The position numbers were made by a program, and so were the translations under genes. From Paracholeplasma manati (GTDB taxonomy: Bacteria; Bacillota_I; Bacilli_A; Acholeplasmatales; UBA5453), in NCBI RefSeq assembly GCF_025742995.1, contig NZ_JAOVQM010000003.1, positions 248,001 to 312,000 on the forward strand: a stretch of 64,000 bases of DNA. The letters are read 5' to 3'. This document shows positions 1-64,000 of this stretch, one piece after another (positions within the stretch are counted from its first letter, which is position 1; each line of letters opens with the position of its first letter). The notes under the pieces are model-generated. The model searched no databases. It was not told the origin of the DNA and saw only the letters and a list, made by a program, of their open reading frames with translations.

Positions 1-91
1 TGAATGGGTATAGTGCTGCGATGGCGAATAAGGTAACGAGCACATACGCTATGACTTTAAAAATGACTTCAGATATATCTAATCTTCGCAT
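1..91 (-). CDS. Sugar ABC transporter permease (YtcP/LplC type), N-terminal fragment
   Basis: Only the first 30 codons lie in the window; the gene runs off the left edge. The product begins MRRLDISEVIFKVIAYVLV and continues into a first membrane helix ending ALYPF, the usual opening of the second (MalG-like) permease of the LplB/YtcP sugar ABC family. The ATG at 89-91 follows an AAGGAG box, 11 bases after the stop of the partner permease. I infer that it forms the membrane channel with that partner. Family assignment rests on a short stretch plus position. Confidence 0.7.
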   Translation of the reverse strand, partial: MRRLDISEVIFKVIAYVLVTLFAIAALYPF

Positions 92-102
92 AGGTGTTCT
101 CC

Positions 103-1140
103 TTAGAATAATGACGTGTCAGATACACGTTTCGATATGAAGTTCGCGCCTAAGACTAAGAACATCGCGATGATCGAGTTAAACAAGTCTGCAGCTGCTG
201 CTGTATTGAGTGAGATGGATTGTCCACCCATCAAACCACCAATTCTGGTAACGAAGGTTGAAATGACATCGGCTGTTTCATACGTTTGGACGTTATACAA
301 CAAGATGATTTTTTCATAACCAACCGATAAGATTTCACCGATACGTAAGATGAGCATGATGGTTAAGGTTGGTGCCATCCCTGGTAATGTAACATAGCGG
401 ATTTGTGCCAATTTATTCGCACCATCAATACGTGCGGCTTCATAATTGGTTGGGCTGATGGCCATGATTGCTGCGAAATACACAATCGAACCATATCCGG
501 CACCTTCCCAAATACCAGAGATGATGTAAATCGATCGGAAGTATTGTGGTTCATGTAACATTCGAGTGGATTCACCGATCAAACCGAGCATTTGGAAGAG
601 TGAGGTCAAGACGCCTGGCGCTTGGTGTGGTTCATTCCCTTCAAATAACATTAAGGTGATGATGGATGTGATGACGACTGTACTGATGAATTTTGGTAAA
701 TAGGTTAAGATTTGGGTTAAGCTTCGGTAGAAATCTGATTTGATTTCCGAGAAGAATAAAGCCAAGATGATGGGTACCGGGAAACCGAAAATCAACCCAT
801 ACATCGAAATTGCGAATGTGTTACGAAACGCTTGCCAGAACTCTTTCGCATAGTCACCAGCAATCAATGATCTAAATGCGTAAAATCCAGCAAATGGGGC
901 TTGTCCGACTGACAAGGTTAAATCATTTTGATTTTTAAATGCTGCCAAAATCCCATAGATTGGCATGTATCTAAAAACGAAGAAATAGAGAATGACTGGA
1001 ATCAACATCACATATAGAGGCCAGTCTTTTTTAATCGCGACCCAATAGCGATGCCATTTATTCTTTTCCAATTCCTCCATTAAGAGTTCGTGTTTTAAAT
1101 CATCCAAACTCATGTTTTTAACGTCGTTGTTAACTCTCAT
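103..1140 (-). CDS. Sugar ABC transporter permease, LplB family
   Basis: This 345-residue integral membrane protein is one half of an ABC importer channel. A cytoplasmic N-terminus of about 40 residues is followed by about six helices; the first is near residues 41-60. The EAA loop that docks on the ATPase is at about 234-256 (EAARIDGANK then LPGMAPT). LplB-type permeases usually import oligosaccharides, including uronate-containing ones. With pectinesterase and uxa genes next door, imported oligogalacturonides are a plausible substrate; that is inference. It overlaps the preceding gene by 11 bases and is followed by the second permease. No ATPase or binding protein is in view. Confidence 0.85.
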   Translation of the reverse strand: MRVNNDVKNMSLDDLKHELLMEELEKNKWHRYWVAIKKDWPLYVMLIPVILYFFVFRYMPIYGILAAFKNQNDLTLSVGQAPFAGFYAFRSLIAGDYAKEFWQAFRNTFAISMYGLIFGFPVPIILALFFSEIKSDFYRSLTQILTYLPKFISTVVITSIITLMLFEGNEPHQAPGVLTSLFQMLGLIGESTRMLHEPQYFRSIYIISGIWEGAGYGSIVYFAAIMAISPTNYEAARIDGANKLAQIRYVTLPGMAPTLTIMLILRIGEILSVGYEKIILLYNVQTYETADVISTFVTRIGGLMGGQSISLNTAAAADLFNSIIAMFLVLGANFISKRVSDTSLF

Positions 1141-1702
1141 AGATGCGTTCCTCTTCTTGTCTTTCCTTTATTTGCCTAAGGAGATATGCTTTCATATCTA
1201 CCATAAAATCTTCTTGATGCCTTGCGATCATTAGGATGACCCAACCTAAAATGATATTTAACCCATGTCTTGTAAAAAGAACGATCCATTCAACTGTGCC
1301 AAAAAGCCAATACTGTAACAATACTTGGGTGAAGAACAGTGCGAGATAACCTGTTAAAAAATATAGGGTTAACAACAAGACTTCACTACGGATTTGACCT
1401 TTGGTCGTGATTTTAAACCATACCATCGAACTGCTGAGTGCGAAGATTGATACAATATAACCCAACATTGGTAAGATGTCGAAATTTCGATAGAGTATCG
1501 TATGCAATAGCGCGATAACGCCATTGACATATAGACCATATTTGCCCCAACGCACATAGATAATCATCAAAATCGGGGTGGATAAAGTCACGTATAAGAA
1601 AATCAACTCTTTTTGACTGGCAAAAAATCCAATGAGATCGACAATGACGGCGACAACGCCTAACACAATCAAATCCAAGAGACGGTATTTCGCTATTGTC
1701 AA
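1130..1702 (-). CDS. Multi-pass membrane protein of unknown function
   Basis: The product is about 190 residues with four to five hydrophobic helices and a charged C-terminal tail (KERQEEERIYES). I chose the TTG at 1700-1702 because an AAAGGAGG box sits 6 bases upstream. The longer reading frame starting near 1837 would run back through the divergent pectinesterase start. The gene is first in the sugar-permease operon and overlaps the next gene, so it is probably co-translated. Size and topology resemble small transporter or sensor membrane subunits, but I do not recognise a family and assign no function. Confidence 0.65.
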   Translation of the reverse strand: MTIAKYRLLDLIVLGVVAVIVDLIGFFASQKELIFLYVTLSTPILMIIYVRWGKYGLYVNGVIALLHTILYRNFDILPMLGYIVSIFALSSSMVWFKITTKGQIRSEVLLLTLYFLTGYLALFFTQVLLQYWLFGTVEWIVLFTRHGLNIILGWVILMIARHQEDFMVDMKAYLLRQIKERQEEERIYES

Positions 1703-1740
1703 AGTAAGACCTCCTTTATATAATAGATTTACATGAGGTG
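1696..1740 (+). promoter_or_regulatory. Promoter and ribosome site of the pectinesterase gene
   Basis: TTGTCA (1696-1701) and TATAAT (1719-1724) are separated by 17 bases, followed by a GAGGTG ribosome site just before the ATG at 1746. The -35 box overlaps the start codon of the divergent membrane-protein gene, so the two transcription units are tightly packed. Confidence 0.6.
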
Positions 1741-1745
1741 AACAC

Positions 1746-2636
1746 ATGAAACAAATTAAGCTAACCCCACAAGACGATATACAAGCTATTTTAGACTCAT
1801 ACCCACTCGATTCGAAACTCGAAGTGTATTTATCCAACGGATTTTACAAACAAAAACTTACAATCAGACATCCTGATTTAAAATTGATTGGTGAATCTCA
1901 TGATGCCATCATCTCATTTGATGACCACGCACTGACATTTCACGCAGATGGTTTATTGATGAACACATTCAGAACCCAAACGGTACTGATTGTGGCGGAT
2001 CATGTGATGCTATCCAATTTAACCATTGAGAATACCAGCGGTACCGGACCCAAAATCGGTCAAGCGATAGCGCTTTCTTCTTATGGAAATGAAACAATGA
2101 TTCAAAATTGTGTCTTAAAATCTACCCAAGATACCGTGTTCTTTGGGCCATTGCCATCGGATTTGATTTTAAGATACGATCATATTTTAAGTGGTCTTGA
2201 ATTGATCAATCGTCCCTTAAGACAATTCATCTTTGATTCGACCATCATCGGAAACATCGATTTTATATTTGGTGGTAGTGATGCGTTTTTCGATCACTGT
2301 ACGATCATTTCGAATGGTAGTGGCTACATCAGTGCCCCTTCTACACATCCCAAATCATCGTTCGGGCTGGTTTTTAATGGTTGTAGTTTCCAATCCCTTG
2401 GACAGTACAACATTGTTCTAAGTCGACCTTGGCGATCTGGAGGAAAAGCCATTTTCATCAATTCAACATTCAATATGCCGATCGCGTTAGAACGTTATAT
2501 GGATTGGGACAAGCCGTATTTCGAGCATTACGAAATCCCGTATGTGCCACACCCATTATCTAAACCATTGCCCGAAACCATGAAATTAAGTATTTCGGAA
2601 ATCATCGCTGAAAAGCGATTTTTTTTTACATGTTGA
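1746..2636 (+). CDS. Pectin methylesterase (CE8 family), apparently cytoplasmic
   Basis: This enzyme removes methyl groups from methyl-esterified galacturonan, giving methanol and free carboxylates. Hallmarks of the right-handed beta-helix family are present in order: GQA (Q106), QDT (Q128-D129), GNIDFIFG with catalytic D172, and SRPWR (R227-W229). The 296-residue protein has no signal peptide, so it probably acts inside the cell on imported oligomers. That fits the nearby ABC permeases and the uronate genes. The last codons run through a hairpin-plus-T-run at 2604-2627 and overlap the convergent uxaC by 11 bases. This suggests that an earlier stop was lost. Confidence 0.88.
   Translation: MKQIKLTPQDDIQAILDSYPLDSKLEVYLSNGFYKQKLTIRHPDLKLIGESHDAIISFDDHALTFHADGLLMNTFRTQTVLIVADHVMLSNLTIENTSGTGPKIGQAIALSSYGNETMIQNCVLKSTQDTVFFGPLPSDLILRYDHILSGLELINRPLRQFIFDSTIIGNIDFIFGGSDAFFDHCTIISNGSGYISAPSTHPKSSFGLVFNGCSFQSLGQYNIVLSRPWRSGGKAIFINSTFNMPIALERYMDWDKPYFEHYEIPYVPHPLSKPLPETMKLSISEIIAEKRFFFTC
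2604..2627 (+). terminator. Intrinsic terminator inside the pectinesterase 3' end
   Basis: ATCGCT (2604-2609), loop GAAA, AGCGAT (2614-2619), then a run of T. It lies inside the last codons of the pectinesterase reading frame. Confidence 0.65.
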
Positions 2637-4017
2637 AGTATTTCTTAGCGTTGTTGTAAGCGATATCTTCAACGATTCTGCCCAAGACTTCATAGTCTTC
2701 AGGGAACAAACCTGCTTCAACCCAGCGACCTATTTTATCACACAAGAGTCGTCTAAAGTATTCATGGCGTGGGTAGCTTAAGAAGGATCTTGAATCTGTC
2801 AACATACCAACAAATCTGGATAACAAGCCATTGTTTGCTAAAGCATCCATTTGGCGTTTCATACCATCAATGGTGTCATTGAACCACCATGCAGAACCAC
2901 ATTGTAGTTTGCCAGGGGTTTTGCCATCTTGGAATGCTTGCATCAAGGTGACAACCACTTCATGATCACGCGGATTTAAGGCGTAAATGATGGTTTTTGG
3001 TAGTTGGTCATGATGATCTAAAGCATCTAGGATGCGAGACAATGGTTTCGCAATCAATTCATCATTGATGGCGTCATATCCGGTATCTGGTCCTAAGGTT
3101 TGTAACATGCGTTTGGAGTTATTTCTAAGTGCCCCAATGTGGTATTGTTGGACCCAACCACGTTGGTGATAAGCTTTGCCTAAGAACACCAACATATAAC
3201 CCTTGTATTTTTCAACTTCATCTTTATGCAAAGTTACTTTTGCTCTAGCTCGTTTGAAAATAAGGTCAATCTCTTCATCATTGGTATCTTGGAAGTGAAT
3301 GGAATCTAGCCCATGGTCCGATAAACGGCACCCATGTTCATGGAAATAATCCATTCTTAATTCCAATGCTTTCATCAAGTCATTGACCGTGTCGATTGGA
3401 AATCCAACCACACCGCTCAATTGATTGAGCCAATCGTTGAACCATGAAAGTTCAATATTGATGGCTTTATCAGGTCTGAAAGCTGGTTTAACTTTAAATG
3501 CGTTATTTTCTTTTTCAAGTAATTCATGGTATTTCAAGTCATCGACTGGGTCATCGGTTGTACAAACCAATTTGACATTGCTCATTTCGATGAATTTCTT
3601 GGGTGTTAAGTGTTTTAATTGTGCATTGGCTTCATCATAGATGGCTTTAGCTGTTTTTGGAGATAACAATGTTTCTATGTTGAAGAAACGACGTAATTCC
3701 AAATGGCTCCAATGATACAATGGATTTCCTACCAAGTAAGGCATGACTTCTGCATATTTATAGAATTTTTCAAAATCAGGTTGATTGCCTGTAATGAAGG
3801 ATTCATCGACCCCATTGGCACGCATCAAGCGCCATTTATAATGGTCACCACCCAGCCAAACCTTTGATAAATTCTCAAATGGTTTGTTCTCATAAATTTC
3901 CTTTGGGTTTAAATGACAATGATAATCGATGATTGGCATTTTAGAAGCATATTCATGATAAAGTTTTTTTGAAACTTCGTTGGATAACATGAAATCCTGA
4001 TTCATAAATGTATGCAT
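2626..4017 (-). CDS. uxaC: Uronate isomerase (glucuronate/galacturonate isomerase)
   Basis: UxaC converts D-galacturonate to D-tagaturonate and D-glucuronate to D-fructuronate, the first intracellular step of hexuronate breakdown. The 463-residue length matches the family. It belongs to the amidohydrolase-like TIM barrels: the early metal motif IDYHCHLNPKEI is at about residues 30-41, and TTDDPVDDL and the IGALRNNSKRM stretch are conserved. ATG at 4015-4017 follows AAGGAGG. It is the last gene of uxaB-uxaA-uxaC, 11 bases after uxaA. Confidence 0.93.
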   Translation of the reverse strand: MHTFMNQDFMLSNEVSKKLYHEYASKMPIIDYHCHLNPKEIYENKPFENLSKVWLGGDHYKWRLMRANGVDESFITGNQPDFEKFYKYAEVMPYLVGNPLYHWSHLELRRFFNIETLLSPKTAKAIYDEANAQLKHLTPKKFIEMSNVKLVCTTDDPVDDLKYHELLEKENNAFKVKPAFRPDKAINIELSWFNDWLNQLSGVVGFPIDTVNDLMKALELRMDYFHEHGCRLSDHGLDSIHFQDTNDEEIDLIFKRARAKVTLHKDEVEKYKGYMLVFLGKAYHQRGWVQQYHIGALRNNSKRMLQTLGPDTGYDAINDELIAKPLSRILDALDHHDQLPKTIIYALNPRDHEVVVTLMQAFQDGKTPGKLQCGSAWWFNDTIDGMKRQMDALANNGLLSRFVGMLTDSRSFLSYPRHEYFRRLLCDKIGRWVEAGLFPEDYEVLGRIVEDIAYNNAKKYFNM

Positions 4018-4028
4018 ATATGTCCTCC

Positions 4029-5513
4029 TTATAGGATAACGCCTGTTTTAAAAATACCTATTTCTCTAAAGTGATTGATTTCATTTCGTGTCTTTTTACC
4101 ATTGACCACGGAAACAATGAAATCGATGAACTGTTCTAACAAGGTGTCCATATCGACGCCTTCGGTCAGTGAACCTGCGTTAAAATCAATCCAATTGGGT
4201 TTTTTATGGTATATTTCTGAGTTGGTTGAAACTTTAATGGTTGGAATAAACCCACCAAATGGGGTTCCACGACCAGTTGAGAACAACACCAATTGACAAC
4301 CACTCATACCCAACGTGGTGACAGAAACCAAATCATTACCTGGGGCACTGATTAAGTTTAAGCCTTTGGTTTTTAAACGGTCTGTTTGTCCTAAAACATC
4401 ACAAACCATCGATAAACCGGCTTTTTGTGTACACCCTAAAGACTTGTCTTCTAAGGTTGAGATACCCCCATTTTTATTACCTGGGGATGGGTTATCATAA
4501 ATGACTTGGTCATTCTTTTTATAATAGGCTTTGAAATCATTGATGAGATTAACGGTTTTGTGGAAAACGTGTTCATCCTTCGAACGTCTCATCAATATTT
4601 TTTCTGCACCAAACATTTCTGGTACTTCGGTCAATACAGTGGTCCCACCATGGTGTGTGATATAATCTGAGAGTTTACCTAACAATGGGTTAGCTGTGAT
4701 GCCTGATAGGCCATCCGATCCCCCACATTTCAATCCGATACGCAATTCTGAGATGTCCGCTTTGACGCGTTGATCATCTTTCATCGCTTCATAAAGTTCT
4801 TTTAGAACCTCTAAACCGGCTTCTAATTCATCTTCCACTTCTTGCATGACGAGGAATTTAACGCGATTAGGATCATAATCACCATAGGATTCTCTAAATG
4901 CTTTGACTTGATTGTTTTCACAACCTAGCCCTAATACCAAAACGGCACCTGCATTGGGATGTTTCGCAATGTTTTGTAAGGTTTCCTTGGTGTTTTCATG
5001 GTCGTCACCCATTTGAGAACAACCGAATTGGTGCCCGAATAGATGGATACCATCGAATTCAGGACCAGGATTGACTTCTCTCATGAATAAGTCAGCCAGT
5101 TGTCTGGTTTGACCAACGATACATCCAACCGTAGGCACAATCCAAAGTTCATTACGAATGCCAACTTCACCATTTTTTCGACGATAGACATACACATCGC
5201 GATTTTTAGGTTTGACTTCATAAGATTCGTATTGTGGTTCAAATTGATAATCCAAGACATCGTTTAAATTGGTTGATAGGTTGTGCACATGTACGTGCGC
5301 ACCTTTTATGATGTTTTGTGTCGCGTGTCCAATCGGAAAGCCATATTTAATGACATCTTCACTGACAGATAAATCCTTTATCGCGATTTTGTGTCCTTTT
5401 AAAATATCTTCTTTTAAGATAATACCATTCACCATTTGACCTTGTTTTAGATCCATTAAAGCGATCATCACATTGTCATCCGGATGAATGATTAAAAATT
5501 GAGTTTGTTTCAA
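4029..5513 (-). CDS. uxaA: Altronate dehydratase
   Basis: UxaA dehydrates D-altronate to 2-keto-3-deoxygluconate. The 494-residue protein has the normal two parts: an N-terminal SAF-type domain (about 1-90) and a C-terminal dehydratase domain with GRPTVGCIVGQT-like and LKCGGSDGLSGITANP segments and conserved cysteines (CSQMG, GLGCENNQ, LGCTQKAG). The start is TTG at 5511-5513, preceded by GGAGG inside the end of uxaB; no better ATG exists. The tight spacing to uxaB and uxaC indicates one transcript. Confidence 0.92.
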   Translation of the reverse strand: MKQTQFLIIHPDDNVMIALMDLKQGQMVNGIILKEDILKGHKIAIKDLSVSEDVIKYGFPIGHATQNIIKGAHVHVHNLSTNLNDVLDYQFEPQYESYEVKPKNRDVYVYRRKNGEVGIRNELWIVPTVGCIVGQTRQLADLFMREVNPGPEFDGIHLFGHQFGCSQMGDDHENTKETLQNIAKHPNAGAVLVLGLGCENNQVKAFRESYGDYDPNRVKFLVMQEVEDELEAGLEVLKELYEAMKDDQRVKADISELRIGLKCGGSDGLSGITANPLLGKLSDYITHHGGTTVLTEVPEMFGAEKILMRRSKDEHVFHKTVNLINDFKAYYKKNDQVIYDNPSPGNKNGGISTLEDKSLGCTQKAGLSMVCDVLGQTDRLKTKGLNLISAPGNDLVSVTTLGMSGCQLVLFSTGRGTPFGGFIPTIKVSTNSEIYHKKPNWIDFNAGSLTEGVDMDTLLEQFIDFIVSVVNGKKTRNEINHFREIGIFKTGVIL

Positions 5514-5517
5514 AGCG

Positions 5518-6951
5518 TTAAGCCTCCAATACGTGTTGTAATGCGTCTCTCATACCCATATTGAGGATGGCTTCTACATGTTGATACACATAAGATAAAA
5601 CATCTGGTTGAGACAAACGGGTGGTTTCCCAGTGAGGTAAGCTTAAAATCGTTTGCACGACTTCTTTGACATCACCTTTAGACCATAATTGTTGATATAG
5701 TTCTAAAAATTGTGGGTCATCTTGAAGTTTGATGGTTTCGTTGTTTCGTTTACCACGATAGAATACGATTGTCGCTGCTAAGCTGAATAATTGTAATTTA
5801 GGAAACTTACCATGGTCTAATTGATTTAAGATACTTGGTAAAATACGAGATTTATATTTGCTCATCGCGTTTAAAGCAATGCTCATGAGTTCATGTCTCA
5901 CGAATGGATTTAAGTAACGCTCCAATACCGCTTTTGCAAATTTATCCATATCGGCTTGTGGGAGGTCAATCGTTGGGATGACTTCCTGCCAGATGAGATT
6001 TTGGATGAATTGCCCAATTTGAGGGTCCGTCACAGCTTCTTTGACGGTATCAATCCCACAAAGATAAGCAATCGGTACCAATGCAGTGTGTGATCCGTTC
6101 AAGATTTTAACCTTGCGTTCTTTATACGGTTTTAAAACATCTACGAAATACACATTGAGACCCGCTTGATCAAATGGCAATCTCGTATTGAGGCCTTTTT
6201 CACCTTCAATAACCCATAGGTGGAATATTTCACCTTTAACCATTGAATGGTCTAAATATCCAAATTCTGCCTCAAGTTGATTTGCATCTTGTTTCGGATA
6301 GCCTGGAACAATACGGTCAACCAAGGTGTTATAAAAGCGATTGGCTGTTGTCATCCAATGAATGAACGTTTCACTCATGTTATTATAACGTGCCATGTCG
6401 ATTAAGACTTTTTTCAATGTTTGACCATTGTCGTCAATGAGTTCACAAGCTAAGATATCTAATCCTGCTTCCTTTGCACCTGCGAATACTTCAAATCGCA
6501 TGCGTAGGAACGCCAGTAGTTTGCCAGGGAATGAGGTAGGACATTGATTGAAATGAACAATCTCGTTCATAAAAGCAATGCCTGCTTCTGTGGTGTTGGA
6601 TACCACAGTGGTGATGATTGGGGATGCTGCTAAATCCAAATATGCTTTGTATTGTGTATAAGGATCAATAAATTCAGATAATACATCGACAATCTTTCTT
6701 TCAGACACGACCTTACCTTGGTCAATGCCTTCTAAAATGAGGGTATATAATCCATCTTGTTGCTCTAAATCTCTTACTCTGCCTTGTGGCATCGGTTGAA
6801 TGACAGCGACGTTGCCATCAAACAAACCTTTTTCATTCAACGTTTGAATAAAAGGGTCAACGAATGCACGTAGAAAATTACCTTCTCCAAATTGTACAAC
6901 CTTAATTGGTCGCTTTGGAAAAGGTTTGATGACCCTAGATAATCTATCCAT
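5518..6951 (-). CDS. uxaB: Tagaturonate reductase (altronate oxidoreductase)
   Basis: UxaB reduces D-tagaturonate to D-altronate with NADH and belongs to the mannitol-dehydrogenase/polyol-specific long-chain family. The N-terminal nucleotide-binding loop VVQFGEGNFLRAF is at about 19-31. The catalytic Lys-Asn-His signature is in KVKILNGSHTALVPIAYL. At 477 residues it has normal length. It is first in uxaB-uxaA-uxaC, behind a clear promoter at 7030-7058; GGAGG precedes the ATG at 6949-6951. Fructuronate reductase is a close relative, but the partner genes favour the galacturonate branch. Confidence 0.88.
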   Translation of the reverse strand: MDRLSRVIKPFPKRPIKVVQFGEGNFLRAFVDPFIQTLNEKGLFDGNVAVIQPMPQGRVRDLEQQDGLYTLILEGIDQGKVVSERKIVDVLSEFIDPYTQYKAYLDLAASPIITTVVSNTTEAGIAFMNEIVHFNQCPTSFPGKLLAFLRMRFEVFAGAKEAGLDILACELIDDNGQTLKKVLIDMARYNNMSETFIHWMTTANRFYNTLVDRIVPGYPKQDANQLEAEFGYLDHSMVKGEIFHLWVIEGEKGLNTRLPFDQAGLNVYFVDVLKPYKERKVKILNGSHTALVPIAYLCGIDTVKEAVTDPQIGQFIQNLIWQEVIPTIDLPQADMDKFAKAVLERYLNPFVRHELMSIALNAMSKYKSRILPSILNQLDHGKFPKLQLFSLAATIVFYRGKRNNETIKLQDDPQFLELYQQLWSKGDVKEVVQTILSLPHWETTRLSQPDVLSYVYQHVEAILNMGMRDALQHVLEA

Positions 6952-6995
6952 AAAATCCTCCCAGAAATGGTGATCAGTATTCAGTCTATTTTATC

Positions 6996-7011
6996 GTCCG
7001 TATATGCGGAC
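6996..7011 (-). promoter_or_regulatory. Inverted repeat in the uxaB leader
   Basis: GTCCG (6996-7000), 6 bases, CGGAC (7007-7011). It falls about 11-26 bases after the predicted transcription start of the uxa operon, a suitable place for a repressor operator or a small RNA hairpin. Confidence 0.4.
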
Positions 7012-7029
7012 ACCGTTTAAATACACCTA

Positions 7030-7067
7030 ATTTTATCATGGAAAATAAAACCTGTCAACGGTTTCAA
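7030..7067 (-). promoter_or_regulatory. uxaBAC promoter with overlapping cre-like dyad
   Basis: On the minus strand, TTGACA (7053-7058) and TAAAAT (7030-7035) are 17 bases apart. The -35 box sits inside a dyad AAACC-N7-GGTTT (7048-7064) and in the cre-like 16-mer TTGAAACCGTTGACAG (7052-7067), which resembles the CcpA site consensus in most positions. A serine-phosphorylatable HPr, the CcpA cofactor, is encoded at 10594-10869. Confidence 0.6.
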
Positions 7068-7204
7068 GGCATTTTTTGTAATCGTTTTTCAAAATCTAAC
7101 AAAAACCGTTTATAATGGCCCTCAAAAAAGGATGTATTTGAAATGGTCTTCTAAAGAAGGGGTCATTTTATAAACGCCATTTAAAATTTTCTTTAAAAAA
7201 CGAT

Positions 7205-7232
7205 AAAAAAATGCACCGCTTGGGTGCATTTA
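7205..7232 (-). terminator. Terminator of the HPr to aldo-keto reductase operon
   Basis: ATGCACC (7211-7217) pairs with GGTGCAT (7223-7229), extended by A-T pairs; on the minus strand it ends in a run of T. It overlaps the stop of the aldo-keto reductase. Confidence 0.75.
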
Positions 7233-8075
7233 GCTTTGTTTAACGAAAGAGTTGTTGTCTGGGTCTGTGTATACACGGCGACCACGATTGAGTTGATTGA
7301 TGGCTGCAATTTCTTCAACAGACAAGAATAAATCTTGAGCTTCGAGGTTTTCTTTCAATCGTTTTGGTGTAACCGATTTTGGAATCATCAATATGCCGCG
7401 TTGAATACCCCATGAAATGATGACTTGAGCAATCGTGCTTTGATGTTTATCGGCAATTCCTTTTAATACTGGATAATATGGACCATCTTCTACAAAGACT
7501 TCGCCTTTCATAAACGGACCGTATGAAATCATAGCAATATTCTTTTCATTGAGGTAGACCTGTGTCGGCAATTGATATAACCCAGGGTGCATCTCAATTT
7601 GGTTGGCCATTGGCACGATTTTAGCGGTTTGTAGTAACGCATCCATGTGGTGGATTTTAAAGTTGGATACACCAATCGCTCTGGCTAACTTTTGTTCATA
7701 GACTTCTTCCATCCCACGCCAGGTTAGTTGATTGAGTGCGTTCGATGGGCTTGGCCAGTGAATTAAATATAAATCGACATAGTCTAATCCCAACTTATCT
7801 AGGGAAATTTTAAGTTCACTTTTGGCTTGTTCATAGCCCAAATTGATCGGAGATAATTTTGTTGTAACAAACAGTTCATCCCTTGGAATACCTGAATCTT
7901 TAATAGCTCTACCCACAGACGCTTCATTGCCATAGATTTGAGCCGTATCGATGTGTCGATACCCTAATTTTAAAGCTTCTAAAACAGTATCATAGGCTTC
8001 CCCTTCAGAAACTTTGAAGGTACCTAATCCCAACATCGGCATCTTGACGCCGTTGGAAAGTGTTTTGTATTGCAT
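7230..8075 (-). CDS. Aldo/keto reductase
   Basis: This 281-residue NADPH-dependent carbonyl reductase has the full family pattern: GLGTFKVSEG near the start, GYRHIDTAQIYGNE with the catalytic Asp and Tyr, VTTKLSP with the catalytic Lys, IGVSNF, and the cofactor-binding IPKSVTPKRLKENL. The 2,5-diketogluconate-reductase-like subgroup has this length. The physiological substrate cannot be read from sequence. It is the last gene of the operon, 21 bases after the M42 peptidase; AAGGAGG precedes the ATG. Confidence 0.88.
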   Translation of the reverse strand: MQYKTLSNGVKMPMLGLGTFKVSEGEAYDTVLEALKLGYRHIDTAQIYGNEASVGRAIKDSGIPRDELFVTTKLSPINLGYEQAKSELKISLDKLGLDYVDLYLIHWPSPSNALNQLTWRGMEEVYEQKLARAIGVSNFKIHHMDALLQTAKIVPMANQIEMHPGLYQLPTQVYLNEKNIAMISYGPFMKGEVFVEDGPYYPVLKGIADKHQSTIAQVIISWGIQRGILMIPKSVTPKRLKENLEAQDLFLSVEEIAAINQLNRGRRVYTDPDNNSFVKQS

Positions 8076-8096
8076 AAAACCCTCCTTTTTCTTTTA

Positions 8097-9161
8097 TTAT
8101 AACAGTGGATTTTGAAGTTTCGCAATTTTCTCGTTGGTTAAGTCTTTGAGTAAAGCACGGACCATGAGCCATGCAGCGTGGTGATCCGATAGATCAAACA
8201 TCGCTACTGTAGAGTGAATATATCTTGCTGGTAAGCCAATGGTGGTTGCGATGATGCCGTCATTAGAATCGAGCGCTCTAGCTGCATCCGTACCCCCTTT
8301 TGCGATATAAACTTGATAATTGATTTGATTTTGTGCAGCCAAGTCTTTGAAATAATTGAACAGACGTGGTGCCATAATGTTTCTCGGATCAAATAAACGG
8401 ATTAAGAATCCATCACCCATTTTACCAGAGGCTTTAGGGTCTGCCAAATCATTGAGTGGGGATGCATCGAGTGCTAAAAAGAAATCTGGTTTAAATTTGA
8501 ACACAGATGTCCCAGCACCTCTTAGACCGACTTCTTCTTGTACAGTCGCACCAACCACAAGATTGAATGGTAGGTCAACATCGTTAAAATCACGGATGAT
8601 CTCGAGTGCCATGCCGCAACCCCAACGGTTGTCAACTGCTTTTGACATCGCTTTAGTGCCATTAAAATTGAGTTCAAAATCATTCTTTGGTAAAACCATA
8701 TCACCTACAGCGACCCCTGCACTGAGGACATCTTCTTTGGATTTTGCACCTATATCAAAGATTAAATCTGGAAAATCAGCAGCTTGGTTTTTGGATAAAT
8801 GTGGCGGTACGGAACCAATGATGCCTGGAACCAAACCTTTCTTGGTTTCTGCATAAAGTTTTTGGGAAATGAATACTTCAGCAACCAATCCACCGATTGG
8901 GATAACTTTTATCGCCCCATTCGGTAAGATGTCTGAAATCATCAAACCAACTTCATCCATATGGCCTGCAATCATCACCGTTTTCGCATCTTTTTGTTTC
9001 GATGGTTTAACCGCGAAAATTGAACCAATATTGTCTACTTCGATTTTAAATTGATTGTATTTGCGCATTTCGGCTAAAATGATTTGAAATACATTGTGTT
9101 CATACGCTGAAATACCAAATGCATTCATGAGTTTTTCGTAAATCGGATCTAATTTAATCAT
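8097..9161 (-). CDS. M42-family metallo-aminopeptidase
   Basis: This is a cytoplasmic aminopeptidase of the glutamyl-aminopeptidase/tetrahedral (TET) class. The co-catalytic metal ligands are visible: GHMDEVG (His about 68), DNRWGCG (bridging Asp), TVQEEVG (general-base Glu and ligand Glu), LALDASP and the C-terminal IHSTVAMFDLSDHH. Length 354 is typical. Such proteins are often annotated as endoglucanase M, but peptidase is the supported activity. Its ATG overlaps the trmB stop as ATGA, so translation is coupled. Confidence 0.88.
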   Translation of the reverse strand: MIKLDPIYEKLMNAFGISAYEHNVFQIILAEMRKYNQFKIEVDNIGSIFAVKPSKQKDAKTVMIAGHMDEVGLMISDILPNGAIKVIPIGGLVAEVFISQKLYAETKKGLVPGIIGSVPPHLSKNQAADFPDLIFDIGAKSKEDVLSAGVAVGDMVLPKNDFELNFNGTKAMSKAVDNRWGCGMALEIIRDFNDVDLPFNLVVGATVQEEVGLRGAGTSVFKFKPDFFLALDASPLNDLADPKASGKMGDGFLIRLFDPRNIMAPRLFNYFKDLAAQNQINYQVYIAKGGTDAARALDSNDGIIATTIGLPARYIHSTVAMFDLSDHHAAWLMVRALLKDLTNEKIAKLQNPLL

Positions 9162-9754
9162 TTGAGTTTTGCCTTAAACCCATAAATTGGGCTTTCCTTT
9201 CGCTTTTTTTCTTCGTATTCTGAAACGGCTTCACGTGCTTCGCATTGGGTATTTGCCCAATAAACTTCAAAACGCGAAGTCATCAAGTATTCTAAGGAGT
9301 CGGTATACAAGGGTTCAAAATCCGAACGGAATTCGAGTTCACCTTCATCTACCAGTATGGTTTCATACATTTTTAAATACGTTTCTGCAGTCAAACGACG
9401 CTTATGGTGTCGTTTTTTAGGCCATGGATCACTAAAATTTAAGTATATTTTACTAACAGACTTTGGTTCAAAATAGCTCAATAATGCATTGGCATCGTCT
9501 TGAACAATCGTCAAATTAGGCAATAGTAATGCTTCTTGTTTTTCCAAGATGCGATAACATACATTGATGTCTTTTTCAAAAGCAATATAGTGTAAGTCTG
9601 GATGTAATTTAGCCAATTCTGTAATGAATTTACCTTTACCACTGCCCACTTCAAGTACCATTGGCTGTTCAGAACGAATGATTTGTGGGGTCGTCATGAT
9701 TAAATTGGATTGATGGATGGCTTCAAATGCCTGTTTAACTTTTTTAGTTCTCAC
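9158..9754 (-). CDS. trmB: tRNA (guanine-N7)-methyltransferase
   Basis: TrmB makes m7G46 in the variable loop of tRNA using SAM. The SAM-binding motif VLEVGSGKGKFI is near residue 34 and the diagnostic NFSDPWPKKRHHKRRL near 127. The 198-residue length is slightly short but complete. The start is a GTG at 9752-9754 lying inside the DUF368 stop region, so expression relies on translational coupling. I see no strong ribosome site. Confidence 0.92.
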   Translation of the reverse strand: MRTKKVKQAFEAIHQSNLIMTTPQIIRSEQPMVLEVGSGKGKFITELAKLHPDLHYIAFEKDINVCYRILEKQEALLLPNLTIVQDDANALLSYFEPKSVSKIYLNFSDPWPKKRHHKRRLTAETYLKMYETILVDEGELEFRSDFEPLYTDSLEYLMTSRFEVYWANTQCEAREAVSEYEEKKRKESPIYGFKAKLK

Positions 9755-10601
9755 TGTTTTTAATCAACACATACGATCCGTATGCGGCTCCTATACATAA
9801 TATAATACCTAAAACGGCTTCTACCCAACCAAAATGAATCAACGGTTGGTCTTGATTTAATATCGTTAAAATGGAAATGGGACTGGATACCAATAACCCC
9901 AAAACGGCGGCATAAAATAGCGATTCAAAGCGGTGCATGATGATTGAAATGACTTTTGAAAATACAATTAAACCAATCAAAGCACCAACCACAAAAGTGA
10001 TGACTGCCGGGAGTACAGACCACAGTAAATCTAAATTGACTGTTAACACAGCTTCAATCGCATCTTTTGCTAAAGAAAGTACATGGGCATAATAACCCAA
10101 CAATAATAAAACGAGTGAGCCACTAATGCCTGGTGCAATCATCGTTCCAGTGGCGATAAACCCCACCAAAATCAACATCACATAGTATACCCAACCGGTA
10201 TGTACCGAGAGGTTTGAATTTAGAATCGGTAATAATACCATCAACAAAAATGCCAAACCAAACGCAATCCAGTGTTTATAATCTTTGGATTGTACTTTTT
10301 TATAAATGGATTTAACCCCACCTAAGATTAGACCAATAAAGATTAAAGTGGTTAATAATGGTACTTTTTGATACCCTAAATCAATCACAAAAACCCCAAA
10401 GACAATCCCTATAGCCAATCCAATTAGAATGGGTAAAAGTGCTTTGATGGTTTGTATCGGTGTTTTTAATAAAGATAAAATCCCTTGAATGAGTTGGTCA
10501 TAGATGCCAAAAATAACGGCCATGGTCCCACCGCTCACCCCAGGGATAATATTGGCTAACCCCACAAAGAAGCCGCCAATGATCGTTTTAAACTTAGACA
10601 T
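9744..10601 (-). CDS. DUF368 polyprenyl-phosphate transporter (PopT family)
   Basis: This 285-residue protein with about eight helices contains the two family repeats: NIIPGVSGGTMAVIFGIYD near residue 17 and GTMIAPGISGSLVLLLLGYY near 155. Members of this family have been identified as transporters that return undecaprenyl phosphate to the inner leaflet. The divergent neighbour uppP makes undecaprenyl phosphate from the diphosphate, which supports the role here. The start overlaps the HPr gene by 8 bases. Confidence 0.82.
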   Translation of the reverse strand: MSKFKTIIGGFFVGLANIIPGVSGGTMAVIFGIYDQLIQGILSLLKTPIQTIKALLPILIGLAIGIVFGVFVIDLGYQKVPLLTTLIFIGLILGGVKSIYKKVQSKDYKHWIAFGLAFLLMVLLPILNSNLSVHTGWVYYVMLILVGFIATGTMIAPGISGSLVLLLLGYYAHVLSLAKDAIEAVLTVNLDLLWSVLPAVITFVVGALIGLIVFSKVISIIMHRFESLFYAAVLGLLVSSPISILTILNQDQPLIHFGWVEAVLGIILCIGAAYGSYVLIKNSEN

Positions 10602-10869
10602 TGAGAGGTAACCCTAAATTGTCCTTTATGAGTAATTCAGTGAGTGCTTCCATCGCAACCGCTTCGTCTTCACCTTGAACACGAATGGTGAATTCAGCGT
10701 GACGGTAAATCCCTAAAGACATGACCCCCATGATGGACTTCATGTCAACAGCTTTTTGATTAGCGATTAACCATACCTCGGATTTAAAACGGTTTGCTAC
10801 AGTAACCAAATTGGTTGCTGGTCTAGCGTGAATGCCATTTTCGGCGATAACTTTGAATGATCTTTCCAT
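10594..10869 (-). CDS. ptsH: Phosphocarrier protein HPr
   Basis: HPr carries phosphate from enzyme I to sugar-specific PTS enzymes and, when phosphorylated on serine, is the CcpA cofactor in Firmicutes. The active-site loop GIHARPAT has His14. The regulatory site is KSIMGVMSLG with Ser45. At 91 residues it is full-length. It sits 4 bases after a IIB-like membrane protein and overlaps the DUF368 gene. No enzyme I gene is next to it here. Confidence 0.9.
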   Translation of the reverse strand: MERSFKVIAENGIHARPATNLVTVANRFKSEVWLIANQKAVDMKSIMGVMSLGIYRHAEFTIRVQGEDEAVAMEALTELLIKDNLGLPLNV

Positions 10870-10873
10870 CGTT

Positions 10874-11236
10874 TTACACTCCTTTTTCTAATGCTTTTTG
10901 GATGCTTTTTGGGTCATAAACAAAGGTCATTGTAATGTCTTTTCCTTTGACAAAAACCCCTTTGCTCGATAGTGCTTTCAGTGATTCAAAATCCACCAAT
11001 TTAACTTGTTCAACAGTGAATTTGACGCGTTCATGTTCTAATGAGATTTGCTTGATATTGTTTAAGCCAAATGCGTTTTTAAGCGAAAGGATAAACTCTG
11101 GTTCAATCGCACGGCGGTCCTTTTCTTTGGGTTTTCGTCCCCTTAAATGACCATTCAAACTGATGAGTACCACCAGTGTTGCTATCGTGACCACCCCGAT
11201 GATGGTCATAGTATCAAATTGAAAGTTGGATAACAT
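10874..11236 (-). CDS. Membrane-anchored PTS IIB-like domain protein without the active-site cysteine
   Basis: The 120-residue product has one N-terminal helix (about 10-28), a basic linker (HLRGRKPKEKDRR) and a domain of about 75 residues. Its pattern (NAFGLNNIKQIS, RVKFTVEQVKLVDFESLKAL, SSKGVFVKGKDITMTFV) matches the glucose-type IIB fold. The usual CxTRLR phosphorylation site is replaced by LEHERVKF, so it cannot carry phosphate on cysteine. Position directly upstream of ptsH suggests a regulatory or HPr-tethering role; that is inference. Confidence 0.65.
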   Translation of the reverse strand: MLSNFQFDTMTIIGVVTIATLVVLISLNGHLRGRKPKEKDRRAIEPEFILSLKNAFGLNNIKQISLEHERVKFTVEQVKLVDFESLKALSSKGVFVKGKDITMTFVYDPKSIQKALEKGV

Positions 11237-11256
11237 GCGAACACCCCTTCATATTG

Positions 11257-11285
11257 ATTATACGTGGTCAGCCTTTTTTTTACAA
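11257..11285 (-). promoter_or_regulatory. Promoter of the IIB-like/HPr operon
   Basis: On the minus strand, TTGTAA (11280-11285) and TATAAT (11257-11262) are 17 bases apart, ending about 20 bases before the IIB-like start codon. The divergent uppP gene begins nearby. Confidence 0.6.
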
Positions 11286-11340
11286 GCAATTATGCCACAG
11301 GTATGGTATATTTAATATAGATATTTTTAAGGAGTTCATC

Positions 11341-12153
11341 ATGATCATAGATTGGATTAAATTTATATTACTTGGTATCATCCAAGGCATCACCGAGATT
11401 TTACCCATCTCTTCTTCAGGGCACTTGGTGCTGTTTCAATACATCTTTGATTTACAACAACCCGGTTTGGCTTTCGAAATGTTTACCAATATGGCCTCAT
11501 TAATTGCGATGGTTATTTTATTTTATAAAGACATCTGGCGACTGATTGTTCAAAGCTTTAAATTTTTATTCAAACGAGATTTATCAGCGAAAAATGATTT
11601 TCTATATGTTGTTAAATTGATGATTGCTGTCATACCAATTGGTATCTTCGGTCTACTGTTTAAGGATGAGGTCGAAGACATCAAGAATATTCTATTCGTT
11701 GGCTTCGCACTGATGTTTACAGGTTTATTGTTACTCATCATTTATCGTTTTAGAAATCAATCTGAAACCCATGATGATGTCACCTTTAGAGACGCTTTAT
11801 TCATCGGATTCACCCAATCGATTGCGATTCTCCCTGGTGTATCTCGTAGTGGGTCAACCATCATTGGTGGTCTTTCACAAAAACTGTCTTTAAAATCCTT
11901 ATTAAAATTCTCTTTCTTATGTTATATCATCGTATCTGTGCCCGCATCTTTATTATCGATCATCGATTTAAGTAGTCAGGCTGAAACCATTGATTGGATA
12001 GGCTATAGTTTAGCGTTCATAGCGACTTTAATCACCACTTACATTGCTGCTTATTTGGTCATGAAACGCCTTCAAGTCAAACATTTACTGTATTTTGGCA
12101 TCTACTGTTTATCGGTTGGATTAATCGCTGTCATCACCCATTTCATCTTATAA
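11341..12153 (+). CDS. uppP: Undecaprenyl-diphosphatase
   Basis: UppP (BacA) is a membrane phosphatase that recycles undecaprenyl diphosphate to the monophosphate carrier lipid. Two hallmark segments are visible: EILPISSSGHLVL near the N-terminus and LPGVSRSGSTI in the middle. The start is ATG 11341 with AAGGAG at 11329-11334. An upstream in-frame start would add 29 unlikely residues. The 270-residue length fits. It is the only plus-strand gene here, divergent from the operon that holds the DUF368 transporter. Confidence 0.92.
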   Translation: MIIDWIKFILLGIIQGITEILPISSSGHLVLFQYIFDLQQPGLAFEMFTNMASLIAMVILFYKDIWRLIVQSFKFLFKRDLSAKNDFLYVVKLMIAVIPIGIFGLLFKDEVEDIKNILFVGFALMFTGLLLLIIYRFRNQSETHDDVTFRDALFIGFTQSIAILPGVSRSGSTIIGGLSQKLSLKSLLKFSFLCYIIVSVPASLLSIIDLSSQAETIDWIGYSLAFIATLITTYIAAYLVMKRLQVKHLLYFGIYCLSVGLIAVITHFIL

Positions 12154-12183
12154 AAAAACATGCGCATTTTCGCATGTTTTTTA
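12152..12183. terminator. Bidirectional terminator between uppP and queA
   Basis: ACATGCG (12158-12164) and CGCATGT (12171-12177) form the stem, with A runs on the left and T runs on the right. It can end uppP on the plus strand and queA on the minus strand. Confidence 0.8.
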
Positions 12184-13197
12184 TTGGATGAACATCGCGT
12201 CTCCAAACGAAAAGAAACGGTATTGTTGTTTGACGGCTTCATTGTAAGCTTTTAAAATCAATGTTCGATTCGCGAACGCAGAAACCAACATGATTAAGGT
12301 TGATTTTGGTAAATGGAAATTGGTAATCAATGCCCCAATGGTTTTAAACTGATACCCTGGATAAATAAAAATGCTGGTTCGATAAATACCTGGATGAAAA
12401 CCATCTTGATAATTGCTTTCAAGGGTTCTAACGGTCGTCGTTCCTACAGCAACGATGCGCTTCTTTTGAGTCATCGCTGTGTTTAGACGATTGGCAGCCG
12501 TTTCAGTGATTTGGTATACTTCTTCATGCATATGGTGGTCTTCAATGGTGTCAGTACTGGTTGGTCTGAAGGTCCCTAAACCGACATGTAAAGTAATTTC
12601 AATGATTTCAATGCCTTTTTCGCGAATTTTATCCATTAATGGCGCAGTAAAATGCAGTCCTGCTGTGGGTGCTGCTGCACTGCCAATCTCTTTTGCATAA
12701 ACCGTTTGATAGCGGTCTTTTTCATCTAACTTTTCATGAATATAGGGTGGTAGTGGCATTTCTCCAAGCTCATCCAATACTTCATAGAAAATCCCTTCAA
12801 AGGCGAACATGAAAGTTTTGATGCCTTCTTCTTTTTCCTTCACACACGTCGCGATTAACTTGCCGTTACCAAAACTGATTTTGGTGCCGACTTTCACACG
12901 TCTGCCTGGTTTCACCAAAGCGTCCCATAGCTGGTCGTTTTGTTCCAATAATAATAGTTCAATCACAGCGTTGGTATCTACTTTAGTACCAATCAAGCGG
13001 GCTGGCATCACTTTCGTGTTGTTTACAACCAACACGTCATTGGTCGTAAGTTCATCGATGATCTGGCTAAACTGGGTATGTGTAAACTGATCATTCGCAC
13101 GATTAATCATAAAAAGCCGTGACTCATCACGGTTTTTCAATGGGTGTTGGGCGATTAAACGTTCTGGTAATTCAAAATCGAAATCTGCAGTTTTCAT
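12181..13197 (-). CDS. queA: S-adenosylmethionine:tRNA ribosyltransferase-isomerase
   Basis: QueA moves the ribosyl part of SAM onto preQ1 in tRNA, forming epoxyqueuosine. The 338 residues cover the whole family length with conserved [40 protein letters not shown] and [16 protein letters not shown] segments. It is the last gene of ruvA-ruvB-queA and overlaps ruvB as ATGA. This order is common in Firmicutes and related lineages. Confidence 0.95.
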
Positions 13198-14207
13198 TCT
13201 TCAAATAGTCCTTTTAAATATTTCTTGCCTAAAGCGTCATAGCTCTTTTGCATAGCGATACGACCTCTAGCGGTGCGTTTGATGAACCCTTCTTGTAACA
13301 AATAGGGTTCATAGACATCCTCAACCGTGGTGATTTCCTCACCAATGGTCGCAGCGATCGATTCGAGCCCAACGGGTCCACCTGCGAATTTATCAATGAT
13401 GGCGGATAAATAGCGTTTATCGGTATGGTCTAACCCATTCGATGAAATGCCTAGTTTCTCTAATGCATGGTTGGTAATATCTAACGTGATGGTGCCATCC
13501 CCAATGATTTCAGCGAAATCACGAACGCGTCTAAATAAACGGTTGGCGATGCGGGGTGTGCCGCGAGAACGTTTCGCCAGTTCCATGACAGCGTTCTCTT
13601 TGATCTCTGTTTTATATACGGAAGAGGTGCGTTTGACAATCAAACCCAGTTCATCTTGATTATAGAAAGACAGACGCATAACCACACCAAAGCGATCTCT
13701 TAGTGGCGCGGACAAATCCCCAAAACGGGTGGTTGCACCGATAAGGGTAAATGGGGGTAAATCGATACGGATTGAACGGGATTGTTGGTCTTTACCGATG
13801 ACGATATCGATGACATAATCCTCCATGGCAGCGTATAATACTTCTTCAACCACGCGTGGTAAACGATGAATTTCATCGATGAATAAAACATCCCCTGGTT
13901 CAAGGGAGGTTAAAATAGCAGCCAAATCACCACTACGTTCAATGGCTGGGCCGGAGGTCACTTTCATATTGACACCCATTTCATTGGAAACGATTTGTGC
14001 CAAGGTGGTTTTACCTAGTCCTGGTGGCCCATAAAATAAAATATGGTCGAGTGTTTCTTCACGCTTTAAAGCAGCTTTAATGTAAACATCGAGCATTTCT
14101 TTGATGTCTTTTTGGCCAATATATTCATTTAATTTTTGGGGTCTTAACGTTTGGTCTTCATCCTCTTTCATCGCGAGCGATGAGATGAGTCTATCATCAG
14201 TTGTCAT
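13194..14207 (-). CDS. ruvB: Holliday junction branch migration ATPase RuvB
   Basis: RuvB is the AAA+ hexamer that drives branch migration with RuvA. Walker [12 protein letters not shown] is near 60-70, Walker [11 protein letters not shown] near 108-117, sensor GATTR near 157-161, and the C-terminal winged-helix domain contains the RTARGRIA segment. Length 337 is normal. A stop-to-start gap of 7 bases separates it from ruvA. Confidence 0.96.
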
Positions 14208-14214
14208 AAATTAC

Positions 14215-14769
14215 CTACTTAATCAATAGTTGTAGTGCTTGTTTAATGCGTTTTTCGGTGGATAAGGCTGGGTCTAACTTCGATACGACTTTTCGCAATT
14301 CGGAAGCCGAATAACCCAATGCCATCAATGCTTCTTGGACCTCATCTTTTTGATTGGTGTTGATTTCTAAGGCTTTCTTATCTAATTTGCCTTTTAAATC
14401 TAGGATGATTTGTTGGGCACTCTTCGGTCCAATGCCAGGAAATTTGGTTAAAAATTTGACGTCTTGATTTTCAATGGCGTATTCAATTTGATCTGGTTTA
14501 CCAGACGCTAAAATCGATAATGCACTTTTAGGACCAATGCCAGACACGCTGATCAAATCTTCAAACAAATTACGTGCTTCTTTGGTGTCAAAACCATACA
14601 AGGTATCTTGGTCTTCTCTAACGTGGTGATGGATATAAATTTTCACCGTTTCACCTAATTTATAAATATATGGGTTGGGTGCAACCACCAAATACCCAAC
14701 CCCTTGGTTATCTAAAACCACATTGGTTGGTTCAATTTCTGCGATGGTACCTACGATATATGCATACAT
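14215..14769 (-). CDS. ruvA: Holliday junction DNA-binding protein RuvA
   Basis: RuvA clamps four-way junctions and loads RuvB. The 184-residue protein has the N-terminal OB domain (MYAYIVGTIAEI), the two helix-hairpin-helix motifs (VSGIGPKSALSIL and FPGIGPKSAQQII) and the small C-terminal RuvB-binding domain (ALMALGYSASELRKV). GAGGTGAT precedes the ATG at 14767-14769; first gene of its operon. Confidence 0.95.
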   Translation of the reverse strand: MYAYIVGTIAEIEPTNVVLDNQGVGYLVVAPNPYIYKLGETVKIYIHHHVREDQDTLYGFDTKEARNLFEDLISVSGIGPKSALSILASGKPDQIEYAIENQDVKFLTKFPGIGPKSAQQIILDLKGKLDKKALEINTNQKDEVQEALMALGYSASELRKVVSKLDPALSTEKRIKQALQLLIK

Positions 14770-14813
14770 AAAAAAATCACCTCAATAACAAAATCATTAT
14801 AACATGTTTTATC

Positions 14814-15407
14814 TTATAAAACGGTTTTTTCCAGCACAACCCGTGATTTCATATCGGTATAAATCAGACGTAATCCGAATTGTTTACACAAATACTTAAA
14901 TGTGTTCAAATGGTAGAATGCAACATGTGTGGTGTCTCGCACATACCACCACTGATCAATGCCCTCAAAATCGGTATAAAACTGGGTTTGAATGATGAGC
15001 CTACCACCATGATTAAGCAAATCAATCAATCGTTTGAATTCAGTCATTGGTGATTCGAAATGTTCCACGATTTCAATCAAAATGATGTTGTCATAAGTCG
15101 TTTGTAAAACCTTATGATCTGGATGATAATATAAATCATATAAAGCTAAGCCTTCAATGAAATTCGACATGACCCCACCTTCACCACAACCATAATCCAA
15201 ACTTTTGCCTGGCTTTAGATATATACCGACAAATGTATCGAAAATACGTTTTTGATATGCAATATATTCATCGTTATCTTCACCATTATGGTGTGTATCG
15301 TAACGCGCTTTCGCAGCCTCATTTGAAGGAAAATGTTGTGGGTCTTTCATTACTAAATAAGAGGTTTCATCCTTATGAAATTGTATTTTACGGTTTTTTT
15401 TAGTCAT
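14814..15407 (-). CDS. Class I SAM-dependent methyltransferase, substrate unknown
   Basis: The 197-residue protein carries the SAM-binding motif I as SLDYGCGEGGV near residue 69, an acidic motif near LIEIVEHFESP, and LLNHGGRLIIQTQFY. Residues around QWWYVRDTTHVAFYHLNTFKYLC match the usual YWRDpTHv region of type-11/12 methyltransferases. The target is not deducible. It has its own extended -10 promoter (TGGTATAAT on the minus strand, 15429-15437), in mirror image to that of the divergent coiled-coil gene. Confidence 0.75.
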   Translation of the reverse strand: MTKKNRKIQFHKDETSYLVMKDPQHFPSNEAAKARYDTHHNGEDNDEYIAYQKRIFDTFVGIYLKPGKSLDYGCGEGGVMSNFIEGLALYDLYYHPDHKVLQTTYDNIILIEIVEHFESPMTEFKRLIDLLNHGGRLIIQTQFYTDFEGIDQWWYVRDTTHVAFYHLNTFKYLCKQFGLRLIYTDMKSRVVLEKTVL

Positions 15408-15428
15408 GATTCATTCCTTTATAGATTG

Positions 15429-15462
15429 ATTATACCAAAAGATGGCTTTATTATGGTATAAT
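15429..15462. promoter_or_regulatory. Mirror-image divergent extended -10 promoters
   Basis: ATTATACCA (15429-15437) reads TGGTATAAT on the minus strand and serves the methyltransferase. TGGTATAAT (15454-15462) on the plus strand serves the coiled-coil gene. The two form a perfect 9-base inverted repeat with a 16-base gap. No good -35 boxes are seen, as expected for extended -10 promoters. Confidence 0.6.
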
Positions 15463-15486
15463 AAACAAGAATTAGAGGTGGTTTAT

Positions 15487-18400
15487 TTGAGTAAAATAAA
15501 CGCTAAAAATTATGAATCTAAACAAAAAGAGCGTTTTGATACGCTTTTTCGTGATGTTCTAACCGCTTACGCCATCACCAATGAAACCGGACATCAACTC
15601 AAGGCGACCCGTGTATCTTTGGAAAATTTATATGATCAAATCCATGAGATGAATCGACAATATGAAAATTCACTCATTCGATATACCAAAGATTATTCCA
15701 TTCAGCTCTCTGAAATCAATAAAACCCATCAAGATGCCTTACACCTACTCGACGCACAATACGCCGAATCTTTAAAACAATTCAAACAACAAATCGTCGA
15801 TGAAAACATCGCAGCCAATAAGAAATTAACTGATATACACCTCAATTTCCAACGTCAAACACAGCAGACCAACATCCATGTGTATCGTGCTTTGCTCGAG
15901 ATGAAGCAACGTCATCAAGAATTGGATTTTGAATACGAACAAGCACGCGTTTCCTATCAAAAAGCCATCGATGAAATAGAAAAAATTAAGGAACAAAACT
16001 TAAAAGACATCGATAAACAATACGAAAACGAACTTAAGGACAACAAAGCAGCTGATCAAGCGAGACAAGCACGTTTGAGTACTGAAATTCAAACCATTCA
16101 AACCAAAAAACAATCCGAACAAACCGATTTTGACGAATCCATCCTGAAAGTCAAAACGGTATTTAACCGTGTAACCATCAAATTTAACCAAAAAATTCGC
16201 GATATTCAAAAGAAATATCAAAAAATCATGGGTCAACAAGAGGCCGATATTCAATTAGAGATTGAGCAAGTCCAACAAAAAATGGATGCATTAAAAGTGG
16301 ATTATCAAGAAAAGGATCGCTTAACTAGGAATGATTTTGAAAATGAACTCATCAAATACGATGCCCGTTTAGATCAATTGAAAGTAAACTATGAATCCAA
16401 TAAAGAACAAATCATTCGTAACTATTCACGAGATATTACCGTTAATAATTCAAAACTTGCCAATACCAAAGAACACATCAATCAACAGATCACATCCTTA
16501 GAGCGAATGACTCAACAACACCGTTTAGAATTATCCAAAGAAAGTACCGATTATCTTGAACAGTTAAATGCCATCAATAAAAACTACATCAGAGAAAAAA
16601 ACGCTTTGGAATTACAAGCCAAGCAGGCGATGAAGGATACTTCTGCTTTAAATCGTTTGCGTGCGAAACGTCATCAAAACGAACTGCTCAACCATGAGTT
16701 TGAATACATCAAAACTCAAGAAATCTATCGGTTAAAAAGACGCATCTCTGAGCGTTTCAAAGACCAAGAACTGCGTAAACACAAATATGAATTTGATCGA
16801 GACTGGTTAAAACTCAGCGAACAAAACAAAATGCTGGAAAAACGATTGTTCATTGAAAATCAAGTACTCCGTGAAAAACAAGGCCTGGTCATCTATCCTT
16901 ATGAAGCCATGGTCTTATTGGCCCGTGAAATTCATGACGCAGAAATGAATTACCGTACGCTTGAAAACAACCATTATAAACAATTGTTTAGCCTCGAAGA
17001 ACGCAAGCTCAACTATGTTTCAACGTTGGATGAAAACACGTTGAAACACGAAAAAAACAAGATTATTTTAAAACATGAATTTGACATTAAGCGCACCAAC
17101 GTGGTCGCTTATTTGGATATGGAATATGCAAAAAACAACTTATCGGGCCAAAAACTCATTTTTGATGAACGAAAAAAGGCGTTTGAATTACATTATCAAA
17201 AACGTGAAAAAGCGTATTTAATAGAACAAGATAAAGCCAAAGAAACCCGCATGTTTGAACAAAAAATGATTTCATTCGAACAAAAACTATTGTCACAAAT
17301 CATTGAGGTTCAAGAATCCAAGGCTTTAATTGAATACGATTCAACCGTTGAACTTGAGAAGAGCCGTCACACTAAAGAGATTGGCATTCGAAAAGCCAAA
17401 CGTATTCTCGATACATCCATGAATGAAACCCAACGCCAAAAACGTTTATTTGATATCTACTTTCAAATGTTACTCGTGATGCAAAACGAGTTTGAAAATG
17501 TATTGTTATTGTTAAGAGATATCTATCAAACGTCTTCCATCCAACAATGGCGTGGGTCTTTGAAGTTCATCCTCGAAGTACTCGAAACACAAACCGCGTT
17601 AAAAACCGCATTGATCGAAGAATTAGAAACAGAAACCACCGCTTACTACCAAGAAAAAATAAACGAACTGACGGCATTCAAGTATATGAACTTGAAAGAA
17701 TCCATCATCAGTGACTACGAATCTGAACACAAGTTATACCATGAACAAATCGTGATGTTGGATGAACAATTAAAATCATTGAGAGCCAAAAGTGCCGATT
17801 TGTTCCAGCAAATCGCCCACCTTGAAAATGAGAATGCCAACATCGAATCGACCAAAGCATTGATATATGACCAAATCTCTAAAATCACATCGAGATTATT
17901 GTCCAAACAACAGCGAAAAACCGCACGTAATCTCCAAAATGAATTGGCAACATTGAATAAAGAAATCCACAAGAACAACGATTTAATCCGCCATATCAAA
18001 GAACAAATCCGTAAAACCAATAAAGAGATGCAAAGCCTCGACAAGAACCACAAGCCTCTAGAATTAATGCTTGTGAAAATCGAACGAAATCGCGCTTTAC
18101 GTGAAAAGAATCTTGACCGTTCTCAATATGAAGAAGGTCGTGTATACTATGATTCAATTGAAGCTATTCACACCCTAACTACCCAAATTTTCAAAACCAA
18201 TGATCATCTTTTTTTAGAAACAAAGGCAGCTTTAAACCTATTAGATTCTGATTTAATATTGGAAAAATCGTTTTCCAAGTCCTATATTCAATTGACGAAA
18301 GAAGCGGTGAAAACCCGTACTCAATTCTTGAATTATCATAAAAAAGGTATTCAATTGTGTGACCAACAATTCACGCAAATCCGTTTTGAACAACATCGAA

Positions 18401-19143
18401 TCATGAAAGAATACGAAACCGCTTTTGACCTCACAAAACACAACATCGACGATACCCTTGAAAAACGCATTCAAAAGATGACGGATAAATTGCGTGAGCT
18501 GGAAAATTATCGTGAATCGTTTACCCGTGTTCAACAACGTCAACTCCAAACTCAAATCAAAGGAATTGATCTCGAATGGAAACATTTCAACGAACAGCAC
18601 GACGAAAAAACGTTGGCTGGGCTTAAAGCCTATCAAGCGGTGATTGACCGTCGTGACGACCTTCTTCTCGCAACCAAACTGAACACCGACAGTGTGATTG
18701 CAGAGCTTGAAAATAACTTTAAAGCGGGTAATTTGAACATCGATAACCTGAATGCATTGAGTTCTAAAGAAATATCGAAAAAGATGTTTGTCATTGACAA
18801 TGACATCAAACAAGCTACCCTCGTATTTGATGAAAAGGTCGCATTCTACGCTGAAAAAGATGGGGTTGCGAGAACCAGAATCCATGAAAACTTAAATCAA
18901 AGCCGATTGAAATCCAATAAAGCCATGACACAATTTGCGTTTGATATTGAAATCATGAAACTCCAAATGGAACGACATGCTCGACATGCAGATCGAATTG
19001 CCTCACGTAAGATCAAGCATTTGATGCTCCGTGAACGTCTCGCTAAAATGCCTTTACACCGTGAAGCAGGCAAAACGATTAAACGTCGTAAACACCTCGC
19101 TAAACGGGCTTGGGCAGTTAAACAAAATAAACTCATCCAATAA
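15487..19143 (+). CDS. Giant coiled-coil protein of unknown function
   Basis: The start is TTG at 15487-15489, 6 bases after a GAGGTGG box. An upstream ATG at 15442 would lie within or before the predicted -10 and is not credible. The 1218 residues are almost wholly charged, Gln/Lys/Glu-rich heptad helices with no signal peptide, membrane helix or nucleotide-binding motif. SMC-like head domains are absent. The last 40 residues are strongly basic (KTIKRRKHLAKRAW). A cytoskeletal or nucleoid/envelope scaffold role is plausible, but nothing in the sequence proves it. Confidence 0.75.
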   Translation: MSKINAKNYESKQKERFDTLFRDVLTAYAITNETGHQLKATRVSLENLYDQIHEMNRQYENSLIRYTKDYSIQLSEINKTHQDALHLLDAQYAESLKQFKQQIVDENIAANKKLTDIHLNFQRQTQQTNIHVYRALLEMKQRHQELDFEYEQARVSYQKAIDEIEKIKEQNLKDIDKQYENELKDNKAADQARQARLSTEIQTIQTKKQSEQTDFDESILKVKTVFNRVTIKFNQKIRDIQKKYQKIMGQQEADIQLEIEQVQQKMDALKVDYQEKDRLTRNDFENELIKYDARLDQLKVNYESNKEQIIRNYSRDITVNNSKLANTKEHINQQITSLERMTQQHRLELSKESTDYLEQLNAINKNYIREKNALELQAKQAMKDTSALNRLRAKRHQNELLNHEFEYIKTQEIYRLKRRISERFKDQELRKHKYEFDRDWLKLSEQNKMLEKRLFIENQVLREKQGLVIYPYEAMVLLAREIHDAEMNYRTLENNHYKQLFSLEERKLNYVSTLDENTLKHEKNKIILKHEFDIKRTNVVAYLDMEYAKNNLSGQKLIFDERKKAFELHYQKREKAYLIEQDKAKETRMFEQKMISFEQKLLSQIIEVQESKALIEYDSTVELEKSRHTKEIGIRKAKRILDTSMNETQRQKRLFDIYFQMLLVMQNEFENVLLLLRDIYQTSSIQQWRGSLKFILEVLETQTALKTALIEELETETTAYYQEKINELTAFKYMNLKESIISDYESEHKLYHEQIVMLDEQLKSLRAKSADLFQQIAHLENENANIESTKALIYDQISKITSRLLSKQQRKTARNLQNELATLNKEIHKNNDLIRHIKEQIRKTNKEMQSLDKNHKPLELMLVKIERNRALREKNLDRSQYEEGRVYYDSIEAIHTLTTQIFKTNDHLFLETKAALNLLDSDLILEKSFSKSYIQLTKEAVKTRTQFLNYHKKGIQLCDQQFTQIRFEQHRIMKEYETAFDLTKHNIDDTLEKRIQKMTDKLRELENYRESFTRVQQRQLQTQIKGIDLEWKHFNEQHDEKTLAGLKAYQAVIDRRDDLLLATKLNTDSVIAELENNFKAGNLNIDNLNALSSKEISKKMFVIDNDIKQATLVFDEKVAFYAEKDGVARTRIHENLNQSRLKSNKAMTQFAFDIEIMKLQMERHARHADRIASRKIKHLMLRERLAKMPLHREAGKTIKRRKHLAKRAWAVKQNKLIQ

Positions 19144-19144
19144 A

Positions 19145-19176
19145 AAATACCACCGTTTTAAAGTGGTATTTTTTTC
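19145..19176. terminator. Bidirectional terminator after the coiled-coil gene
   Basis: AAATACCAC (19145-19153) pairs perfectly with GTGGTATTT (19163-19171), flanked by A on the left and T on the right. It serves the coiled-coil gene and the convergent hydrolase. Confidence 0.8.
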
Positions 19177-19178
19177 TA

Positions 19179-19946
19179 TTATGCGCGTTGATCTAACCAG
19201 TTTACAATGTCTTTCAATACTTCATCTCTATCTAACTCATTCAAGATTTCATGCCAATCATTCGGATAAATCTTCAATGTCTTATCGGTTTGTGATAATA
19301 AACCAAACAGACGTTGACTGAATTCCACAGGGACAATCTTATCGAGTTGACCGTGCAACATCAATATCGGCTTGTTGTGATAAATGATGTTTTTATTGAG
19401 GTGTTTAACCCCTTTAACGAACATTTCACCAATCAAATTGATATAGTATTGTTTTAAGACCAATGGGTCTCTCATATAATCGTCTTCTACTTTTTCGATG
19501 TGCGATAACATATTTCGTGCGAGATTGTTTTTTACCTGTAAGAAACTATAATACTTAAAGCCAATATAGCGGACAAACTGAACATCTTTAATGTAGTTGG
19601 TTGGTCCAGCACTGGTGATGGATGCTTCAAAACCATTGTCTTTGGTCATGTATAAATGGGTGATGAGCGCTCCCATGGAATGTCCAAATAAAATGTTTCG
19701 TTTGCCTTTGTGTAAATTGAAAACCGTATCCACATCGTCTAAAAAGTCTTGATAAGAACGGATGTATCCGCGTTTGCCTTCTGATTTACCATGTCCTCTT
19801 AAGTCAAATCGAACCACAGAATATCCCTGTTGGTTCAAATAAGCAACCACATGGTCATAACGACCTAAATGTTCTGCAATCCCATGGACAATAAAAATAC
19901 GCTTTTTTTCGTTTGGTACTAGATTCGTAACAATGTTTAGTTTCAT
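19179..19946 (-). CDS. Alpha/beta hydrolase, monoacylglycerol-lipase-like
   Basis: The start is ATG at 19944-19946, preceded by AAGGAG; the frame is open further up to 19994 but overlaps the obgE terminator. The 255-residue protein has IFIVHGIAEHLGRYD (oxyanion-hole region), FDLRGHGKSEGKRGY, the nucleophile elbow FGHSMGALI, the acid in LHGQLDKIVP and the final His in NDWHEIL. This pattern is typical of lysophospholipases/monoglyceride lipases (Hydrolase_4 type). The exact substrate is unknown. Confidence 0.82.
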   Translation of the reverse strand: MKLNIVTNLVPNEKKRIFIVHGIAEHLGRYDHVVAYLNQQGYSVVRFDLRGHGKSEGKRGYIRSYQDFLDDVDTVFNLHKGKRNILFGHSMGALITHLYMTKDNGFEASITSAGPTNYIKDVQFVRYIGFKYYSFLQVKNNLARNMLSHIEKVEDDYMRDPLVLKQYYINLIGEMFVKGVKHLNKNIIYHNKPILMLHGQLDKIVPVEFSQRLFGLLSQTDKTLKIYPNDWHEILNELDRDEVLKDIVNWLDQRA

Positions 19947-19971
19947 GATGACGTTCTCCTTACCTTTATTA

Positions 19972-20010
19972 TAAAATAAAAAACACACTTTCATGCATAA
20001 AAAGTGTGTT
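19972..20010 (-). terminator. Terminator of the rplU-prp-rpmA-obgE operon
   Basis: ACACACTTT (19983-19991) and AAAGTGTGT (20001-20009) form the stem; reading the minus strand the hairpin is followed by a T-rich tail. Confidence 0.75.
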
Positions 20011-20018
20011 ATTTTAAA

Positions 20019-21287
20019 TTAATTTGTAAATTCGAATTCGTACTCGAAGACTCTGACGTTATCACCGGATTGAACCCCTGCTTTACGTAGGGCTTCATCG
20101 ACGCCATAACTTCTGAGTTGTCTAGCGAATCGTTTAACGTTTTCTTCTTTGGTAAAATCGGTTCTCATGAACAAACGATACAAGCCTTCTCCCTTGACCA
20201 CGAATACGCCATCGCTGGCTTTTTCAATGGTGAAGAACGCCTCTTCTTTATTCTTGATGTAATTCTTATGCACTTCTGCAATCTCAAATTTAGGGGTGAT
20301 GTCGACCAATTCCATGGCGCGATAAACCAATTCTTTGAGGCCTTGTTTGGTGACCGAAGAAATTGGAAATACTTCATAGGCATCGCCAATTTGTTCTTTG
20401 AATTTTTCGAGGTTTTCCCAAGCATTCGGTAAGTCCATTTTAGACGCCGCGATGATCATCGGACGTTTTAGTAAATCGTAGTTGTATGATTCTAACTCTT
20501 TGTTGATCTTTAAAAAGTCTTCATACGGGTTCTTTTCTTCTAACGAATCCATTTCAACCACATGGATGATGACACGGCATCGTTCGATGTGTTTTAAGAA
20601 TTGAATACCCAAACCTGCACCGAGGGACGCCCCTTCGATGAGTCCAGGCAAGTCAGCCATCACGAAACTCTTATTTTCACTGACATAAACAAGACCTAGA
20701 TGCGGTTCTAGTGTGGTAAAGTGATATTCTGCAATTTTAGGTTTAGCACGTGATACAGCCGAAATGAGGGTGGATTTCCCAACGGATGGGTAACCAACCA
20801 AGCCAACGTCGGCCAACACTTTCAATTCGACACGTAGATTTTTACTTTCACCCAAATCCCCTTTTTCACAAATTTCTGGTGCTGGGTTACGATGGGTTGC
20901 GAAAGCTTCATTTCCACGACCACCACGGCCCCCTTTAGCCAACAACAATTGTTGTCCATGCATCGTTAAATCACCAATCAACTCATTGGTGTCTTGGTCA
21001 TAAACGATGGTGCCGACAGGTACTCTAAAATACGTATGCTCAGCATTACGGCCATTTTGTGATTTGTTGAGACCATGGGTCCCATCTTTCGCAGTTAAGT
21101 GTTTGTTAAAAGATAAGTCTAATAAGGTTGAAATGCCTTCATCTGCCACAAAATAGATGTTACCGCCAGACCCACCTGTACCACCAGCTGGACCACCGTA
21201 CTCCACATATTTTTCGCGTCTGAATGCGACGATACCATCGCCACCACGACCACCTTTGACTTTAATTTGTACTTCATCTTTAAACAT
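20019..21287 (-). CDS. obgE: Obg GTPase, ribosome assembly and stress factor
   Basis: ObgE is an essential GTPase linked to 50S maturation. It has all three domains: the Gly-rich Obg fold (about 1-158, GGRGGDGIVAF, GGRGGRGNEAF), the G domain with GYPSVGKSTL, DLPGLIEGAS and SKMD, and the C-terminal OCT domain (about 340-422). GGAGG precedes the ATG at 21285-21287. It follows rpmA, the usual Firmicutes order. Confidence 0.96.
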   Translation of the reverse strand: MFKDEVQIKVKGGRGGDGIVAFRREKYVEYGGPAGGTGGSGGNIYFVADEGISTLLDLSFNKHLTAKDGTHGLNKSQNGRNAEHTYFRVPVGTIVYDQDTNELIGDLTMHGQQLLLAKGGRGGRGNEAFATHRNPAPEICEKGDLGESKNLRVELKVLADVGLVGYPSVGKSTLISAVSRAKPKIAEYHFTTLEPHLGLVYVSENKSFVMADLPGLIEGASLGAGLGIQFLKHIERCRVIIHVVEMDSLEEKNPYEDFLKINKELESYNYDLLKRPMIIAASKMDLPNAWENLEKFKEQIGDAYEVFPISSVTKQGLKELVYRAMELVDITPKFEIAEVHKNYIKNKEEAFFTIEKASDGVFVVKGEGLYRLFMRTDFTKEENVKRFARQLRSYGVDEALRKAGVQSGDNVRVFEYEFEFTN

Positions 21288-21326
21288 GGTGAACCTCCTG
21301 AATTGAAAAAAAAGGATAAGTCGGGC

Positions 21327-21605
21327 TTATCCTTCGTAGACTGAAACTTGTTTTTTATCTCGGCCAACACGTTCGTATTTGACGGTTCCGGTTACTTTAG
21401 CGAATAAAGTATCGTCACCACCACGACCAACGTTGTTACCAGGATGTACTTTTGTTCCGCGTTGACGGTAGATAATAGAACCAGCAGTGCAGAATTGACC
21501 ATCTGATAGTTTTGCGCCTAGACGTTGAGCTGCTGAATCGCGTCCGTTACGAGATGAACCCGTACCTTTTTTCGATGCGAATAACTGAATGTTTAATTGT
21601 AACAT
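21327..21605 (-). CDS. rpmA: Ribosomal protein L27 with cleavable N-terminal extension
   Basis: L27 is part of the 50S subunit near the peptidyl-transferase centre. The 92-residue product starts [16 protein letters not shown]. The first nine residues before ASKKG are the extension known in Firmicutes, removed by the cysteine protease Prp. The Prp gene is the very next gene upstream, supporting processing in this organism. Confidence 0.95.
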
Positions 21606-21606
21606 G

Positions 21607-21918
21607 TTATCCCTCCTTTTGGTGTTTTATATATTTAGGGTATTGTAGTTCTAGTTCTTTGAGCGTCTCTTCTAAATTGATCAAGACATACTCAAGATTG
21701 GGATTGGATTGAATCACCTTCAAATCGAAGAAACCTTCTTCAACGGATACGGTGTAATCCCCTTTAAAGCCCATTCTTTCTAAAAGATTGGCAGAAAGGA
21801 TGGTCGCTGTAGATACTGCAGCACAAACGATGTCTTCGCCATGCTTTTTATAGTTGGCGTGTCCACTCACACGAATGGATGAAATCGTTTGGTCCTTACA
21901 CACATGATATTTAATCAT
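21607..21918 (-). CDS. prp: Ribosomal-processing cysteine protease Prp
   Basis: Prp (YsxB) cuts the N-terminal extension off L27. The 103-residue protein shows the catalytic pair His20 (SGHANY) and Cys32 (DIVCAAVST). It lies between rplU and rpmA with gaps of 9 bases and 1 base, the conserved arrangement in lineages with extended L27. Confidence 0.92.
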
Positions 21919-21927
21919 ATGTTGTTA

Positions 21928-22236
21928 TTAAGCGTTGATGGATTCAACGACTAGTTTTGTATAGCTTTGTCTGTGACCTTGTTTGCGTCTGTAGTCTTTC
22001 TTAGGTCTATACTTGAAGACAATAATCTTCTTGCCTCTACCTTGTTTAACGACTTTCGCTGTAACAGATGCGCCATTTACCAATGGATTACCTACGATTG
22101 TAGATTCACCACCGATGAGTAAAACTTCATTAAAGGTAACCACTTCGTCTGCTTGGACATCTAGTTTTTCAACGTAGATTTCTTGACCAACTTCAACTTT
22201 GATTTGTTTACCACCAGTTTTAATCATTGCGTACAT
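21928..22236 (-). CDS. rplU: Ribosomal protein L21
   Basis: L21 binds 23S rRNA in the 50S subunit. The 102-residue sequence begins [18 protein letters not shown] and has the conserved C-terminal [23 protein letters not shown] signature. It is first in rplU-prp-rpmA-obgE and has AAGGAGG upstream. Confidence 0.96.
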
Positions 22237-22368
22237 TACAAATACACCTCCTTATTTATGTTTGAAGACTCACTATCTAAGGTAATGGATATATCCATAT
22301 TTATAACCTGTTCTATGTGGTATTCTTTGCAACGCTACTATTTTACCTTAGTTATAAACTAATGTCAA
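22237..22368 (-). promoter_or_regulatory. rplU promoter and roughly 95-base leader
   Basis: On the minus strand, TTGACA (22363-22368) and TAAAAT (22340-22345) are 17 bases apart, a near-consensus promoter. The leader down to the start codon contains a palindrome ATGGATATATCCAT (22282-22295 region). It could be an L21 autoregulatory leader as in other Firmicutes, but I could not match that structure by eye. Confidence 0.55.
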
Positions 22369-22386
22369 TCGTAACCCTCACTTTTT

Positions 22387-23382
22387 TTAAAATTCTGTAG
22401 ATTCTTCGTCCTTATTGCGTTTAAACATATCGAAGAACTTTTGAGGGAAATGGATGATGGAGTCTTTGACCACGATTGGGATCATCTTTAAAGATTCCAT
22501 AAATGCACCTTTTTGAATGGCTTTCTTGCTCAATTCTTTGCTGTCTGCGAATAGATATTTTCGCGTAACTACGCCAATTCGAATAGTAAGTAAGCCATTG
22601 GTAATGCCTTGTGCTACAGAAGACATAACAGGCTTAATGAGTGGGATTTCTCCCAACATGTTTGCAGTCGATGTCGGTAAAATGTCATTTAGGTTGATAT
22701 TTTCTAATCCTTCAGCAATCAATGCGGTACTGAAGACATTGATGGTGAGTTTTGCAAGGTTTTTATAACTTGGTCTAAATCCACAAATTTGGACCAATTC
22801 TTTGATCATTCGTATATTGACAACGACGACTGTAAACAAGTCCAAACGACCGTTTTGTGAAATCGCTGTTGAAATCAATACCGTTTTCGCATGCTTCATG
22901 ATGACTTGATTCATCTTCTTTTTCATGGTTGAATTATAGATTTCGTTGAGTGCGAGTTGTAACGCTTCTGGATTATTCAAAGCGAGTGCTAATTTGTCTT
23001 TTTCGGTTTGAGAAATTTCATCGCGTTCCATCAAATTTTTCGAGACGCGTTTATAGGTTTGATAACGACGATGCGTTGGTTTATCGTCCATGACAGTTTC
23101 AATCGAAAAGGCTGGTGAAACCAAAATGATTCTGACAGGATTGATGATGAGAATGTAAGTTAATAAGAAAGATACACCATAAAAACCATAAGCGACATAC
23201 TCATGGATTTTAGCTAAACGTTCACCGATATCGATGATGGATGACACCAAGATTAATAAGAATAGAATCATCACACCAAACGCAATGGCTACCCAAAACT
23301 TCGTACTGGTACTCGCTTTTTGTTTAGGTTGTTTAGGTTCTTTTTTTGTTTCTATTTGTAAGGGCTCTTTGTTGTTTGCCAT
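22387..23382 (-). CDS. DUF697 (YcjF-type) membrane protein
   Basis: The 331-residue protein has a basic, Lys/Pro-rich N-terminus, two helices at about 30-52 and 64-86, and a C-terminal domain with ISQNGRLDLFTVVVVNIRM and CGFRPSYKNLAKLTINVF. These are the DUF697 hallmark segments. Relatives are membrane proteins of unknown biochemical role, sometimes fused to GTPases. It appears to be a single-gene unit with an extended -10 (TTATATAAT) just upstream. Confidence 0.75.
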   Translation of the reverse strand: MANNKEPLQIETKKEPKQPKQKASTSTKFWVAIAFGVMILFLLILVSSIIDIGERLAKIHEYVAYGFYGVSFLLTYILIINPVRIILVSPAFSIETVMDDKPTHRRYQTYKRVSKNLMERDEISQTEKDKLALALNNPEALQLALNEIYNSTMKKKMNQVIMKHAKTVLISTAISQNGRLDLFTVVVVNIRMIKELVQICGFRPSYKNLAKLTINVFSTALIAEGLENINLNDILPTSTANMLGEIPLIKPVMSSVAQGITNGLLTIRIGVVTRKYLFADSKELSKKAIQKGAFMESLKMIPIVVKDSIIHFPQKFFDMFKRNKDEESTEF

Positions 23383-23416
23383 AAACTCACATCCTTGAGT
23401 CTATTATATAACAAAA

Positions 23417-24103
23417 CTAGATAAAATGATATTTACGATTTTCCTTAATCGAATAACACTCATTTTTGCCCATTACAATGTGGTCAATAACAGCGACACC
23501 CATGATTTTTGCAGATTGTTCTAATTGCTCGGTAGCGCGATAATCCGCGAGTGAGGGAGAGGAATCACCCGAAGGATGATTGTGCGCAAAAATCACGGAT
23601 GCAGCTGCGAGTTTAACCGCGTGTTTAAAGACTTCTCTAGGGTGAATATTCGATTGATTTAGGGTACCAATATAAAGCCTTTTTGTCGCGATTATTTGAT
23701 TTTTCATGTCCAAGTAAATGGTGTAGAAATGTTCTTGTTCTAAGTGACTTAACTGGTGTTTTAAATGATGATAAATATCGGATGCGGTTTGAATTTGTGC
23801 GACTTTTTCCTCGCGATTTTGCAGGATTCGTTTGGTCAATTCAACGGCTGCTAATAACGTACATGCTTTTGCCATACCGATACCAGGCATCATCACCCAT
23901 TCTTGGTAACTTACTTTCTCAAGCTCTTTGAGCTGGTCAAACCGGTGTAATACTTGTTTGGATAATTCAATCACCGACTGTGATTTTGTCCCAGTATGTA
24001 ATAAAATAGCCAACAACTCATAATTCGATAATGTTTCAACCCCGTGTTCAATCAATCGCTCACGTGGTTTATCTTCAGTCATCATTTCTTTAATCAATAA
24101 CAT
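23417..24103 (-). CDS. radC: RadC-family JAB1/MPN protein
   Basis: The start is ATG at 24101-24103 behind AGAGGTG; an upstream in-frame start lacks a ribosome site. The 228-residue protein has the N-terminal helix-hairpin-helix part (MPGIGMAKACTLLA) and the C-terminal JAMM metal motif HNHPSGDSSPSLAD with the upstream Glu. The family name comes from an old repair assignment; its true role, possibly in competence or recombination, is unsettled. Confidence 0.88.
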   Translation of the reverse strand: MLLIKEMMTEDKPRERLIEHGVETLSNYELLAILLHTGTKSQSVIELSKQVLHRFDQLKELEKVSYQEWVMMPGIGMAKACTLLAAVELTKRILQNREEKVAQIQTASDIYHHLKHQLSHLEQEHFYTIYLDMKNQIIATKRLYIGTLNQSNIHPREVFKHAVKLAAASVIFAHNHPSGDSSPSLADYRATEQLEQSAKIMGVAVIDHIVMGKNECYSIKENRKYHFI

Positions 24104-24140
24104 CGAATCACCTCTACATATATATACCAATCTGTCCAAT

Positions 24141-24172
24141 AAAAAAAGAAAACCCCGCCATTAAGCGAGGTT
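24141..24172 (-). terminator. Terminator of the GNAT-valS-folC operon
   Basis: AACCCCGC (24151-24158) and GCGAGGTT (24165-24172) pair with one G-T pair; the minus strand ends in a long T run. The folC stop codon is in the loop. Confidence 0.8.
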
Positions 24173-25426
24173 AAATCGATTGAGCAAGTAAGGTCTGATG
24201 AATGATACAAAATAGAGCGATCCCGTAATGACCAAAATATCGTCTGGTTTAGCATCCTTAATCAAGGTGTCTACAGCAACCACTGGGTCTTCAATAGCTC
24301 GTTTATGAGGGTGCGGGGTTTGTTCCAACAATACCGACAATTCTGCTACCCTCTTATAATCAAAATGGGTCACAGTTACCGAAGATGATATCGATGAAAT
24401 CATCTCTAGCATCAAACTGGTTTCTTTGTCTGCCATCGCACAAAATAGGCTGTGAATGACACGGTTCGGATACATCGTTTGAACACTATTGACGAGTGCT
24501 TTAATCCCATGACGATTGTGAGCCCCATCTAGGATAACCATTGGGTTTCTTGATAACACTTCGAATCGACCTGGCCATACTGTTTCATGAATCCCATCTT
24601 TAATGGAACGAATAGGAATTTTAGGAAATAAATAGTTCACAACGGCGATGGATAAGGCTGCGTTCTTCGCTTGATATAGGCCTTGTAAACCAGTTTCATA
24701 ATGATGATATTCATAACTGAATTGGAGCGGTTCACTCGATTCAATTTGAATCAAACCATCGTGAATGTGATAGAGTCTTGAGTCCTTTTCTAGACAAGCT
24801 GTTTCAAACTGAGGCATCAATTCGTTATCTACCGATGTGAATAAAGGAATACCTGGTTTTACGATACCCAATTTATTGTAGGCAATCGATTCTAGTGTAT
24901 TGCCTAATTGTTGCATATGATCAAATCCAATGTTGGTAATGACACTTGCAATCGGCGTGACAATGTTGGTCGCGTCTAACAACCCACCCAAGCCCACTTC
25001 AAGGACGACGATATCGACTTTTTGATCCCTAAAGTACACTAAAGCAATCAGTGTGACGAGTTCAAAAAATGACAAGGTTTCACCGTAAGTAGAACTAAAG
25101 GATTCATTGAACGAAACCATTTGATTGATATAATTCAACAAGACGTCATCTGGAATCATTTCCAAATTCACTTTGATACGTTCGTTAAATTTGAGGATGT
25201 AAGGCGATGTGTATGTACCAACCTTCATGTGTTTGTTGAGGATGGTAGAGATATAACTGACGACAGAGCCCTTACCATTGGTACCACCCACATGGATGAT
25301 TTTATAAGCATCCTGAGGGTTACCCAACGCTAAAGCAGCGGCACGCATTCGGTCTAAATCGGTTTTAGGTTTAAATTTGACTTGGTGTTCAATCCAAGCC
25401 ACTGCTTCTTCAATGTGTTTGAACAT
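24161..25426 (-). CDS. folC: Folylpolyglutamate synthase / dihydrofolate synthase
   Basis: FolC adds glutamates to folates, and in bifunctional members also makes dihydrofolate. The 421-residue Mur-ligase-type enzyme has the P-loop VGGTNGKGSVVSYI near 46, LEVGLGGLLDATNI near 143, TNIGFDHMQQLG near 163 and the C-terminal LDGAHNRHG. It starts one base after the valS stop with no evident ribosome site, so it is probably coupled to valS, as in many Firmicutes. Confidence 0.93.
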   Translation of the reverse strand: MFKHIEEAVAWIEHQVKFKPKTDLDRMRAAALALGNPQDAYKIIHVGGTNGKGSVVSYISTILNKHMKVGTYTSPYILKFNERIKVNLEMIPDDVLLNYINQMVSFNESFSSTYGETLSFFELVTLIALVYFRDQKVDIVVLEVGLGGLLDATNIVTPIASVITNIGFDHMQQLGNTLESIAYNKLGIVKPGIPLFTSVDNELMPQFETACLEKDSRLYHIHDGLIQIESSEPLQFSYEYHHYETGLQGLYQAKNAALSIAVVNYLFPKIPIRSIKDGIHETVWPGRFEVLSRNPMVILDGAHNRHGIKALVNSVQTMYPNRVIHSLFCAMADKETSLMLEMISSISSSVTVTHFDYKRVAELSVLLEQTPHPHKRAIEDPVVAVDTLIKDAKPDDILVITGSLYFVSFIRPYLLNRFNLA

Positions 25427-25427
25427 A

Positions 25428-27986
25428 TTAGCCTAGTTTCTTCATCAACGCATCGTATTGTGCTTGATAATTGTTCATTTTAGCCTTTTCTTCTTCAACT
25501 TTTTCAGGTTTTGCGCGATTGACAAAGTTAGGGTTTGACAACATTTGTTTGACACGTTCAAGTTCTTTCGTGATGGTAGCGAGCTCTTTTTCAAGTTTCG
25601 CTTTTTCTTCAGACTCGCTGATGATATCACTCTTTAAGACATAGAGTTCGTACCCAGAACCCGCGAGTAAAATGGTCTCTGCTTTGAGTGATTCTTGTGT
25701 TGAAACTAAGAGTTCATTGCTTCTTAAGAAATAAGCTAGGATGTCTTGTTCTGCATTTAAGAATGCTAGATTAGAAACGATTTCCATCGTCAATGGTTTT
25801 GAAGGTGTAATGTTCATTTCTTGGCGTAGTTGACGGACTTTAGTTACCATTTCGAAAATGACATTAACAGATTTTAATGTCGATTCAAAGGTGTAAGTTC
25901 TCACCTCAGGCCACGCTGCAATCATAATCGATGCTTCACCGGTGAGGTTTTGATATAGACGTTCTGTAACAAACGGCATGAATGGGTGTAATAGTTTAAG
26001 AATTTGTTTGATTACATATAACAATACCTTTTGGGTATTTTCTTTACGTTGGTCTTTTAACGTGACTTTCGCAATTTCGACATACCAGCTTGCAAACTCA
26101 TCCCAAATGAAATTATATAAAGTACGAGATACTTCACCGAACTCGTATTTTTCATAATTTTGGTCAACATCCTCAATGACGTCATTCAATCGACCTAAAA
26201 TCCATTGATCGTAAATCGATAAGGATGCCTCGTCAAAGTCATCTTTCTTATCTTCGATGTTCATGTCGATGAAGCGAACAATGTTCCAAAGCTTATTGAT
26301 GAAGTTCCATGAAGACGCGACTTTTTCGGTTTCATAACGTAAATCTTGTCCAGGGGCTGCGTTGGTTGATAAGAAATAACGCATCGCATCGGTGCCATAG
26401 GCTTCGGATACGTCCATAGGATCCACGCCATTACCTAAAGATTTTGACATTTTACGTCCATGTTCATCTCTAACTAAGCCATGCATTAAGACTTGTTTAA
26501 ATGGCGATTGATCTGTAAATTCAACGCCTTGGAAAATCATGCGGGCAACCCAAAAGAATATGATATCATAGCCAGTAACGAGGACATTGGTTGGGTAATA
26601 ACGCGCCAAATCCGTTGTTTTTTCTGGCCAACCCAAGGTTGAAAACGGCCATAATGCACTGCTAAACCACGTATCTAAAACGTCTTCGTCTTGGGTATAC
26701 CCTTCACCTGGTTTTTCAATGGAAACGACCACTTCATCGCCTTTATACCAAACTGGGATACGATGTCCCCACCATAATTGACGAGAAATACACCAGTCTT
26801 CAATGTTTTCCAACCAGTTTAAATAGATCTTTTCAAATCGTTTTGGCACAAACTCGGTATCACTTTTCGCAATCGCTGCCTCAACGAGTGGTCTCATCTT
26901 AACGAACCATTGTAAGGATAATCTTGGTTCAACCACAACGCCTGTGCGTTCAGAATGACCAACATTATTGACATAATCTTCAATTTTTTCAACTAAGTTT
27001 GCTTGTTTTAAATCTTCAACCAATTGTTTACGGCACTCGAAACGTTCTAAACCGTTATATTTAAATGCCATCACGTTCATATGACCATCTTCAGTCATAC
27101 ATAATGGCATACCTAAGCCATGACGTTTACCAACTTCAAAGTCATTTGGGTCATGGGCTGGGGTAACTTTTACAACCCCTGTACCAAAGGTCATATCGAC
27201 ATAATCGTCGGTAATGATGGGAATTTCGACCTGTGTGTTTGGTATATATACCTTTTTACCAATGAAGGATTGATAACGCACATCGTCTGGATGTACCATC
27301 AATGCTTGGTCAGCAAACATCGTTTCAGGACGGGTGGTCGCGATGACCATGTACCCTGATCCATCGATGAGTGGGTATCTAAAATAATAGAGTTTACTCT
27401 TGGTTTCAACAAATTCAACTTCAATATTCGATAAAGCAGTTTTCGCTTCAACATCCCAGTTGATGATGCGATTGCCTCGATAAATCAAGCCCTTTTCATA
27501 GAGTTTGATGAATACTTCTTGAACCGCACTCGATAGTTTTTCATCTAAAGTGAAACGTTCTCTCGAATAGTCTAATGACAACCCCAAGACACCCCATTGG
27601 CGTTTGATATGGGCCGCATATTCATCTTTCCAAGCCCACGCTTGTTCTAAGAATTTTTCTCTACCAATATCATAACGTGAAATGCCCATTTTCTTGAGAC
27701 GTTCATCGACTTTCGCTTGCGTAGCGATCCCAGCATGGTCCATGCCTGGTAAAAATAATGCATCATAGCCTTGCATACGTTTACGACGGATGATGATGTC
27801 TTGTAAAGTACCATCCCAAGCATGCCCTAAATGGAGTTTACCAGTAACGTTTGGTGGTGGAATCACAATACAAAATGGTTGTTGTTTCTTGCCTTCCGCT
27901 TCAAAATAGCCTTGTTCAAGCCAAAAGTCATAGAGACCTGCTTCAACGGCTTTATGGTTGTATTTTGTATCTAGTGTTGTTGCCAT
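25428..27986 (-). CDS. valS: Valyl-tRNA synthetase
   Basis: ValS charges tRNA-Val. The class I signatures are HIGH as [16 protein letters not shown] near 43-58 and KMSKS as [12 protein letters not shown] near 513. The editing domain contains the [12 protein letters not shown] segment. The C-terminal coiled-coil arm (about 785-852) is complete. At 852 residues it is full-length. It is controlled by the T-box leader upstream of the GNAT gene and overlaps that gene by 16 bases. Confidence 0.96.
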
Positions 27987-28525
27987 AATAGTTTATTCTC
28001 CTTATACATATCGATGGTTATTTCATATTCAGCACAGGTTTTGCGCACTTTAAAACCAAATAAATTAAAATCTTTTTCAATATTTTTTTGATAGATGAAA
28101 CCACATTTTTCAATCACGCGTTGACTCGCGATATTGTCGGTGAAGTGCCCACATCCGATGATGTCTATATTGGTTTGTTCGAATGCATAAACAATGAGTG
28201 CTTTCACTGCTTCTGTCATCAACCCTTGACCATGGTAGGCAGGATGAAGGACATAACCTAGACTTCGAAAGGTTGATTTTTCATCTTCATCTTTGTGTAA
28301 TCCAATGGTCCCAATCAAGGTATCGTTGTCTCGTGTAGTGATTCCCCAGACTTCATTGGTTCGAATCATGTAATTGAGAATATTGGCCGATTCTTCAACC
28401 GATTTATGCGGTGTCCATCCCGCTTGTGGTCCTACCTCATCGGTTTTTGCATAATCAAACATCGCAGCTGCGTCACTTGGTTTTAAAGCCCTGAGCACCA
28501 AGCGTTTGGTCACAATACGTTCCAT
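27971..28525 (-). CDS. GNAT acetyltransferase, RimJ/RimL-like
   Basis: The start is ATG at 28523-28525, correctly spaced from the TAGGAG box; two earlier in-frame starts sit too close to it. The 184-residue protein has [14 protein letters not shown], the acetyl-CoA loop as [18 protein letters not shown] and the final [13 protein letters not shown] strand-helix, as in RimJ/RimL N-acetyltransferases. The target is unknown. It lies between the T-box and valS, so its expression should respond to uncharged tRNA-Val. Confidence 0.82.
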
Positions 28526-28544
28526 GTTCATCACTCCTAAAATA

Positions 28545-28777
28545 AGAAAAGTCCCTAAGAATTTGCATTCTTAAGGACGATTGATCGTGGTACCACCTTA
28601 ATTCTATTCACAAAAAGTGAATAGCACTTCATTACCGATAACGGGGTCATCCGAATTGAGTTACTCTGCGTTCACTCAATCAACTCCAGGGCTACCTTCA
28701 ACAAGTCACATCAGATTTTTCACCAACCAATCTGTCTCTATTATGTGGGGTTTGCTTACTCTTCCCATTCTTCGTTT
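28545..28777 (-). ncRNA. T-box leader, probably tRNA-Val specific
   Basis: The minus strand carries the conserved T-box AAGGTGGTACCACG (28586-28599), then a 12-bp terminator stem (28551-28562 with 28567-28578) and a T-rich tail. A candidate Val specifier GTA lies in GGTAGCC (TAC at 28693-28695 on the plus strand), consistent with valS downstream. Low charged tRNA-Val would favour the antiterminator. Confidence 0.9.
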
Positions 28778-28782
28778 GATTT

Positions 28783-28811
28783 ATTGTAACATATAATTTT
28801 AAGGTTGTAAA
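28783..28811 (-). promoter_or_regulatory. Promoter of the T-box/GNAT-valS-folC operon
   Basis: On the minus strand, TTTACA (28806-28811) and TACAAT (28783-28788) are 17 bases apart, just upstream of the T-box leader. Confidence 0.65.
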
Positions 28812-28820
28812 TACAATGAC

Positions 28821-29672
28821 CTAGGGTTTAAGGATATATAAAATACCGATGGTTCCTTTGCCACAATGGGTAGAGATGACACAACCTGCGAATGTTTCAT
28901 AAAGATTTTTAGGCATGCCAATTTCAGCTACTTTTTCCTTCATATAAACCGCCGATTTTTCTGCCAATGAGTGCGTAATCATCACATAATCAGGGTCAAT
29001 TTTATCATAAAGTGCGGCATAATCTTCTAACATATAATCCAATGCTCTGGTCATTTTTCCAATGGCTTTTTTATAGACATCCAATTTACCATCATTGACT
29101 TGAATGATTGGTTTGATGGCTAATACACCACCTAAAAAAGCAGATAAGGCACTACATCTTCCGCCTTTATAGAGGTAATCCATCGTTTGAATGGCAAATT
29201 GACTTCTCACACGTGGTGTGATTTCATCGAGTTGATTTTTGATGTCTAAAGCACTCAATCCTTGGTCTCTAAGGTCACAACCTTTAAGGACAACCAGTCC
29301 AACACCTGAGGACAAGTTGTTTGAATCGACCACATGAATTCTCGATTCATCCACCATGTCTTTAGCGATTAAAGCACTTTGATAAGTACCAGATAATTTA
29401 GAACCGATGGTAATACAAACGATGTCGAATCCTTGTTCAATGAATGGGGTAAATTCATTCACAAAGTCACCGGGTGAAACCGCAGCGGACTTTGGTAAAA
29501 ACCCAAGTTCATCGACTTTGGCGTATAGTTCTTCTGTGGTTAAATCGACACCATCACGATAGCTTAAATCCCCGAAATTGACATAGAGTGGTGCCACATG
29601 GATTCCACGGCTTTCGATTAAAGATTTGGTTAAATCACACGTCGAATCTGTCATTATGATTACTTTATTCAT
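28821..29672 (-). CDS. DegV-family fatty-acid-binding protein
   Basis: The start is ATG at 29670-29672 behind GAGGAGG; the longer frame overlaps ysxC. The 283-residue protein shows the family opening KVIIMTDSTCDL, PLYVNFGDLSYRDGVDL, the SPGDFV ligand-contact segment, and the GGRCSALSAF region. DegV proteins bind fatty acids; in Firmicutes some (FakB) present them to the kinase FakA. No fakA is seen in the window. It overlaps ysxC by 8 bases. Confidence 0.85.
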   Translation of the reverse strand: MNKVIIMTDSTCDLTKSLIESRGIHVAPLYVNFGDLSYRDGVDLTTEELYAKVDELGFLPKSAAVSPGDFVNEFTPFIEQGFDIVCITIGSKLSGTYQSALIAKDMVDESRIHVVDSNNLSSGVGLVVLKGCDLRDQGLSALDIKNQLDEITPRVRSQFAIQTMDYLYKGGRCSALSAFLGGVLAIKPIIQVNDGKLDVYKKAIGKMTRALDYMLEDYAALYDKIDPDYVMITHSLAEKSAVYMKEKVAEIGMPKNLYETFAGCVISTHCGKGTIGILYILKP

Positions 29673-30252
29673 GTAGGTCCTCCTCAAATATGGCGTGTAT
29701 TTTTTCGATGCCTCTTTTCGATTCACTGGATGTTGGAATCATTAAAACTTCAGCATCATTGAGTTGTGATTTAATCATGTTTACATTTTTTGAACGTTCA
29801 CTTTGGTTTAATTTATCTTGCTTAGTCAAGAGGATGGTCACTTCATACCCTGCCCGTTTCATCGAACCATAGACTTCAATGTCATCTTTGGTTGCACCAA
29901 CTTTCATGTCAATTAACATGAAAATGCGTTTCAATGAATCTCTGTTTTGGATATAATTTAAAAGCATTTGTTGGAACTGCGCAATGGAGGTTTTACTGCG
30001 TCTTGCATAACCATAACCTGGAGCATCCACCAAATAGATTTCATTATTGATATTAAAGAAATTCATCGTGATGGTTTTACCTGGTTCTGAAGAAGTTCTC
30101 GCTAAATTTTTACGATTGACTATGGCATTAATCAATGAGCTTTTACCCACATTACTACGCCCTAAAAAAAGATATTCAGATTTTAGTGCTTCTGGATAAT
30201 GGGACTCATCTGTCCCACTTTTAACAAACTCAGCACTTCTTATTATATACAT
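29665..30252 (-). CDS. ysxC: Ribosome biogenesis GTPase YsxC/EngB
   Basis: YsxC is a small GTPase for 50S assembly. At 195 residues it has GRSNVGKSSLINA near 32, the G2/G3 region PGKT and LVDAPGYGYAR, and the TKQDKLNQ motif near 143. An extended -10 (TGGTATAAT on the minus strand, 30276-30284) lies just upstream. In many Firmicutes it follows lon; here lon is upstream in the same direction but separated by a terminator. Confidence 0.93.
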   Translation of the reverse strand: MYIIRSAEFVKSGTDESHYPEALKSEYLFLGRSNVGKSSLINAIVNRKNLARTSSEPGKTITMNFFNINNEIYLVDAPGYGYARRSKTSIAQFQQMLLNYIQNRDSLKRIFMLIDMKVGATKDDIEVYGSMKRAGYEVTILLTKQDKLNQSERSKNVNMIKSQLNDAEVLMIPTSSESKRGIEKIHAIFEEDLHE

Positions 30253-30334
30253 ATAGAATCACTCATTTCGAAACCATTATACCATAAAATGTTGTATTTT
30301 TTTCTATAGGTTAATCGAATAATTTACTCCAAAC

Positions 30335-30360
30335 AAAAAGCCCATTACTGGGCTTTTCAT
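30335..30360 (-). terminator. Terminator of lon
   Basis: AAAAAGCCC (30335-30343) and GGGCTTTT (30350-30357) form a GC-rich stem; the minus strand continues into T. Confidence 0.8.
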
Positions 30361-32669
30361 TAATGTTTGAAGGCAACTTCGAATACTTCAGAAATATTCG
30401 CTACTGAAATGATCTTTAAGGCATTTCTAACTTCGACAGGGATGTCTTCAATGTCTTTTTCATTTTCTTTAGGAATTAAGATGGTTTTTAAACCACTGCG
30501 ATGAGCTGCAATCGATTTTTCACGAAGCCCACCAATCGGTAAAACGTACCCTCTTAAGGTCATTTCACCCGTCATACCAACCTCTTTATCGATGAGTTTA
30601 CCGGTAATGGCTGATAGGATGGCTGTGGTAATGGTGATACCCGCAGATGGACCATCTTTAGGGGTCGCACCTTCAGGTACGTGAACGTGAATATCATGCG
30701 CATCAAAGAAGGCTGGATCAATGTTAAATTTATCTGCATTCGCTTTGACATAGGATAGCGCAGTAATCGCACTTTCCTTCATCACATCGCCGAGTTTACC
30801 CGTTAAGGACAACGCGCCTTTGCCTTTGAAGAAAGTGACTTCAACCGATAGTGTATCTCCACCAAATTGGGTATAAGCCAATCCGGTTGCAACCCCTACT
30901 TGGTCTTTGACATCTGCTAGGTTGTGGGAGAAGCGTTGCTTACCTAAATAGTGTTCCACATTGTTTAATGTGATATCGATTCTTGGTTTCTTTTCCATTA
31001 AGATTTCTTTGATACCTTTACGGATTAAGGTGCCAATGAAACGATTGAGTTCACGAACTCCTGCTTCTCTGGTGTAGTGACGGATGATGTGGTAGACCGT
31101 TTCATCTGTGATTGAAAATTCTTTATCGCTGATGCCATGGGCTTTCAATTGCTTGTCAATCAAATGGCTTTTTGCGATATTAAATTTTTCAAATTCGGTA
31201 TAAGAAGACAGTTCGACAATTTCCATACGGTCACGTAGTGGTGCTGGAATGTTTTCTAAGTAGTTTGCAGTAGTGATGAATAAGACTTGTGACAAATCGT
31301 AATTTTCTTCCAAATAGTGGTCAGAGAATTTCGCATTTTGTTCTGGGTCTAAGACTTCAAGCATGGCTGACGCTGGGTCACCTTTATAGTCCGAGCTCAT
31401 CTTATCGATTTCATCGAGTAAGAAGACTGGATTAATGGTTCCCGCATTTTTCATACCGGTTAGAATACGGCCTGGTAAAGCGCCAATATAGGTTCTTCTG
31501 TGGCCACGGATTTCTGATTCATCACGAACACCACCTAAGGATTGTTTGACGAATTTACGACCAAGTGCATCTGCGATTGAGATTGCCAATGAGGTTTTAC
31601 CAACCCCAGGAGGCCCAACCAAACAGAGGATGGTTTGTGGATTCTTCTTTGTCGATATTTTAACGGCTAGATATTCCACAATGCGGTCCTTAACAGAAGT
31701 TAATCCGTAGTGATTTTTGTCTAATTTTTCTTGAACTTTCTTTAAATCATTCGAATCTTTGCTTGCTTTTTTCCAAGGTAAAGCGACTAAGAAATCCAAA
31801 TAGGTTTTGATGATGCCAGACTCCGCCATCGCTGGTGGGGTTGATGAATAACGAGCCAATTCTTGTAGAGCTTTTTCTTCAATTTCTTTTGGCATTTTAG
31901 CTGCTAAAATCTTGGTTCTAAGTTCATCGACTTCATCTTCTTTACGTGCCTTGTCCCCAAGTTCATTTTGGATTGCACGCATTTTTTCTCTAAGGTAGTA
32001 TTCCTTTTGGGATTCATCAATGGACTTTTTAACTTCTTCGTTGATGTGTTGTTCGAGTTCCGAGACCATCTTTTGTTTCGCAATGTCTTCTAAGACCATT
32101 TTTAGACGGGTATTCAAGTTTTGTTCAGCTAAATAACGGTACTTATCTTGTTCATTGCCTTTAAGACCAGCCACGATGGTGTCGACCAATTTATCGGTGG
32201 TTAAACCAGATTGAACGGTTCTAACCACTTCTTGTGCGTTATTTAAAACGACATTCGCATTGGTTACAACATCATTCATGACCATGCGAACCAAGGTCAT
32301 TTCTTGGTCAACATCGGAGACGATGGTTTGTGTTTCTTCGTATTCCGCAACGAAAAACGGTGAAGTTAAGAAATACTCTTTCACTTTAATACGCGAAACG
32401 ACATTGAATTTTGCTTTTAAGTTGCCATTTGGTAACTTCAATTTCATGGTGGTTTTTGCAAGCACACCATACTCTTCTATGTCCGCTGGTGTCGGATTTT
32501 CGATGAGAGGATTCTTTTGAATCAAAATTAAAATGTAATTGCCAAATGAGTTTTCCGATTCATCCAATGCTTTGAATGAAATAGGACGTCCGATTTCAGT
32601 CCTAAAATCGTTGTTTGGAATAGGCACGATGCCCCTAACAACAATTGCCGGCAGGTTTTTTGATTCCAT
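30360..32669 (-). CDS. lon: ATP-dependent protease Lon
   Basis: Lon degrades misfolded and regulatory proteins. The start is ATG at 32667-32669 behind AGAGGTG, giving 769 residues (LPAIVVRGIVPIPN near the N-terminus). Domains in order: N-terminal substrate domain (about 1-195), coiled-coil linker, AAA+ module with GPPGVGKTSL near 352 and FLLDEIDKM near 416, and the Ser-Lys protease domain with PKDGPSAGITI near 670. A CIRCE-like box overlaps its promoter. Confidence 0.95.
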   Translation of the reverse strand: MESKNLPAIVVRGIVPIPNNDFRTEIGRPISFKALDESENSFGNYILILIQKNPLIENPTPADIEEYGVLAKTTMKLKLPNGNLKAKFNVVSRIKVKEYFLTSPFFVAEYEETQTIVSDVDQEMTLVRMVMNDVVTNANVVLNNAQEVVRTVQSGLTTDKLVDTIVAGLKGNEQDKYRYLAEQNLNTRLKMVLEDIAKQKMVSELEQHINEEVKKSIDESQKEYYLREKMRAIQNELGDKARKEDEVDELRTKILAAKMPKEIEEKALQELARYSSTPPAMAESGIIKTYLDFLVALPWKKASKDSNDLKKVQEKLDKNHYGLTSVKDRIVEYLAVKISTKKNPQTILCLVGPPGVGKTSLAISIADALGRKFVKQSLGGVRDESEIRGHRRTYIGALPGRILTGMKNAGTINPVFLLDEIDKMSSDYKGDPASAMLEVLDPEQNAKFSDHYLEENYDLSQVLFITTANYLENIPAPLRDRMEIVELSSYTEFEKFNIAKSHLIDKQLKAHGISDKEFSITDETVYHIIRHYTREAGVRELNRFIGTLIRKGIKEILMEKKPRIDITLNNVEHYLGKQRFSHNLADVKDQVGVATGLAYTQFGGDTLSVEVTFFKGKGALSLTGKLGDVMKESAITALSYVKANADKFNIDPAFFDAHDIHVHVPEGATPKDGPSAGITITTAILSAITGKLIDKEVGMTGEMTLRGYVLPIGGLREKSIAAHRSGLKTILIPKENEKDIEDIPVEVRNALKIISVANISEVFEVAFKH

Positions 32670-32719
32670 ATCATCACCTCTTGATATCATTATATACAAG
32701 ATTATCTTGTTGTGTCATT

Positions 32720-32768
32720 ATTATACATAAATTCCCCATAATTTGCAATCGAAACACTTGAGTGCCAA
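32720..32768 (-). promoter_or_regulatory. lon promoter with CIRCE-like (HrcA) element
   Basis: TTTGCAATC (32742-32750), 9 bases, GAGTGCCAA (32760-32768) matches CIRCE (TTAGCACTC-N9-GAGTGCTAA) at 15 of 18 arm positions. It overlaps the -35 box TTGCAA (32743-32748), with -10 TATAAT (32720-32725 on the minus strand) 17 bases away. Repression by HrcA, relieved on heat shock, is the expected logic. Confidence 0.7.
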
Positions 32769-32775
32769 TCATGGT

Positions 32776-32803
32776 TTTAAATAAAGGACACCGAGGTGCC
32801 CTA
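32776..32803 (-). terminator. Hairpin terminator of tig
   Basis: AGGACACC (32785-32792) pairs with GGTGCCCT (32795-32802) including one G-T pair; the minus-strand tail is only moderately T-rich. Confidence 0.55.
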
Positions 32804-32809
32804 AATCCA

Positions 32810-34093
32810 TTAAACTTCTTTAACGCTTGCAGTTAATAAATCAATCGCTTTGTTGAATGTGACTTCATTAGTGACCACTTCTGGTTCTAATTGCTTTTTC
32901 ACATCAGCTACGCTTAATTTATACATTTGAGCGATTTCTTCGTATTTCGCATCGATTTCAGCTTCGGTTGCAACGATGTTTTCTTTTTGTGCAACGGCTT
33001 CGATGACTAAGCTTGTCAATACTCTGTCTTTGGCTTGTTTATTCATTTCTGCATTGAATTGATCCATGGTCAATCCGTTGAGTTGAACGAACATTTCAAA
33101 GTCGATGTTGTATTGTTTTGCTTGGTTTTCTACGTTTTTACGTAATTGGTTGACTTCTTGGTCGATCATTTCTTGTGGGATATCTACAGTTGCATTGTCA
33201 CATGCAAATTTGACAGCAGTCCCTGTGACACGATCGGCTTCACTGGATTCTTTTTGTTTTTCTAAAGATGCCTTGATGTCAGCTCTTAAAGCTTCAACGG
33301 TTTCAACACCTTCACGCTTTAATCCAACCACAAATGCATCATTCAATTCTTCAAGCTTAGCTACTTTGATTTCGTGTAGTTTCACTTTGAAGACTGCTGG
33401 TTTACCAGCTAGGTGTTCTGCTTGGTATTGTTCAGGGAATTGGACATTAACGTCTCTGGATTCACCTATTCTTAAACCAACCATACCATCTTCAAATCCT
33501 GGAATAAATTGACCAGAACCGATGACTAATTCATAGTTTTCTGCTTTGCCACCATCAAATGGTACATTGTCAACAAAACCTTCAAAATCGAAAATTGCAG
33601 TATCGCCATTTTCTAAAACGTCGGTTGCTTTCGCTTCTAACGATGAGTTTTGAGCCAATAACTTTTTGATTTCAGCTTCAACTTCAGCTTCGCTTGCAAC
33701 TAAATTCTTCTTCGCAACTTCAACACCCTTATAATCGCCTAAAACGACTTCTGGTTTGATTGGAACGATGATAGAAACAGAGAAAGCTTCGCCTCTTTTA
33801 ACCGATTTAATGTCTAAATCGATTTGTGGTTCACCGACAACAACGACGGATTTTTCATCAAAAATATGTTGATATAAATGGCTAATGACGTGGTTTAAAG
33901 CATCTTCATATAGTGATTCTACACCAAATTTATTTTCAAATATGTTTCTAGGCACTTTGCCTTTTCTGAACCCTTTTACTTCGACATTTTGAACCGCATG
34001 TTCAAAAGCATGATCTAGTCCATGTTCGAATTCGTGCGGGGTTACTTCAAATGTAAACTTTGCACGATTTGTTGATAGTTTTTCAAATTTCAT
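32810..34093 (-). CDS. tig: Trigger factor chaperone
   Basis: Trigger factor binds nascent chains at the ribosome exit. The ribosome-binding loop FRKGKVPR is near residues 42-49. The FKBP-type prolyl isomerase domain (about 150-240) contains DTAIFDFEGFVDN and FIPGFEDGMVGL. The helical C-terminal chaperone arms fill the rest of 427 residues. The promoter is TTTACA (34140-34145) and TATAAT (34118-34123) with a 16-base spacer; AGGAGG precedes the ATG. Confidence 0.95.
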   Translation of the reverse strand: MKFEKLSTNRAKFTFEVTPHEFEHGLDHAFEHAVQNVEVKGFRKGKVPRNIFENKFGVESLYEDALNHVISHLYQHIFDEKSVVVVGEPQIDLDIKSVKRGEAFSVSIIVPIKPEVVLGDYKGVEVAKKNLVASEAEVEAEIKKLLAQNSSLEAKATDVLENGDTAIFDFEGFVDNVPFDGGKAENYELVIGSGQFIPGFEDGMVGLRIGESRDVNVQFPEQYQAEHLAGKPAVFKVKLHEIKVAKLEELNDAFVVGLKREGVETVEALRADIKASLEKQKESSEADRVTGTAVKFACDNATVDIPQEMIDQEVNQLRKNVENQAKQYNIDFEMFVQLNGLTMDQFNAEMNKQAKDRVLTSLVIEAVAQKENIVATEAEIDAKYEEIAQMYKLSVADVKKQLEPEVVTNEVTFNKAIDLLTASVKEV

Positions 34094-34179
34094 TGTATTT
34101 CCTCCTGAGCCTATTTAATTATAGCATAATCTTCTTTTTTGTAAATGTTTTTACCCACTTTATGTAATAATATGGGTAG

Positions 34180-34208
34180 TTTAACTTCCACCATGGTTGT
34201 GATATAAT
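34180..34208 (+). promoter_or_regulatory. Promoter of the anchored serine protease
   Basis: TTTAAC (34180-34185), 17 bases, TATAAT (34203-34208) with TG one base upstream (extended -10). It diverges from the tig promoter. Confidence 0.6.
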
Positions 34209-34259
34209 GGTATTGATAAGAAAATCCCTAAGGTATTTTCAGATTGGAGGGCTCTATAA

Positions 34260-35414
34260 ATGAAGAAATTCTTCGGTTGGGTACGCAATACGATTGTCGT
34301 CCTTGGTTTGCTCTATGTAACGAGCATTTTTGTCGATATTCGCATTGAAGGGGTCCCACTAAATACTGTATACGAAACAGCTGCTAAAGAAACGTTCAAG
34401 TTCGTCGAAGATTTGATTGAACGTATCCGTAAAGAACCTGAAGTCAGTGCGTTGACCGTCACTCGTAATGAGGAGGGTCAATATGTCTTCGCTACCACCA
34501 TAAAAAATGTGAAGGAAGACGAACTCATTTCAATCACAATTGATAATGTAGTTTACACCGAGTTCGAGGTCGAAGATAAACGTACATACATCATTGTTAA
34601 GTTTGTTGCAGACGTTACATTCGAGCCTGGTGAAGCCAACAAACAGTTTACAGTCAATAACATTCGCTATACCAGAAATGATACAGAGAATATACTAAAT
34701 GCTGACATCACTGGTACTGCTTTTAAATCGATTGATCTAGCGATTGTAGAAGCCAGAAAAAACAGTGTTATAGGCATATACAATTGTGTTGAAGGTGAAT
34801 TTACCACTACTTGCAGTTCATGGGGTTCAGGTGTCATTTTTGATCGAGATACCCGAGAAGTGACTGTAGGTTTAAATACCTTTAATGAATATGACTACTA
34901 CATCATCACCAATGCCCACGTGGTTGAAGGTGGTTCGATTTATCGTATCTATTACAATGGCAATGAGCTTAACGACCGCGCTACCTTGGTTGGTACATAC
35001 ACCGATGACACAGATTTAGCCATTTTAAAATTAACCACAAGAGCACAATTGCTCGTATTAAGTGACAATCAATTTGTTACGAAGACCGCTTTACCAGTCT
35101 ATCAAGGACAAACCGTATTTTCCATCGGTTCACCCGGTGGTCCACAAAACTTTAATACCGTTAAAGAAGGCATTGTTACGGCGTTAAATGTGCCAATCAG
35201 TTTGGGTAATGATTCTAGTTTGTGTCCAAATACATGTAGTTCATTCCAAACCAATGCTGCATTGGGTGCTGGGTCTTCTGGTGGTGCCATGTTTGACAGC
35301 GCAGGCAACCTGATTGGTATCCATTTTGCTGGTAATGAAGAGAATACCGTGTCTTCTGAAATACCGATGTCAAAAGTATTTGAGGCCATTGAAGCAATTT
35401 TGAATGAAGAATAA
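34260..35414 (+). CDS. Membrane-anchored trypsin-like serine protease
   Basis: The 384-residue protein has one N-terminal membrane helix (about 9-25) and no clear cleavage site, so it is likely tethered outside the cell. Residues 60-140 look like an all-beta module. The protease domain follows, with a chymotrypsin-fold triad: His220 (TNAHVV), Asp252 (DTDLAIL) and Ser340 (GAGSSGGAMF). The PDZ domain of DegP/HtrA is absent. Four cysteines near 175/185 and 322/326 could form disulfides. GGAGG precedes the ATG at 34260. It may process surface proteins; substrate unknown. Confidence 0.82.
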   Translation: MKKFFGWVRNTIVVLGLLYVTSIFVDIRIEGVPLNTVYETAAKETFKFVEDLIERIRKEPEVSALTVTRNEEGQYVFATTIKNVKEDELISITIDNVVYTEFEVEDKRTYIIVKFVADVTFEPGEANKQFTVNNIRYTRNDTENILNADITGTAFKSIDLAIVEARKNSVIGIYNCVEGEFTTTCSSWGSGVIFDRDTREVTVGLNTFNEYDYYIITNAHVVEGGSIYRIYYNGNELNDRATLVGTYTDDTDLAILKLTTRAQLLVLSDNQFVTKTALPVYQGQTVFSIGSPGGPQNFNTVKEGIVTALNVPISLGNDSSLCPNTCSSFQTNAALGAGSSGGAMFDSAGNLIGIHFAGNEENTVSSEIPMSKVFEAIEAILNEE

Positions 35415-35419
35415 ATTAA

Positions 35420-35457
35420 AAGGAACTTTTCATCCACCGAAAAGTTCCCTTTTTTTC
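35420..35457 (+). terminator. Terminator of the anchored protease
   Basis: GGAACTTTTC (35422-35431) pairs perfectly with GAAAAGTTCC (35439-35448), followed by a run of T. Confidence 0.85.
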
Positions 35458-35649
35458 ATTTACTAGGAAAGTTCGTCTTTTATTGTTCTATCCGATAACA
35501 ATTGATTTGTGACTTTTATAAAATTTTCTCTAAAACAACATTTAAAATGCCCTCTTTCACTACTTTATATATAATTAAATATTCATGTAAAATATATATT
35601 TTATGAGTTATTTATGGTATAATTTAAGTAGGAAAGGAGGACATCAATA

Positions 35650-36921
35650 ATGCCTTATAAAGCCCTAAAAACAAGACTCTATTTGAATTCAAATCACCAC
35701 CAGTTTCTGTTATCTTTAATGCGTGCTTCTAGAAGCCTATATAATCAAGCGCTCTATAATGCGAGACAATATTTTATAAAAACCAATGGCTACTTATCCT
35801 ATAACGAAAACTATCAACTACTCAAAGACAGTGAACACTATCGTTACTTAAGTACCACTCAAGGTCAAATGGTCATTCGTAAAGTCGATGAAGCGATGAA
35901 AGGCTTCTTTGGATCATTGAAGTCTAAGGTTAAACAAACCATTAGACTACCTAGATACTTAAAGAAAGATACCCATTATCCCATCTATGACCGAATGATC
36001 TATAAACCAAATGATAAAGTCTATACATTACCCAGAAGTAACTTCATCAAGAAAGTATCGAAAGAACTTGAAAAGGATTCAAAACAGATTCATAAACATA
36101 CATTTGAGTTAAATGAAGTAAACGCGTTATCTCTAGACATCCAAACACCAAAATGTATCGAAAACAAACCAATCAAAGAAATCACCATCAAATCTTATTA
36201 TGATGGCCAGTACATCGAAGTGGTTTATGTCTATCTAGATGAAACACCTAAAGTTGAAACAAGTCATCATACAGAAACCATGGGGATAGATTTTGGGTAT
36301 AACAACCTAGCGTTTTGTTCAGTAACGAATAATGCACATTTATTGATTGATGGAAAACGATTAAAGAGTATGAATCAGTTTTATCATAAAGAAATCGCTA
36401 AGTTAGCGAGCATTAGACCCAATCAAAATGTCTTAACGAAACAAATGATTCGTCTAATGGATAAACGTAACCATCAAATGGATTATGGGATCTATAAAGC
36501 AGCTAAACTCATTATCCATCACGCAATAGAAAACAAAGTAAAACAGATTATCATTGGTTATAACGATACCTTCAAAGATGAAAGACTATCAGATACCTAT
36601 AATCAATGGACCAAGAGTATACCAGTAGCTAAACTAAGAGATCGAATCATCTATCTAGCAGAACAAATAGGTATTGAGACTAAAGTCATCAATGAAGCAT
36701 ACACTTCAAAAGCTTCATATCTCGACCAAGATGAATTCGTTAAAGGTGATTTCTCTGGAGTAAGAATCAAAAGAGGTTTATATAAGAGTCAAAAAGGCAC
36801 TTTGATCAACGCGGACCAAAATGCCTCATTAAATATGATTCGAAAAGGTAATCCCGATGCCATATGGATAGGGAATAAAGGTGTGAACACACCTAAGCGT
36901 ACATACCTATTTGGTGTGTAG
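35650..36921 (+). CDS. tnpB: TnpB-like RNA-guided nuclease (IS200/IS605 OrfB), zinc-finger-less
   Basis: The 423-residue protein has an N-terminal helical domain (KTRLYLNSNHHQFL) and a RuvC-like nuclease with Asp214 (MGIDFGYNN) and Asp389 (NADQNASLN). The usual middle Glu site reads IIIGYNDTF and lacks Glu; Glu349 in NEAYTSK may substitute. The CxxC zinc finger before the third motif is missing (YTSKASYLDQDEF...FSGVRIKRGLY). A TGGTATAAT promoter (35615-35623) and AAGGAGG lie upstream. No tnpA is present in the window, so this is a solo copy. It is plus-strand and monocistronic in minus-strand surroundings, as expected for an insertion. Confidence 0.85.
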   Translation: MPYKALKTRLYLNSNHHQFLLSLMRASRSLYNQALYNARQYFIKTNGYLSYNENYQLLKDSEHYRYLSTTQGQMVIRKVDEAMKGFFGSLKSKVKQTIRLPRYLKKDTHYPIYDRMIYKPNDKVYTLPRSNFIKKVSKELEKDSKQIHKHTFELNEVNALSLDIQTPKCIENKPIKEITIKSYYDGQYIEVVYVYLDETPKVETSHHTETMGIDFGYNNLAFCSVTNNAHLLIDGKRLKSMNQFYHKEIAKLASIRPNQNVLTKQMIRLMDKRNHQMDYGIYKAAKLIIHHAIENKVKQIIIGYNDTFKDERLSDTYNQWTKSIPVAKLRDRIIYLAEQIGIETKVINEAYTSKASYLDQDEFVKGDFSGVRIKRGLYKSQKGTLINADQNASLNMIRKGNPDAIWIGNKGVNTPKRTYLFGV

Positions 36922-36954
36922 TCGCTTTAAATAAGACGAGTTAAATCGTTAAGA

Positions 36955-37024
36955 GGAAATCAAATCATTCTGTAAGGGGTGATTTATTCACCTCTTTGTT
37001 CTTTCATGATCAAATGATTTCCAT
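36955..37024 (+). other. Nested inverted repeats downstream of tnpB
   Basis: A hairpin AGGGGTGA (36975-36982) / TCACCTCT (36988-36995) is nested inside outer arms GGAAATCA (from about 36955) and TGATTTCC (near 37015). This may be the right end of the element, the scaffold of a guide RNA, or a terminator; sequence alone does not decide. Confidence 0.4.
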
Positions 37025-37033
37025 TTGATACTG

Positions 37034-38041
37034 TTAATCTTTTTTCATGTCAATCATGTTTGATGTATGAAGTGCTTCATAGGATAATTTAATCGAATCT
37101 ATGATGGCTTGCTTAATATCGTCAGGTTCAACACCCAACAAATTGGAACCAAGGGATGGATCAATGAATTGGTTTGTACACTGCAATGAAGCAAACTTCA
37201 CCAAATTTAAACCACCTTCAACACCTGCACGTTTTCTTCTTTTGGTTTCGAAAAACATCGCGATTTTAAAGACCACTTTTGGGATAAGAATGATGGGTTT
37301 ATTCGGTGTACCCAGGGCTTCATGAACGATCACTAAGAATTCACGATTCGTCAAATTATAGTAACCAATTGGGTAGCATTTCGCCCCTTTATGTCTTGTT
37401 ATCGCGCCATAGATGGCTTGGGCAACCTGTGTGGTTGTTACCATGGTCGTACCTCCTTTTGGATAGTAGGTACGCTTTTTCATTTTAACGATGCGTTCTA
37501 CAATGATTGTCCAAACTGGTTTTCGACCTTTTTGTACACCGAAAATATAGGGCAGTTCTAACACCGCTACATGAAAAGAATCGTTGGCATGGGATAAAGC
37601 AATCCGCGCTTGTTCCACACGACTCTTAATATACGGGTGAGTTTTCGATAATTTCAATGATGGTCTGACCCGATCAAAATACGCAAAGTATGAGCCTAAG
37701 ATGACGACTTGAGTGATACCTGCTTGTTTAGCTAACTTCAGTAATCGATCTACCGGATCAATATTGTATTTTTTGAACATATCATAAATGGGTGGTTTCG
37801 ATTCAATTCGCTCATCAATACCCGCCGCGAATACAAATCCTTCACAACCACGCATGTATGACAGTAAGGTTTCATCCGTCATTTGTAAATAATTGCCCAA
37901 AATGATTTCTAACCCTGGGATATTAAAATCTGTAGGTAATGGTGGCAAAGCAATCGTGATAACTTGATGTGATTCTTGTATGAATTTGGATGCTGCAGCG
38001 CTGCCTAATAAACCAGTACCACCAATCATGAATATTTTCAA
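37034..38041 (-). CDS. NAD-dependent epimerase/dehydratase-like (extended SDR) protein
   Basis: The 335-residue protein starts with the Rossmann motif MIGGTGLLGSAAA and has the SDR pattern LGNYLQMTDE, VILGSYFAYFD and HPYIKSRVEQAR. The active-site YxxxK has Arg instead of Lys if Y-I-K-S-R is the site, so catalysis is uncertain. The start is TTG at 38039-38041 behind GAGGTGAT. The C-terminus (about 250-335) is helical. The substrate is unknown; sugar-nucleotide or steroid-like assignments would be guesses. Confidence 0.72.
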   Translation of the reverse strand: MKIFMIGGTGLLGSAAASKFIQESHQVITIALPPLPTDFNIPGLEIILGNYLQMTDETLLSYMRGCEGFVFAAGIDERIESKPPIYDMFKKYNIDPVDRLLKLAKQAGITQVVILGSYFAYFDRVRPSLKLSKTHPYIKSRVEQARIALSHANDSFHVAVLELPYIFGVQKGRKPVWTIIVERIVKMKKRTYYPKGGTTMVTTTQVAQAIYGAITRHKGAKCYPIGYYNLTNREFLVIVHEALGTPNKPIILIPKVVFKIAMFFETKRRKRAGVEGGLNLVKFASLQCTNQFIDPSLGSNLLGVEPDDIKQAIIDSIKLSYEALHTSNMIDMKKD

Positions 38042-38072
38042 GATATCACCTCACATGTTCACGACATGGTCG

Positions 38073-38113
38073 CTATTTTGAAACATTATAGTTCAAAATA
38101 GGTTGATATACAA
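38073..38113 (-). promoter_or_regulatory. Promoter of the SDR gene with a dyad around the -10
   Basis: On the minus strand, TTGTAT (38108-38113) and TATAAT (38085-38090) are 17 bases apart. The -10 lies in the loop of a perfect 10-base inverted repeat, CTATTTTGAA (38073-38082) / TTCAAAATAG (38092-38101). This is a classic place for a repressor operator. Confidence 0.65.
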
Positions 38114-38129
38114 TGCATATTGGTTATTT

Positions 38130-38345
38130 TTATAATACTTCAATGGTTTTAGCTGTGTAGCCTGCTTCACTGATGGCATTTTTTAGTACATCATTTTGAA
38201 CGTTTTCAGAAACTTCAATCACCGCATCATTTTGTTTTAGGTTTACTACCACTTGTGATACACCTTCTACTTCATTTAAAGCAGTGGTGACATGTTTAAC
38301 ACAATGCATGCAGTTCATGCCTTCAATTTGAATTCTCTTTTTCAT
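38130..38345 (-). CDS. copZ: Copper chaperone CopZ
   Basis: The product is a 71-residue heavy-metal-associated domain with the Cu(I) site GMNCMHCVKHV (Cys12 and Cys15). It passes copper to the exporter CopA. It overlaps the copA stop as ATGA and is last in csoR-copA-copZ. Confidence 0.92.
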   Translation of the reverse strand: MKKRIQIEGMNCMHCVKHVTTALNEVEGVSQVVVNLKQNDAVIEVSENVQNDVLKNAISEAGYTAKTIEVL

Positions 38346-40795
38346 GATTTGACCTCCTTTCTTTGAGGTTTAAATCGTTTTAGTCTAAGTGCATTCATGA
38401 CCACACTGACACTGGAGAAACTCATCGCAGCACCAGCAAGCATTGGGTCTAATAAGGGTCCGCCAAATAGGTATAACACACCCATCGCTACAGGAATCCC
38501 TAACGTATTATAAAAGAATGCCCAGAATAAATTTTCTTTGATATTTATAATGGTCTTTTTGGACAACTCAATGGCCGTTGACACATCTCTTAAATCGTTA
38601 CGCATTAACACAATATCGGCGGATTCTATCGCCACATCGGTACCATTACCAATAGCGATACCAACATCTGCTAAAGCAAGAGCTGGTGCATCATTGATAC
38701 CGTCACCGACCATCGCAACCTTAAAGCCTTGATCTTTGAGTTTACCAACTTCTTTGGATTTATCCTCAGGCAATACTTCGGCGATCACCTGTGTAATCCC
38801 TACTTCTTGAGCGATGGCTTTCGCGGTGATTTGGTGATCACCCGTCATCATATAGACTTGAATGCCTTTGTTACGCAATAATTCAATGGCTTCTTTGGAA
38901 GTCGGTTTAATGGCATCTGCAATCGCAATCAATCCAGCCACAGTTTGATCGATGACCACATAGATCAATGTGTTGCCAGCTTCCGACAATTCATTCGCTA
39001 GCTTTTGGAGTTGACCAATCTTCACTTTCAACTGGTTGACGAATTTCACATTTCCAATATAGATTTGTTTGCCATCTATGCTGCCTTCAACCCCAAAGCC
39101 AGGGTGATTTAAGAAGTGTTCAACCGCCTTTAACTTGTAATTTTTCGATTTCGCCATCGAAACGATGGCTTCTCCTAGCGGATGTTCGCTATTGACTTCT
39201 AAGCTCGCTGAAAGTTGTAATAATTGTTCTTCACTATAGGTACTTGTCGCAATGATTTTTTTAACTTGTGGTACCCCTTGGGTAATCGTTCCAGTCTTAT
39301 CTAAAACAACCACATCGATTTCATGGGCTTTTTCCAACGCTTCACCACTTTTGATAAGAATCCCATGGCTTGCACCTTTACCTGTACCTACCATGATGGC
39401 GGTTGGGGTTGCTAGACCAAGTGCACATGGGCAGGCAATGACCAATACTGCAATCATATTGAGAAAACTGAAATCAAATGACTTACCCATAATTAACCAA
39501 AACACAAATGTCAATGCAGCTAAAATCATCACAATCGGTACAAATATACCAGATATTTTATCTGCTAGTTTCGCAATCGGTGCTTTAGAAGACTGTGCAT
39601 CTTCTACCAGTTTAATGATTTGAGCTAAAGTGGAGTCTTTGCCTACCTTGGTTGCTTTAATCGTTAATGCCCCGTTTTTATTGATGGATGCGCCAATGAC
39701 GGCGTCACCAGGTTTCTTTTCAACAGGTATCGATTCACCTGTAATCATCGATTCATCGATGCTGGTTAGCCCCGAAACAATGATGCCATCGACTGGCACA
39801 CGTTCGCCTGGTTTAACCAAAATCACATCGTCTTTGATGACATCTTCAACTGGTATGACATGTTCCTCATTTTGAATCAGAACCGTCGCAGTTTTAGGTG
39901 ATAAATCCACCAATTTTTTGATTGCTTCTGACGTTTTTCCTTTAGAAATGGTTTCAAAATATTTTCCTAAGATGATGAGTGTAATGATGACAGCGGCCGT
40001 TTCAAAATAAAGCGGTGTGGTATGAACCCGTTCAGTGAGAATCAAAAACGTGCCATAAATACCTTGGATAAATGCCGCACCAGTCCCCAAAGCAACCAAC
40101 GTGTCCATATTCGGATTTTTATGTAATAATGTTTTGAATCCAATGAAATAGAATTGATAACCAATGATGATGACAGGTAAGGTTAACAAAAATTGGGTGA
40201 TGGCGAAATTTTTAGATGCCATATGAGGATCAAGCCAACCAGGTAGTGGCAATCCTACCATGTGTCCCATGGCGATGTATAATAATGGCAAGGTAAATAG
40301 CACTGAGAAAATAAACTTTAACAACATCACTTTACTTGCGCGGTCTTTACTCTTTTGATGTTCATCCATGGTTTTTTCAGTTTTTAATTGATAACCTGCA
40401 ATCATGATTTTACGTTTTAATTGATCGACATCGAACGCGTTAGGATCGACAGAGATTTTGAGCTTTTCTGTCGTTAAATTGACTTCTGCAGCAATGACAC
40501 CTGGGGTTTTCTTGGCTGTTTTCTCAACCGCATTCACACAGGCAGCACAGGTCATACCTTCGACTGAAAACTGTTTTGTTTCGGTCATTAAAACCGCTTT
40601 GTATCCAGCTTTTTTAACTGAATCCTCAATGGTGTCGATATTGGCTTTTTCGGGGTCGAATTCGACTTCCATTTTATTGGTGATGAGGTTTACTGTGACT
40701 TTGCCCACACCATCTACTTTGGTGGTAGCCTTTTCGACACTACGGACACAGGCAGCACAAGTCATCCCTTCAATGAGAAATGTTTTTTTATCCAT
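38342..40795 (-). CDS. copA: Copper-exporting P1B-type ATPase
   Basis: CopA pumps Cu(I) out of the cell. The 817 residues hold two N-terminal metal-binding domains (GMTCAAC at about 9-15 and 79-85), eight expected helices, the transmembrane CPC motif (IACPCALGLATP), the phosphorylation site DKTGTITQG, SEHPLG in the nucleotide domain and GDGINDAPAL. It follows csoR by one base and is under CsoR control. Confidence 0.95.
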   Translation of the reverse strand: MDKKTFLIEGMTCAACVRSVEKATTKVDGVGKVTVNLITNKMEVEFDPEKANIDTIEDSVKKAGYKAVLMTETKQFSVEGMTCAACVNAVEKTAKKTPGVIAAEVNLTTEKLKISVDPNAFDVDQLKRKIMIAGYQLKTEKTMDEHQKSKDRASKVMLLKFIFSVLFTLPLLYIAMGHMVGLPLPGWLDPHMASKNFAITQFLLTLPVIIIGYQFYFIGFKTLLHKNPNMDTLVALGTGAAFIQGIYGTFLILTERVHTTPLYFETAAVIITLIILGKYFETISKGKTSEAIKKLVDLSPKTATVLIQNEEHVIPVEDVIKDDVILVKPGERVPVDGIIVSGLTSIDESMITGESIPVEKKPGDAVIGASINKNGALTIKATKVGKDSTLAQIIKLVEDAQSSKAPIAKLADKISGIFVPIVMILAALTFVFWLIMGKSFDFSFLNMIAVLVIACPCALGLATPTAIMVGTGKGASHGILIKSGEALEKAHEIDVVVLDKTGTITQGVPQVKKIIATSTYSEEQLLQLSASLEVNSEHPLGEAIVSMAKSKNYKLKAVEHFLNHPGFGVEGSIDGKQIYIGNVKFVNQLKVKIGQLQKLANELSEAGNTLIYVVIDQTVAGLIAIADAIKPTSKEAIELLRNKGIQVYMMTGDHQITAKAIAQEVGITQVIAEVLPEDKSKEVGKLKDQGFKVAMVGDGINDAPALALADVGIAIGNGTDVAIESADIVLMRNDLRDVSTAIELSKKTIINIKENLFWAFFYNTLGIPVAMGVLYLFGGPLLDPMLAGAAMSFSSVSVVMNALRLKRFKPQRKEVKS

Positions 40796-40796
40796 G

Positions 40797-41051
40797 TTAC
40801 ATCATCCTTTCAATCAGTTGTTCAATCTCTTTGATTTTGGCTTCAGCATCCTGATTATGAATGGATTCTATCACACAGTGGTTTAAATGCTCTGAAAGTA
40901 TTTGCTTGTTTGCACGTTTGATCAAAGCGATGGTTGCCATCAATTGATTGGAAATATCGACACAGTAACGCTCTTCATCGAGCATTTTTAGTGCAGCTTC
41001 GAGTTGACCTTTCGCATTTTTTAATGTTTGTTGTGCAGTTTGATGTTTCAT
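40797..41051 (-). CDS. csoR: Copper-sensing repressor CsoR
   Basis: This 84-residue all-helical DUF156-family repressor has the Cu(I) ligand set Cys30, His55 and Cys59 (YCVDISNQ and HLNHCVIES). Apo-CsoR binds GC-rich dyads and releases on copper binding. The matching operator lies directly upstream at its own promoter, so the csoR-copA-copZ operon is autoregulated. Confidence 0.93.
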   Translation of the reverse strand: MKHQTAQQTLKNAKGQLEAALKMLDEERYCVDISNQLMATIALIKRANKQILSEHLNHCVIESIHNQDAEAKIKEIEQLIERMM

Positions 41052-41061
41052 ATTTACCTCC

Positions 41062-41121
41062 TACACCCCCCCGGTGGGGGTATCACACTTTCATTATAGT
41101 ATATACATCCCTTAAAAGCAA
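41062..41121 (-). promoter_or_regulatory. csoR-copA-copZ promoter with CsoR operator
   Basis: The minus strand has TTGCTT (41116-41121), 17 bases, TATAAT (41093-41098). A G/C dyad TACCCCCACC...GGTGTA-like (41064-41082, with C7 and G5 runs) covers the start region. It resembles the known CsoR site (ATACCCCCTGGGGGTAT type). Confidence 0.8.
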
Positions 41122-41123
41122 AG

Positions 41124-41168
41124 AAAAAAGACGCCCTTATTTAGAATCATCTATCTTTAAGAGCGTCT
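41124..41168 (-). terminator. Terminator of the relQ/ene-reductase unit
   Basis: AGACGCCCTTA (41129-41139) pairs with TAAGAGCGTCT (41158-41168), with one G-T pair in RNA; the minus strand then runs into T. It abuts the csoR -35 box. Confidence 0.8.
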
Positions 41169-41175
41169 ATCCATA

Positions 41176-42192
41176 TTATTTTTTAGCGCGAATATATTGT
41201 TCTGGCCAAACCAGGTCATAACGCATACGTTGGGCAAATCGGAGTGGAAAATAAGGGTCTTTAAGTGCCAATCTGCCGAAGAAAATTAAATCTGCTTCAT
41301 CCGATTCTAAAACACCATTGGCCATGACGGGGTCTTCAATCAAACCACCAGCGACGACCATCAGATGGGTTTCTTTTCGAATTTTTTTCGCAAACATCAA
41401 CTGATACCCAGGATAATCATCAATCGGTACCTTTACCAAACCACCTGAGGATACATGGACAATATCCACATAGCCATGAGGTAGACCATTCATGATTTCT
41501 GCCCACTGTTGTGGGTGTAACCCTTCCTTAACATAGTCTTCTGCAGAAATGCGGAGGGATAACGGTAAATCCATCGGCCATTCAGAGCGAACGGCTTCGA
41601 TGACTTCATACAAAAACCGATTTCGATTGTTTTGGGTACCACCATATTGGTCTGTTCTTGTATTGGTCAGGGGTGAGGTAAATTCATGGATCAAATACCC
41701 ATGTGCCGCGTGTATTTCTATACAATCGAAGTTCGCTTCCTTGGCCCTTCTAGCTGCTTGTTTATAGAGTTCAATCAAGGTTTTGATTTCATCGACAGTG
41801 AGCGCATTTGGCGTCGGATAGCCTTCAAATGCGATGGCACTAGGGGCTTTAGGGGTAACGGCTGCTCGTGATTTTCTACCTGCATGGGCAATTTGCAAAC
41901 ATGCTTTCGCATCATTGGCGTGGATTTGTTTGGTAATCCATTTCAATCCTTTGACATGTTCATCGTCCCAAACACCCAAATCATTGGTCGTGATTCTACC
42001 ATCGGGTTCAATGGCAGTGGCCTCTACAATGATGAAACCAACTTGTCCTATCGCTCTCGATGCATAATGGATGACGTGGAAATCTGTAGCCATGCCTTGT
42101 TCGGTGGCACTATACATACACATTGGAGGCATCACGATGCGGTTTTTTAGTTGCATATTTTTAATGGTTATTGGCGTAAATAAGTGAGTCAT
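41176..42192 (-). CDS. NADH:flavin oxidoreductase, YqjM-type ene-reductase
   Basis: This FMN enzyme of the Old Yellow Enzyme class reduces activated C=C bonds. In 338 residues it shows NRIVMPPMCMYSA (flavin site with the YqjM-type Cys), LQIAHAGRKS, the HAAHGYLIHEFTSPLTN His-His-containing motif and the FFGRLALKDPYFP phosphate loop. It follows relQ by 2 bases. The natural substrate is unknown; quinone or enone detoxification is typical of the subgroup. Confidence 0.88.
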   Translation of the reverse strand: MTHLFTPITIKNMQLKNRIVMPPMCMYSATEQGMATDFHVIHYASRAIGQVGFIIVEATAIEPDGRITTNDLGVWDDEHVKGLKWITKQIHANDAKACLQIAHAGRKSRAAVTPKAPSAIAFEGYPTPNALTVDEIKTLIELYKQAARRAKEANFDCIEIHAAHGYLIHEFTSPLTNTRTDQYGGTQNNRNRFLYEVIEAVRSEWPMDLPLSLRISAEDYVKEGLHPQQWAEIMNGLPHGYVDIVHVSSGGLVKVPIDDYPGYQLMFAKKIRKETHLMVVAGGLIEDPVMANGVLESDEADLIFFGRLALKDPYFPLRFAQRMRYDLVWPEQYIRAKK

Positions 42193-42194
42193 GA

Positions 42195-42884
42195 TTAGTC
42201 GCCTCTTTCCGCTGATTTGAAGACATTATCGAGTTCATTTTTGATTTTTTGCATACGCAGATCGGTACTTGAAATGATATCTGCGCATTCTTTGAGTTCA
42301 TTTTTAAGGGCTACGGGGACTTGAACATTGTTCTTATATTTCATGTCATGTTCTAAACTCGCCCAAAAGTCCATCGCGATGGTGCGAATTTGTACTTCAA
42401 CACGCAATCGACGTTTCGAATCGCTAAAATACACAGGTATTTCGATGGTCAGATGTAAACTACGGTAGCCATTTTCTTTGGGTTTTTTAATGTAGTCCTT
42501 GATTTGGATTAAGGTCACATCATCTTGAGACACGAACATATTGGCAATTTCATAAATATCATCCAAATAGGTACAAACGATTCTAACCCCAGCGATGTCA
42601 TTGATGTGTTTGAGGTTATCCAATGTACGCTCAAGCCCATATCTTGACAATTTGTCTAAAATGCTTTGGTTTTTCTTTAAGCGTACTTTAATAAACTCAA
42701 TCGGATTGCGTCTATAACGCACATTGAGCTCATCGTTCAGTATCTCAAATTTGGTTTGGACTTCACGCATGGCTGCGTAATAAGCCATCATTAAACGTTG
42801 GTATTCCGCCTGTTGATGAATGAATTCAATCGGTGTTTGAAGTGTTGATTCGGTCAAGAGGTTCTTTTCAAATTCAATAGACAC
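42195..42884 (-). CDS. relQ: Small alarmone synthetase, RelQ-like
   Basis: It transfers pyrophosphate from ATP to GDP or GTP to make (p)ppGpp. The 229-residue protein is synthetase-only: no hydrolase or TGS/ACT domains. Conserved segments are NDIAGVRIVCTYLDDIY, IKKPKENGYRSLHL and VEVQIRTIAMDFWASLEHDM. This is the YjbM/RelQ layout. It is the first gene of a two-gene unit with the ene-reductase. Confidence 0.88.
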   Translation of the reverse strand: MSIEFEKNLLTESTLQTPIEFIHQQAEYQRLMMAYYAAMREVQTKFEILNDELNVRYRRNPIEFIKVRLKKNQSILDKLSRYGLERTLDNLKHINDIAGVRIVCTYLDDIYEIANMFVSQDDVTLIQIKDYIKKPKENGYRSLHLTIEIPVYFSDSKRRLRVEVQIRTIAMDFWASLEHDMKYKNNVQVPVALKNELKECADIISSTDLRMQKIKNELDNVFKSAERGD

Positions 42885-43004
42885 ATTGAAATCCTCACTT
42901 TCGTCTACCTTTATTATATCAATAATAAGGGTGTAAATCGAGATGTATCCTTGAATATCTGAATGTTACACCTCATTTTTGATGATTAATTGAAAATTAA
43001 TCAT

Positions 43005-43040
43005 AAAAAAAATACAAAATGGAAACCATCTTGTATTTTG
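43005..43040 (-). terminator. Terminator of the thiolase/LIV/CoA-transferase operon
   Basis: AAATACAAAATGG (43010-43022) pairs with CCATCTTGTATTT (43026-43038) with one mismatch, followed on the minus strand by a long T run. Confidence 0.75.
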
Positions 43041-43045
43041 ATTGA

Positions 43046-43924
43046 TTACTGAATAAACTTGAGAATTTCTTGAGCCAATTGATCCGGTTGATCGACCAGT
43101 GGTGAATGACCACACGGTTCCAATTTAACATATTTCGCATTTGGTAGTGCTTTTAAGTTATCTAAAACCATGTATTCAGGAACTGTTTTGTCTAAATTGC
43201 CCCAAAACATCAATGTATCTGCCTTAATTTGTTTGATAGAACCATCCCCTTTGGTATATAAATTTGGGGTGTCGCTCATATTTAAGCAGGCTAATGCATA
43301 ATCTGCATCCACCAAACAACGTTGTTTCAGGGTTTCCTTGATATACAATTGATTGGCTTCAGGGGTTGGTTTCTGATGGGTGTAAATCGTTAAATCATAA
43401 ATATACGACATGAAGAATGCATTTTCAGTAGCGATGGCTTCAAGTATTGGTTTCACTTGAAGTGGATCGGTAGCGAGCTCATCTTTGGATTTATAACCCT
43501 CTGTCAAAATCGGCGCATTGTTTTGATCTTTTTTGAAGATTGGGTATCCTTTATGGGTTGTAGAATTAATTAAAATCAACTTAGCAGTGGATTTTGGATA
43601 ACGACTCGCAAATTCCATCGCGACACCGCCACCTAAAGACCAACCAACAATGGTTGCTTTATCGATTTTGAGTTCTGACATAAATAACTGAACGTCTGTT
43701 GCGAGATTCGCAAGTGAATCAAAACGTTGTAAATATGAGGAATCACCAAAACCTCTTAAATCCAATGCAATCACACGGATGTTTTCCGGTAATCGTTCTA
43801 TGAGCGGTAAATAATATACCGATGACGATAGATTGCCATGAATTAAAATCATGACTGGACCTTGACCTTTTTCAAGATAAGCATAGGTTTCCCCGTTTTT
43901 AAGCTGTACAAACTTCTTTTGCAT
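43046..43924 (-). CDS. Alpha/beta hydrolase
   Basis: The 292-residue hydrolase has the oxyanion region ILIHGNLSSS near 27-36, LDLRGFGDSSYLQ, the nucleophile elbow VGWSLGGG (Ser about 95), the acid in MFWGNLDKTVPE and His in EPCGHSPLVDQ. It belongs to the Abhydrolase_1 group with carboxylesterases and enol-lactonases. It is the last gene of the thiolase/LIV operon, with AGGAGG before the ATG. An ester, lactone or hydroxyalkanoate-oligomer substrate would fit the operon; this is inference. Confidence 0.82.
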   Translation of the reverse strand: MQKKFVQLKNGETYAYLEKGQGPVMILIHGNLSSSVYYLPLIERLPENIRVIALDLRGFGDSSYLQRFDSLANLATDVQLFMSELKIDKATIVGWSLGGGVAMEFASRYPKSTAKLILINSTTHKGYPIFKKDQNNAPILTEGYKSKDELATDPLQVKPILEAIATENAFFMSYIYDLTIYTHQKPTPEANQLYIKETLKQRCLVDADYALACLNMSDTPNLYTKGDGSIKQIKADTLMFWGNLDKTVPEYMVLDNLKALPNAKYVKLEPCGHSPLVDQPDQLAQEILKFIQ

Positions 43925-43933
43925 GATGCCCTC

Positions 43934-44755
43934 CTATATGGTATATTTGGTATCTTTTGCGTTGATAAACCCTAAACATAGGGTTGAAAATAACAACGGT
44001 TTTTCATACATGGACGCGTGTCCTGCCCCAGGGATTTTAACCCAATGGCTATTTTTAATCGCTTTCGCAACATACGATTGATTATCGACCGGGGTCAAAT
44101 AGTCTTCTTCAGCGGATACGATCAAGGTTTCTGCTTCAATCGTAGAAATGGTATTTCTGACATCGTAAGATTCACTCGATTGGGTCAAGCGTTCCATTTG
44201 GTCTAAGAATAAGGCATTTGAAAAGACTGGCACCAATACTTTTCGGCGATTTTGCATCCAATCTTGATTGGTTTCGTAAAATAATGGCGAATATATGACT
44301 GGAATGGCTGTATTATAATAGGCTTCACCATCGCGGGTTTTACCAGCGGCCATCCACGCCCTACCGATATCCTTTAACCAAGGGTTGGTATAAGCTGCGG
44401 TATTGAATAGCACCAAGCGGTCTACCTTAGATTTGTGTTGAATCGCGAATTGAATCGCGATTTCACCCCCATACGAAATGCCTACAATGGAGGCTTGTTC
44501 TAGTTTCAAATGGTCGAATAAGGATTTTAACAAGTCTACCTGAATTTGATGTGTGTATGTAGCGCCTAACAGTTTATCGGTTTGACCTTGGTCAAAAAAA
44601 TCTACTCTAATCAAGCGATTATTCGCTTTAAATGTATCGACAAAGGGTGCCCAACTTCTGGTGGACATCATGATGCCATTCAATAATACAATTGGTTTCC
44701 CGCTGCCTTCATCCTCATAAAAGACTTTTTTTTCATTAATCCAAAAATGACTCAT
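43934..44755 (-). CDS. Alpha/beta hydrolase (second copy in operon)
   Basis: The start is ATG at 44753-44755 (MSHFWINEKK), 20 bases before the CoA-transferase stop; the frame is open further but within the CoA-transferase. The 273-residue protein has VLLNGIMMSTRSW, the nucleophile elbow VGISYGGEIA, an acid in VSAEEDYLTPVD and His in PGAGHASMYEKP. It is distinct from the next hydrolase. Overlap implies translational coupling to the CoA-transferase. Confidence 0.8.
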   Translation of the reverse strand: MSHFWINEKKVFYEDEGSGKPIVLLNGIMMSTRSWAPFVDTFKANNRLIRVDFFDQGQTDKLLGATYTHQIQVDLLKSLFDHLKLEQASIVGISYGGEIAIQFAIQHKSKVDRLVLFNTAAYTNPWLKDIGRAWMAAGKTRDGEAYYNTAIPVIYSPLFYETNQDWMQNRRKVLVPVFSNALFLDQMERLTQSSESYDVRNTISTIEAETLIVSAEEDYLTPVDNQSYVAKAIKNSHWVKIPGAGHASMYEKPLLFSTLCLGFINAKDTKYTI

Positions 44756-46058
44756 GGAGGTATCCTGCTTTAATGGCTTCTTGGGTGAGTTGTGCTCTAA
44801 ATTTAGGGTGTGCAATGGAAATGAGGAGTTGACATCTTTCACGAATATTGGTACCTCTAAGACTGACTAAACCGTATTCTGTGACGACAAAGTCGACATC
44901 ATTACGTGATAAGGACACAGCGGCACCAGGCTTTAACATCGAAACAATCTTAGAAACTTCTTCTTTTTCACCAGTCACTGGATTTTTAACCATCGCTGTT
45001 GAATATAAGGCGATAAAGCTACGACCACCTTTGGCGTTTTGTGCACCAACGGCCGTATCGCTTTGTCCACCAGTACCGGAGAATTGTTGGGTACCAATGG
45101 ATTCTGAACAACATTGTCCAGTTAAATCAATTTCGATGGTGGAATTGATCGAAACTTGGTTATCGTTTAACCCGATGATGGCTGGGTCATTAACGTATTT
45201 ACCGTTTAAAATCCAACAAGATGGGTTGTCATGAACGAAATCATACAGTTCTTGTGTACCCATCGCGAAACAAGCGATGTGTTTACCGCGATGTAAGGTT
45301 TTCTTTTTACCTGTGATGACACCAGCTTTGATTAAATTCATCATTTCATTGGTGAACATCTCCGTATGAATACCTAAATCTTTTTTGCCATAAAGCGATT
45401 TCGCAACCGCGTTAGGCATCCCACCAATACCGAGTTGAATGGTGTCACCATCGTTGATTTTGTCCGCGATCAAACGGCCAATGATCATATCTTTTTCCGA
45501 TGGTTCAATGTCAGGTATGGTTGGGACTGGGTAATCAGCTTTGACCATATAATCGATTTCGCTGATGTGCACTTCTAGATCACCTATGGTTCTCGGGAAG
45601 TTTGGATTTACTTCAAAAATGACAATCTCAGCGGCCTCGACCATTTGTTTTTCATAAACATTGGATGTCGATAATGAGATATATCCATGTTCATCTGGCA
45701 TACTGGCTGCTGAAACAAACATGCGTGGTTTTTTATAAAATAAACGTTTATATCCGGCTAAGTGAAGATGGTTTGGAATAAACGAGATATTGCCATGGGG
45801 ATGTACTTTTCTTAAAACATTGGTATAAAACCAACCATCAAGGTTGAATTTGTTGCGGTATTGTTCTTCAATGAAGAAATCCGCATTCACAATTGGTAAG
45901 CAATTGGTGACGGTGACTTTTTCGACACGATCGGCACAGAGGTGTAAGTTCGCCATAAAGAGTTGTGGCTCATTGGCCGCCATCCCTACAACGATTTCAT
46001 CTTTGGGTCCTACTAAATCAATCATTTCTTTTACAGTAATGTATCTGGCTTGTTTCAT
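44736..46058 (-). CDS. Acetyl-CoA hydrolase/transferase-family CoA-transferase
   Basis: This 440-residue enzyme moves CoA between acids. The probable catalytic Glu233 is in LGIHTEMFTNEM. The C-terminal GTGGQSDTAVGAQNAKGG and VTEYGLVSLRGTNIRER segments are those of the butyryl-CoA:acetate and 4-hydroxybutyrate CoA-transferase group. In this operon it could activate an imported short acid using acetyl-CoA as donor. The substrate is not proven. A strong hairpin (46088-46110) lies just upstream. Confidence 0.85.
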   Translation of the reverse strand: MKQARYITVKEMIDLVGPKDEIVVGMAANEPQLFMANLHLCADRVEKVTVTNCLPIVNADFFIEEQYRNKFNLDGWFYTNVLRKVHPHGNISFIPNHLHLAGYKRLFYKKPRMFVSAASMPDEHGYISLSTSNVYEKQMVEAAEIVIFEVNPNFPRTIGDLEVHISEIDYMVKADYPVPTIPDIEPSEKDMIIGRLIADKINDGDTIQLGIGGMPNAVAKSLYGKKDLGIHTEMFTNEMMNLIKAGVITGKKKTLHRGKHIACFAMGTQELYDFVHDNPSCWILNGKYVNDPAIIGLNDNQVSINSTIEIDLTGQCCSESIGTQQFSGTGGQSDTAVGAQNAKGGRSFIALYSTAMVKNPVTGEKEEVSKIVSMLKPGAAVSLSRNDVDFVVTEYGLVSLRGTNIRERCQLLISIAHPKFRAQLTQEAIKAGYLHESFLD

Positions 46059-46087
46059 AAGTGACCTCTCTTTAAATAGAGGGCGAT

Positions 46088-46110
46088 AGAGGGAGCGAGA
46101 TGCTCCCTCT
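46088..46110 (-). terminator. Intra-operon hairpin between binding protein and CoA-transferase
   Basis: AGAGGGAGC (46088-46096) and GCTCCCTCT (46102-46110) form a perfect 9-bp GC-rich stem with no T run. It may attenuate transcription or protect the mRNA of the binding protein, which is needed in excess. Confidence 0.6.
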
Positions 46111-46127
46111 GCCCTACAAGGAATGAA

Positions 46128-47918
46128 TTATTTAACTTGAATTTGTGTTAAGGTTTCGATTTCTCTAACTTTAACGAATGCTTTATAAGAAGTTTCAACT
46201 TCTACAGTCGCAGGGTTATCACCATTAACGACAGTATATTGTAATAATGACATAGAGTCAATACCCCAACGTTTACCATCACTAAAGTCAACACTACCAC
46301 CCATTGGTACGTCTAGTGGTTCAGATTCCATCGCTTTGATGAAGGATTCCCAAGTCAATTCTTGACCGGATGCTTCAACTCTTTCAAGACCTTCAATGAA
46401 GTTCATAGCTGCAATGTAACCAGCGATTGCGAATGAGTTACCAGCGTATGCTGTCTTTTCACCTTCAGTTAAGAAGCTTGCGGCTTGGATTGCTGCTACG
46501 AATGCTACTAAACCTTCTGTACCTTTAGTTGAGGTTAAGTCAACCCATGCATTGGTATAAATATCAAATGTATAGTTGATGGTTGCATCGACTGCAGTTG
46601 CGTCAGCGTTCACATAAGATGTAAATACAGGCACGCTTACACCAACATTTTGCATAGTACCGATAGCGGCCTTGAAGGAAACTTGGTTAGATGCGATGAT
46701 GATGGCAGAAACGCCTTGAGATTGTAAGTTTTGAATGGTTGAAGTTAAGGAAGCTGTATCAGCTGCTGAGAAGGATGCGTAGATGAAGTTGTTATTAACA
46801 CCATGTGTCTTCGCTTCGATTTCAACACCTTCTTTGATGGAGATACCATCTAATGAAGTGGTATATAATACACCAACTTTAGCATTAGCTGCTAATTTTT
46901 GATCTTTGTTCGGACCATATAAAGCTTCTTTTAATGCTCTTGCTGTCATTAATCTACCGTCAGTGAGGTAAATTGGTTGAACTGGCATGACTGGGTCAAG
47001 TGGGCTTCTTTCAGTATAAAGTACGTTAACACCAGTTGCTGCGTAAACCATTGGGATACCAGCTTCACGGATGGTGGTTAAGGTTGCAGATACTGTACCT
47101 GTACCGAAGTGACCAACCAATGCGAATACTTTATCTTCATTGATCAATTGTTTTGTGTTTGTTAAACCAACAGTTGCGTCAAATGCGTCATCACGGTTAA
47201 CGTATTCAATGGTTCTACCATCGATACCGCCAGCTTCATTGACCATTTCAAAGGCTGCTTTCATACCTGCCACGAATGGAAGACCTACGAATGATAAAGC
47301 ACCAGAAATCGCTGCTGTATTACCAACTTTGATGGTGGTTTCAGTGACACCTTGAACGGTGACTGCTCTAACTTCAGTGTAGAAGGATGCAGATAATTCA
47401 CCAAAGGTAACAACGACATCATACTTACCAACAACACCTTGTTTGAATCCAGAAAGTGTATATTGGCTAGCTGTTAAGATTTGTTTTCTACCAGTAGAAT
47501 AGGTAACTTCAACGACTAACCCTTCTGGGTTGAATGCTTGGTCGCGGTTATAGATTTGTTGTGTAGGTAGAGATTTTAAATTCAATGCCAATGCAACTTC
47601 AGGTGCATCTGGGTTAAATACTGCGATACCGAAAGTTGCAGTAACACCTTCATAAGATACAGTGATGGTTACTAAACCTGGGTTAGCAGTTGTGAATCCT
47701 GTTAAAGTATAATCGCTGCTTGTTAAGACTTTTTCAGTCTTATCAGACATCACGGCTTTAACTTCTAAACCTGCACCGTCAAATGCTTCACCAACTAAGT
47801 ATTCAACTTTAGTCGGAGATGTAACGACGAGTCTGCTAACAGTAACTTCAGCTTCTTGGCACGCAACAAGCGTGAATGCTGCAAAAACTGCTAACAATAA
47901 TGCTACAATTCTTTTCAT
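46128..47918 (-). CDS. LIV-type ABC transporter binding lipoprotein with two Ig-like domains
   Basis: The start is ATG at 47916-47918 behind AAGGAG. A lipoprotein signal ends in LVAC (Cys20). Two repeats of about 78 residues follow (about 25-101 and 110-187). Each has a xYxxGxxFxxxGLxVxxxY-like opening and a YTLxGFxxxxxGxxxVxVxxxxxxAxFxxxV ending, typical of bacterial Ig-like group 3. From about 190 comes the branched-chain-type receptor domain (TIKVGNTAAISGALSF...). At 596 residues it is far larger than usual. It delivers the ligand to the LivHM channel. Confidence 0.85.
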   Translation of the reverse strand: MKRIVALLLAVFAAFTLVACQEAEVTVSRLVVTSPTKVEYLVGEAFDGAGLEVKAVMSDKTEKVLTSSDYTLTGFTTANPGLVTITVSYEGVTATFGIAVFNPDAPEVALALNLKSLPTQQIYNRDQAFNPEGLVVEVTYSTGRKQILTASQYTLSGFKQGVVGKYDVVVTFGELSASFYTEVRAVTVQGVTETTIKVGNTAAISGALSFVGLPFVAGMKAAFEMVNEAGGIDGRTIEYVNRDDAFDATVGLTNTKQLINEDKVFALVGHFGTGTVSATLTTIREAGIPMVYAATGVNVLYTERSPLDPVMPVQPIYLTDGRLMTARALKEALYGPNKDQKLAANAKVGVLYTTSLDGISIKEGVEIEAKTHGVNNNFIYASFSAADTASLTSTIQNLQSQGVSAIIIASNQVSFKAAIGTMQNVGVSVPVFTSYVNADATAVDATINYTFDIYTNAWVDLTSTKGTEGLVAFVAAIQAASFLTEGEKTAYAGNSFAIAGYIAAMNFIEGLERVEASGQELTWESFIKAMESEPLDVPMGGSVDFSDGKRWGIDSMSLLQYTVVNGDNPATVEVETSYKAFVKVREIETLTQIQVK

Positions 47919-47983
47919 ATTTTTCTCCTTTTTCTTGCCTATCGGCATATATTATCGTTTCGTTTGAAACTAGAAACCCTTAT

Positions 47984-48691
47984 TTAAGAACCAAGGTACG
48001 CATTGACGAGTTTTTCGTCTGCGAGTAATACTTGGCCACTGCCTTCGCCAACAATCTTACCCAATTCAAGGATGTAAGCGTAGTCTGCGATTTTCAATGT
48101 TTGAAGCGCATTTTGTTCAACAATCAAAATGGTCTTACCGCGTTCTTTAATCTTCTTAATGATTTCGAAGATATTGCGAACGATGATGGGTGCCAACCCT
48201 AAGGATGGTTCATCGAGTAATAATACTTCTGGATTGCCCATCAAAGCTCTACCGATGGCCAACATTTGTTGTTCACCACCCGATAAAGTAGAGGCTTGTT
48301 GTTTTCTTCTTTCTTTTAAGACTGGGAAATACCCATATACTTCTTCAAATAATGCTGGAATTTCGGTCTTTTTAACGGTATAAGCACCAGCTAAGAGGTT
48401 TTCTTCTACCGTCAATCCCGCAAAAATCATTCGACCTTCTGGGGATTGCTTGATGCCCATTTCAGAGATTTTATGTGGGTCTAGATTGGCAATATTCTTA
48501 CCTTGATAGAGAATTTCACCAGATTTGACTTTAACTGCCCCTGAGATGGAACGGATGAGGGAGGATTTGCCTGCCCCATTCGCGCCTAATAACGCAACAA
48601 TGGTCCCTGGTTTAACTTCAATGTGAATACCTTTAACGGCTTTGATGATGCCATAATCGATCACCAAGTTATTGATTTCTAACAGTGACAT
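47984..48691 (-). CDS. livF: LIV-type ABC transporter ATPase LivF
   Basis: The 235-residue ATPase has Walker A LLGANGAGKSSL near 33, signature TLSGGEQQMLAIGRAL near 137, Walker B VLLLDEPSLGLAP near 156 and the switch His region in LIVEQNA. The short form and sequence are those of LivF. It pairs with LivG 2 bases upstream. Confidence 0.92.
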   Translation of the reverse strand: MSLLEINNLVIDYGIIKAVKGIHIEVKPGTIVALLGANGAGKSSLIRSISGAVKVKSGEILYQGKNIANLDPHKISEMGIKQSPEGRMIFAGLTVEENLLAGAYTVKKTEIPALFEEVYGYFPVLKERRKQQASTLSGGEQQMLAIGRALMGNPEVLLLDEPSLGLAPIIVRNIFEIIKKIKERGKTILIVEQNALQTLKIADYAYILELGKIVGEGSGQVLLADEKLVNAYLGS

Positions 48692-48693
48692 GA

Positions 48694-49509
48694 TTATTCA
48701 CCCCCCAAGTAAGCTTCTTGAACCACTGGGTTCGATTTGATTTCGGCTGGTGTTCCGATGGCTAATTTCTTACCGAATGAAATGGCACAAATGGTATCGC
48801 ACAATTTCATAACCAAGCCCATGTCGTGTTCAACCAAGAAAATGGTACATTTGAACTCGCTTTGAATCTTTCGAATGGTTTCTGTGAGTTTTTCGGTTTC
48901 CAAATCGTTTAAACCTGCGGCTGGTTCGTCTAAGATGATGAGTTTTGGATTCGTCATCAGCGTTCTCGCCAACTCAATCAGTTTCAAGACCCCATAAGGT
49001 AATCCCATTGGGTAAAAATACATATATTGAGTTAATCCCAGATCATTTAAGACTTTGAGTGCCTTTTCACGAATCACTTTTTCTTCTTTTTTGTATCTTG
49101 GTGTATGAAACATATGATCGAAGAAATTCGATTTGTATAAGGTATGTCCAGCAATGAGGAGGTTTTCTAAAATGTTCAATTCCCAAATCAATTCGACGTT
49201 TTGGAAGGTTCTAACAATACCGTGTTTCACCACATTATGTACTTTGATGTGGTTTAGTTTCACCACTTTATCGTGATTATCACGGTATATGAGTTCTCCA
49301 CCCGTCGGTTTGTAGAATTGCGTGATACAGTTGAATACGGTGGTTTTACCAGCCCCGTTTGGACCAATTAAACCGAAGATTTCGCCTTCTTTGACATCAA
49401 ATGACAAATTATCAACAGCGACCAACCCACCAAACTTCATGGTCAGATTTTGAACACTGAGTAACACTTTAGGATCTAAAGTATGGGTCACGTTTTCGAC
49501 GTTTTTCAT
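48694..49509 (-). CDS. livG: LIV-type ABC transporter ATPase LivG with degenerate signature
   Basis: The 271-residue ATPase has Walker A GPNGAGKTT (49-57), the Q-loop in RTFQNVELI, Walker B LIILDEPAAGLN (190-201) and the switch in FLVEHDMG. The ABC signature, usually LSYGQQ in LivG, reads LPYGVL (170-175), losing the Ser and Gln that contact ATP in the partner site. It overlaps livM as ATGA. Confidence 0.9.
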   Translation of the reverse strand: MKNVENVTHTLDPKVLLSVQNLTMKFGGLVAVDNLSFDVKEGEIFGLIGPNGAGKTTVFNCITQFYKPTGGELIYRDNHDKVVKLNHIKVHNVVKHGIVRTFQNVELIWELNILENLLIAGHTLYKSNFFDHMFHTPRYKKEEKVIREKALKVLNDLGLTQYMYFYPMGLPYGVLKLIELARTLMTNPKLIILDEPAAGLNDLETEKLTETIRKIQSEFKCTIFLVEHDMGLVMKLCDTICAISFGKKLAIGTPAEIKSNPVVQEAYLGGE

Positions 49510-50546
49510 GCTTTACCTCCTTTGGCTTTCCAGGTTTTAATCCAGCCTTGGGCTTTGATTTTCAAATCTCCAAAGAGTTTGACTAACCCACCAGGGTAGT
49601 ACATAACGATGAGGATGACGAGTGCTCCAGTGAAGAAATATACGGCGTTCCCATTGTCTCTAAAGAAAGGAATTTGTTTTAAAACGATGTCTTTTAATCC
49701 AAAAATCACGAATGTACCTAAGGTCACACCCCAAATGGATTTAGACCCACCGACAATAACCGCAGCGAGAATATTCAATGAGATGGCTAGGTTGAATATG
49801 CCTGGTTCGGTATACTCAAAGTATGGCATGTAAAGCATTCCGCCGATGACTGCCATGATGGTTGCGAGCACAAAGGCCAATAATCTGTATTTTAAAACCG
49901 AGATCCCCATGGCTTGTGCCGCCGATGTGGAATTTTTAATCGATAACATCGCTCTACCTGTAGGGCTATTGACGATATTGATGAATAGAATCATCGATAC
50001 CACCAATACCGCAACCACAATGAAATACACGATGTTGCGATACATGAGTGCGTTTGCGCCTTCAGTGAATCCGAACAAGTTGAATTGTTCGAATCTAAAT
50101 CCGCCATCACCACCGGTAATATTACGGGCTTTTCTGAAGATTTCAATCATGATTTCAGCTAACCCTAAGGTGATGATGGCGAGATACATCCCTTCAATAC
50201 GCAATGAGATAAACCCAACCAACGTACCGAAGACAATCGCGACTGCGATACCAATGATGAATGCGACAACGAGTGGTAAACCAGCACTACCCACAGCGAA
50301 GGAAACAATATAGGTACCTAAGCCAATAAAGGCTGCAGTACCCAATGAAGCCAATCCGGTATACCCAAGTAATAAGGAATACCCCAATCCAACAATCGTA
50401 TAAATCCATACGATGGAGATAAAATCAATGGTCGATTGTTTAAATAAGCCGGCATTACCGAGTAAACGTACCAACACAATCGCGATGGTAAATATGAAAA
50501 TCCCAAATAAAGGACTATTCTTTAAGTTTTTTAAGGTGTTTTGCAT
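49506..50546 (-). CDS. livM: LIV-type ABC transporter permease LivM
   Basis: This 346-residue integral membrane protein has around ten helices and the family segments GLGYSLLLGYTGLASLGTAAFIGLG and TGGDGGFRFEQ. The coupling region is RAMLSIKNSTSAAQAMGISVLKYRLLAFV. It forms the channel with LivH. Seven bases separate it from livH. Confidence 0.9.
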   Translation of the reverse strand: MQNTLKNLKNSPLFGIFIFTIAIVLVRLLGNAGLFKQSTIDFISIVWIYTIVGLGYSLLLGYTGLASLGTAAFIGLGTYIVSFAVGSAGLPLVVAFIIGIAVAIVFGTLVGFISLRIEGMYLAIITLGLAEIMIEIFRKARNITGGDGGFRFEQFNLFGFTEGANALMYRNIVYFIVVAVLVVSMILFINIVNSPTGRAMLSIKNSTSAAQAMGISVLKYRLLAFVLATIMAVIGGMLYMPYFEYTEPGIFNLAISLNILAAVIVGGSKSIWGVTLGTFVIFGLKDIVLKQIPFFRDNGNAVYFFTGALVILIVMYYPGGLVKLFGDLKIKAQGWIKTWKAKGGKA

Positions 50547-50553
50547 AAGATAC

Positions 50554-51516
50554 CTACACCTTCTTCGCTATCTTCTTGCCAAAGATACCGACTGGCTTGA
50601 TCAAGATAACGATGAGTAATAAGAAGTATACAAAGGTCAACACCCATTGGTCGATGTTGCTACCAAGGATGTTGATATTCACACCAAAGAGCAAATCTTT
50701 GATGATGACTCTTGCAAAAGTAATCATTAAGGCTGCTGCGATTGGTCCGCCAAAGGTATAGAATCCGCCTAAGACGCCTGCTAAGAAGCCGTTGACTTGC
50801 ATGATGACCATCATGTCTGGTCCAAGTGTGAAGATGAGTGGTGCATATAAGCTTGCAGCTAGTGCCCCTAAACCTCCGGCTAGACCCCAGCTCATTGCTG
50901 TGATCATTTTGGTATTGATACCCATCATACCTGCCACTTTTTCATTCGAAGCGGTGGCTCTAACGCCAATACCCCATTTGGTGTATTTTAAGGCGATAAA
51001 GATGGCTGTGATGACAATGGTTGAGATGACAATGGCTAAGAATCCATGACCTGATAATGTTAAATTGGGTTGTCCCGCAAACTTCAAGGTGATGTTCCAA
51101 GGTACCAATGCTTTCGGTGTTCTTGTTTCCATTCTTAAACTGGTAAACACAACCGAGATTAACCCTGAAATCATTAAGATGACACCCATGGTAATCATTT
51201 GTTTGGATACTGGGTTGGAATATTTGGATTTACGAATGATCATCGTATCGATAAATACACCGAAACCTGCCCCAATGATGATTCCGATGATAATGGAAAT
51301 CACCAAACCAATCCAAGCTTGTTCCACCGAAAAGTATTGTTTTAACCAAGTATCAAACAGTGCTGTCACGGTATAAGCCGATATTGTAGCAATCGAACCT
51401 TGTGCGAAGTTCGTAGTGAAAGATGTCTTATAAATGATGACAATCCCTAGGGTAACGAGTGCTAAAATCGATGAATCTTGTAATCCGAGGAATAAGAGGT
51501 TAATGATTTCGCGCAT
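50554..51516 (-). CDS. livH: LIV-type ABC transporter permease LivH
   Basis: This 320-residue permease has the N-terminal LGLQDSSILALVTLGIVIIYK and the family coupling loop GVRATASNEKVAGMMGINTKMITAMSWGLAGGLGALA. It forms the channel with LivM. It begins one base after the stop of the KAS III-like gene, so the transporter belongs to the acyl-CoA operon. Confidence 0.9.
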   Translation of the reverse strand: MREIINLLFLGLQDSSILALVTLGIVIIYKTSFTTNFAQGSIATISAYTVTALFDTWLKQYFSVEQAWIGLVISIIIGIIIGAGFGVFIDTMIIRKSKYSNPVSKQMITMGVILMISGLISVVFTSLRMETRTPKALVPWNITLKFAGQPNLTLSGHGFLAIVISTIVITAIFIALKYTKWGIGVRATASNEKVAGMMGINTKMITAMSWGLAGGLGALAASLYAPLIFTLGPDMMVIMQVNGFLAGVLGGFYTFGGPIAAALMITFARVIIKDLLFGVNINILGSNIDQWVLTFVYFLLLIVILIKPVGIFGKKIAKKV

Positions 51517-51517
51517 C

Positions 51518-52552
51518 TTATGCCCCCCATCTTACAACATTGGCCGCCCATACATACCCAATCCCTGCCGCTAGCATACATACGATCGTGCCATCTTTGA
51601 CTTGACCGCTTTGTAAAGCTAAATGAAGAGAAAGGATTTGGTCGATTTGTCCAATGTGTCCATAATTTTCTAAGTAAATGGATTGTTCAGGTTTTAAACC
51701 CAAATCTTGTAATAAAGAGACGTGACCTGAACGCTTCATGTGAAGGATTGCTAAAAATCCATCTTGAGAGAACTGTTCTTTAGAGAAGTTCGATTTGCGT
51801 AACGATTCTTCAATACACTTGTACCAGTTAGGCATCGATACTTCATTCAAACGATTTTTCATTTTAATTGGGTCTAATAAACGTAAAGACTTCTTCGCTT
51901 CTTCCACGTTTTCTTTGGTAATTGGGTTACAAATACCCCCAATTTCAACCCCAGCGGTTCTCGATAATGACCCATCCCCGATGATGTGTGAACCTAAAAG
52001 TTCATTTTTGCCATAATTTTTCTTTAAGATGATGGCACCACCACCAGCGGCTAAATCGTACATCATCGACATATTTTTATCGGTGTAATCGACAAAATCT
52101 AGGTTACGATATCCACCAACCACCATTACAGTGTGTACATCGTCATCTGCAATCAACATATCTTTCGCCATTTTTAGTGCAGATACGGTGGTGCAGCAAC
52201 GGTTTTGTACGTCAATTCCCCAAGCATTTACAGCACCAATACGATCTTGAACGTATAAAGCGGATGTGGTGAGTGGGTATTCTTTCCATTCTTCAGTGAC
52301 ACAGAGGATGACGTCGATTTCTTTCGGGTCAACACCTGTATTCTTTAAACAATCTAAGGCTGCTAACGCACCCATTTCTTGTGATCCGTCCATGACAGGA
52401 TCGACAGGAACGATTTTTTCAACGATACCTAATTTTTCTTCAATGGCTTGTTCTGTCCAAACGCCATTGGTTCTTTCTGCGATTTCTTTCGCAGACATTC
52501 TACCTTTTGGTAAGTATATACCTGTACCAACAATGCCTACAGATGGTTTCAT
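51518..52552 (-). CDS. 3-oxoacyl-ACP synthase III-like enzyme with Cys-His-His site
   Basis: The 344-residue thiolase-fold protein follows the KAS III layout. The nucleophile is probably Cys120 in DVQNRCCTTVSAL, and His271 is in FLAILHMKRSGH. The third residue, Asn in FabH (GNTS), is replaced by His299 in ENYGHIGQID. Altered third residues are known in KAS III relatives that do acyl transfer or ester formation instead of decarboxylative condensation. Position between fabG-like and liv genes argues for a catabolic or specialised role, not housekeeping fatty-acid synthesis. Confidence 0.8.
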   Translation of the reverse strand: MKPSVGIVGTGIYLPKGRMSAKEIAERTNGVWTEQAIEEKLGIVEKIVPVDPVMDGSQEMGALAALDCLKNTGVDPKEIDVILCVTEEWKEYPLTTSALYVQDRIGAVNAWGIDVQNRCCTTVSALKMAKDMLIADDDVHTVMVVGGYRNLDFVDYTDKNMSMMYDLAAGGGAIILKKNYGKNELLGSHIIGDGSLSRTAGVEIGGICNPITKENVEEAKKSLRLLDPIKMKNRLNEVSMPNWYKCIEESLRKSNFSKEQFSQDGFLAILHMKRSGHVSLLQDLGLKPEQSIYLENYGHIGQIDQILSLHLALQSGQVKDGTIVCMLAAGIGYVWAANVVRWGA

Positions 52553-52603
52553 AAAAAGATCCTTTCTATCCTCGAATGAGGCTTTATTATTACGAACGAC
52601 AAG

Positions 52604-52621
52604 CCAAACGGTTGTTTGGCG
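52604..52621 (-). other. Small hairpin between the SDR and KAS III-like genes
   Basis: GCCAAAC (52604-52610), loop GGTT, GTTTGGC (52615-52621). It lies in the 82-base gap between two operon genes. No T run; perhaps an mRNA-processing or stabilising stem. Confidence 0.45.
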
Positions 52622-52634
52622 TGTGTTTTATGAT

Positions 52635-53354
52635 TTATAGACGCATACCGCCATTGACGTTGATGGTTTGTCCTGTGATGTAAGATGAATCATCGCTTGC
52701 TAGGAATAAAGCCACTTTAGCGATTTCTTCAGGTTGTCCAAGACGACCCAACATGGTCAATTTCGCAAATCCATCCAATAATTCTTGTGGTACAGTTTTT
52801 AGAATGTCTGTCATGACATACCCTGGAGCGATGGCGTTGACACGTACATTCGCACCTTTTCTCGCAAATTCTTTAGCCCATGTCATGGTTAAACCCAAGA
52901 CTCCGGCTTTGGTTGCAGCATAGTTGGCTTGTCCAATGTTACCGAATACACCAACAACAGATGAAATGTTGATGATGGAGCCTTTACCTTGGTTTTCCAT
53001 TTGTGGTCCTACATGACGGGTTAAGTTGAAGACACCTTTTAAGTTAACATTGATGACAGCATCCCATTGTTCATCGGTCATTTTACGTGTCATGGCATCT
53101 TTGGTAATACCTGCATTGTTGACTAAAATGTCTACATGTCCAAATTCTGCTAAAACTTCGTCAAAGAAAACTTTGCAGCCTTGAGAATCTGTCACGTTTA
53201 ATTTCTTGTAAAACACATTTTCGCATTCATAGGTCATTTCACCCATATCAGCAGCGATGACTTTCGCACCTTCTTGTGCAAAAGCTTTCGCAATTTCCAT
53301 ACCAATCCCTTTAGCACCACCGGTAATGATGGCGACTTGTCCTTGTAATTTCAT
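52635..53354 (-). CDS. Short-chain dehydrogenase, 3-oxoacyl/acetoacetyl-CoA reductase type
   Basis: The 239-residue SDR has the NAD(P) motif TGGAKGIGMEIA, the NNAG motif (LVNNAGITKDAM) and the catalytic Ser-Tyr-Lys (NISSVVG and NYAATKAG). It ends SYITGQTINVNGGMRL, as in FabG/PhbB. With a thiolase next door the likely reaction is acetoacetyl-CoA to 3-hydroxybutyryl-CoA or the reverse; FabG activity on ACP substrates cannot be excluded. Confidence 0.88.
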   Translation of the reverse strand: MKLQGQVAIITGGAKGIGMEIAKAFAQEGAKVIAADMGEMTYECENVFYKKLNVTDSQGCKVFFDEVLAEFGHVDILVNNAGITKDAMTRKMTDEQWDAVINVNLKGVFNLTRHVGPQMENQGKGSIINISSVVGVFGNIGQANYAATKAGVLGLTMTWAKEFARKGANVRVNAIAPGYVMTDILKTVPQELLDGFAKLTMLGRLGQPEEIAKVALFLASDDSSYITGQTINVNGGMRL

Positions 53355-53366
53355 TGTTTTCTCCTT

Positions 53367-54575
53367 TTATCGTTTAACGATGATGGCTGTACCCATACCG
53401 CCACCGATGCATAGGCTAGCTAAACCCATATGCTTATCTTGTTTCTTAAGTTCATGAATGAGTGTGACGATGATTCTATTGCCAGATACACCGACTGGGT
53501 GTCCTAAAGCAATCGCACCACCATTGACATTTGTTTTTTCTAATAAAGCTTGTTTAGACACGCCATGGGCTTCTGCTAGTTCATTGACAACACCTAGGCT
53601 TTGAGCCGCGAATGCTTCATTGAGTTCTAATAATTCCATATCGGACAATTTCATGTTTGCTCTTTGAAGAACATCCTTAATTGCTGGAACTGGACCTAAC
53701 CCCATCACGTTTGGATCGACACCGCCTTGACCGACTGCAACGATTTCACCTAAGACCGGTAAGTTGTATGTTTTAACCATTGCTTCTGAAGCAAGGATCA
53801 TAAAACTTGCACCATCATTGATACCGGATGAGCTACCTGCGGTAACCAATCCATCATTTTTAAATGCGGGTCTGAGTTTTGCCATTTTTTCTGCGTTGGT
53901 ACCACGGTTAGGGTACTCGTCATTCGAAAATACGATGGTTTCTTTTTTGGTTTTGATTTCGATTGGTACGATTTCATCTGAGAAACGACCTGAATCGACT
54001 GCTTGGATTGCTTTTTGTTGTGAACCTAGTGCAAATCCATCCAATTCTTCACGGGTTAATTGGTGTTTCGCTGCGATATTTTCAGCGGTAATCCCCATGT
54101 GCATCCCTGGTGTAAAGGAATCGTGTAAAGCGTCTTGCAAGATGGTATCTTTCATGTCGAGTGAACCCATCTTGACACCATCCCTTACTTTAGAGGTGAC
54201 AACATATGGCGCACCGCTCATGGATTCAACCCCACCAGCCACTACCAATTGTGAGAAACCAGATTGAATACCCACATAAGCATTCATGACTGATTTCATC
54301 CCACTGCCGCATACCATGTTTAAAGTATAGGCTGGGATTTCATTGGATAAACCAGCTTTAATGGAGATTTGTCTAGCGATATTTTGTCCTAAACCTGCTT
54401 GAATAACGTTTCCTACAATCACTTCATCGATTTTGTCTTTTGGAACATTCGTATCCGCTAAAAGTTGCTTGAGTACTTGTGTGCCAAGTTCTACTGGATG
54501 AAGATCTTTTAAAGTGCCTAAGAATGCGCCGATTGGACTTCTTTTTGCACCAACAATAAATACTTTTTGATTCAT
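53367..54575 (-). CDS. Acetyl-CoA acetyltransferase (thiolase)
   Basis: This enzyme condenses two acetyl-CoA to acetoacetyl-CoA or cleaves it. The start is ATG at 54573-54575 behind AAGGAGG, giving 402 residues. Catalytic residues sit in NMVCGSGMKSV (Cys about 88), ALGHPVGVSGNRI (His) and CIGGGMGTA (Cys). It is first in the ten-gene operon, behind a consensus promoter with a dyad in the leader. Confidence 0.92.
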   Translation of the reverse strand: MNQKVFIVGAKRSPIGAFLGTLKDLHPVELGTQVLKQLLADTNVPKDKIDEVIVGNVIQAGLGQNIARQISIKAGLSNEIPAYTLNMVCGSGMKSVMNAYVGIQSGFSQLVVAGGVESMSGAPYVVTSKVRDGVKMGSLDMKDTILQDALHDSFTPGMHMGITAENIAAKHQLTREELDGFALGSQQKAIQAVDSGRFSDEIVPIEIKTKKETIVFSNDEYPNRGTNAEKMAKLRPAFKNDGLVTAGSSSGINDGASFMILASEAMVKTYNLPVLGEIVAVGQGGVDPNVMGLGPVPAIKDVLQRANMKLSDMELLELNEAFAAQSLGVVNELAEAHGVSKQALLEKTNVNGGAIALGHPVGVSGNRIIVTLIHELKKQDKHMGLASLCIGGGMGTAIIVKR

Positions 54576-54927
54576 GGTATCCTCCTTGATTTTTGAATTC
54601 ATCTATTTTAATCGATTGAATCGTGATTTCATGATTTCGGTTAAAAGTACGTGAATAAAAATTCATATCACACCTTCATTCTACGTGATACGAAATGACT
54701 TGTCAAGCGCTTACATAAAAATAATTATTCACCCATTCATATGAATTCTAGTTCACCCAACCACTCGGCTGAAATTACCGAAATCCATGAAATGTAATTT
54801 CATTATAGACTTAAGGGCTTAACCGTCGCTTAATCAATGGTCACTTCTTTTTGTAACATGAAAAAATTCAATCACTTTTCGCTTGTGTTTTTTACCATCG
54901 TGCTATACAATGAAATCGGTGATTACT
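54576..54927. promoter_or_regulatory. Divergent control region, thiolase operon and TetR gene
   Basis: This 352-base gap has no gene. Minus strand: TTGACA (54701-54706), 17 bases, TAGAAT (54678-54683) drives the thiolase operon. A cre-like core AAGCGCTT (54705-54712) overlaps the -35. Plus strand: TTGTGT (54883-54888), 17 bases, TACAAT (54906-54911) drives the TetR gene. Dyads: TGAAT-AAAA-ATTCA (54652-54665) just after the operon start site, the palindrome ATTCATATGAAT (54735-54746), and TGAAAT-N3-ATTTCA (54788-54802). Confidence 0.65.
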
Positions 54928-55536
54928 ATGAATAAAGAATCGTATCGTTACCCCAAGACAACTTCTGGCATTAAGACATTCAACAAAATTGTTTCGACGG
55001 GTAAAAAATTATTTGCTAAAAATGGATACCAGGCAACTTCAATCAATGACATCATTGCGAAGTCTAAAATCGCTGCGGGCACTTTTTATATTTACTTCGA
55101 CAGCAAATTGGCTTTATATCTATATATTCTCGATTTATATCGCGTCTCCATTCGTAAGTCCAGTGCGGATGCAACCAAGGGTTTAGTTCACCGATACGAC
55201 ATTGAACGAGCAGGGATTAAAGCGTTTATTACCTATGCTTTAAAGGATCCTCTAGCTTATCGAATCATTTGGGAATCCCTGTTTGTAGACTTTGATATCT
55301 TTAAAAATTACTATGAAAGTTTTGCCGATTCCTATATTAAACACTTAAAAGACTTTGTCTCTAACGGCGAACTTAGACCCGATTTGGATCTTGAAACCTT
55401 ATCTTATACACTGATGGGTATTTCCAATTTCGTTGGTCTTCAAGTCATCTTTAAGAAGGATGTTTCAGAGGTTGAACTCGACCGAATCATTGATGAGGCC
55501 ATGAGCATTTTAGACCGAGGTATCTTTGTAAAATAG
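54928..55536 (+). CDS. TetR-family transcriptional regulator
   Basis: The start is ATG at 54928-54930 behind GGTGAT; an earlier frame start overlaps the promoter. In the 202-residue protein the helix-turn-helix domain is at about 13-60 (KIVSTGKKLFAKNGYQATSI, KSKIAAGTFYIYFDSK). The ligand domain is all-helical and of unknown specificity. It diverges from the thiolase operon. Dyads of one type, TGAAT-N4-ATTCA, lie at the operon leader and after this gene, so it probably represses the operon until an acyl-CoA or acid ligand binds; that is inference. Confidence 0.85.
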   Translation: MNKESYRYPKTTSGIKTFNKIVSTGKKLFAKNGYQATSINDIIAKSKIAAGTFYIYFDSKLALYLYILDLYRVSIRKSSADATKGLVHRYDIERAGIKAFITYALKDPLAYRIIWESLFVDFDIFKNYYESFADSYIKHLKDFVSNGELRPDLDLETLSYTLMGISNFVGLQVIFKKDVSEVELDRIIDEAMSILDRGIFVK

Positions 55537-55546
55537 ATATTTAATT

Positions 55547-55562
55547 ATGAATATATATTCAT
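55547..55562. promoter_or_regulatory. 16-base perfect palindrome after the TetR gene
   Basis: ATGAATATATATTCAT (55547-55562) has the same half-sites and 4-base spacer as the dyad at 54652-54665. It is a candidate second operator of the TetR regulator. Confidence 0.55.
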
Positions 55563-55594
55563 CGATTATTGGTTCGAATTTTCATTTAAAAACA

Positions 55595-55625
55595 TAAAAA
55601 AATACCGCCATTATTGGGCGGTATT
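55595..55625 (-). terminator. Terminator of the TasA-like/SipW/AAA operon
   Basis: AATACCGCC (55601-55609) pairs perfectly with GGCGGTATT (55617-55625); the minus strand then has a run of T. The stop codon of the last signal peptidase is in the loop. Confidence 0.85.
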
Positions 55626-56276
55626 ATTTTTGTCTTTGTTAGCGTCTCTACGCGATTTCATTTCATTTTCTAACTCAATCCTTAAACGTTCCTTTTCGGC
55701 TTTGATCCAAGCTTCTTTTTCAATTTCATGTTTCTCTAGTATTTTCGCTTCTTGGGTTTCACGAACCATCTTTAAGAAGTTGATCAATTCGTGTACTAAA
55801 ATGAATAACAAGAGTACAATGATGACCAGGAATACGATGTGTCTATAGTTAAGTGTAATATTACCGATATCGAATAACATGAAGTGTGACACCACTACCC
55901 CAATAAAGTTCTCTTCAGTCACGAAACCATCATCCGCTGCTGGGTTATTATCACCTTTAGTAATCAGTCCATCTGGGGTCGCTTCAATGGCTCTATGGAC
56001 AATGTTTTTATCGGTTCGAAATGCGATAATCGGTGTTTCCCCATCTAACACAGATTGGTAAATCTTATCATAGGATTCATATCGAATGATGATGAATTCA
56101 CCGGTCATAATGGTGGGTTCCATCGAGCCAGACCCAACTACAGAATAGGTATGATTAAAGACTTTTAAGTAACGATTTTCCTGTAAAGAAAGTGTCCCTA
56201 ATAACAATAAAAGGACGGATGCTAGAAAGAAAAATACTGTGAATACCGTCATCGATATTTTTATGATTTTTTTCAT
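55611..56276 (-). CDS. SipW/ER-type signal peptidase I (distal copy)
   Basis: The 221-residue protein has an N-terminal helix (about 7-28), the nucleophile motif VGSGSMEPT (Ser51), FIIIRYESYD, and the His that replaces Lys in the SipW/ER class (NIVHRAIE, His94). GDNNPAADD follows at about 108-116 and a second helix at about 146-164. The tail is charged and coiled-coil-like. SipW enzymes mature TasA/camelysin-type fibre proteins. It is last in the c-di-GMP-controlled operon and a second such peptidase is encoded upstream, so the two may have different substrates. Confidence 0.87.
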   Translation of the reverse strand: MKKIIKISMTVFTVFFFLASVLLLLLGTLSLQENRYLKVFNHTYSVVGSGSMEPTIMTGEFIIIRYESYDKIYQSVLDGETPIIAFRTDKNIVHRAIEATPDGLITKGDNNPAADDGFVTEENFIGVVVSHFMLFDIGNITLNYRHIVFLVIIVLLLFILVHELINFLKMVRETQEAKILEKHEIEKEAWIKAEKERLRIELENEMKSRRDANKDKNNTAQ

Positions 56277-56294
56277 TTAGTTCCCTCCTTTATT

Positions 56295-58340
56295 TTATTC
56301 TACTTCACTATCGGTTTTAGGCGTTTTGGACTCTTTTGGAAGGCCATCTTTTTTAAGCTTTTCAATGTCTTTTTCAGATTGTTTTTGAATGTCTAAGAGT
56401 GCTTTTTCTTGTTTCTTAGCCATCGATAATTTGAGTTTTTCAAATTCTTTCAACAGCTTTTCTTGTTCCTTTTGACGTTGAAGTTTGAGTTTTTTCATCA
56501 AACGATCATGCTCAATCTTCGCTTTTTTACGTAGATTGGATACAACCAAACGATATTCAGCTTTGGCTTTCTTTTGTGCCTCTGCAATCGCGTTCTTTTC
56601 CTCACGTTCCAACTTTTTAAGTTGCTTTGCTTGTTCTTTTTCAATCGCTTCACGTTCCGCATTGAAATGTTTGTCTAGTGTCGCAATCTTTTGATCCAAT
56701 TGGTTTTGGAGTGTTTGTTTTAGATTATTGATGAGTGTGTTGTTTTCTTCAATCGCTTTTTGAGTTTCAGAAGCGATGGTTTCATCCACTTGTTTTTTCT
56801 CTAACAATAGTGTTTCACGGTTTTGATTGACGAGTTCAAGGTTGTCAGAAAGCATTTGTGCTTCTTTCGCAGCAATGTCTTTTTGTTCCTTTAACGCGGC
56901 TTCAATCTTAATCCGTTCGGCTTCATCTTCGGTTTTCTTTCGATTCATCAGAATGAGGCGTTGATTGGCACCTTCAATGTCTTTCATCAACTTGCGTTCT
57001 AAACGAATGGCATTGTTATAATCGACTTCTTTGGTTTCTCGAATGATTCTCGCAATCTTGGCTTTTTCCTTAGATACTTCTAAGTTTTTCTCAACGTCAT
57101 CGTCTTTGACCATGCGTGAGAAATAGTCATCATTTTCTTCCAACTCAAAATGATGTTTAAAAATCGCATTCGAAATGGATATCGTATCACGTAAAGCACG
57201 CTTCAAACCAACTTCATAGGTTGAACTGCGTTCGACTTCTTCTTCCACACGTTTTTTAAAGATTTTAATGTTTTCTTGTAAGAAATATTGGTTGATACGT
57301 TCATCTTCAACCACAATCGGTTCAGGTGTATCAACGATATCATTCACATGGATGTTCGCAATTTTAAATGCTTTCTTGATGATTTCTTTTTCAACTATTT
57401 CATCATAAGATGGCTTTCTAACGCCTTGGTTAAAAGCGACCATGGTAAATGTGTTGAGTGCCAATCTTTCTACTGCATCCTGATAAGAACGGTCAAATAT
57501 CATGTCTTTTTCTTTAACAGTGACGTCATACGCCAAAGTATTATAGCGGTCTAAGAATAGCCACAAGACATAACAGTTTCTAAAATCCACGTTCTTTAAA
57601 ATAACGTTAGTTTGCATGATGGGTGGCATAACTTTCTTTTCACCAGCCATCAAAGTCATGAATGGGGAGTTACGAATGGATGTGACACGTTTTGAAAGGT
57701 ATTCTACACGTTCGAGAATCCCTTTGTTGTATATATTGATGGATTTATCTTCTAAGTCTTCTTTAAAGACGACATCGAGGTTCATATCGACTTCTAAGTC
57801 AGATATATGGAATGTCGATGTGTAGTTAAAATGTTTCTTTTGATAGGAGATAATATTATCTTTAATGAGTTCATGACGGCTTCTGACGAAGTTAAAAAGC
57901 CGTTCTATGAGGGTCATCACAAATCGGTTTTCATAAGTACCATAGTCGATATCGGTTTCAGTCGTCATGATCTTCTTTGGCATCACGACTTCATCACGAA
58001 TTTCACGGATGAAGTGGGTGTGAGAAGCTAAATGACGAATGGAATTGCTACGAATCTTTTTGGCTTTTTCAATCGGAACGATTTCTTCTAAGTATTTTAA
58101 ACCCGATTTCGGGTTAAGAATAATCTTTTCAATGCTTGGAAAATAGGATTCAATGGTCTTAATCCACGTTTCATCAAAGGTTTTAGTCTCTGACATCGCC
58201 TTTTGATATAACGTGTTTTTACCTGACATTAAAGCACTATAAAAAGTCTTTGGAAAAGTATGGGACTTTTCCAAATCTTTAAAAGTTTGATCGTATGAAT
58301 AATAGAACTGACTTAATTTGTCGGTTTGTCTTTTTTTCAT
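56295..58340 (-). CDS. DUF2357-domain protein with long C-terminal coiled coil
   Basis: Of the 681 residues, about 1-380 form a folded region with the DUF2357-type signature YGTYENRFVMTLIERL (about 133-148) and RHLASHTHFIREI. In known McrBC-like systems DUF2357 proteins are McrC-type partners of AAA ATPases, often ending in a PD-(D/E)xK nuclease. Here no such nuclease motif is visible; residues about 425-670 are an uninterrupted Lys/Glu/Gln coiled coil. No signal peptide or membrane helix. It is 12 bases after the AAA gene, so the two probably act together. Confidence 0.7.
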   Translation of the reverse strand: MKKRQTDKLSQFYYSYDQTFKDLEKSHTFPKTFYSALMSGKNTLYQKAMSETKTFDETWIKTIESYFPSIEKIILNPKSGLKYLEEIVPIEKAKKIRSNSIRHLASHTHFIREIRDEVVMPKKIMTTETDIDYGTYENRFVMTLIERLFNFVRSRHELIKDNIISYQKKHFNYTSTFHISDLEVDMNLDVVFKEDLEDKSINIYNKGILERVEYLSKRVTSIRNSPFMTLMAGEKKVMPPIMQTNVILKNVDFRNCYVLWLFLDRYNTLAYDVTVKEKDMIFDRSYQDAVERLALNTFTMVAFNQGVRKPSYDEIVEKEIIKKAFKIANIHVNDIVDTPEPIVVEDERINQYFLQENIKIFKKRVEEEVERSSTYEVGLKRALRDTISISNAIFKHHFELEENDDYFSRMVKDDDVEKNLEVSKEKAKIARIIRETKEVDYNNAIRLERKLMKDIEGANQRLILMNRKKTEDEAERIKIEAALKEQKDIAAKEAQMLSDNLELVNQNRETLLLEKKQVDETIASETQKAIEENNTLINNLKQTLQNQLDQKIATLDKHFNAEREAIEKEQAKQLKKLEREEKNAIAEAQKKAKAEYRLVVSNLRKKAKIEHDRLMKKLKLQRQKEQEKLLKEFEKLKLSMAKKQEKALLDIQKQSEKDIEKLKKDGLPKESKTPKTDSEVE

Positions 58341-58352
58341 TTAAAAACTCAC

Positions 58353-59891
58353 CTAGTTCATCTTCTTAAGATCTGTTAGGAATGAAATACATTCTTTGAA
58401 TACGTTCTTACCGAATAATTTATCGAGCAATACGATCAGTTCGCTCAGTTCATCTTGTAAGAATGGTAAGTTCAAGACTTCGAACTTTCTTAAGATCTTT
58501 CTCGCAACCATATAATCGAGTGCTTCGTATTCAGAACCACCACAGCCAACATAAATTGGTGTAAATAGTTTAATTTGTTTCATGATACGGTTACCAAACG
58601 TGATTTTAAACTTTTGTGCGATAAAATCATCGAGTTTGCCTAAGTTATCAAGTGCTTTTGGCGAAATCGGATGTGCTTTCCAAGCAGCGTCAAACAAGGT
58701 CTTTAAATATTCATAGCTCATGGTGACACCTTCAGTATATGGGGCGTCAACAAATTCAGCTTTTGTATTCATAATAATAGAGGATGCACGGTCATAAACT
58801 TTGTCGGTAATGGTGAATGTAGAGTCATCTTTATTCGCTGTACCAACGAACCATACATTTTGAGGGACTAAAATCTTACCATCCATGAAGTGCTTAGGGT
58901 CGGTAGGTTGACGGTCTGATACAACGTCAATCTTCCATTCTGCTTCGTTCGGCATTTCCATGATGGATAGGAATTCTGCAAAATAATACTCAATACGCGC
59001 TAAGTTTAATTCGTCTAGGACGATGAAGTTTAAATCTTCACGATAAGTCGTTTCGTAGAGTTCTTTTAAGAAGTCAGTTTCATTGAATTTCTTGGTAAAT
59101 TCGTTTAGATAACCGATCATTTCGGCTCTATCACGCCAAGATGGTTGAACGGAAATAATCGCGGAATCGTGTCCGAAGAATTTCCCCATCGCGTAAGGTA
59201 AACTGGTTTTACCGGTACCGGAGATACCTTCAAGAATTAATATCTTGGAGGATGCCATACCTGCAAAGAAGGTACGGATGATTTTTTCATTGTAGTATAA
59301 ATTTAATCTAGATGCTGAGAAGTTGATGAAACGGTTGATTAATTCTGGTAAACCAATGGTATCTTCAGGTGTCATTTGGATAGAGGTAATGACATTTCTA
59401 TACGCTTCATCCACTTGAGTGAGTTTAGCAAATCTGGTTGGACCAATGGCTTGAGGTGTGTTTTTATCTGGTTTATCTTGTTCTTTACCAGGTAATGAGG
59501 AGGATGCAGAGGCACCACCCAATTTTAGCATGAGAATCTTGTTCTTTTCATCTGCAAGTTCTACTGTTTTTTGGGTTAATAAAGCGACTTCCTCTAACAA
59601 TTCGTCTTTATCCATTTCAGTTTTAATAAAACGAATATAGACACGTAACATTTGATATATCTTCAAAATGAAGAAAACAAGAAAAACCATATTGATCCCT
59701 AAGATCAAGATGGCGATTAGCCAATCTAGGAAGCCGAATAATGTACTGGCTTGAACTAAATCTTCAAAATATTGTCCCACATCATTAAAAAATAAATCGG
59801 CAAATGCACCAATGATTGCATTGAAAAATTTGCCGATATTACCGAAGAAATCTCTAATGAACTGGATGTAAAAACGAGCAAAGTTAACCAT
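58353..59891 (-). CDS. Membrane-anchored McrB-like AAA+ ATPase
   Basis: The 512-residue protein has an amphipathic N-terminus, one strong helix at about 57-80, a charged linker and an AAA+ domain. Walker A is GISGTGKTS (222-230), Walker B is FIVLDELNLARIEYYFAEFL (289-308), the sensor region is FVGTANKDDS (348-357) and the Arg finger DRAS is near 367. The LDE-N-AR-E pattern is that of McrB/dynein-related ATPases, but the GTP-selective MNTADRS motif is absent. The DUF2357 gene follows. Placement among signal peptidases and exported proteins suggests a role in envelope assembly. Confidence 0.8.
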   Translation of the reverse strand: MVNFARFYIQFIRDFFGNIGKFFNAIIGAFADLFFNDVGQYFEDLVQASTLFGFLDWLIAILILGINMVFLVFFILKIYQMLRVYIRFIKTEMDKDELLEEVALLTQKTVELADEKNKILMLKLGGASASSSLPGKEQDKPDKNTPQAIGPTRFAKLTQVDEAYRNVITSIQMTPEDTIGLPELINRFINFSASRLNLYYNEKIIRTFFAGMASSKILILEGISGTGKTSLPYAMGKFFGHDSAIISVQPSWRDRAEMIGYLNEFTKKFNETDFLKELYETTYREDLNFIVLDELNLARIEYYFAEFLSIMEMPNEAEWKIDVVSDRQPTDPKHFMDGKILVPQNVWFVGTANKDDSTFTITDKVYDRASSIIMNTKAEFVDAPYTEGVTMSYEYLKTLFDAAWKAHPISPKALDNLGKLDDFIAQKFKITFGNRIMKQIKLFTPIYVGCGGSEYEALDYMVARKILRKFEVLNLPFLQDELSELIVLLDKLFGKNVFKECISFLTDLKKMN

Positions 59892-59919
59892 CGTCTTACC
59901 TCTCTAAATCGAAGAAAAA

Positions 59920-60630
59920 CTATTTGTTGGATTCTTCCTTCTTAAGTTCTTCTAATAATTCTTTACGAATTCTTTCTTTTTCAGCTTCAAGTAGTTGTTC
60001 TTTATCAACTGCGTGTTTAGCTTCAATCTTTTCTTTGTTAACAGCAAGTAATGTCTTGGTTAAGACATATCCTTGATATGCTAGTAATAATACAACTGGT
60101 GCAATAACGAAGATTGCGAAACCGGTTGGGGTCTGTAAATAAGATACTGCACTACCAACGCCACCGATATCTCCAGTGCGGATTGCTTTAATATTGTTGT
60201 ATGTAACTATTTCATATTGAACACCAGTGTTATCTCCACCAATGACGTATGGTGAAATTGCTGCAGCTTTATCACCTTGTGTAACAACATAACTAGGTGT
60301 AACATAAACGATTCTATGAGTATTTAATGCCACTAGGTTTAAATCCCAGAATGTAATGATATCACCAATCTCTAAATCAAGTTTTTCTTCATCAGAGAGT
60401 AATTTTACAAAAACTAATGATCCCTTATTAAATGAATCGGAATTATTACCTTCCATCGAGTCAGAGATTACTGGCAAAAAACCTCTTCCAAGTACATTAG
60501 CAATGTCTTTATTCGAGCGAACACTTAAATTTGAAATCGAAAATAAAAGCAGAAATACTATTAACGTATAAAACAGTATATTCCCCACTTTTTTTAAAAC
60601 ATTTAATATATTTGATTTAGATTGACTCAC
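59920..60630 (-). CDS. SipW/ER-type signal peptidase I (proximal copy)
   Basis: The start is GTG at 60628-60630, 8 bases from GGGAG; an ATG directly abutting the box is less likely. In the 236-residue protein a first helix lies at about 17-35, nucleophile Ser58 in ISDSMEGNN, the ER-type His105 in NTHRIVYV, TQGDKAA near 117-123 and a second helix at about 167-187. The tail is a charged coiled coil. It sits directly after the exported proteins whose TFA-W signal ends suit SipW-type cleavage. Confidence 0.87.
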   Translation of the reverse strand: MSQSKSNILNVLKKVGNILFYTLIVFLLLFSISNLSVRSNKDIANVLGRGFLPVISDSMEGNNSDSFNKGSLVFVKLLSDEEKLDLEIGDIITFWDLNLVALNTHRIVYVTPSYVVTQGDKAAAISPYVIGGDNTGVQYEIVTYNNIKAIRTGDIGGVGSAVSYLQTPTGFAIFVIAPVVLLLAYQGYVLTKTLLAVNKEKIEAKHAVDKEQLLEAEKERIRKELLEELKKEESNK

Positions 60631-60639
60631 TAGACACAT

Positions 60640-60715
60640 CTCCCTTTAGACAACGTTTTCACTAATACAATTATATTATATTATTTGTCTAAAATCTAGT
60701 ATCAATGAGATTATC
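60640..60715 (-). promoter_or_regulatory. Possible internal promoter and long dyad before the signal peptidase
   Basis: TTGATA followed by TAATATAATATAAT-like sequence on the minus strand may be an internal promoter. TTTAGACAA (60645-60653) and TTGTCTAAA (60685-60693) form a perfect 9-base inverted repeat enclosing it and touching the ribosome site. Confidence 0.4.
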
Positions 60716-60741
60716 TTAAAACATGTAGTGATTTTAAAGAT

Positions 60742-60769
60742 AAGGTTTGCATGTCGCCATGCAAACCTT
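60742..60769 (-). terminator. Strong hairpin after the third TasA-like gene
   Basis: AAGGTTTGCATG (60742-60753), loop TCGC, CATGCAAACCTT (60758-60769): a perfect 12-bp stem. The minus-strand tail ATCTTT is short, so it is likely a partial terminator or mRNA stabiliser. Confidence 0.65.
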
Positions 60770-60783
60770 TACCAATTTATTTA

Positions 60784-61731
60784 TTATTCGTCAACACCAA
60801 ATCCAAGTTGAACAGATAATGTAGAGTTGAAAATAGCATCAAATGTATCAGCATCGAAACCTTCAATCCAAACTCTTACAATTACATTTCCATAGTAGTA
60901 ACCATCAGCTGGGCTTCCAAGTGTTAATAGTTCTGCAGGAGTTGTATTAATTAGAGAGGTAGCATGTACTGTTGGAGCAGCTGCACCATAAGTAGTAGTC
61001 TTACCTGCTGCAACTCCATATGCTGCTGCACCATAAGGTGTACCAGTACCAGCACCAACTGTAAATACACCACCAACATCTTCTAAATCGTATGATACTA
61101 CATCATCATTAGAGTTGTAAACACCTAGTACAGTACCTTCAGGTGCTTGGAAAGTATATGTACCTGCAGTTCCTTCAATTGAAACTCTAGCACCAGTATA
61201 TGCTGAAACTTGTTTTGTTTCATTTAACAACCATGGAGTAATACCATCAGATGAGATAAACGAAGGAACGTTTACGACCCAAGGTTGTGGATCGCCAGTT
61301 AATTCTGCTGAATTCCAGACAATTGTCTTAATCGCACTAGATCTAAAATAAAGAGTGAATTGAATATATTTAGCTGCAGGTGAATATGATATATCAGATA
61401 GAGCTTCATTTCTAATTACCGAGCCATCTGCAGATGTCATATTATCGAATCTGAAGTTATTATACATATTATCTATGTAATCTTCAATAACATTTGTAGG
61501 CATAACAGTGTACCAAACTGTATCTGCGTCTGGTGCTGTATATGCGTTAGTACCATTCCAATCACCTAATGTGATTTCAATACCTTCACCAGCTGTGACT
61601 TGTGCTTCAAACGGGCTGATTGCTGCTTTGTTTGTAAGTGTGAACCATGCGAATGTCGATGTACCTAGTGCGATTACGACTAGAGCCATCGTTACTACTG
61701 ATAAAACTAATTTTTGAGTTAATTTTCTCAT
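60784..61731 (-). CDS. Exported TasA/camelysin-like surface protein (third copy)
   Basis: The 315-residue protein has a signal peptide of the SipW-dependent kind ending ALGTSTFA-WFTLTN, with predicted cleavage after Ala28. The mature part is Ser/Thr/Tyr/Asp-rich beta sequence. Residues about 235-256 hold a low-complexity run of YGAAA-like repeats (PYGAAAYGV, TYGAAAPT). It ends with VWIEGFDADTFDAIF (from 287), shared with the two upstream paralogs. The AAAGGGG ribosome site and the hairpin behind the gene suggest it may be the main, highly made subunit. Confidence 0.75.
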   Translation of the reverse strand: MRKLTQKLVLSVVTMALVVIALGTSTFAWFTLTNKAAISPFEAQVTAGEGIEITLGDWNGTNAYTAPDADTVWYTVMPTNVIEDYIDNMYNNFRFDNMTSADGSVIRNEALSDISYSPAAKYIQFTLYFRSSAIKTIVWNSAELTGDPQPWVVNVPSFISSDGITPWLLNETKQVSAYTGARVSIEGTAGTYTFQAPEGTVLGVYNSNDDVVSYDLEDVGGVFTVGAGTGTPYGAAAYGVAAGKTTTYGAAAPTVHATSLINTTPAELLTLGSPADGYYYGNVIVRVWIEGFDADTFDAIFNSTLSVQLGFGVDE

Positions 61732-61807
61732 TTTGTTTTTCCCCTTTTTCCTTTGTTTTTTATGTCTTTTTTATTTCATATCAATTACGATTGTAACTGA
61801 TTTATGA

Positions 61808-62779
61808 CTAAATTACAATACTTTCAGCCGATTGAAACTCGAAACTAAATAATAATGTATCTTCGTAAATCGCGTCAAACGAATCTGCATCCCAACCTTC
61901 AACCCAGATATTCAATCTGAATTTACCCATGTAATAGGTTTTGTTTTGATCATTTACTTGATCGGTTGCGATGAGTGTAGCTACTTTTGAATTTTCATCG
62001 AGTGGGATGTAAGGATTGTCTGGTGTAAAGTTTGATAAGCGTTCAATGACGGGTTGTGGTGTGTCAGGCAACTGTATATAAACTGCCTTAGATTTTCTTA
62101 AATAATCTACACCACCATAGTTCTTTCCATAACCACGTATAGGATTTTCTGTTGGGTCATAGATGAAACTTCTTAATTCACTGTCATCTCTTGTATCCAA
62201 GGGATTATCTGTTTTTAACTCGGTTAATGAAATTCGGATCGCGTCTTTGGCGAAATAGGTTCTAATTTCATTTTCGAAAACGGTGTCGTTTGGTCCAAGA
62301 TTGAATGTTACTGGACTTCTAAATGGTACGCCTTTTGATAACACATATGTCCCGCGAGCAGGAGGGTTATCGAATGTGCCTTCTTGACTGACATTATTGA
62401 CTAAGTAGACGTTTCGATATCGCGTGGTTGTTCTAACATACAGTTCGATTGAAATGTAGTTGACGTTAGGTATCCCTTCGAAATTCAGTTCTGCGTCTAC
62501 CAGTTGAATTCTGTTACCGATGAAGTTTGTGCCATCGGTAGAGGTTAAATCCATCAGTCTTGAGCCTCGCCATAATTCATTAATTTGTTCTGTTGTGATT
62601 TCACTAGACCATTCGATACCGTCTAATGAGAATTCTAGGAAACTGTCTGGTTTCATGTTGAGTTGAAGTCCATCAACTCTATTGGTATCTCCCATACTAA
62701 CCCACGCGAAGGTGGCTGTTGTAAAGGTCAATGTGAGAAGGATCATCGATAGCGCTGTGATATATAACTTCTTAATCAT
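61808..62779 (-). CDS. Exported TasA/camelysin-like surface protein (second copy)
   Basis: The 323-residue protein has an N-terminal signal helix ending TATFA-WVSMGDTN (cleavage after Ala25 predicted). The N-terminal mature region (DSFLEFSLDGIEWS) resembles that of the third protein. The C-terminal motif is IWVEGWDADSFDAIYEDTLLF (from about 291). It starts 4 bases after the first protein and probably relies on coupling. It may be a minor fibre subunit. Confidence 0.72.
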   Translation of the reverse strand: MIKKLYITALSMILLTLTFTTATFAWVSMGDTNRVDGLQLNMKPDSFLEFSLDGIEWSSEITTEQINELWRGSRLMDLTSTDGTNFIGNRIQLVDAELNFEGIPNVNYISIELYVRTTTRYRNVYLVNNVSQEGTFDNPPARGTYVLSKGVPFRSPVTFNLGPNDTVFENEIRTYFAKDAIRISLTELKTDNPLDTRDDSELRSFIYDPTENPIRGYGKNYGGVDYLRKSKAVYIQLPDTPQPVIERLSNFTPDNPYIPLDENSKVATLIATDQVNDQNKTYYMGKFRLNIWVEGWDADSFDAIYEDTLLFSFEFQSAESIVI

Positions 62780-62783
62780 AGGC

Positions 62784-63524
62784 TTATGTCGCCGCGTTTC
62801 TGATTGAGAACTTCATATCGATTTTAATGCTACCGCGTTCCATGTTAGGCTCTGTGTCGTAGCCTTCAATCCACATAAACACAGTGAATTTCAATACTTT
62901 TTGTGTTTGTAACTTCTCGATGGTCTCACTGATGATTGGGTCTCTCGAATACTGATCACTCAGAAAGTGTTTCGCTTCAGGCATCCCAATTGGATAATTC
63001 TTTGGTGTCTCATCTGGTTTCATATACATTTGTTGTGTGTAACCAAATGGTTCAGCACCGACTTGTTCTACCAGTATCATAATTCGGATGTATTCATCCA
63101 AATTTTTGGATACTTCGACGATATTGATCTCGTAAGTTAAATTGATCATTTCTAATCCATTGTTTCTTACGTAGAACGAATAGGCTAAGTAGTCCGCATC
63201 GTCATCGTCATATAGACCATCATTTGCTTGTGCTTCTGCAATTTTTAGATAGCTGTAGGTTGCTTCATCAGATTCTTCTTTAGGATCGACGTATAAACGA
63301 GAAGTTGCTGATTCTTCCGGAAAGAGTGGATGTTCAGATAACTGAATCCCTTTCGCAACTGCTTCTTCATTCATCGATATTACGAATGAACCGGTGGACA
63401 ACCCATAAAATGTGACAACCCCAAATCCAAGTGAAAGTAGACCCGATATGATAACGCCTAGCGTTAAGAATCTAGCCGTCATTGTGGTTGTCTTCTTGAT
63501 CCCAAGAACGGTTGAAAGTCTCAT
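62784..63524 (-). CDS. Exported TasA-like surface protein with uncleaved anchor (first copy)
   Basis: The 246-residue protein has a hydrophobic segment at about 18-42 preceded by a basic, Thr-rich stretch (KKTTTMTAR). It lacks the FA-W cleavage pattern of its paralogs, so it may stay anchored as a base. The C-terminal motif is MWIEGYDTEPN (from about 217). It is first after the c-di-GMP riboswitch. GGGGTGTGAG precedes the ATG. Confidence 0.7.
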   Translation of the reverse strand: MRLSTVLGIKKTTTMTARFLTLGVIISGLLSLGFGVVTFYGLSTGSFVISMNEEAVAKGIQLSEHPLFPEESATSRLYVDPKEESDEATYSYLKIAEAQANDGLYDDDDADYLAYSFYVRNNGLEMINLTYEINIVEVSKNLDEYIRIMILVEQVGAEPFGYTQQMYMKPDETPKNYPIGMPEAKHFLSDQYSRDPIISETIEKLQTQKVLKFTVFMWIEGYDTEPNMERGSIKIDMKFSIRNAAT

Positions 63525-63565
63525 ATCTCACACCCCTTGTTTCGTGAATTGACTGATTTTATATA

Positions 63566-63602
63566 TGAAAAAGCCAGCTGTCACGAAAAATGACAACTGG
63601 CT
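63566..63602 (-). terminator. Expression-platform terminator of the c-di-GMP riboswitch
   Basis: AGCCAGCTGTCA (63572-63583) pairs with TGACAACTGGCT (63591-63602), with one G-T pair in RNA, and the minus strand ends in T5. The 5' arm in the RNA overlaps the AGCC at the aptamer 3' end, so the two structures compete. Confidence 0.85.
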
Positions 63603-63664
63603 ACCATTTATATAGGCCCTATAGCTTTGCGTCACTAGATTTCTCTAGTTTTGCCTTTAACATT
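63591..63664 (-). ncRNA. c-di-GMP-I riboswitch (GEMM) aptamer
   Basis: The minus strand reads GGCAAAACTAGAGAAATCTAG, then GTGACGCAAAGCTATAGG and GCCTATATAAATGGTAGCC. The order GGCAAA, a GNRA-like hairpin, GACGCAAAGC, GGGCCTA and TGGTAGCC is the GEMM-I consensus. It lies in the leader of the TasA-like operon, and an EAL gene sits directly upstream. Confidence 0.88.
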
Positions 63665-63685
63665 AGTTTGAATTTTACTACACCT

Positions 63686-63715
63686 ATAATATACACCTAC
63701 AAAAAAGAATGTCAA
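63686..63715 (-). promoter_or_regulatory. Promoter of the riboswitch-controlled surface operon
   Basis: On the minus strand, TTGACA (63710-63715) and TATTAT (63686-63691) are 18 bases apart. The start is about 10 bases before the aptamer. Confidence 0.7.
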
Positions 63716-63734
63716 CAGTTTTGAAATATTTTTT

Positions 63735-64000
63735 TTATAATTGGATGAGTTTGGATAAATCGGTTTCTTTATAGTATGTTTTCAAATTCTCAAATGACAT
63801 TGGACGGGCAAAGTAAAACCCCTGAACGATATGAATATTGTAGCCAGCAATGGTCTGTAACATTTGTTCGTTTTCAATACCTTCTGAGATGATCGTCTTT
63901 TGGTTCTTCTCAGCAAACTCAACGAGCAAGGTTACGAATCTGGATTTAACGTAAGAGTGTTCTTCATTCAAGAACTCTTTCGATAGTTTGATCGTATCTA
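63735..64000 (-). CDS. EAL-domain c-di-GMP phosphodiesterase, C-terminal fragment
   Basis: The gene continues beyond the right edge; the frame is open to base 64000 and reads DTIKLSKEFLNEEHSYVKS. Visible motifs are DTIK (the usual D-x-IK of EAL), ISEGIEN (EGVE-type metal site region) and VQGFYFARPM, the standard EAL ending. EAL enzymes hydrolyse c-di-GMP to pGpG. Whether a GGDEF or sensor part precedes it cannot be seen. It lies just upstream of a c-di-GMP riboswitch. Confidence 0.88.
   Translation of the reverse strand, partial: DTIKLSKEFLNEEHSYVKSRFVTLLVEFAEKNQKTIISEGIENEQMLQTIAGYNIHIVQGFYFARPMSFENLKTYYKETDLSKLIQL

Follow-up and report, generated by a model that had tools for sequence, protein, structure and literature searches.

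We favour, with some reserve, the view that the seven-gene operon near the end of the window (the whole 64,000-nucleotide stretch of Paracholeplasma manati DNA that we analysed) is a surface-fibre biogenesis operon that works as proposed below and is of the CoCoPALM kind, the name under which Bell et al. (2024; PMC11090510) described McrB-like GTPases and McrC homologues with transmembrane and coiled-coil parts and a link to signal peptidases. Its motor probably helps to build a surface structure rather than to cut DNA. The seven open reading frames, a riboswitch and a terminator-like hairpin all lie on the minus strand of the window, as follows.

63735-64000, minus strand: 3' part of the gene for a degenerate, membrane-anchored GGDEF-EAL protein (474 aa), upstream of the operon and running off the window
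63686-63715, minus strand: predicted promoter-like site, TTGACA and TATATT/TATTAT with a 16-18 nt spacer, 11/12 consensus matches; the TTGACA-N16-TATATT form spans 63715-63688
63589-63665, minus strand: c-di-GMP-I (GEMM-I) riboswitch aptamer, RF01051
63572-63602, minus strand: intrinsic-terminator-like hairpin at the aptamer, its 5' arm overlapping the 3' strand of the aptamer's second helix
62784-63524, minus strand: T3, exported protein predicted to be membrane-anchored, 246 aa (ORF)
61808-62779, minus strand: T2, SipW-type exported beta-sandwich protein, 323 aa (ORF)
60784-61731, minus strand: T1, SipW-type exported protein, 315 aa (ORF)
60742-60769, minus strand: strong hairpin AAGGTTTGCATGGCGACATGCAAACCTT between the subunit and machine genes
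59920-60639, minus strand: Sip1, SipW/ER-type signal peptidase with a charged cytosolic tail, 239 aa (ORF and family models)
58353-59891, minus strand: membrane-anchored McrB-like AAA+ protein, 512 aa (ORF; NxD motif N353-K-D-D)
56295-58340, minus strand: DUF2357 (McrC N-terminal-like) protein, 681 aa (ORF and PF09823)
55611-56276, minus strand: Sip2, second SipW/ER-type signal peptidase, 221 aa (ORF and family models)
55601-55625, minus strand: terminator-like hairpin at the operon end

The riboswitch, the three exported proteins, both peptidases, the anchored McrB-like AAA+ protein, the coiled-coil DUF2357 protein and the terminator of the initial annotation were all recovered on the same strand, and judged from sequence it is plausible that the seven genes form one predicted transcription unit. 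The subunit genes are separated from the machine genes by a 144-base gap holding the strong hairpin, the position of which is kept in relatives and the sequence of which is not.

The gene order T3-T2-T1-Sip-AAA-DUF2357-Sip is shared by Paracholeplasma and other Acholeplasmatales, and a reduced form of it is found in Izemoplasmatales and in Clostridia MAGs. Neighbourhoods were counted around 82 distinct full-length AAA homologues with 3 kb of upstream sequence: a SipW-type peptidase stood at position -1 or -2 in 66, and an exported T-type gene no more than five genes away in 65. The DUF2357 gene directly followed the AAA gene in 88 of 99 cases, and 11 second-copy AAA genes had no adjoining DUF2357. 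Across 61 genomes, AAA and T2 occurred together in 31, were both missing from 28 and occurred singly in 2 (Fisher about 4e-15, relatedness ignored). Most of the AAA homologues lacking a peptidase at -1 or -2 belong to a second, paralogous module composed of a giant cadherin-like membrane surface protein (2500 aa), a degenerate GGDEF-EAL protein, AAA and DUF2357. It had been claimed from the window alone that the AAA/DUF2357 pair belongs with the surface genes; loss of this association was looked for in relatives and not borne out, and the surface reading stands because the pair is conserved with the surface genes there.

What is it that the operon would export? All three T proteins had been called exported and TasA-like, a description that holds in part. 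T2 and T1 look like typical SipW-type substrates, and T3 has a hydrophobic N-terminus without the T-[FY]-A-W cleavage motif, for which reason it is probably membrane-anchored; T3 is likely the base or initiator of the structure. The label "TasA-like" itself found no backing in any family model for T1-T3. Family models gave scattered weak hits on T1 and T2 (camelysin in 3 of 21 T1 rows, best E 0.04), and the T1 and T2 sequence profiles matched no solved structure. The likeness to TasA is a modest one, drawn from the motif in the signal peptides, from the neighbouring SipW genes and from a fold comparison of modest score: the top alignment of the T2 model (pLDDT 87) was to the TasA fibre 8aur (Z 5.5, 144 residues, within the tool's range for unrelated folds), and FimA/CFA-type pilins came next. 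T2 also has a conserved C-terminal NIW-EGWDAD motif. T1, with a dN/dS of about 0.5, evolves approximately 10 times faster than AAA and DUF2357 (about 0.05, strong purifying selection), and is likely an exposed fibre subunit.

The exported proteins might instead form an adhesive coat or an S-layer-like sheet, the machine being a general exporter of very large surface proteins. This would suit the exported proteins of 1100-2470 aa that follow the operon in relatives, as well as the cadherin-like protein of the paralogous module, but the best structural neighbours of T2 are all fibre subunits and the window operon has no giant surface protein, and we consider a coat fairly unlikely. A fibre remains our preferred product. 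The dedicated processing enzymes are well defined: TIGR02228 picks up both peptidases over its curated cut-off (61.5 and 52.0 bits against 51.85 bits), their Ser and His are invariant, and the peptidase profile matched ER-type SEC11 at 1e-13. The SipW model NF046067 also matches both (7e-13 and 2e-17), yet under its own strict cut-off.

The AAA+ protein matches PADLOC PDC-M26A at 3e-37, and its profile matches the solved McrB structure at 4e-4. A single clear transmembrane segment spans residues 58-76, and the stretch after it is charged and looks helical. None of the Walker A, Walker B, NxD sensor or D-R residues varies among 26 homologues, so hydrolysis matters. Among the tandem and 900-aa AAA types, where the P-loop can take the form GMSGTGK, all 900-aa proteins and the majority of tandem copies keep it intact; an extra upstream AAA-like copy at four loci (L051, L057, L058 and L059) has lost it. 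The 681-aa partner matches DUF2357 (PF09823) over the cut-off, at 43.7 bits and E 3e-11. PF09823 is its sole tie to McrC, because its profile yielded only coiled-coil noise against solved structures and its model (pTM 0.38), compared with known folds, only helical look-alikes. In that model the C-terminal part is a single long helix of about 240 residues (416-654), and a PD-(D/E)xK nuclease fused to DUF2357 was not found.

Could such a pair simply be a membrane-anchored, CoCoNuT-like defence module that shares the operon, with the surface proteins as structures through which phage is sensed? The AAA+ protein is related to PDC-M26A and McrB, and a 900-aa relative nearer to PDC-M26A (L062) is encoded elsewhere in the same genome. 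However, no nuclease family was matched in the seven operon proteins and none was seen in the DUF2357 model, whereas nuclease-less CoCoNuTs always adjoin a nuclease (Bell et al., PMC11090510), and a constant gene order with peptidases, control by c-di-GMP and conservation across an order set the locus apart from typical defence islands. We consider a defence role very improbable and have set it aside as the main role. The pair shares with CoCoNuTs an NxD McrB-like domain, a long coiled coil and an McrC homologue without an active nuclease, but here no HEPN or other nuclease adjoins it and it is tied to surface genes. From Type IV restriction by E. coli McrBC, which likewise joins a McrB-like AAA+ to a DUF2357 partner, it differs in that no DNA-binding domain was seen, no PD-(D/E)xK nuclease was found and there is a membrane anchor instead.

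A different possibility is that the pair serves for scaffolding or timing: it would cluster and regulate the two peptidases and the general export channel at a single site, or remove stalled subunits, while the fibre self-assembles as TasA does. TasA fibres assemble through strand exchange, and their operon as published includes no ATPase (PMC9674648); moreover, the charged cytosolic tails of the SipW proteins and the very long DUF2357 helix suit a scaffold. The invariance of the catalytic residues in all 26 homologues speaks against it, and we think this role rather unlikely, preferring an AAA+ that would itself power export or assembly.

Control by c-di-GMP, proposed in the initial annotation, is conserved in relatives. 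The RF01051 aptamer scores 67.2 bits (E 5e-11; Rfam gathering score 35 bits). In 24 retrieved loci the riboswitch lies directly upstream of T3, in 1-4 tandem copies, and across 61 genomes riboswitch and T2 were both present in 32, both absent from 28 and found singly in 1 (Fisher about 2e-16, relatedness ignored). Additional copies stand ahead of more SipW-type genes. In the window and in many relatives, the 5' arm of the terminator overlaps the 3' helix strand of the aptamer, so that ligand binding would preclude termination and the reverse, and an ON switch is implied by this overlap. Most class I c-di-GMP riboswitches tested in C. difficile are OFF switches (PMC6200980), and were that so here the structure would be made at low c-di-GMP; given the overlap, we regard an OFF switch as distinctly unlikely. 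No report of a c-di-GMP riboswitch in wall-less Mollicutes was found in the literature searched. Two of the genome's only four EAL matches, against 21 GGDEF matches, lie just upstream of the operon. In alignments the 474-aa GGDEF-EAL protein has DGFG, and the 845-aa protein encoded further upstream keeps its EAL and DDFG motifs.

We propose that at high c-di-GMP the aptamer would keep its second helix, the overlapping terminator would be prevented and the operon would be transcribed. T2 and T1 would be exported and then cut by the dedicated peptidases of SipW/ER type; outside the cell, which has no wall, they would polymerise on T3 as a membrane-anchored base, probably through TasA-like strand exchange. 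The AAA+ protein would be held in the membrane, its ATPase ring facing the cytosol. The DUF2357 protein would dock on this ring and stimulate it, as McrC does McrB, and its long coiled coil and the charged peptidase tails would couple the ring to the export/processing site, where ATP or GTP hydrolysis may drive or gate subunit export, folding or release. The degenerate membrane GGDEF-EAL protein encoded upstream may in addition be a c-di-GMP sensor that gates the machine directly. We put forward tentatively the possibility that a McrBC-derived AAA+/DUF2357 membrane machine was taken over from a role in nucleic-acid defence and now powers and gates extracellular fibre building, with c-di-GMP controlling it twice: through riboswitches, often in tandem, at transcription, and through a degenerate GGDEF-EAL receptor at the protein level.

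How much of this is new? The claim that no system with this set had been described does not hold, as CoCoPALM had already been named (PMC11090510), in one paragraph that assigns no function, suggests pilus assembly and leaves function for later work; SipW is never mentioned in the main text. Common to both are an NxD McrB-like AAA+, a coiled-coil McrC/DUF2357 partner and signal peptidase neighbours. In CoCoPALM the NxD motif of the AAA+ commonly has D or E after it, and the AAA+ is fused to a transmembrane and coiled-coil (FtsB-like) segment (PMC11090510). The relatives of the window protein read N-[KRN]-D-[DE], including N-R-D-E forms that cannot be NxxD; its own transmembrane segment leads into the charged, helical-looking stretch, a candidate coiled coil. 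To CoCoPALM as published we add TasA-like substrates, c-di-GMP riboswitches, degenerate GGDEF-EAL partners and the giant-adhesin module; fibre-like SipW substrates are new, as is c-di-GMP control at the RNA and probably the protein level, and so are the hairpin kept between the subunit genes and the machine genes and the fast evolution of one subunit.

The TapA-SipW-TasA system of Bacillus similarly pairs a dedicated ER-type signal peptidase with exported beta-sandwich subunits bearing SipW-type signal peptides, but the operon in its published form contains neither an AAA+ protein (PMC9674648) nor a DUF2357 protein or c-di-GMP riboswitch, the cell is walled, and similarity to the subunits here is below detection in sequence. 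The paralogous module brings to mind LapD-LapA, in that a membrane-bound degenerate GGDEF-EAL protein adjoins a giant surface adhesin. LapD-LapA places giant adhesins under c-di-GMP control; neither a LapG-type protease nor type I secretion was seen here, and the AAA/DUF2357 pair is present instead.

For CoCoPALM, named but unexplained, there are now probable substrates, a regulator and hosts that can be cultured (Paracholeplasma, Acholeplasma and Peloplasma), and with these at hand its function becomes directly testable. If our reading is right, a restriction-type AAA+ pair acts at the membrane and on proteins, and c-di-GMP controls a surface structure in wall-less Mollicutes. If the machine was indeed recruited from defence, it would represent a distinct kind of surface-assembly system, one that belongs to wall-less bacteria and the Firmicutes related to them and has sister modules that serve giant adhesins.

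The operon's contig, 327 kb long, is part of a 1.87-Mb genome from the Acholeplasmatales, which are wall-less bacteria, and the whole gene set claimed in the initial annotation is present, behind a promoter-like site that prediction rates as good:

about 63715, minus strand, promoter-like site, then c-di-GMP-I aptamer (67 bits)
63524-62784, minus strand, exported protein T3
62779-61808, minus strand, exported protein T2
61731-60784, minus strand, exported protein T1
60639-59920, minus strand, SipW-type signal peptidase
59891-58353, minus strand, membrane-anchored McrB-like AAA+
58340-56295, minus strand, DUF2357 protein
56276-55611, minus strand, second SipW-type peptidase
to about 55601, minus strand, terminator-like hairpin

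The gaps between the seven genes are, in order, 4, 76, 144, 28, 12 and 18 bases. Elsewhere the window holds a T-box leader (28570-28781, minus strand, 140 bits) and consecutive KAS III-like, short-chain reductase and thiolase genes adjoining a TetR regulator (51518-54602).

This gene order recurs throughout the loci compared. Homologues of the AAA+ occur in 43 of 61 genomes examined, in 54 of 295 sampled across the phylum and, at 93% identity, in Paracholeplasma vituli, a match that identifies the host as Paracholeplasma-like; there were 542 confirmed places in named genomes, and neighborhoods were fetched for the best 80. Among 110 distinct full-length homologues, 82 had at least 3 kb upstream and 99 had room downstream; a SipW-type peptidase lies one or two genes ahead in 66 of the 82 and a T-type gene within five genes in 65, while DUF2357 is the next gene in 88 of the 99. 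By our own estimate a peptidase would fall so close by chance about once in 100, given some three such peptidases per 1.5-Mb genome. Presence of the AAA+ and of T2 agrees in 59 of the 61 genomes, the exceptions being one with T genes at a contig end (G035) and one with a cadherin-type module and no T2 (G051). The proposed association of the AAA+/DUF2357 pair with surface genes is thus borne out in relatives.

Control by c-di-GMP, also proposed initially, gains support from the riboswitch, present in 33 of the 61 genomes: it accompanies T2 in 32 of 32 genomes and occurs in 1 of 29 lacking T2 (raw counts that ignore relatedness), and directly precedes T3 in 24 fetched loci, in up to four tandem copies. 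Four stand ahead of T3 in G023 (L034:1426-1877) and three in each of G043, G039 and G018; such arrays may sharpen the response. The second helix of the window's aptamer ends in a strand, AGCC-AGUUGU, that doubles as the 5′ arm of a terminator-like hairpin of 13 pairs (63602-63572), so that ligand binding and termination should be mutually exclusive, which predicts an ON switch. A strict automatic rule called this overlap in 18 of 36 switches, the window's included, and inspection reveals it, with a bulge, in several that the rule missed. Class I switches in C. difficile are mostly OFF (PMC6200980), so that ON stays a predicted direction. Elsewhere, an extra riboswitch just downstream of one operon precedes genes for further SipW-type exported proteins and for an exported protein of 2360 aa (L030:9782-18369), and the second riboswitch of the window's genome (L064:8483-8557), with no clear same-strand gene downstream, is possibly an orphan.

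Two GGDEF-EAL genes lie upstream of the operon, one (845 aa) keeping EAL and DDFG motifs with a degenerate GGDEF, the other (474 aa) reading DGFG without a GGDEF motif. As the genome has 21 GGDEF matches against only four EAL matches, two of them just upstream of the operon, c-di-GMP is very probably made in this host and locally degraded or sensed. A further layer of control may lie between T1 and the first peptidase, where, of 63 gaps exceeding 40 bases, 50 contain a perfect stem of at least 10 pairs (4 in shuffled sequence), differing in sequence among species and rare in the operon's other gaps. These stems can naturally be read as terminating transcription in part or as shielding the message upstream of them, which would leave subunits in excess over the machine.

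Are the exported proteins TasA-like, as first annotated? The N-termini of T2 and T1 carry a hydrophobic stretch mostly closing with T-[FY]-A-W, and both share a C-terminal W-EGWDAD motif to which the ending of T3 is related. The predicted T2 model (pLDDT 87) is beta-rich and aligns best to the TasA fiber (Z 5.5, 3.8 Å over 144 residues), then to chaperone-usher pilins, but no model in the family libraries names T1-T3 and a Foldseek search with T2 gave nothing significant. TasA subunits assemble by exchanging N-terminal strands (PMC9674648), and the T2 model has a strand at residues 33-42, after the presumed cleavage site; alignment and strand support T2 as a candidate fiber subunit, short of proof. 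In species pairs, by simple counting with synonymous sites near saturation, dN/dS is about 0.04-0.06 for the AAA+ and DUF2357 protein, 0.07-0.19 for the peptidases and T2/T3, and 0.5 for T1, which therefore probably faces the exterior more than any other part.

The AAA+ keeps intact motifs (Walker A GISGTGKTS, Walker B VLDELN, N-K-D-D), nearly invariant across 26 homologues; more distant members read N-R-D-E, which marks the motif as NxD, the shortened type defined for the CoCoNuT/CoCoPALM branch (PMC11090510). It has one transmembrane segment (residues 58-76), and the basic residues that follow would place the ATPase part in the cytosol, where we hypothesize that it acts as a motor. The DUF2357 protein lacks transmembrane segments. 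In its model, of moderate overall confidence (pTM 0.38), a mixed domain occupies the N-terminus, a single helix (416-654) would span some 36 nm if straight, and no nuclease domain was found.

Most AAA+ loci without the usual neighbors share one further arrangement (12 loci), lacking SipW: a surface protein (about 2500 residues) that carries cadherin-like repeats and, at its C-terminus, a transmembrane segment; a degenerate GGDEF-EAL protein (about 440 residues); the AAA+; and DUF2357. At L046:523-12969, for example, the surface protein has 2613 aa. Recurrence of a degenerate GGDEF-EAL in this different module suggests that such proteins may control the machine directly. A third arrangement (L051:5964-20000) has tandem AAA-DUF2357-AAA with a transglutaminase-like protein, a giant MBG-domain protein and an additional upstream AAA-like copy whose P-loop has been lost. 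Second AAA copies without DUF2357 sit ahead of giant exported proteins, with small exported proteins between at L102:1695-12212 and similar loci. The window's genome also encodes a 900-aa NxD McrB-like protein with a 517-aa partner (L062:7827-12088), nearer PADLOC PDC-M26A and likely a CoCoNuT-like relative.

The initial annotation knew of no described system with this set, but one had been named: Bell et al. (2024; PMC11090510) gave the name CoCoPALM to a clade of McrB-like GTPases that carry transmembrane/coiled-coil segments and are accompanied by coiled-coil McrC homologues and neighboring signal peptidases; they suggested pilus assembly and deferred treatment to a later paper. The operon shows those CoCoPALM features that are open to testing. 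Among the papers searched, none joined SipW with the AAA+/DUF2357 pair; priority on the details is uncertain. We conclude that this surface-structure operon is real and conserved and belongs to a class already named though not yet characterized, to whose description our study adds regulatory and substrate evidence.
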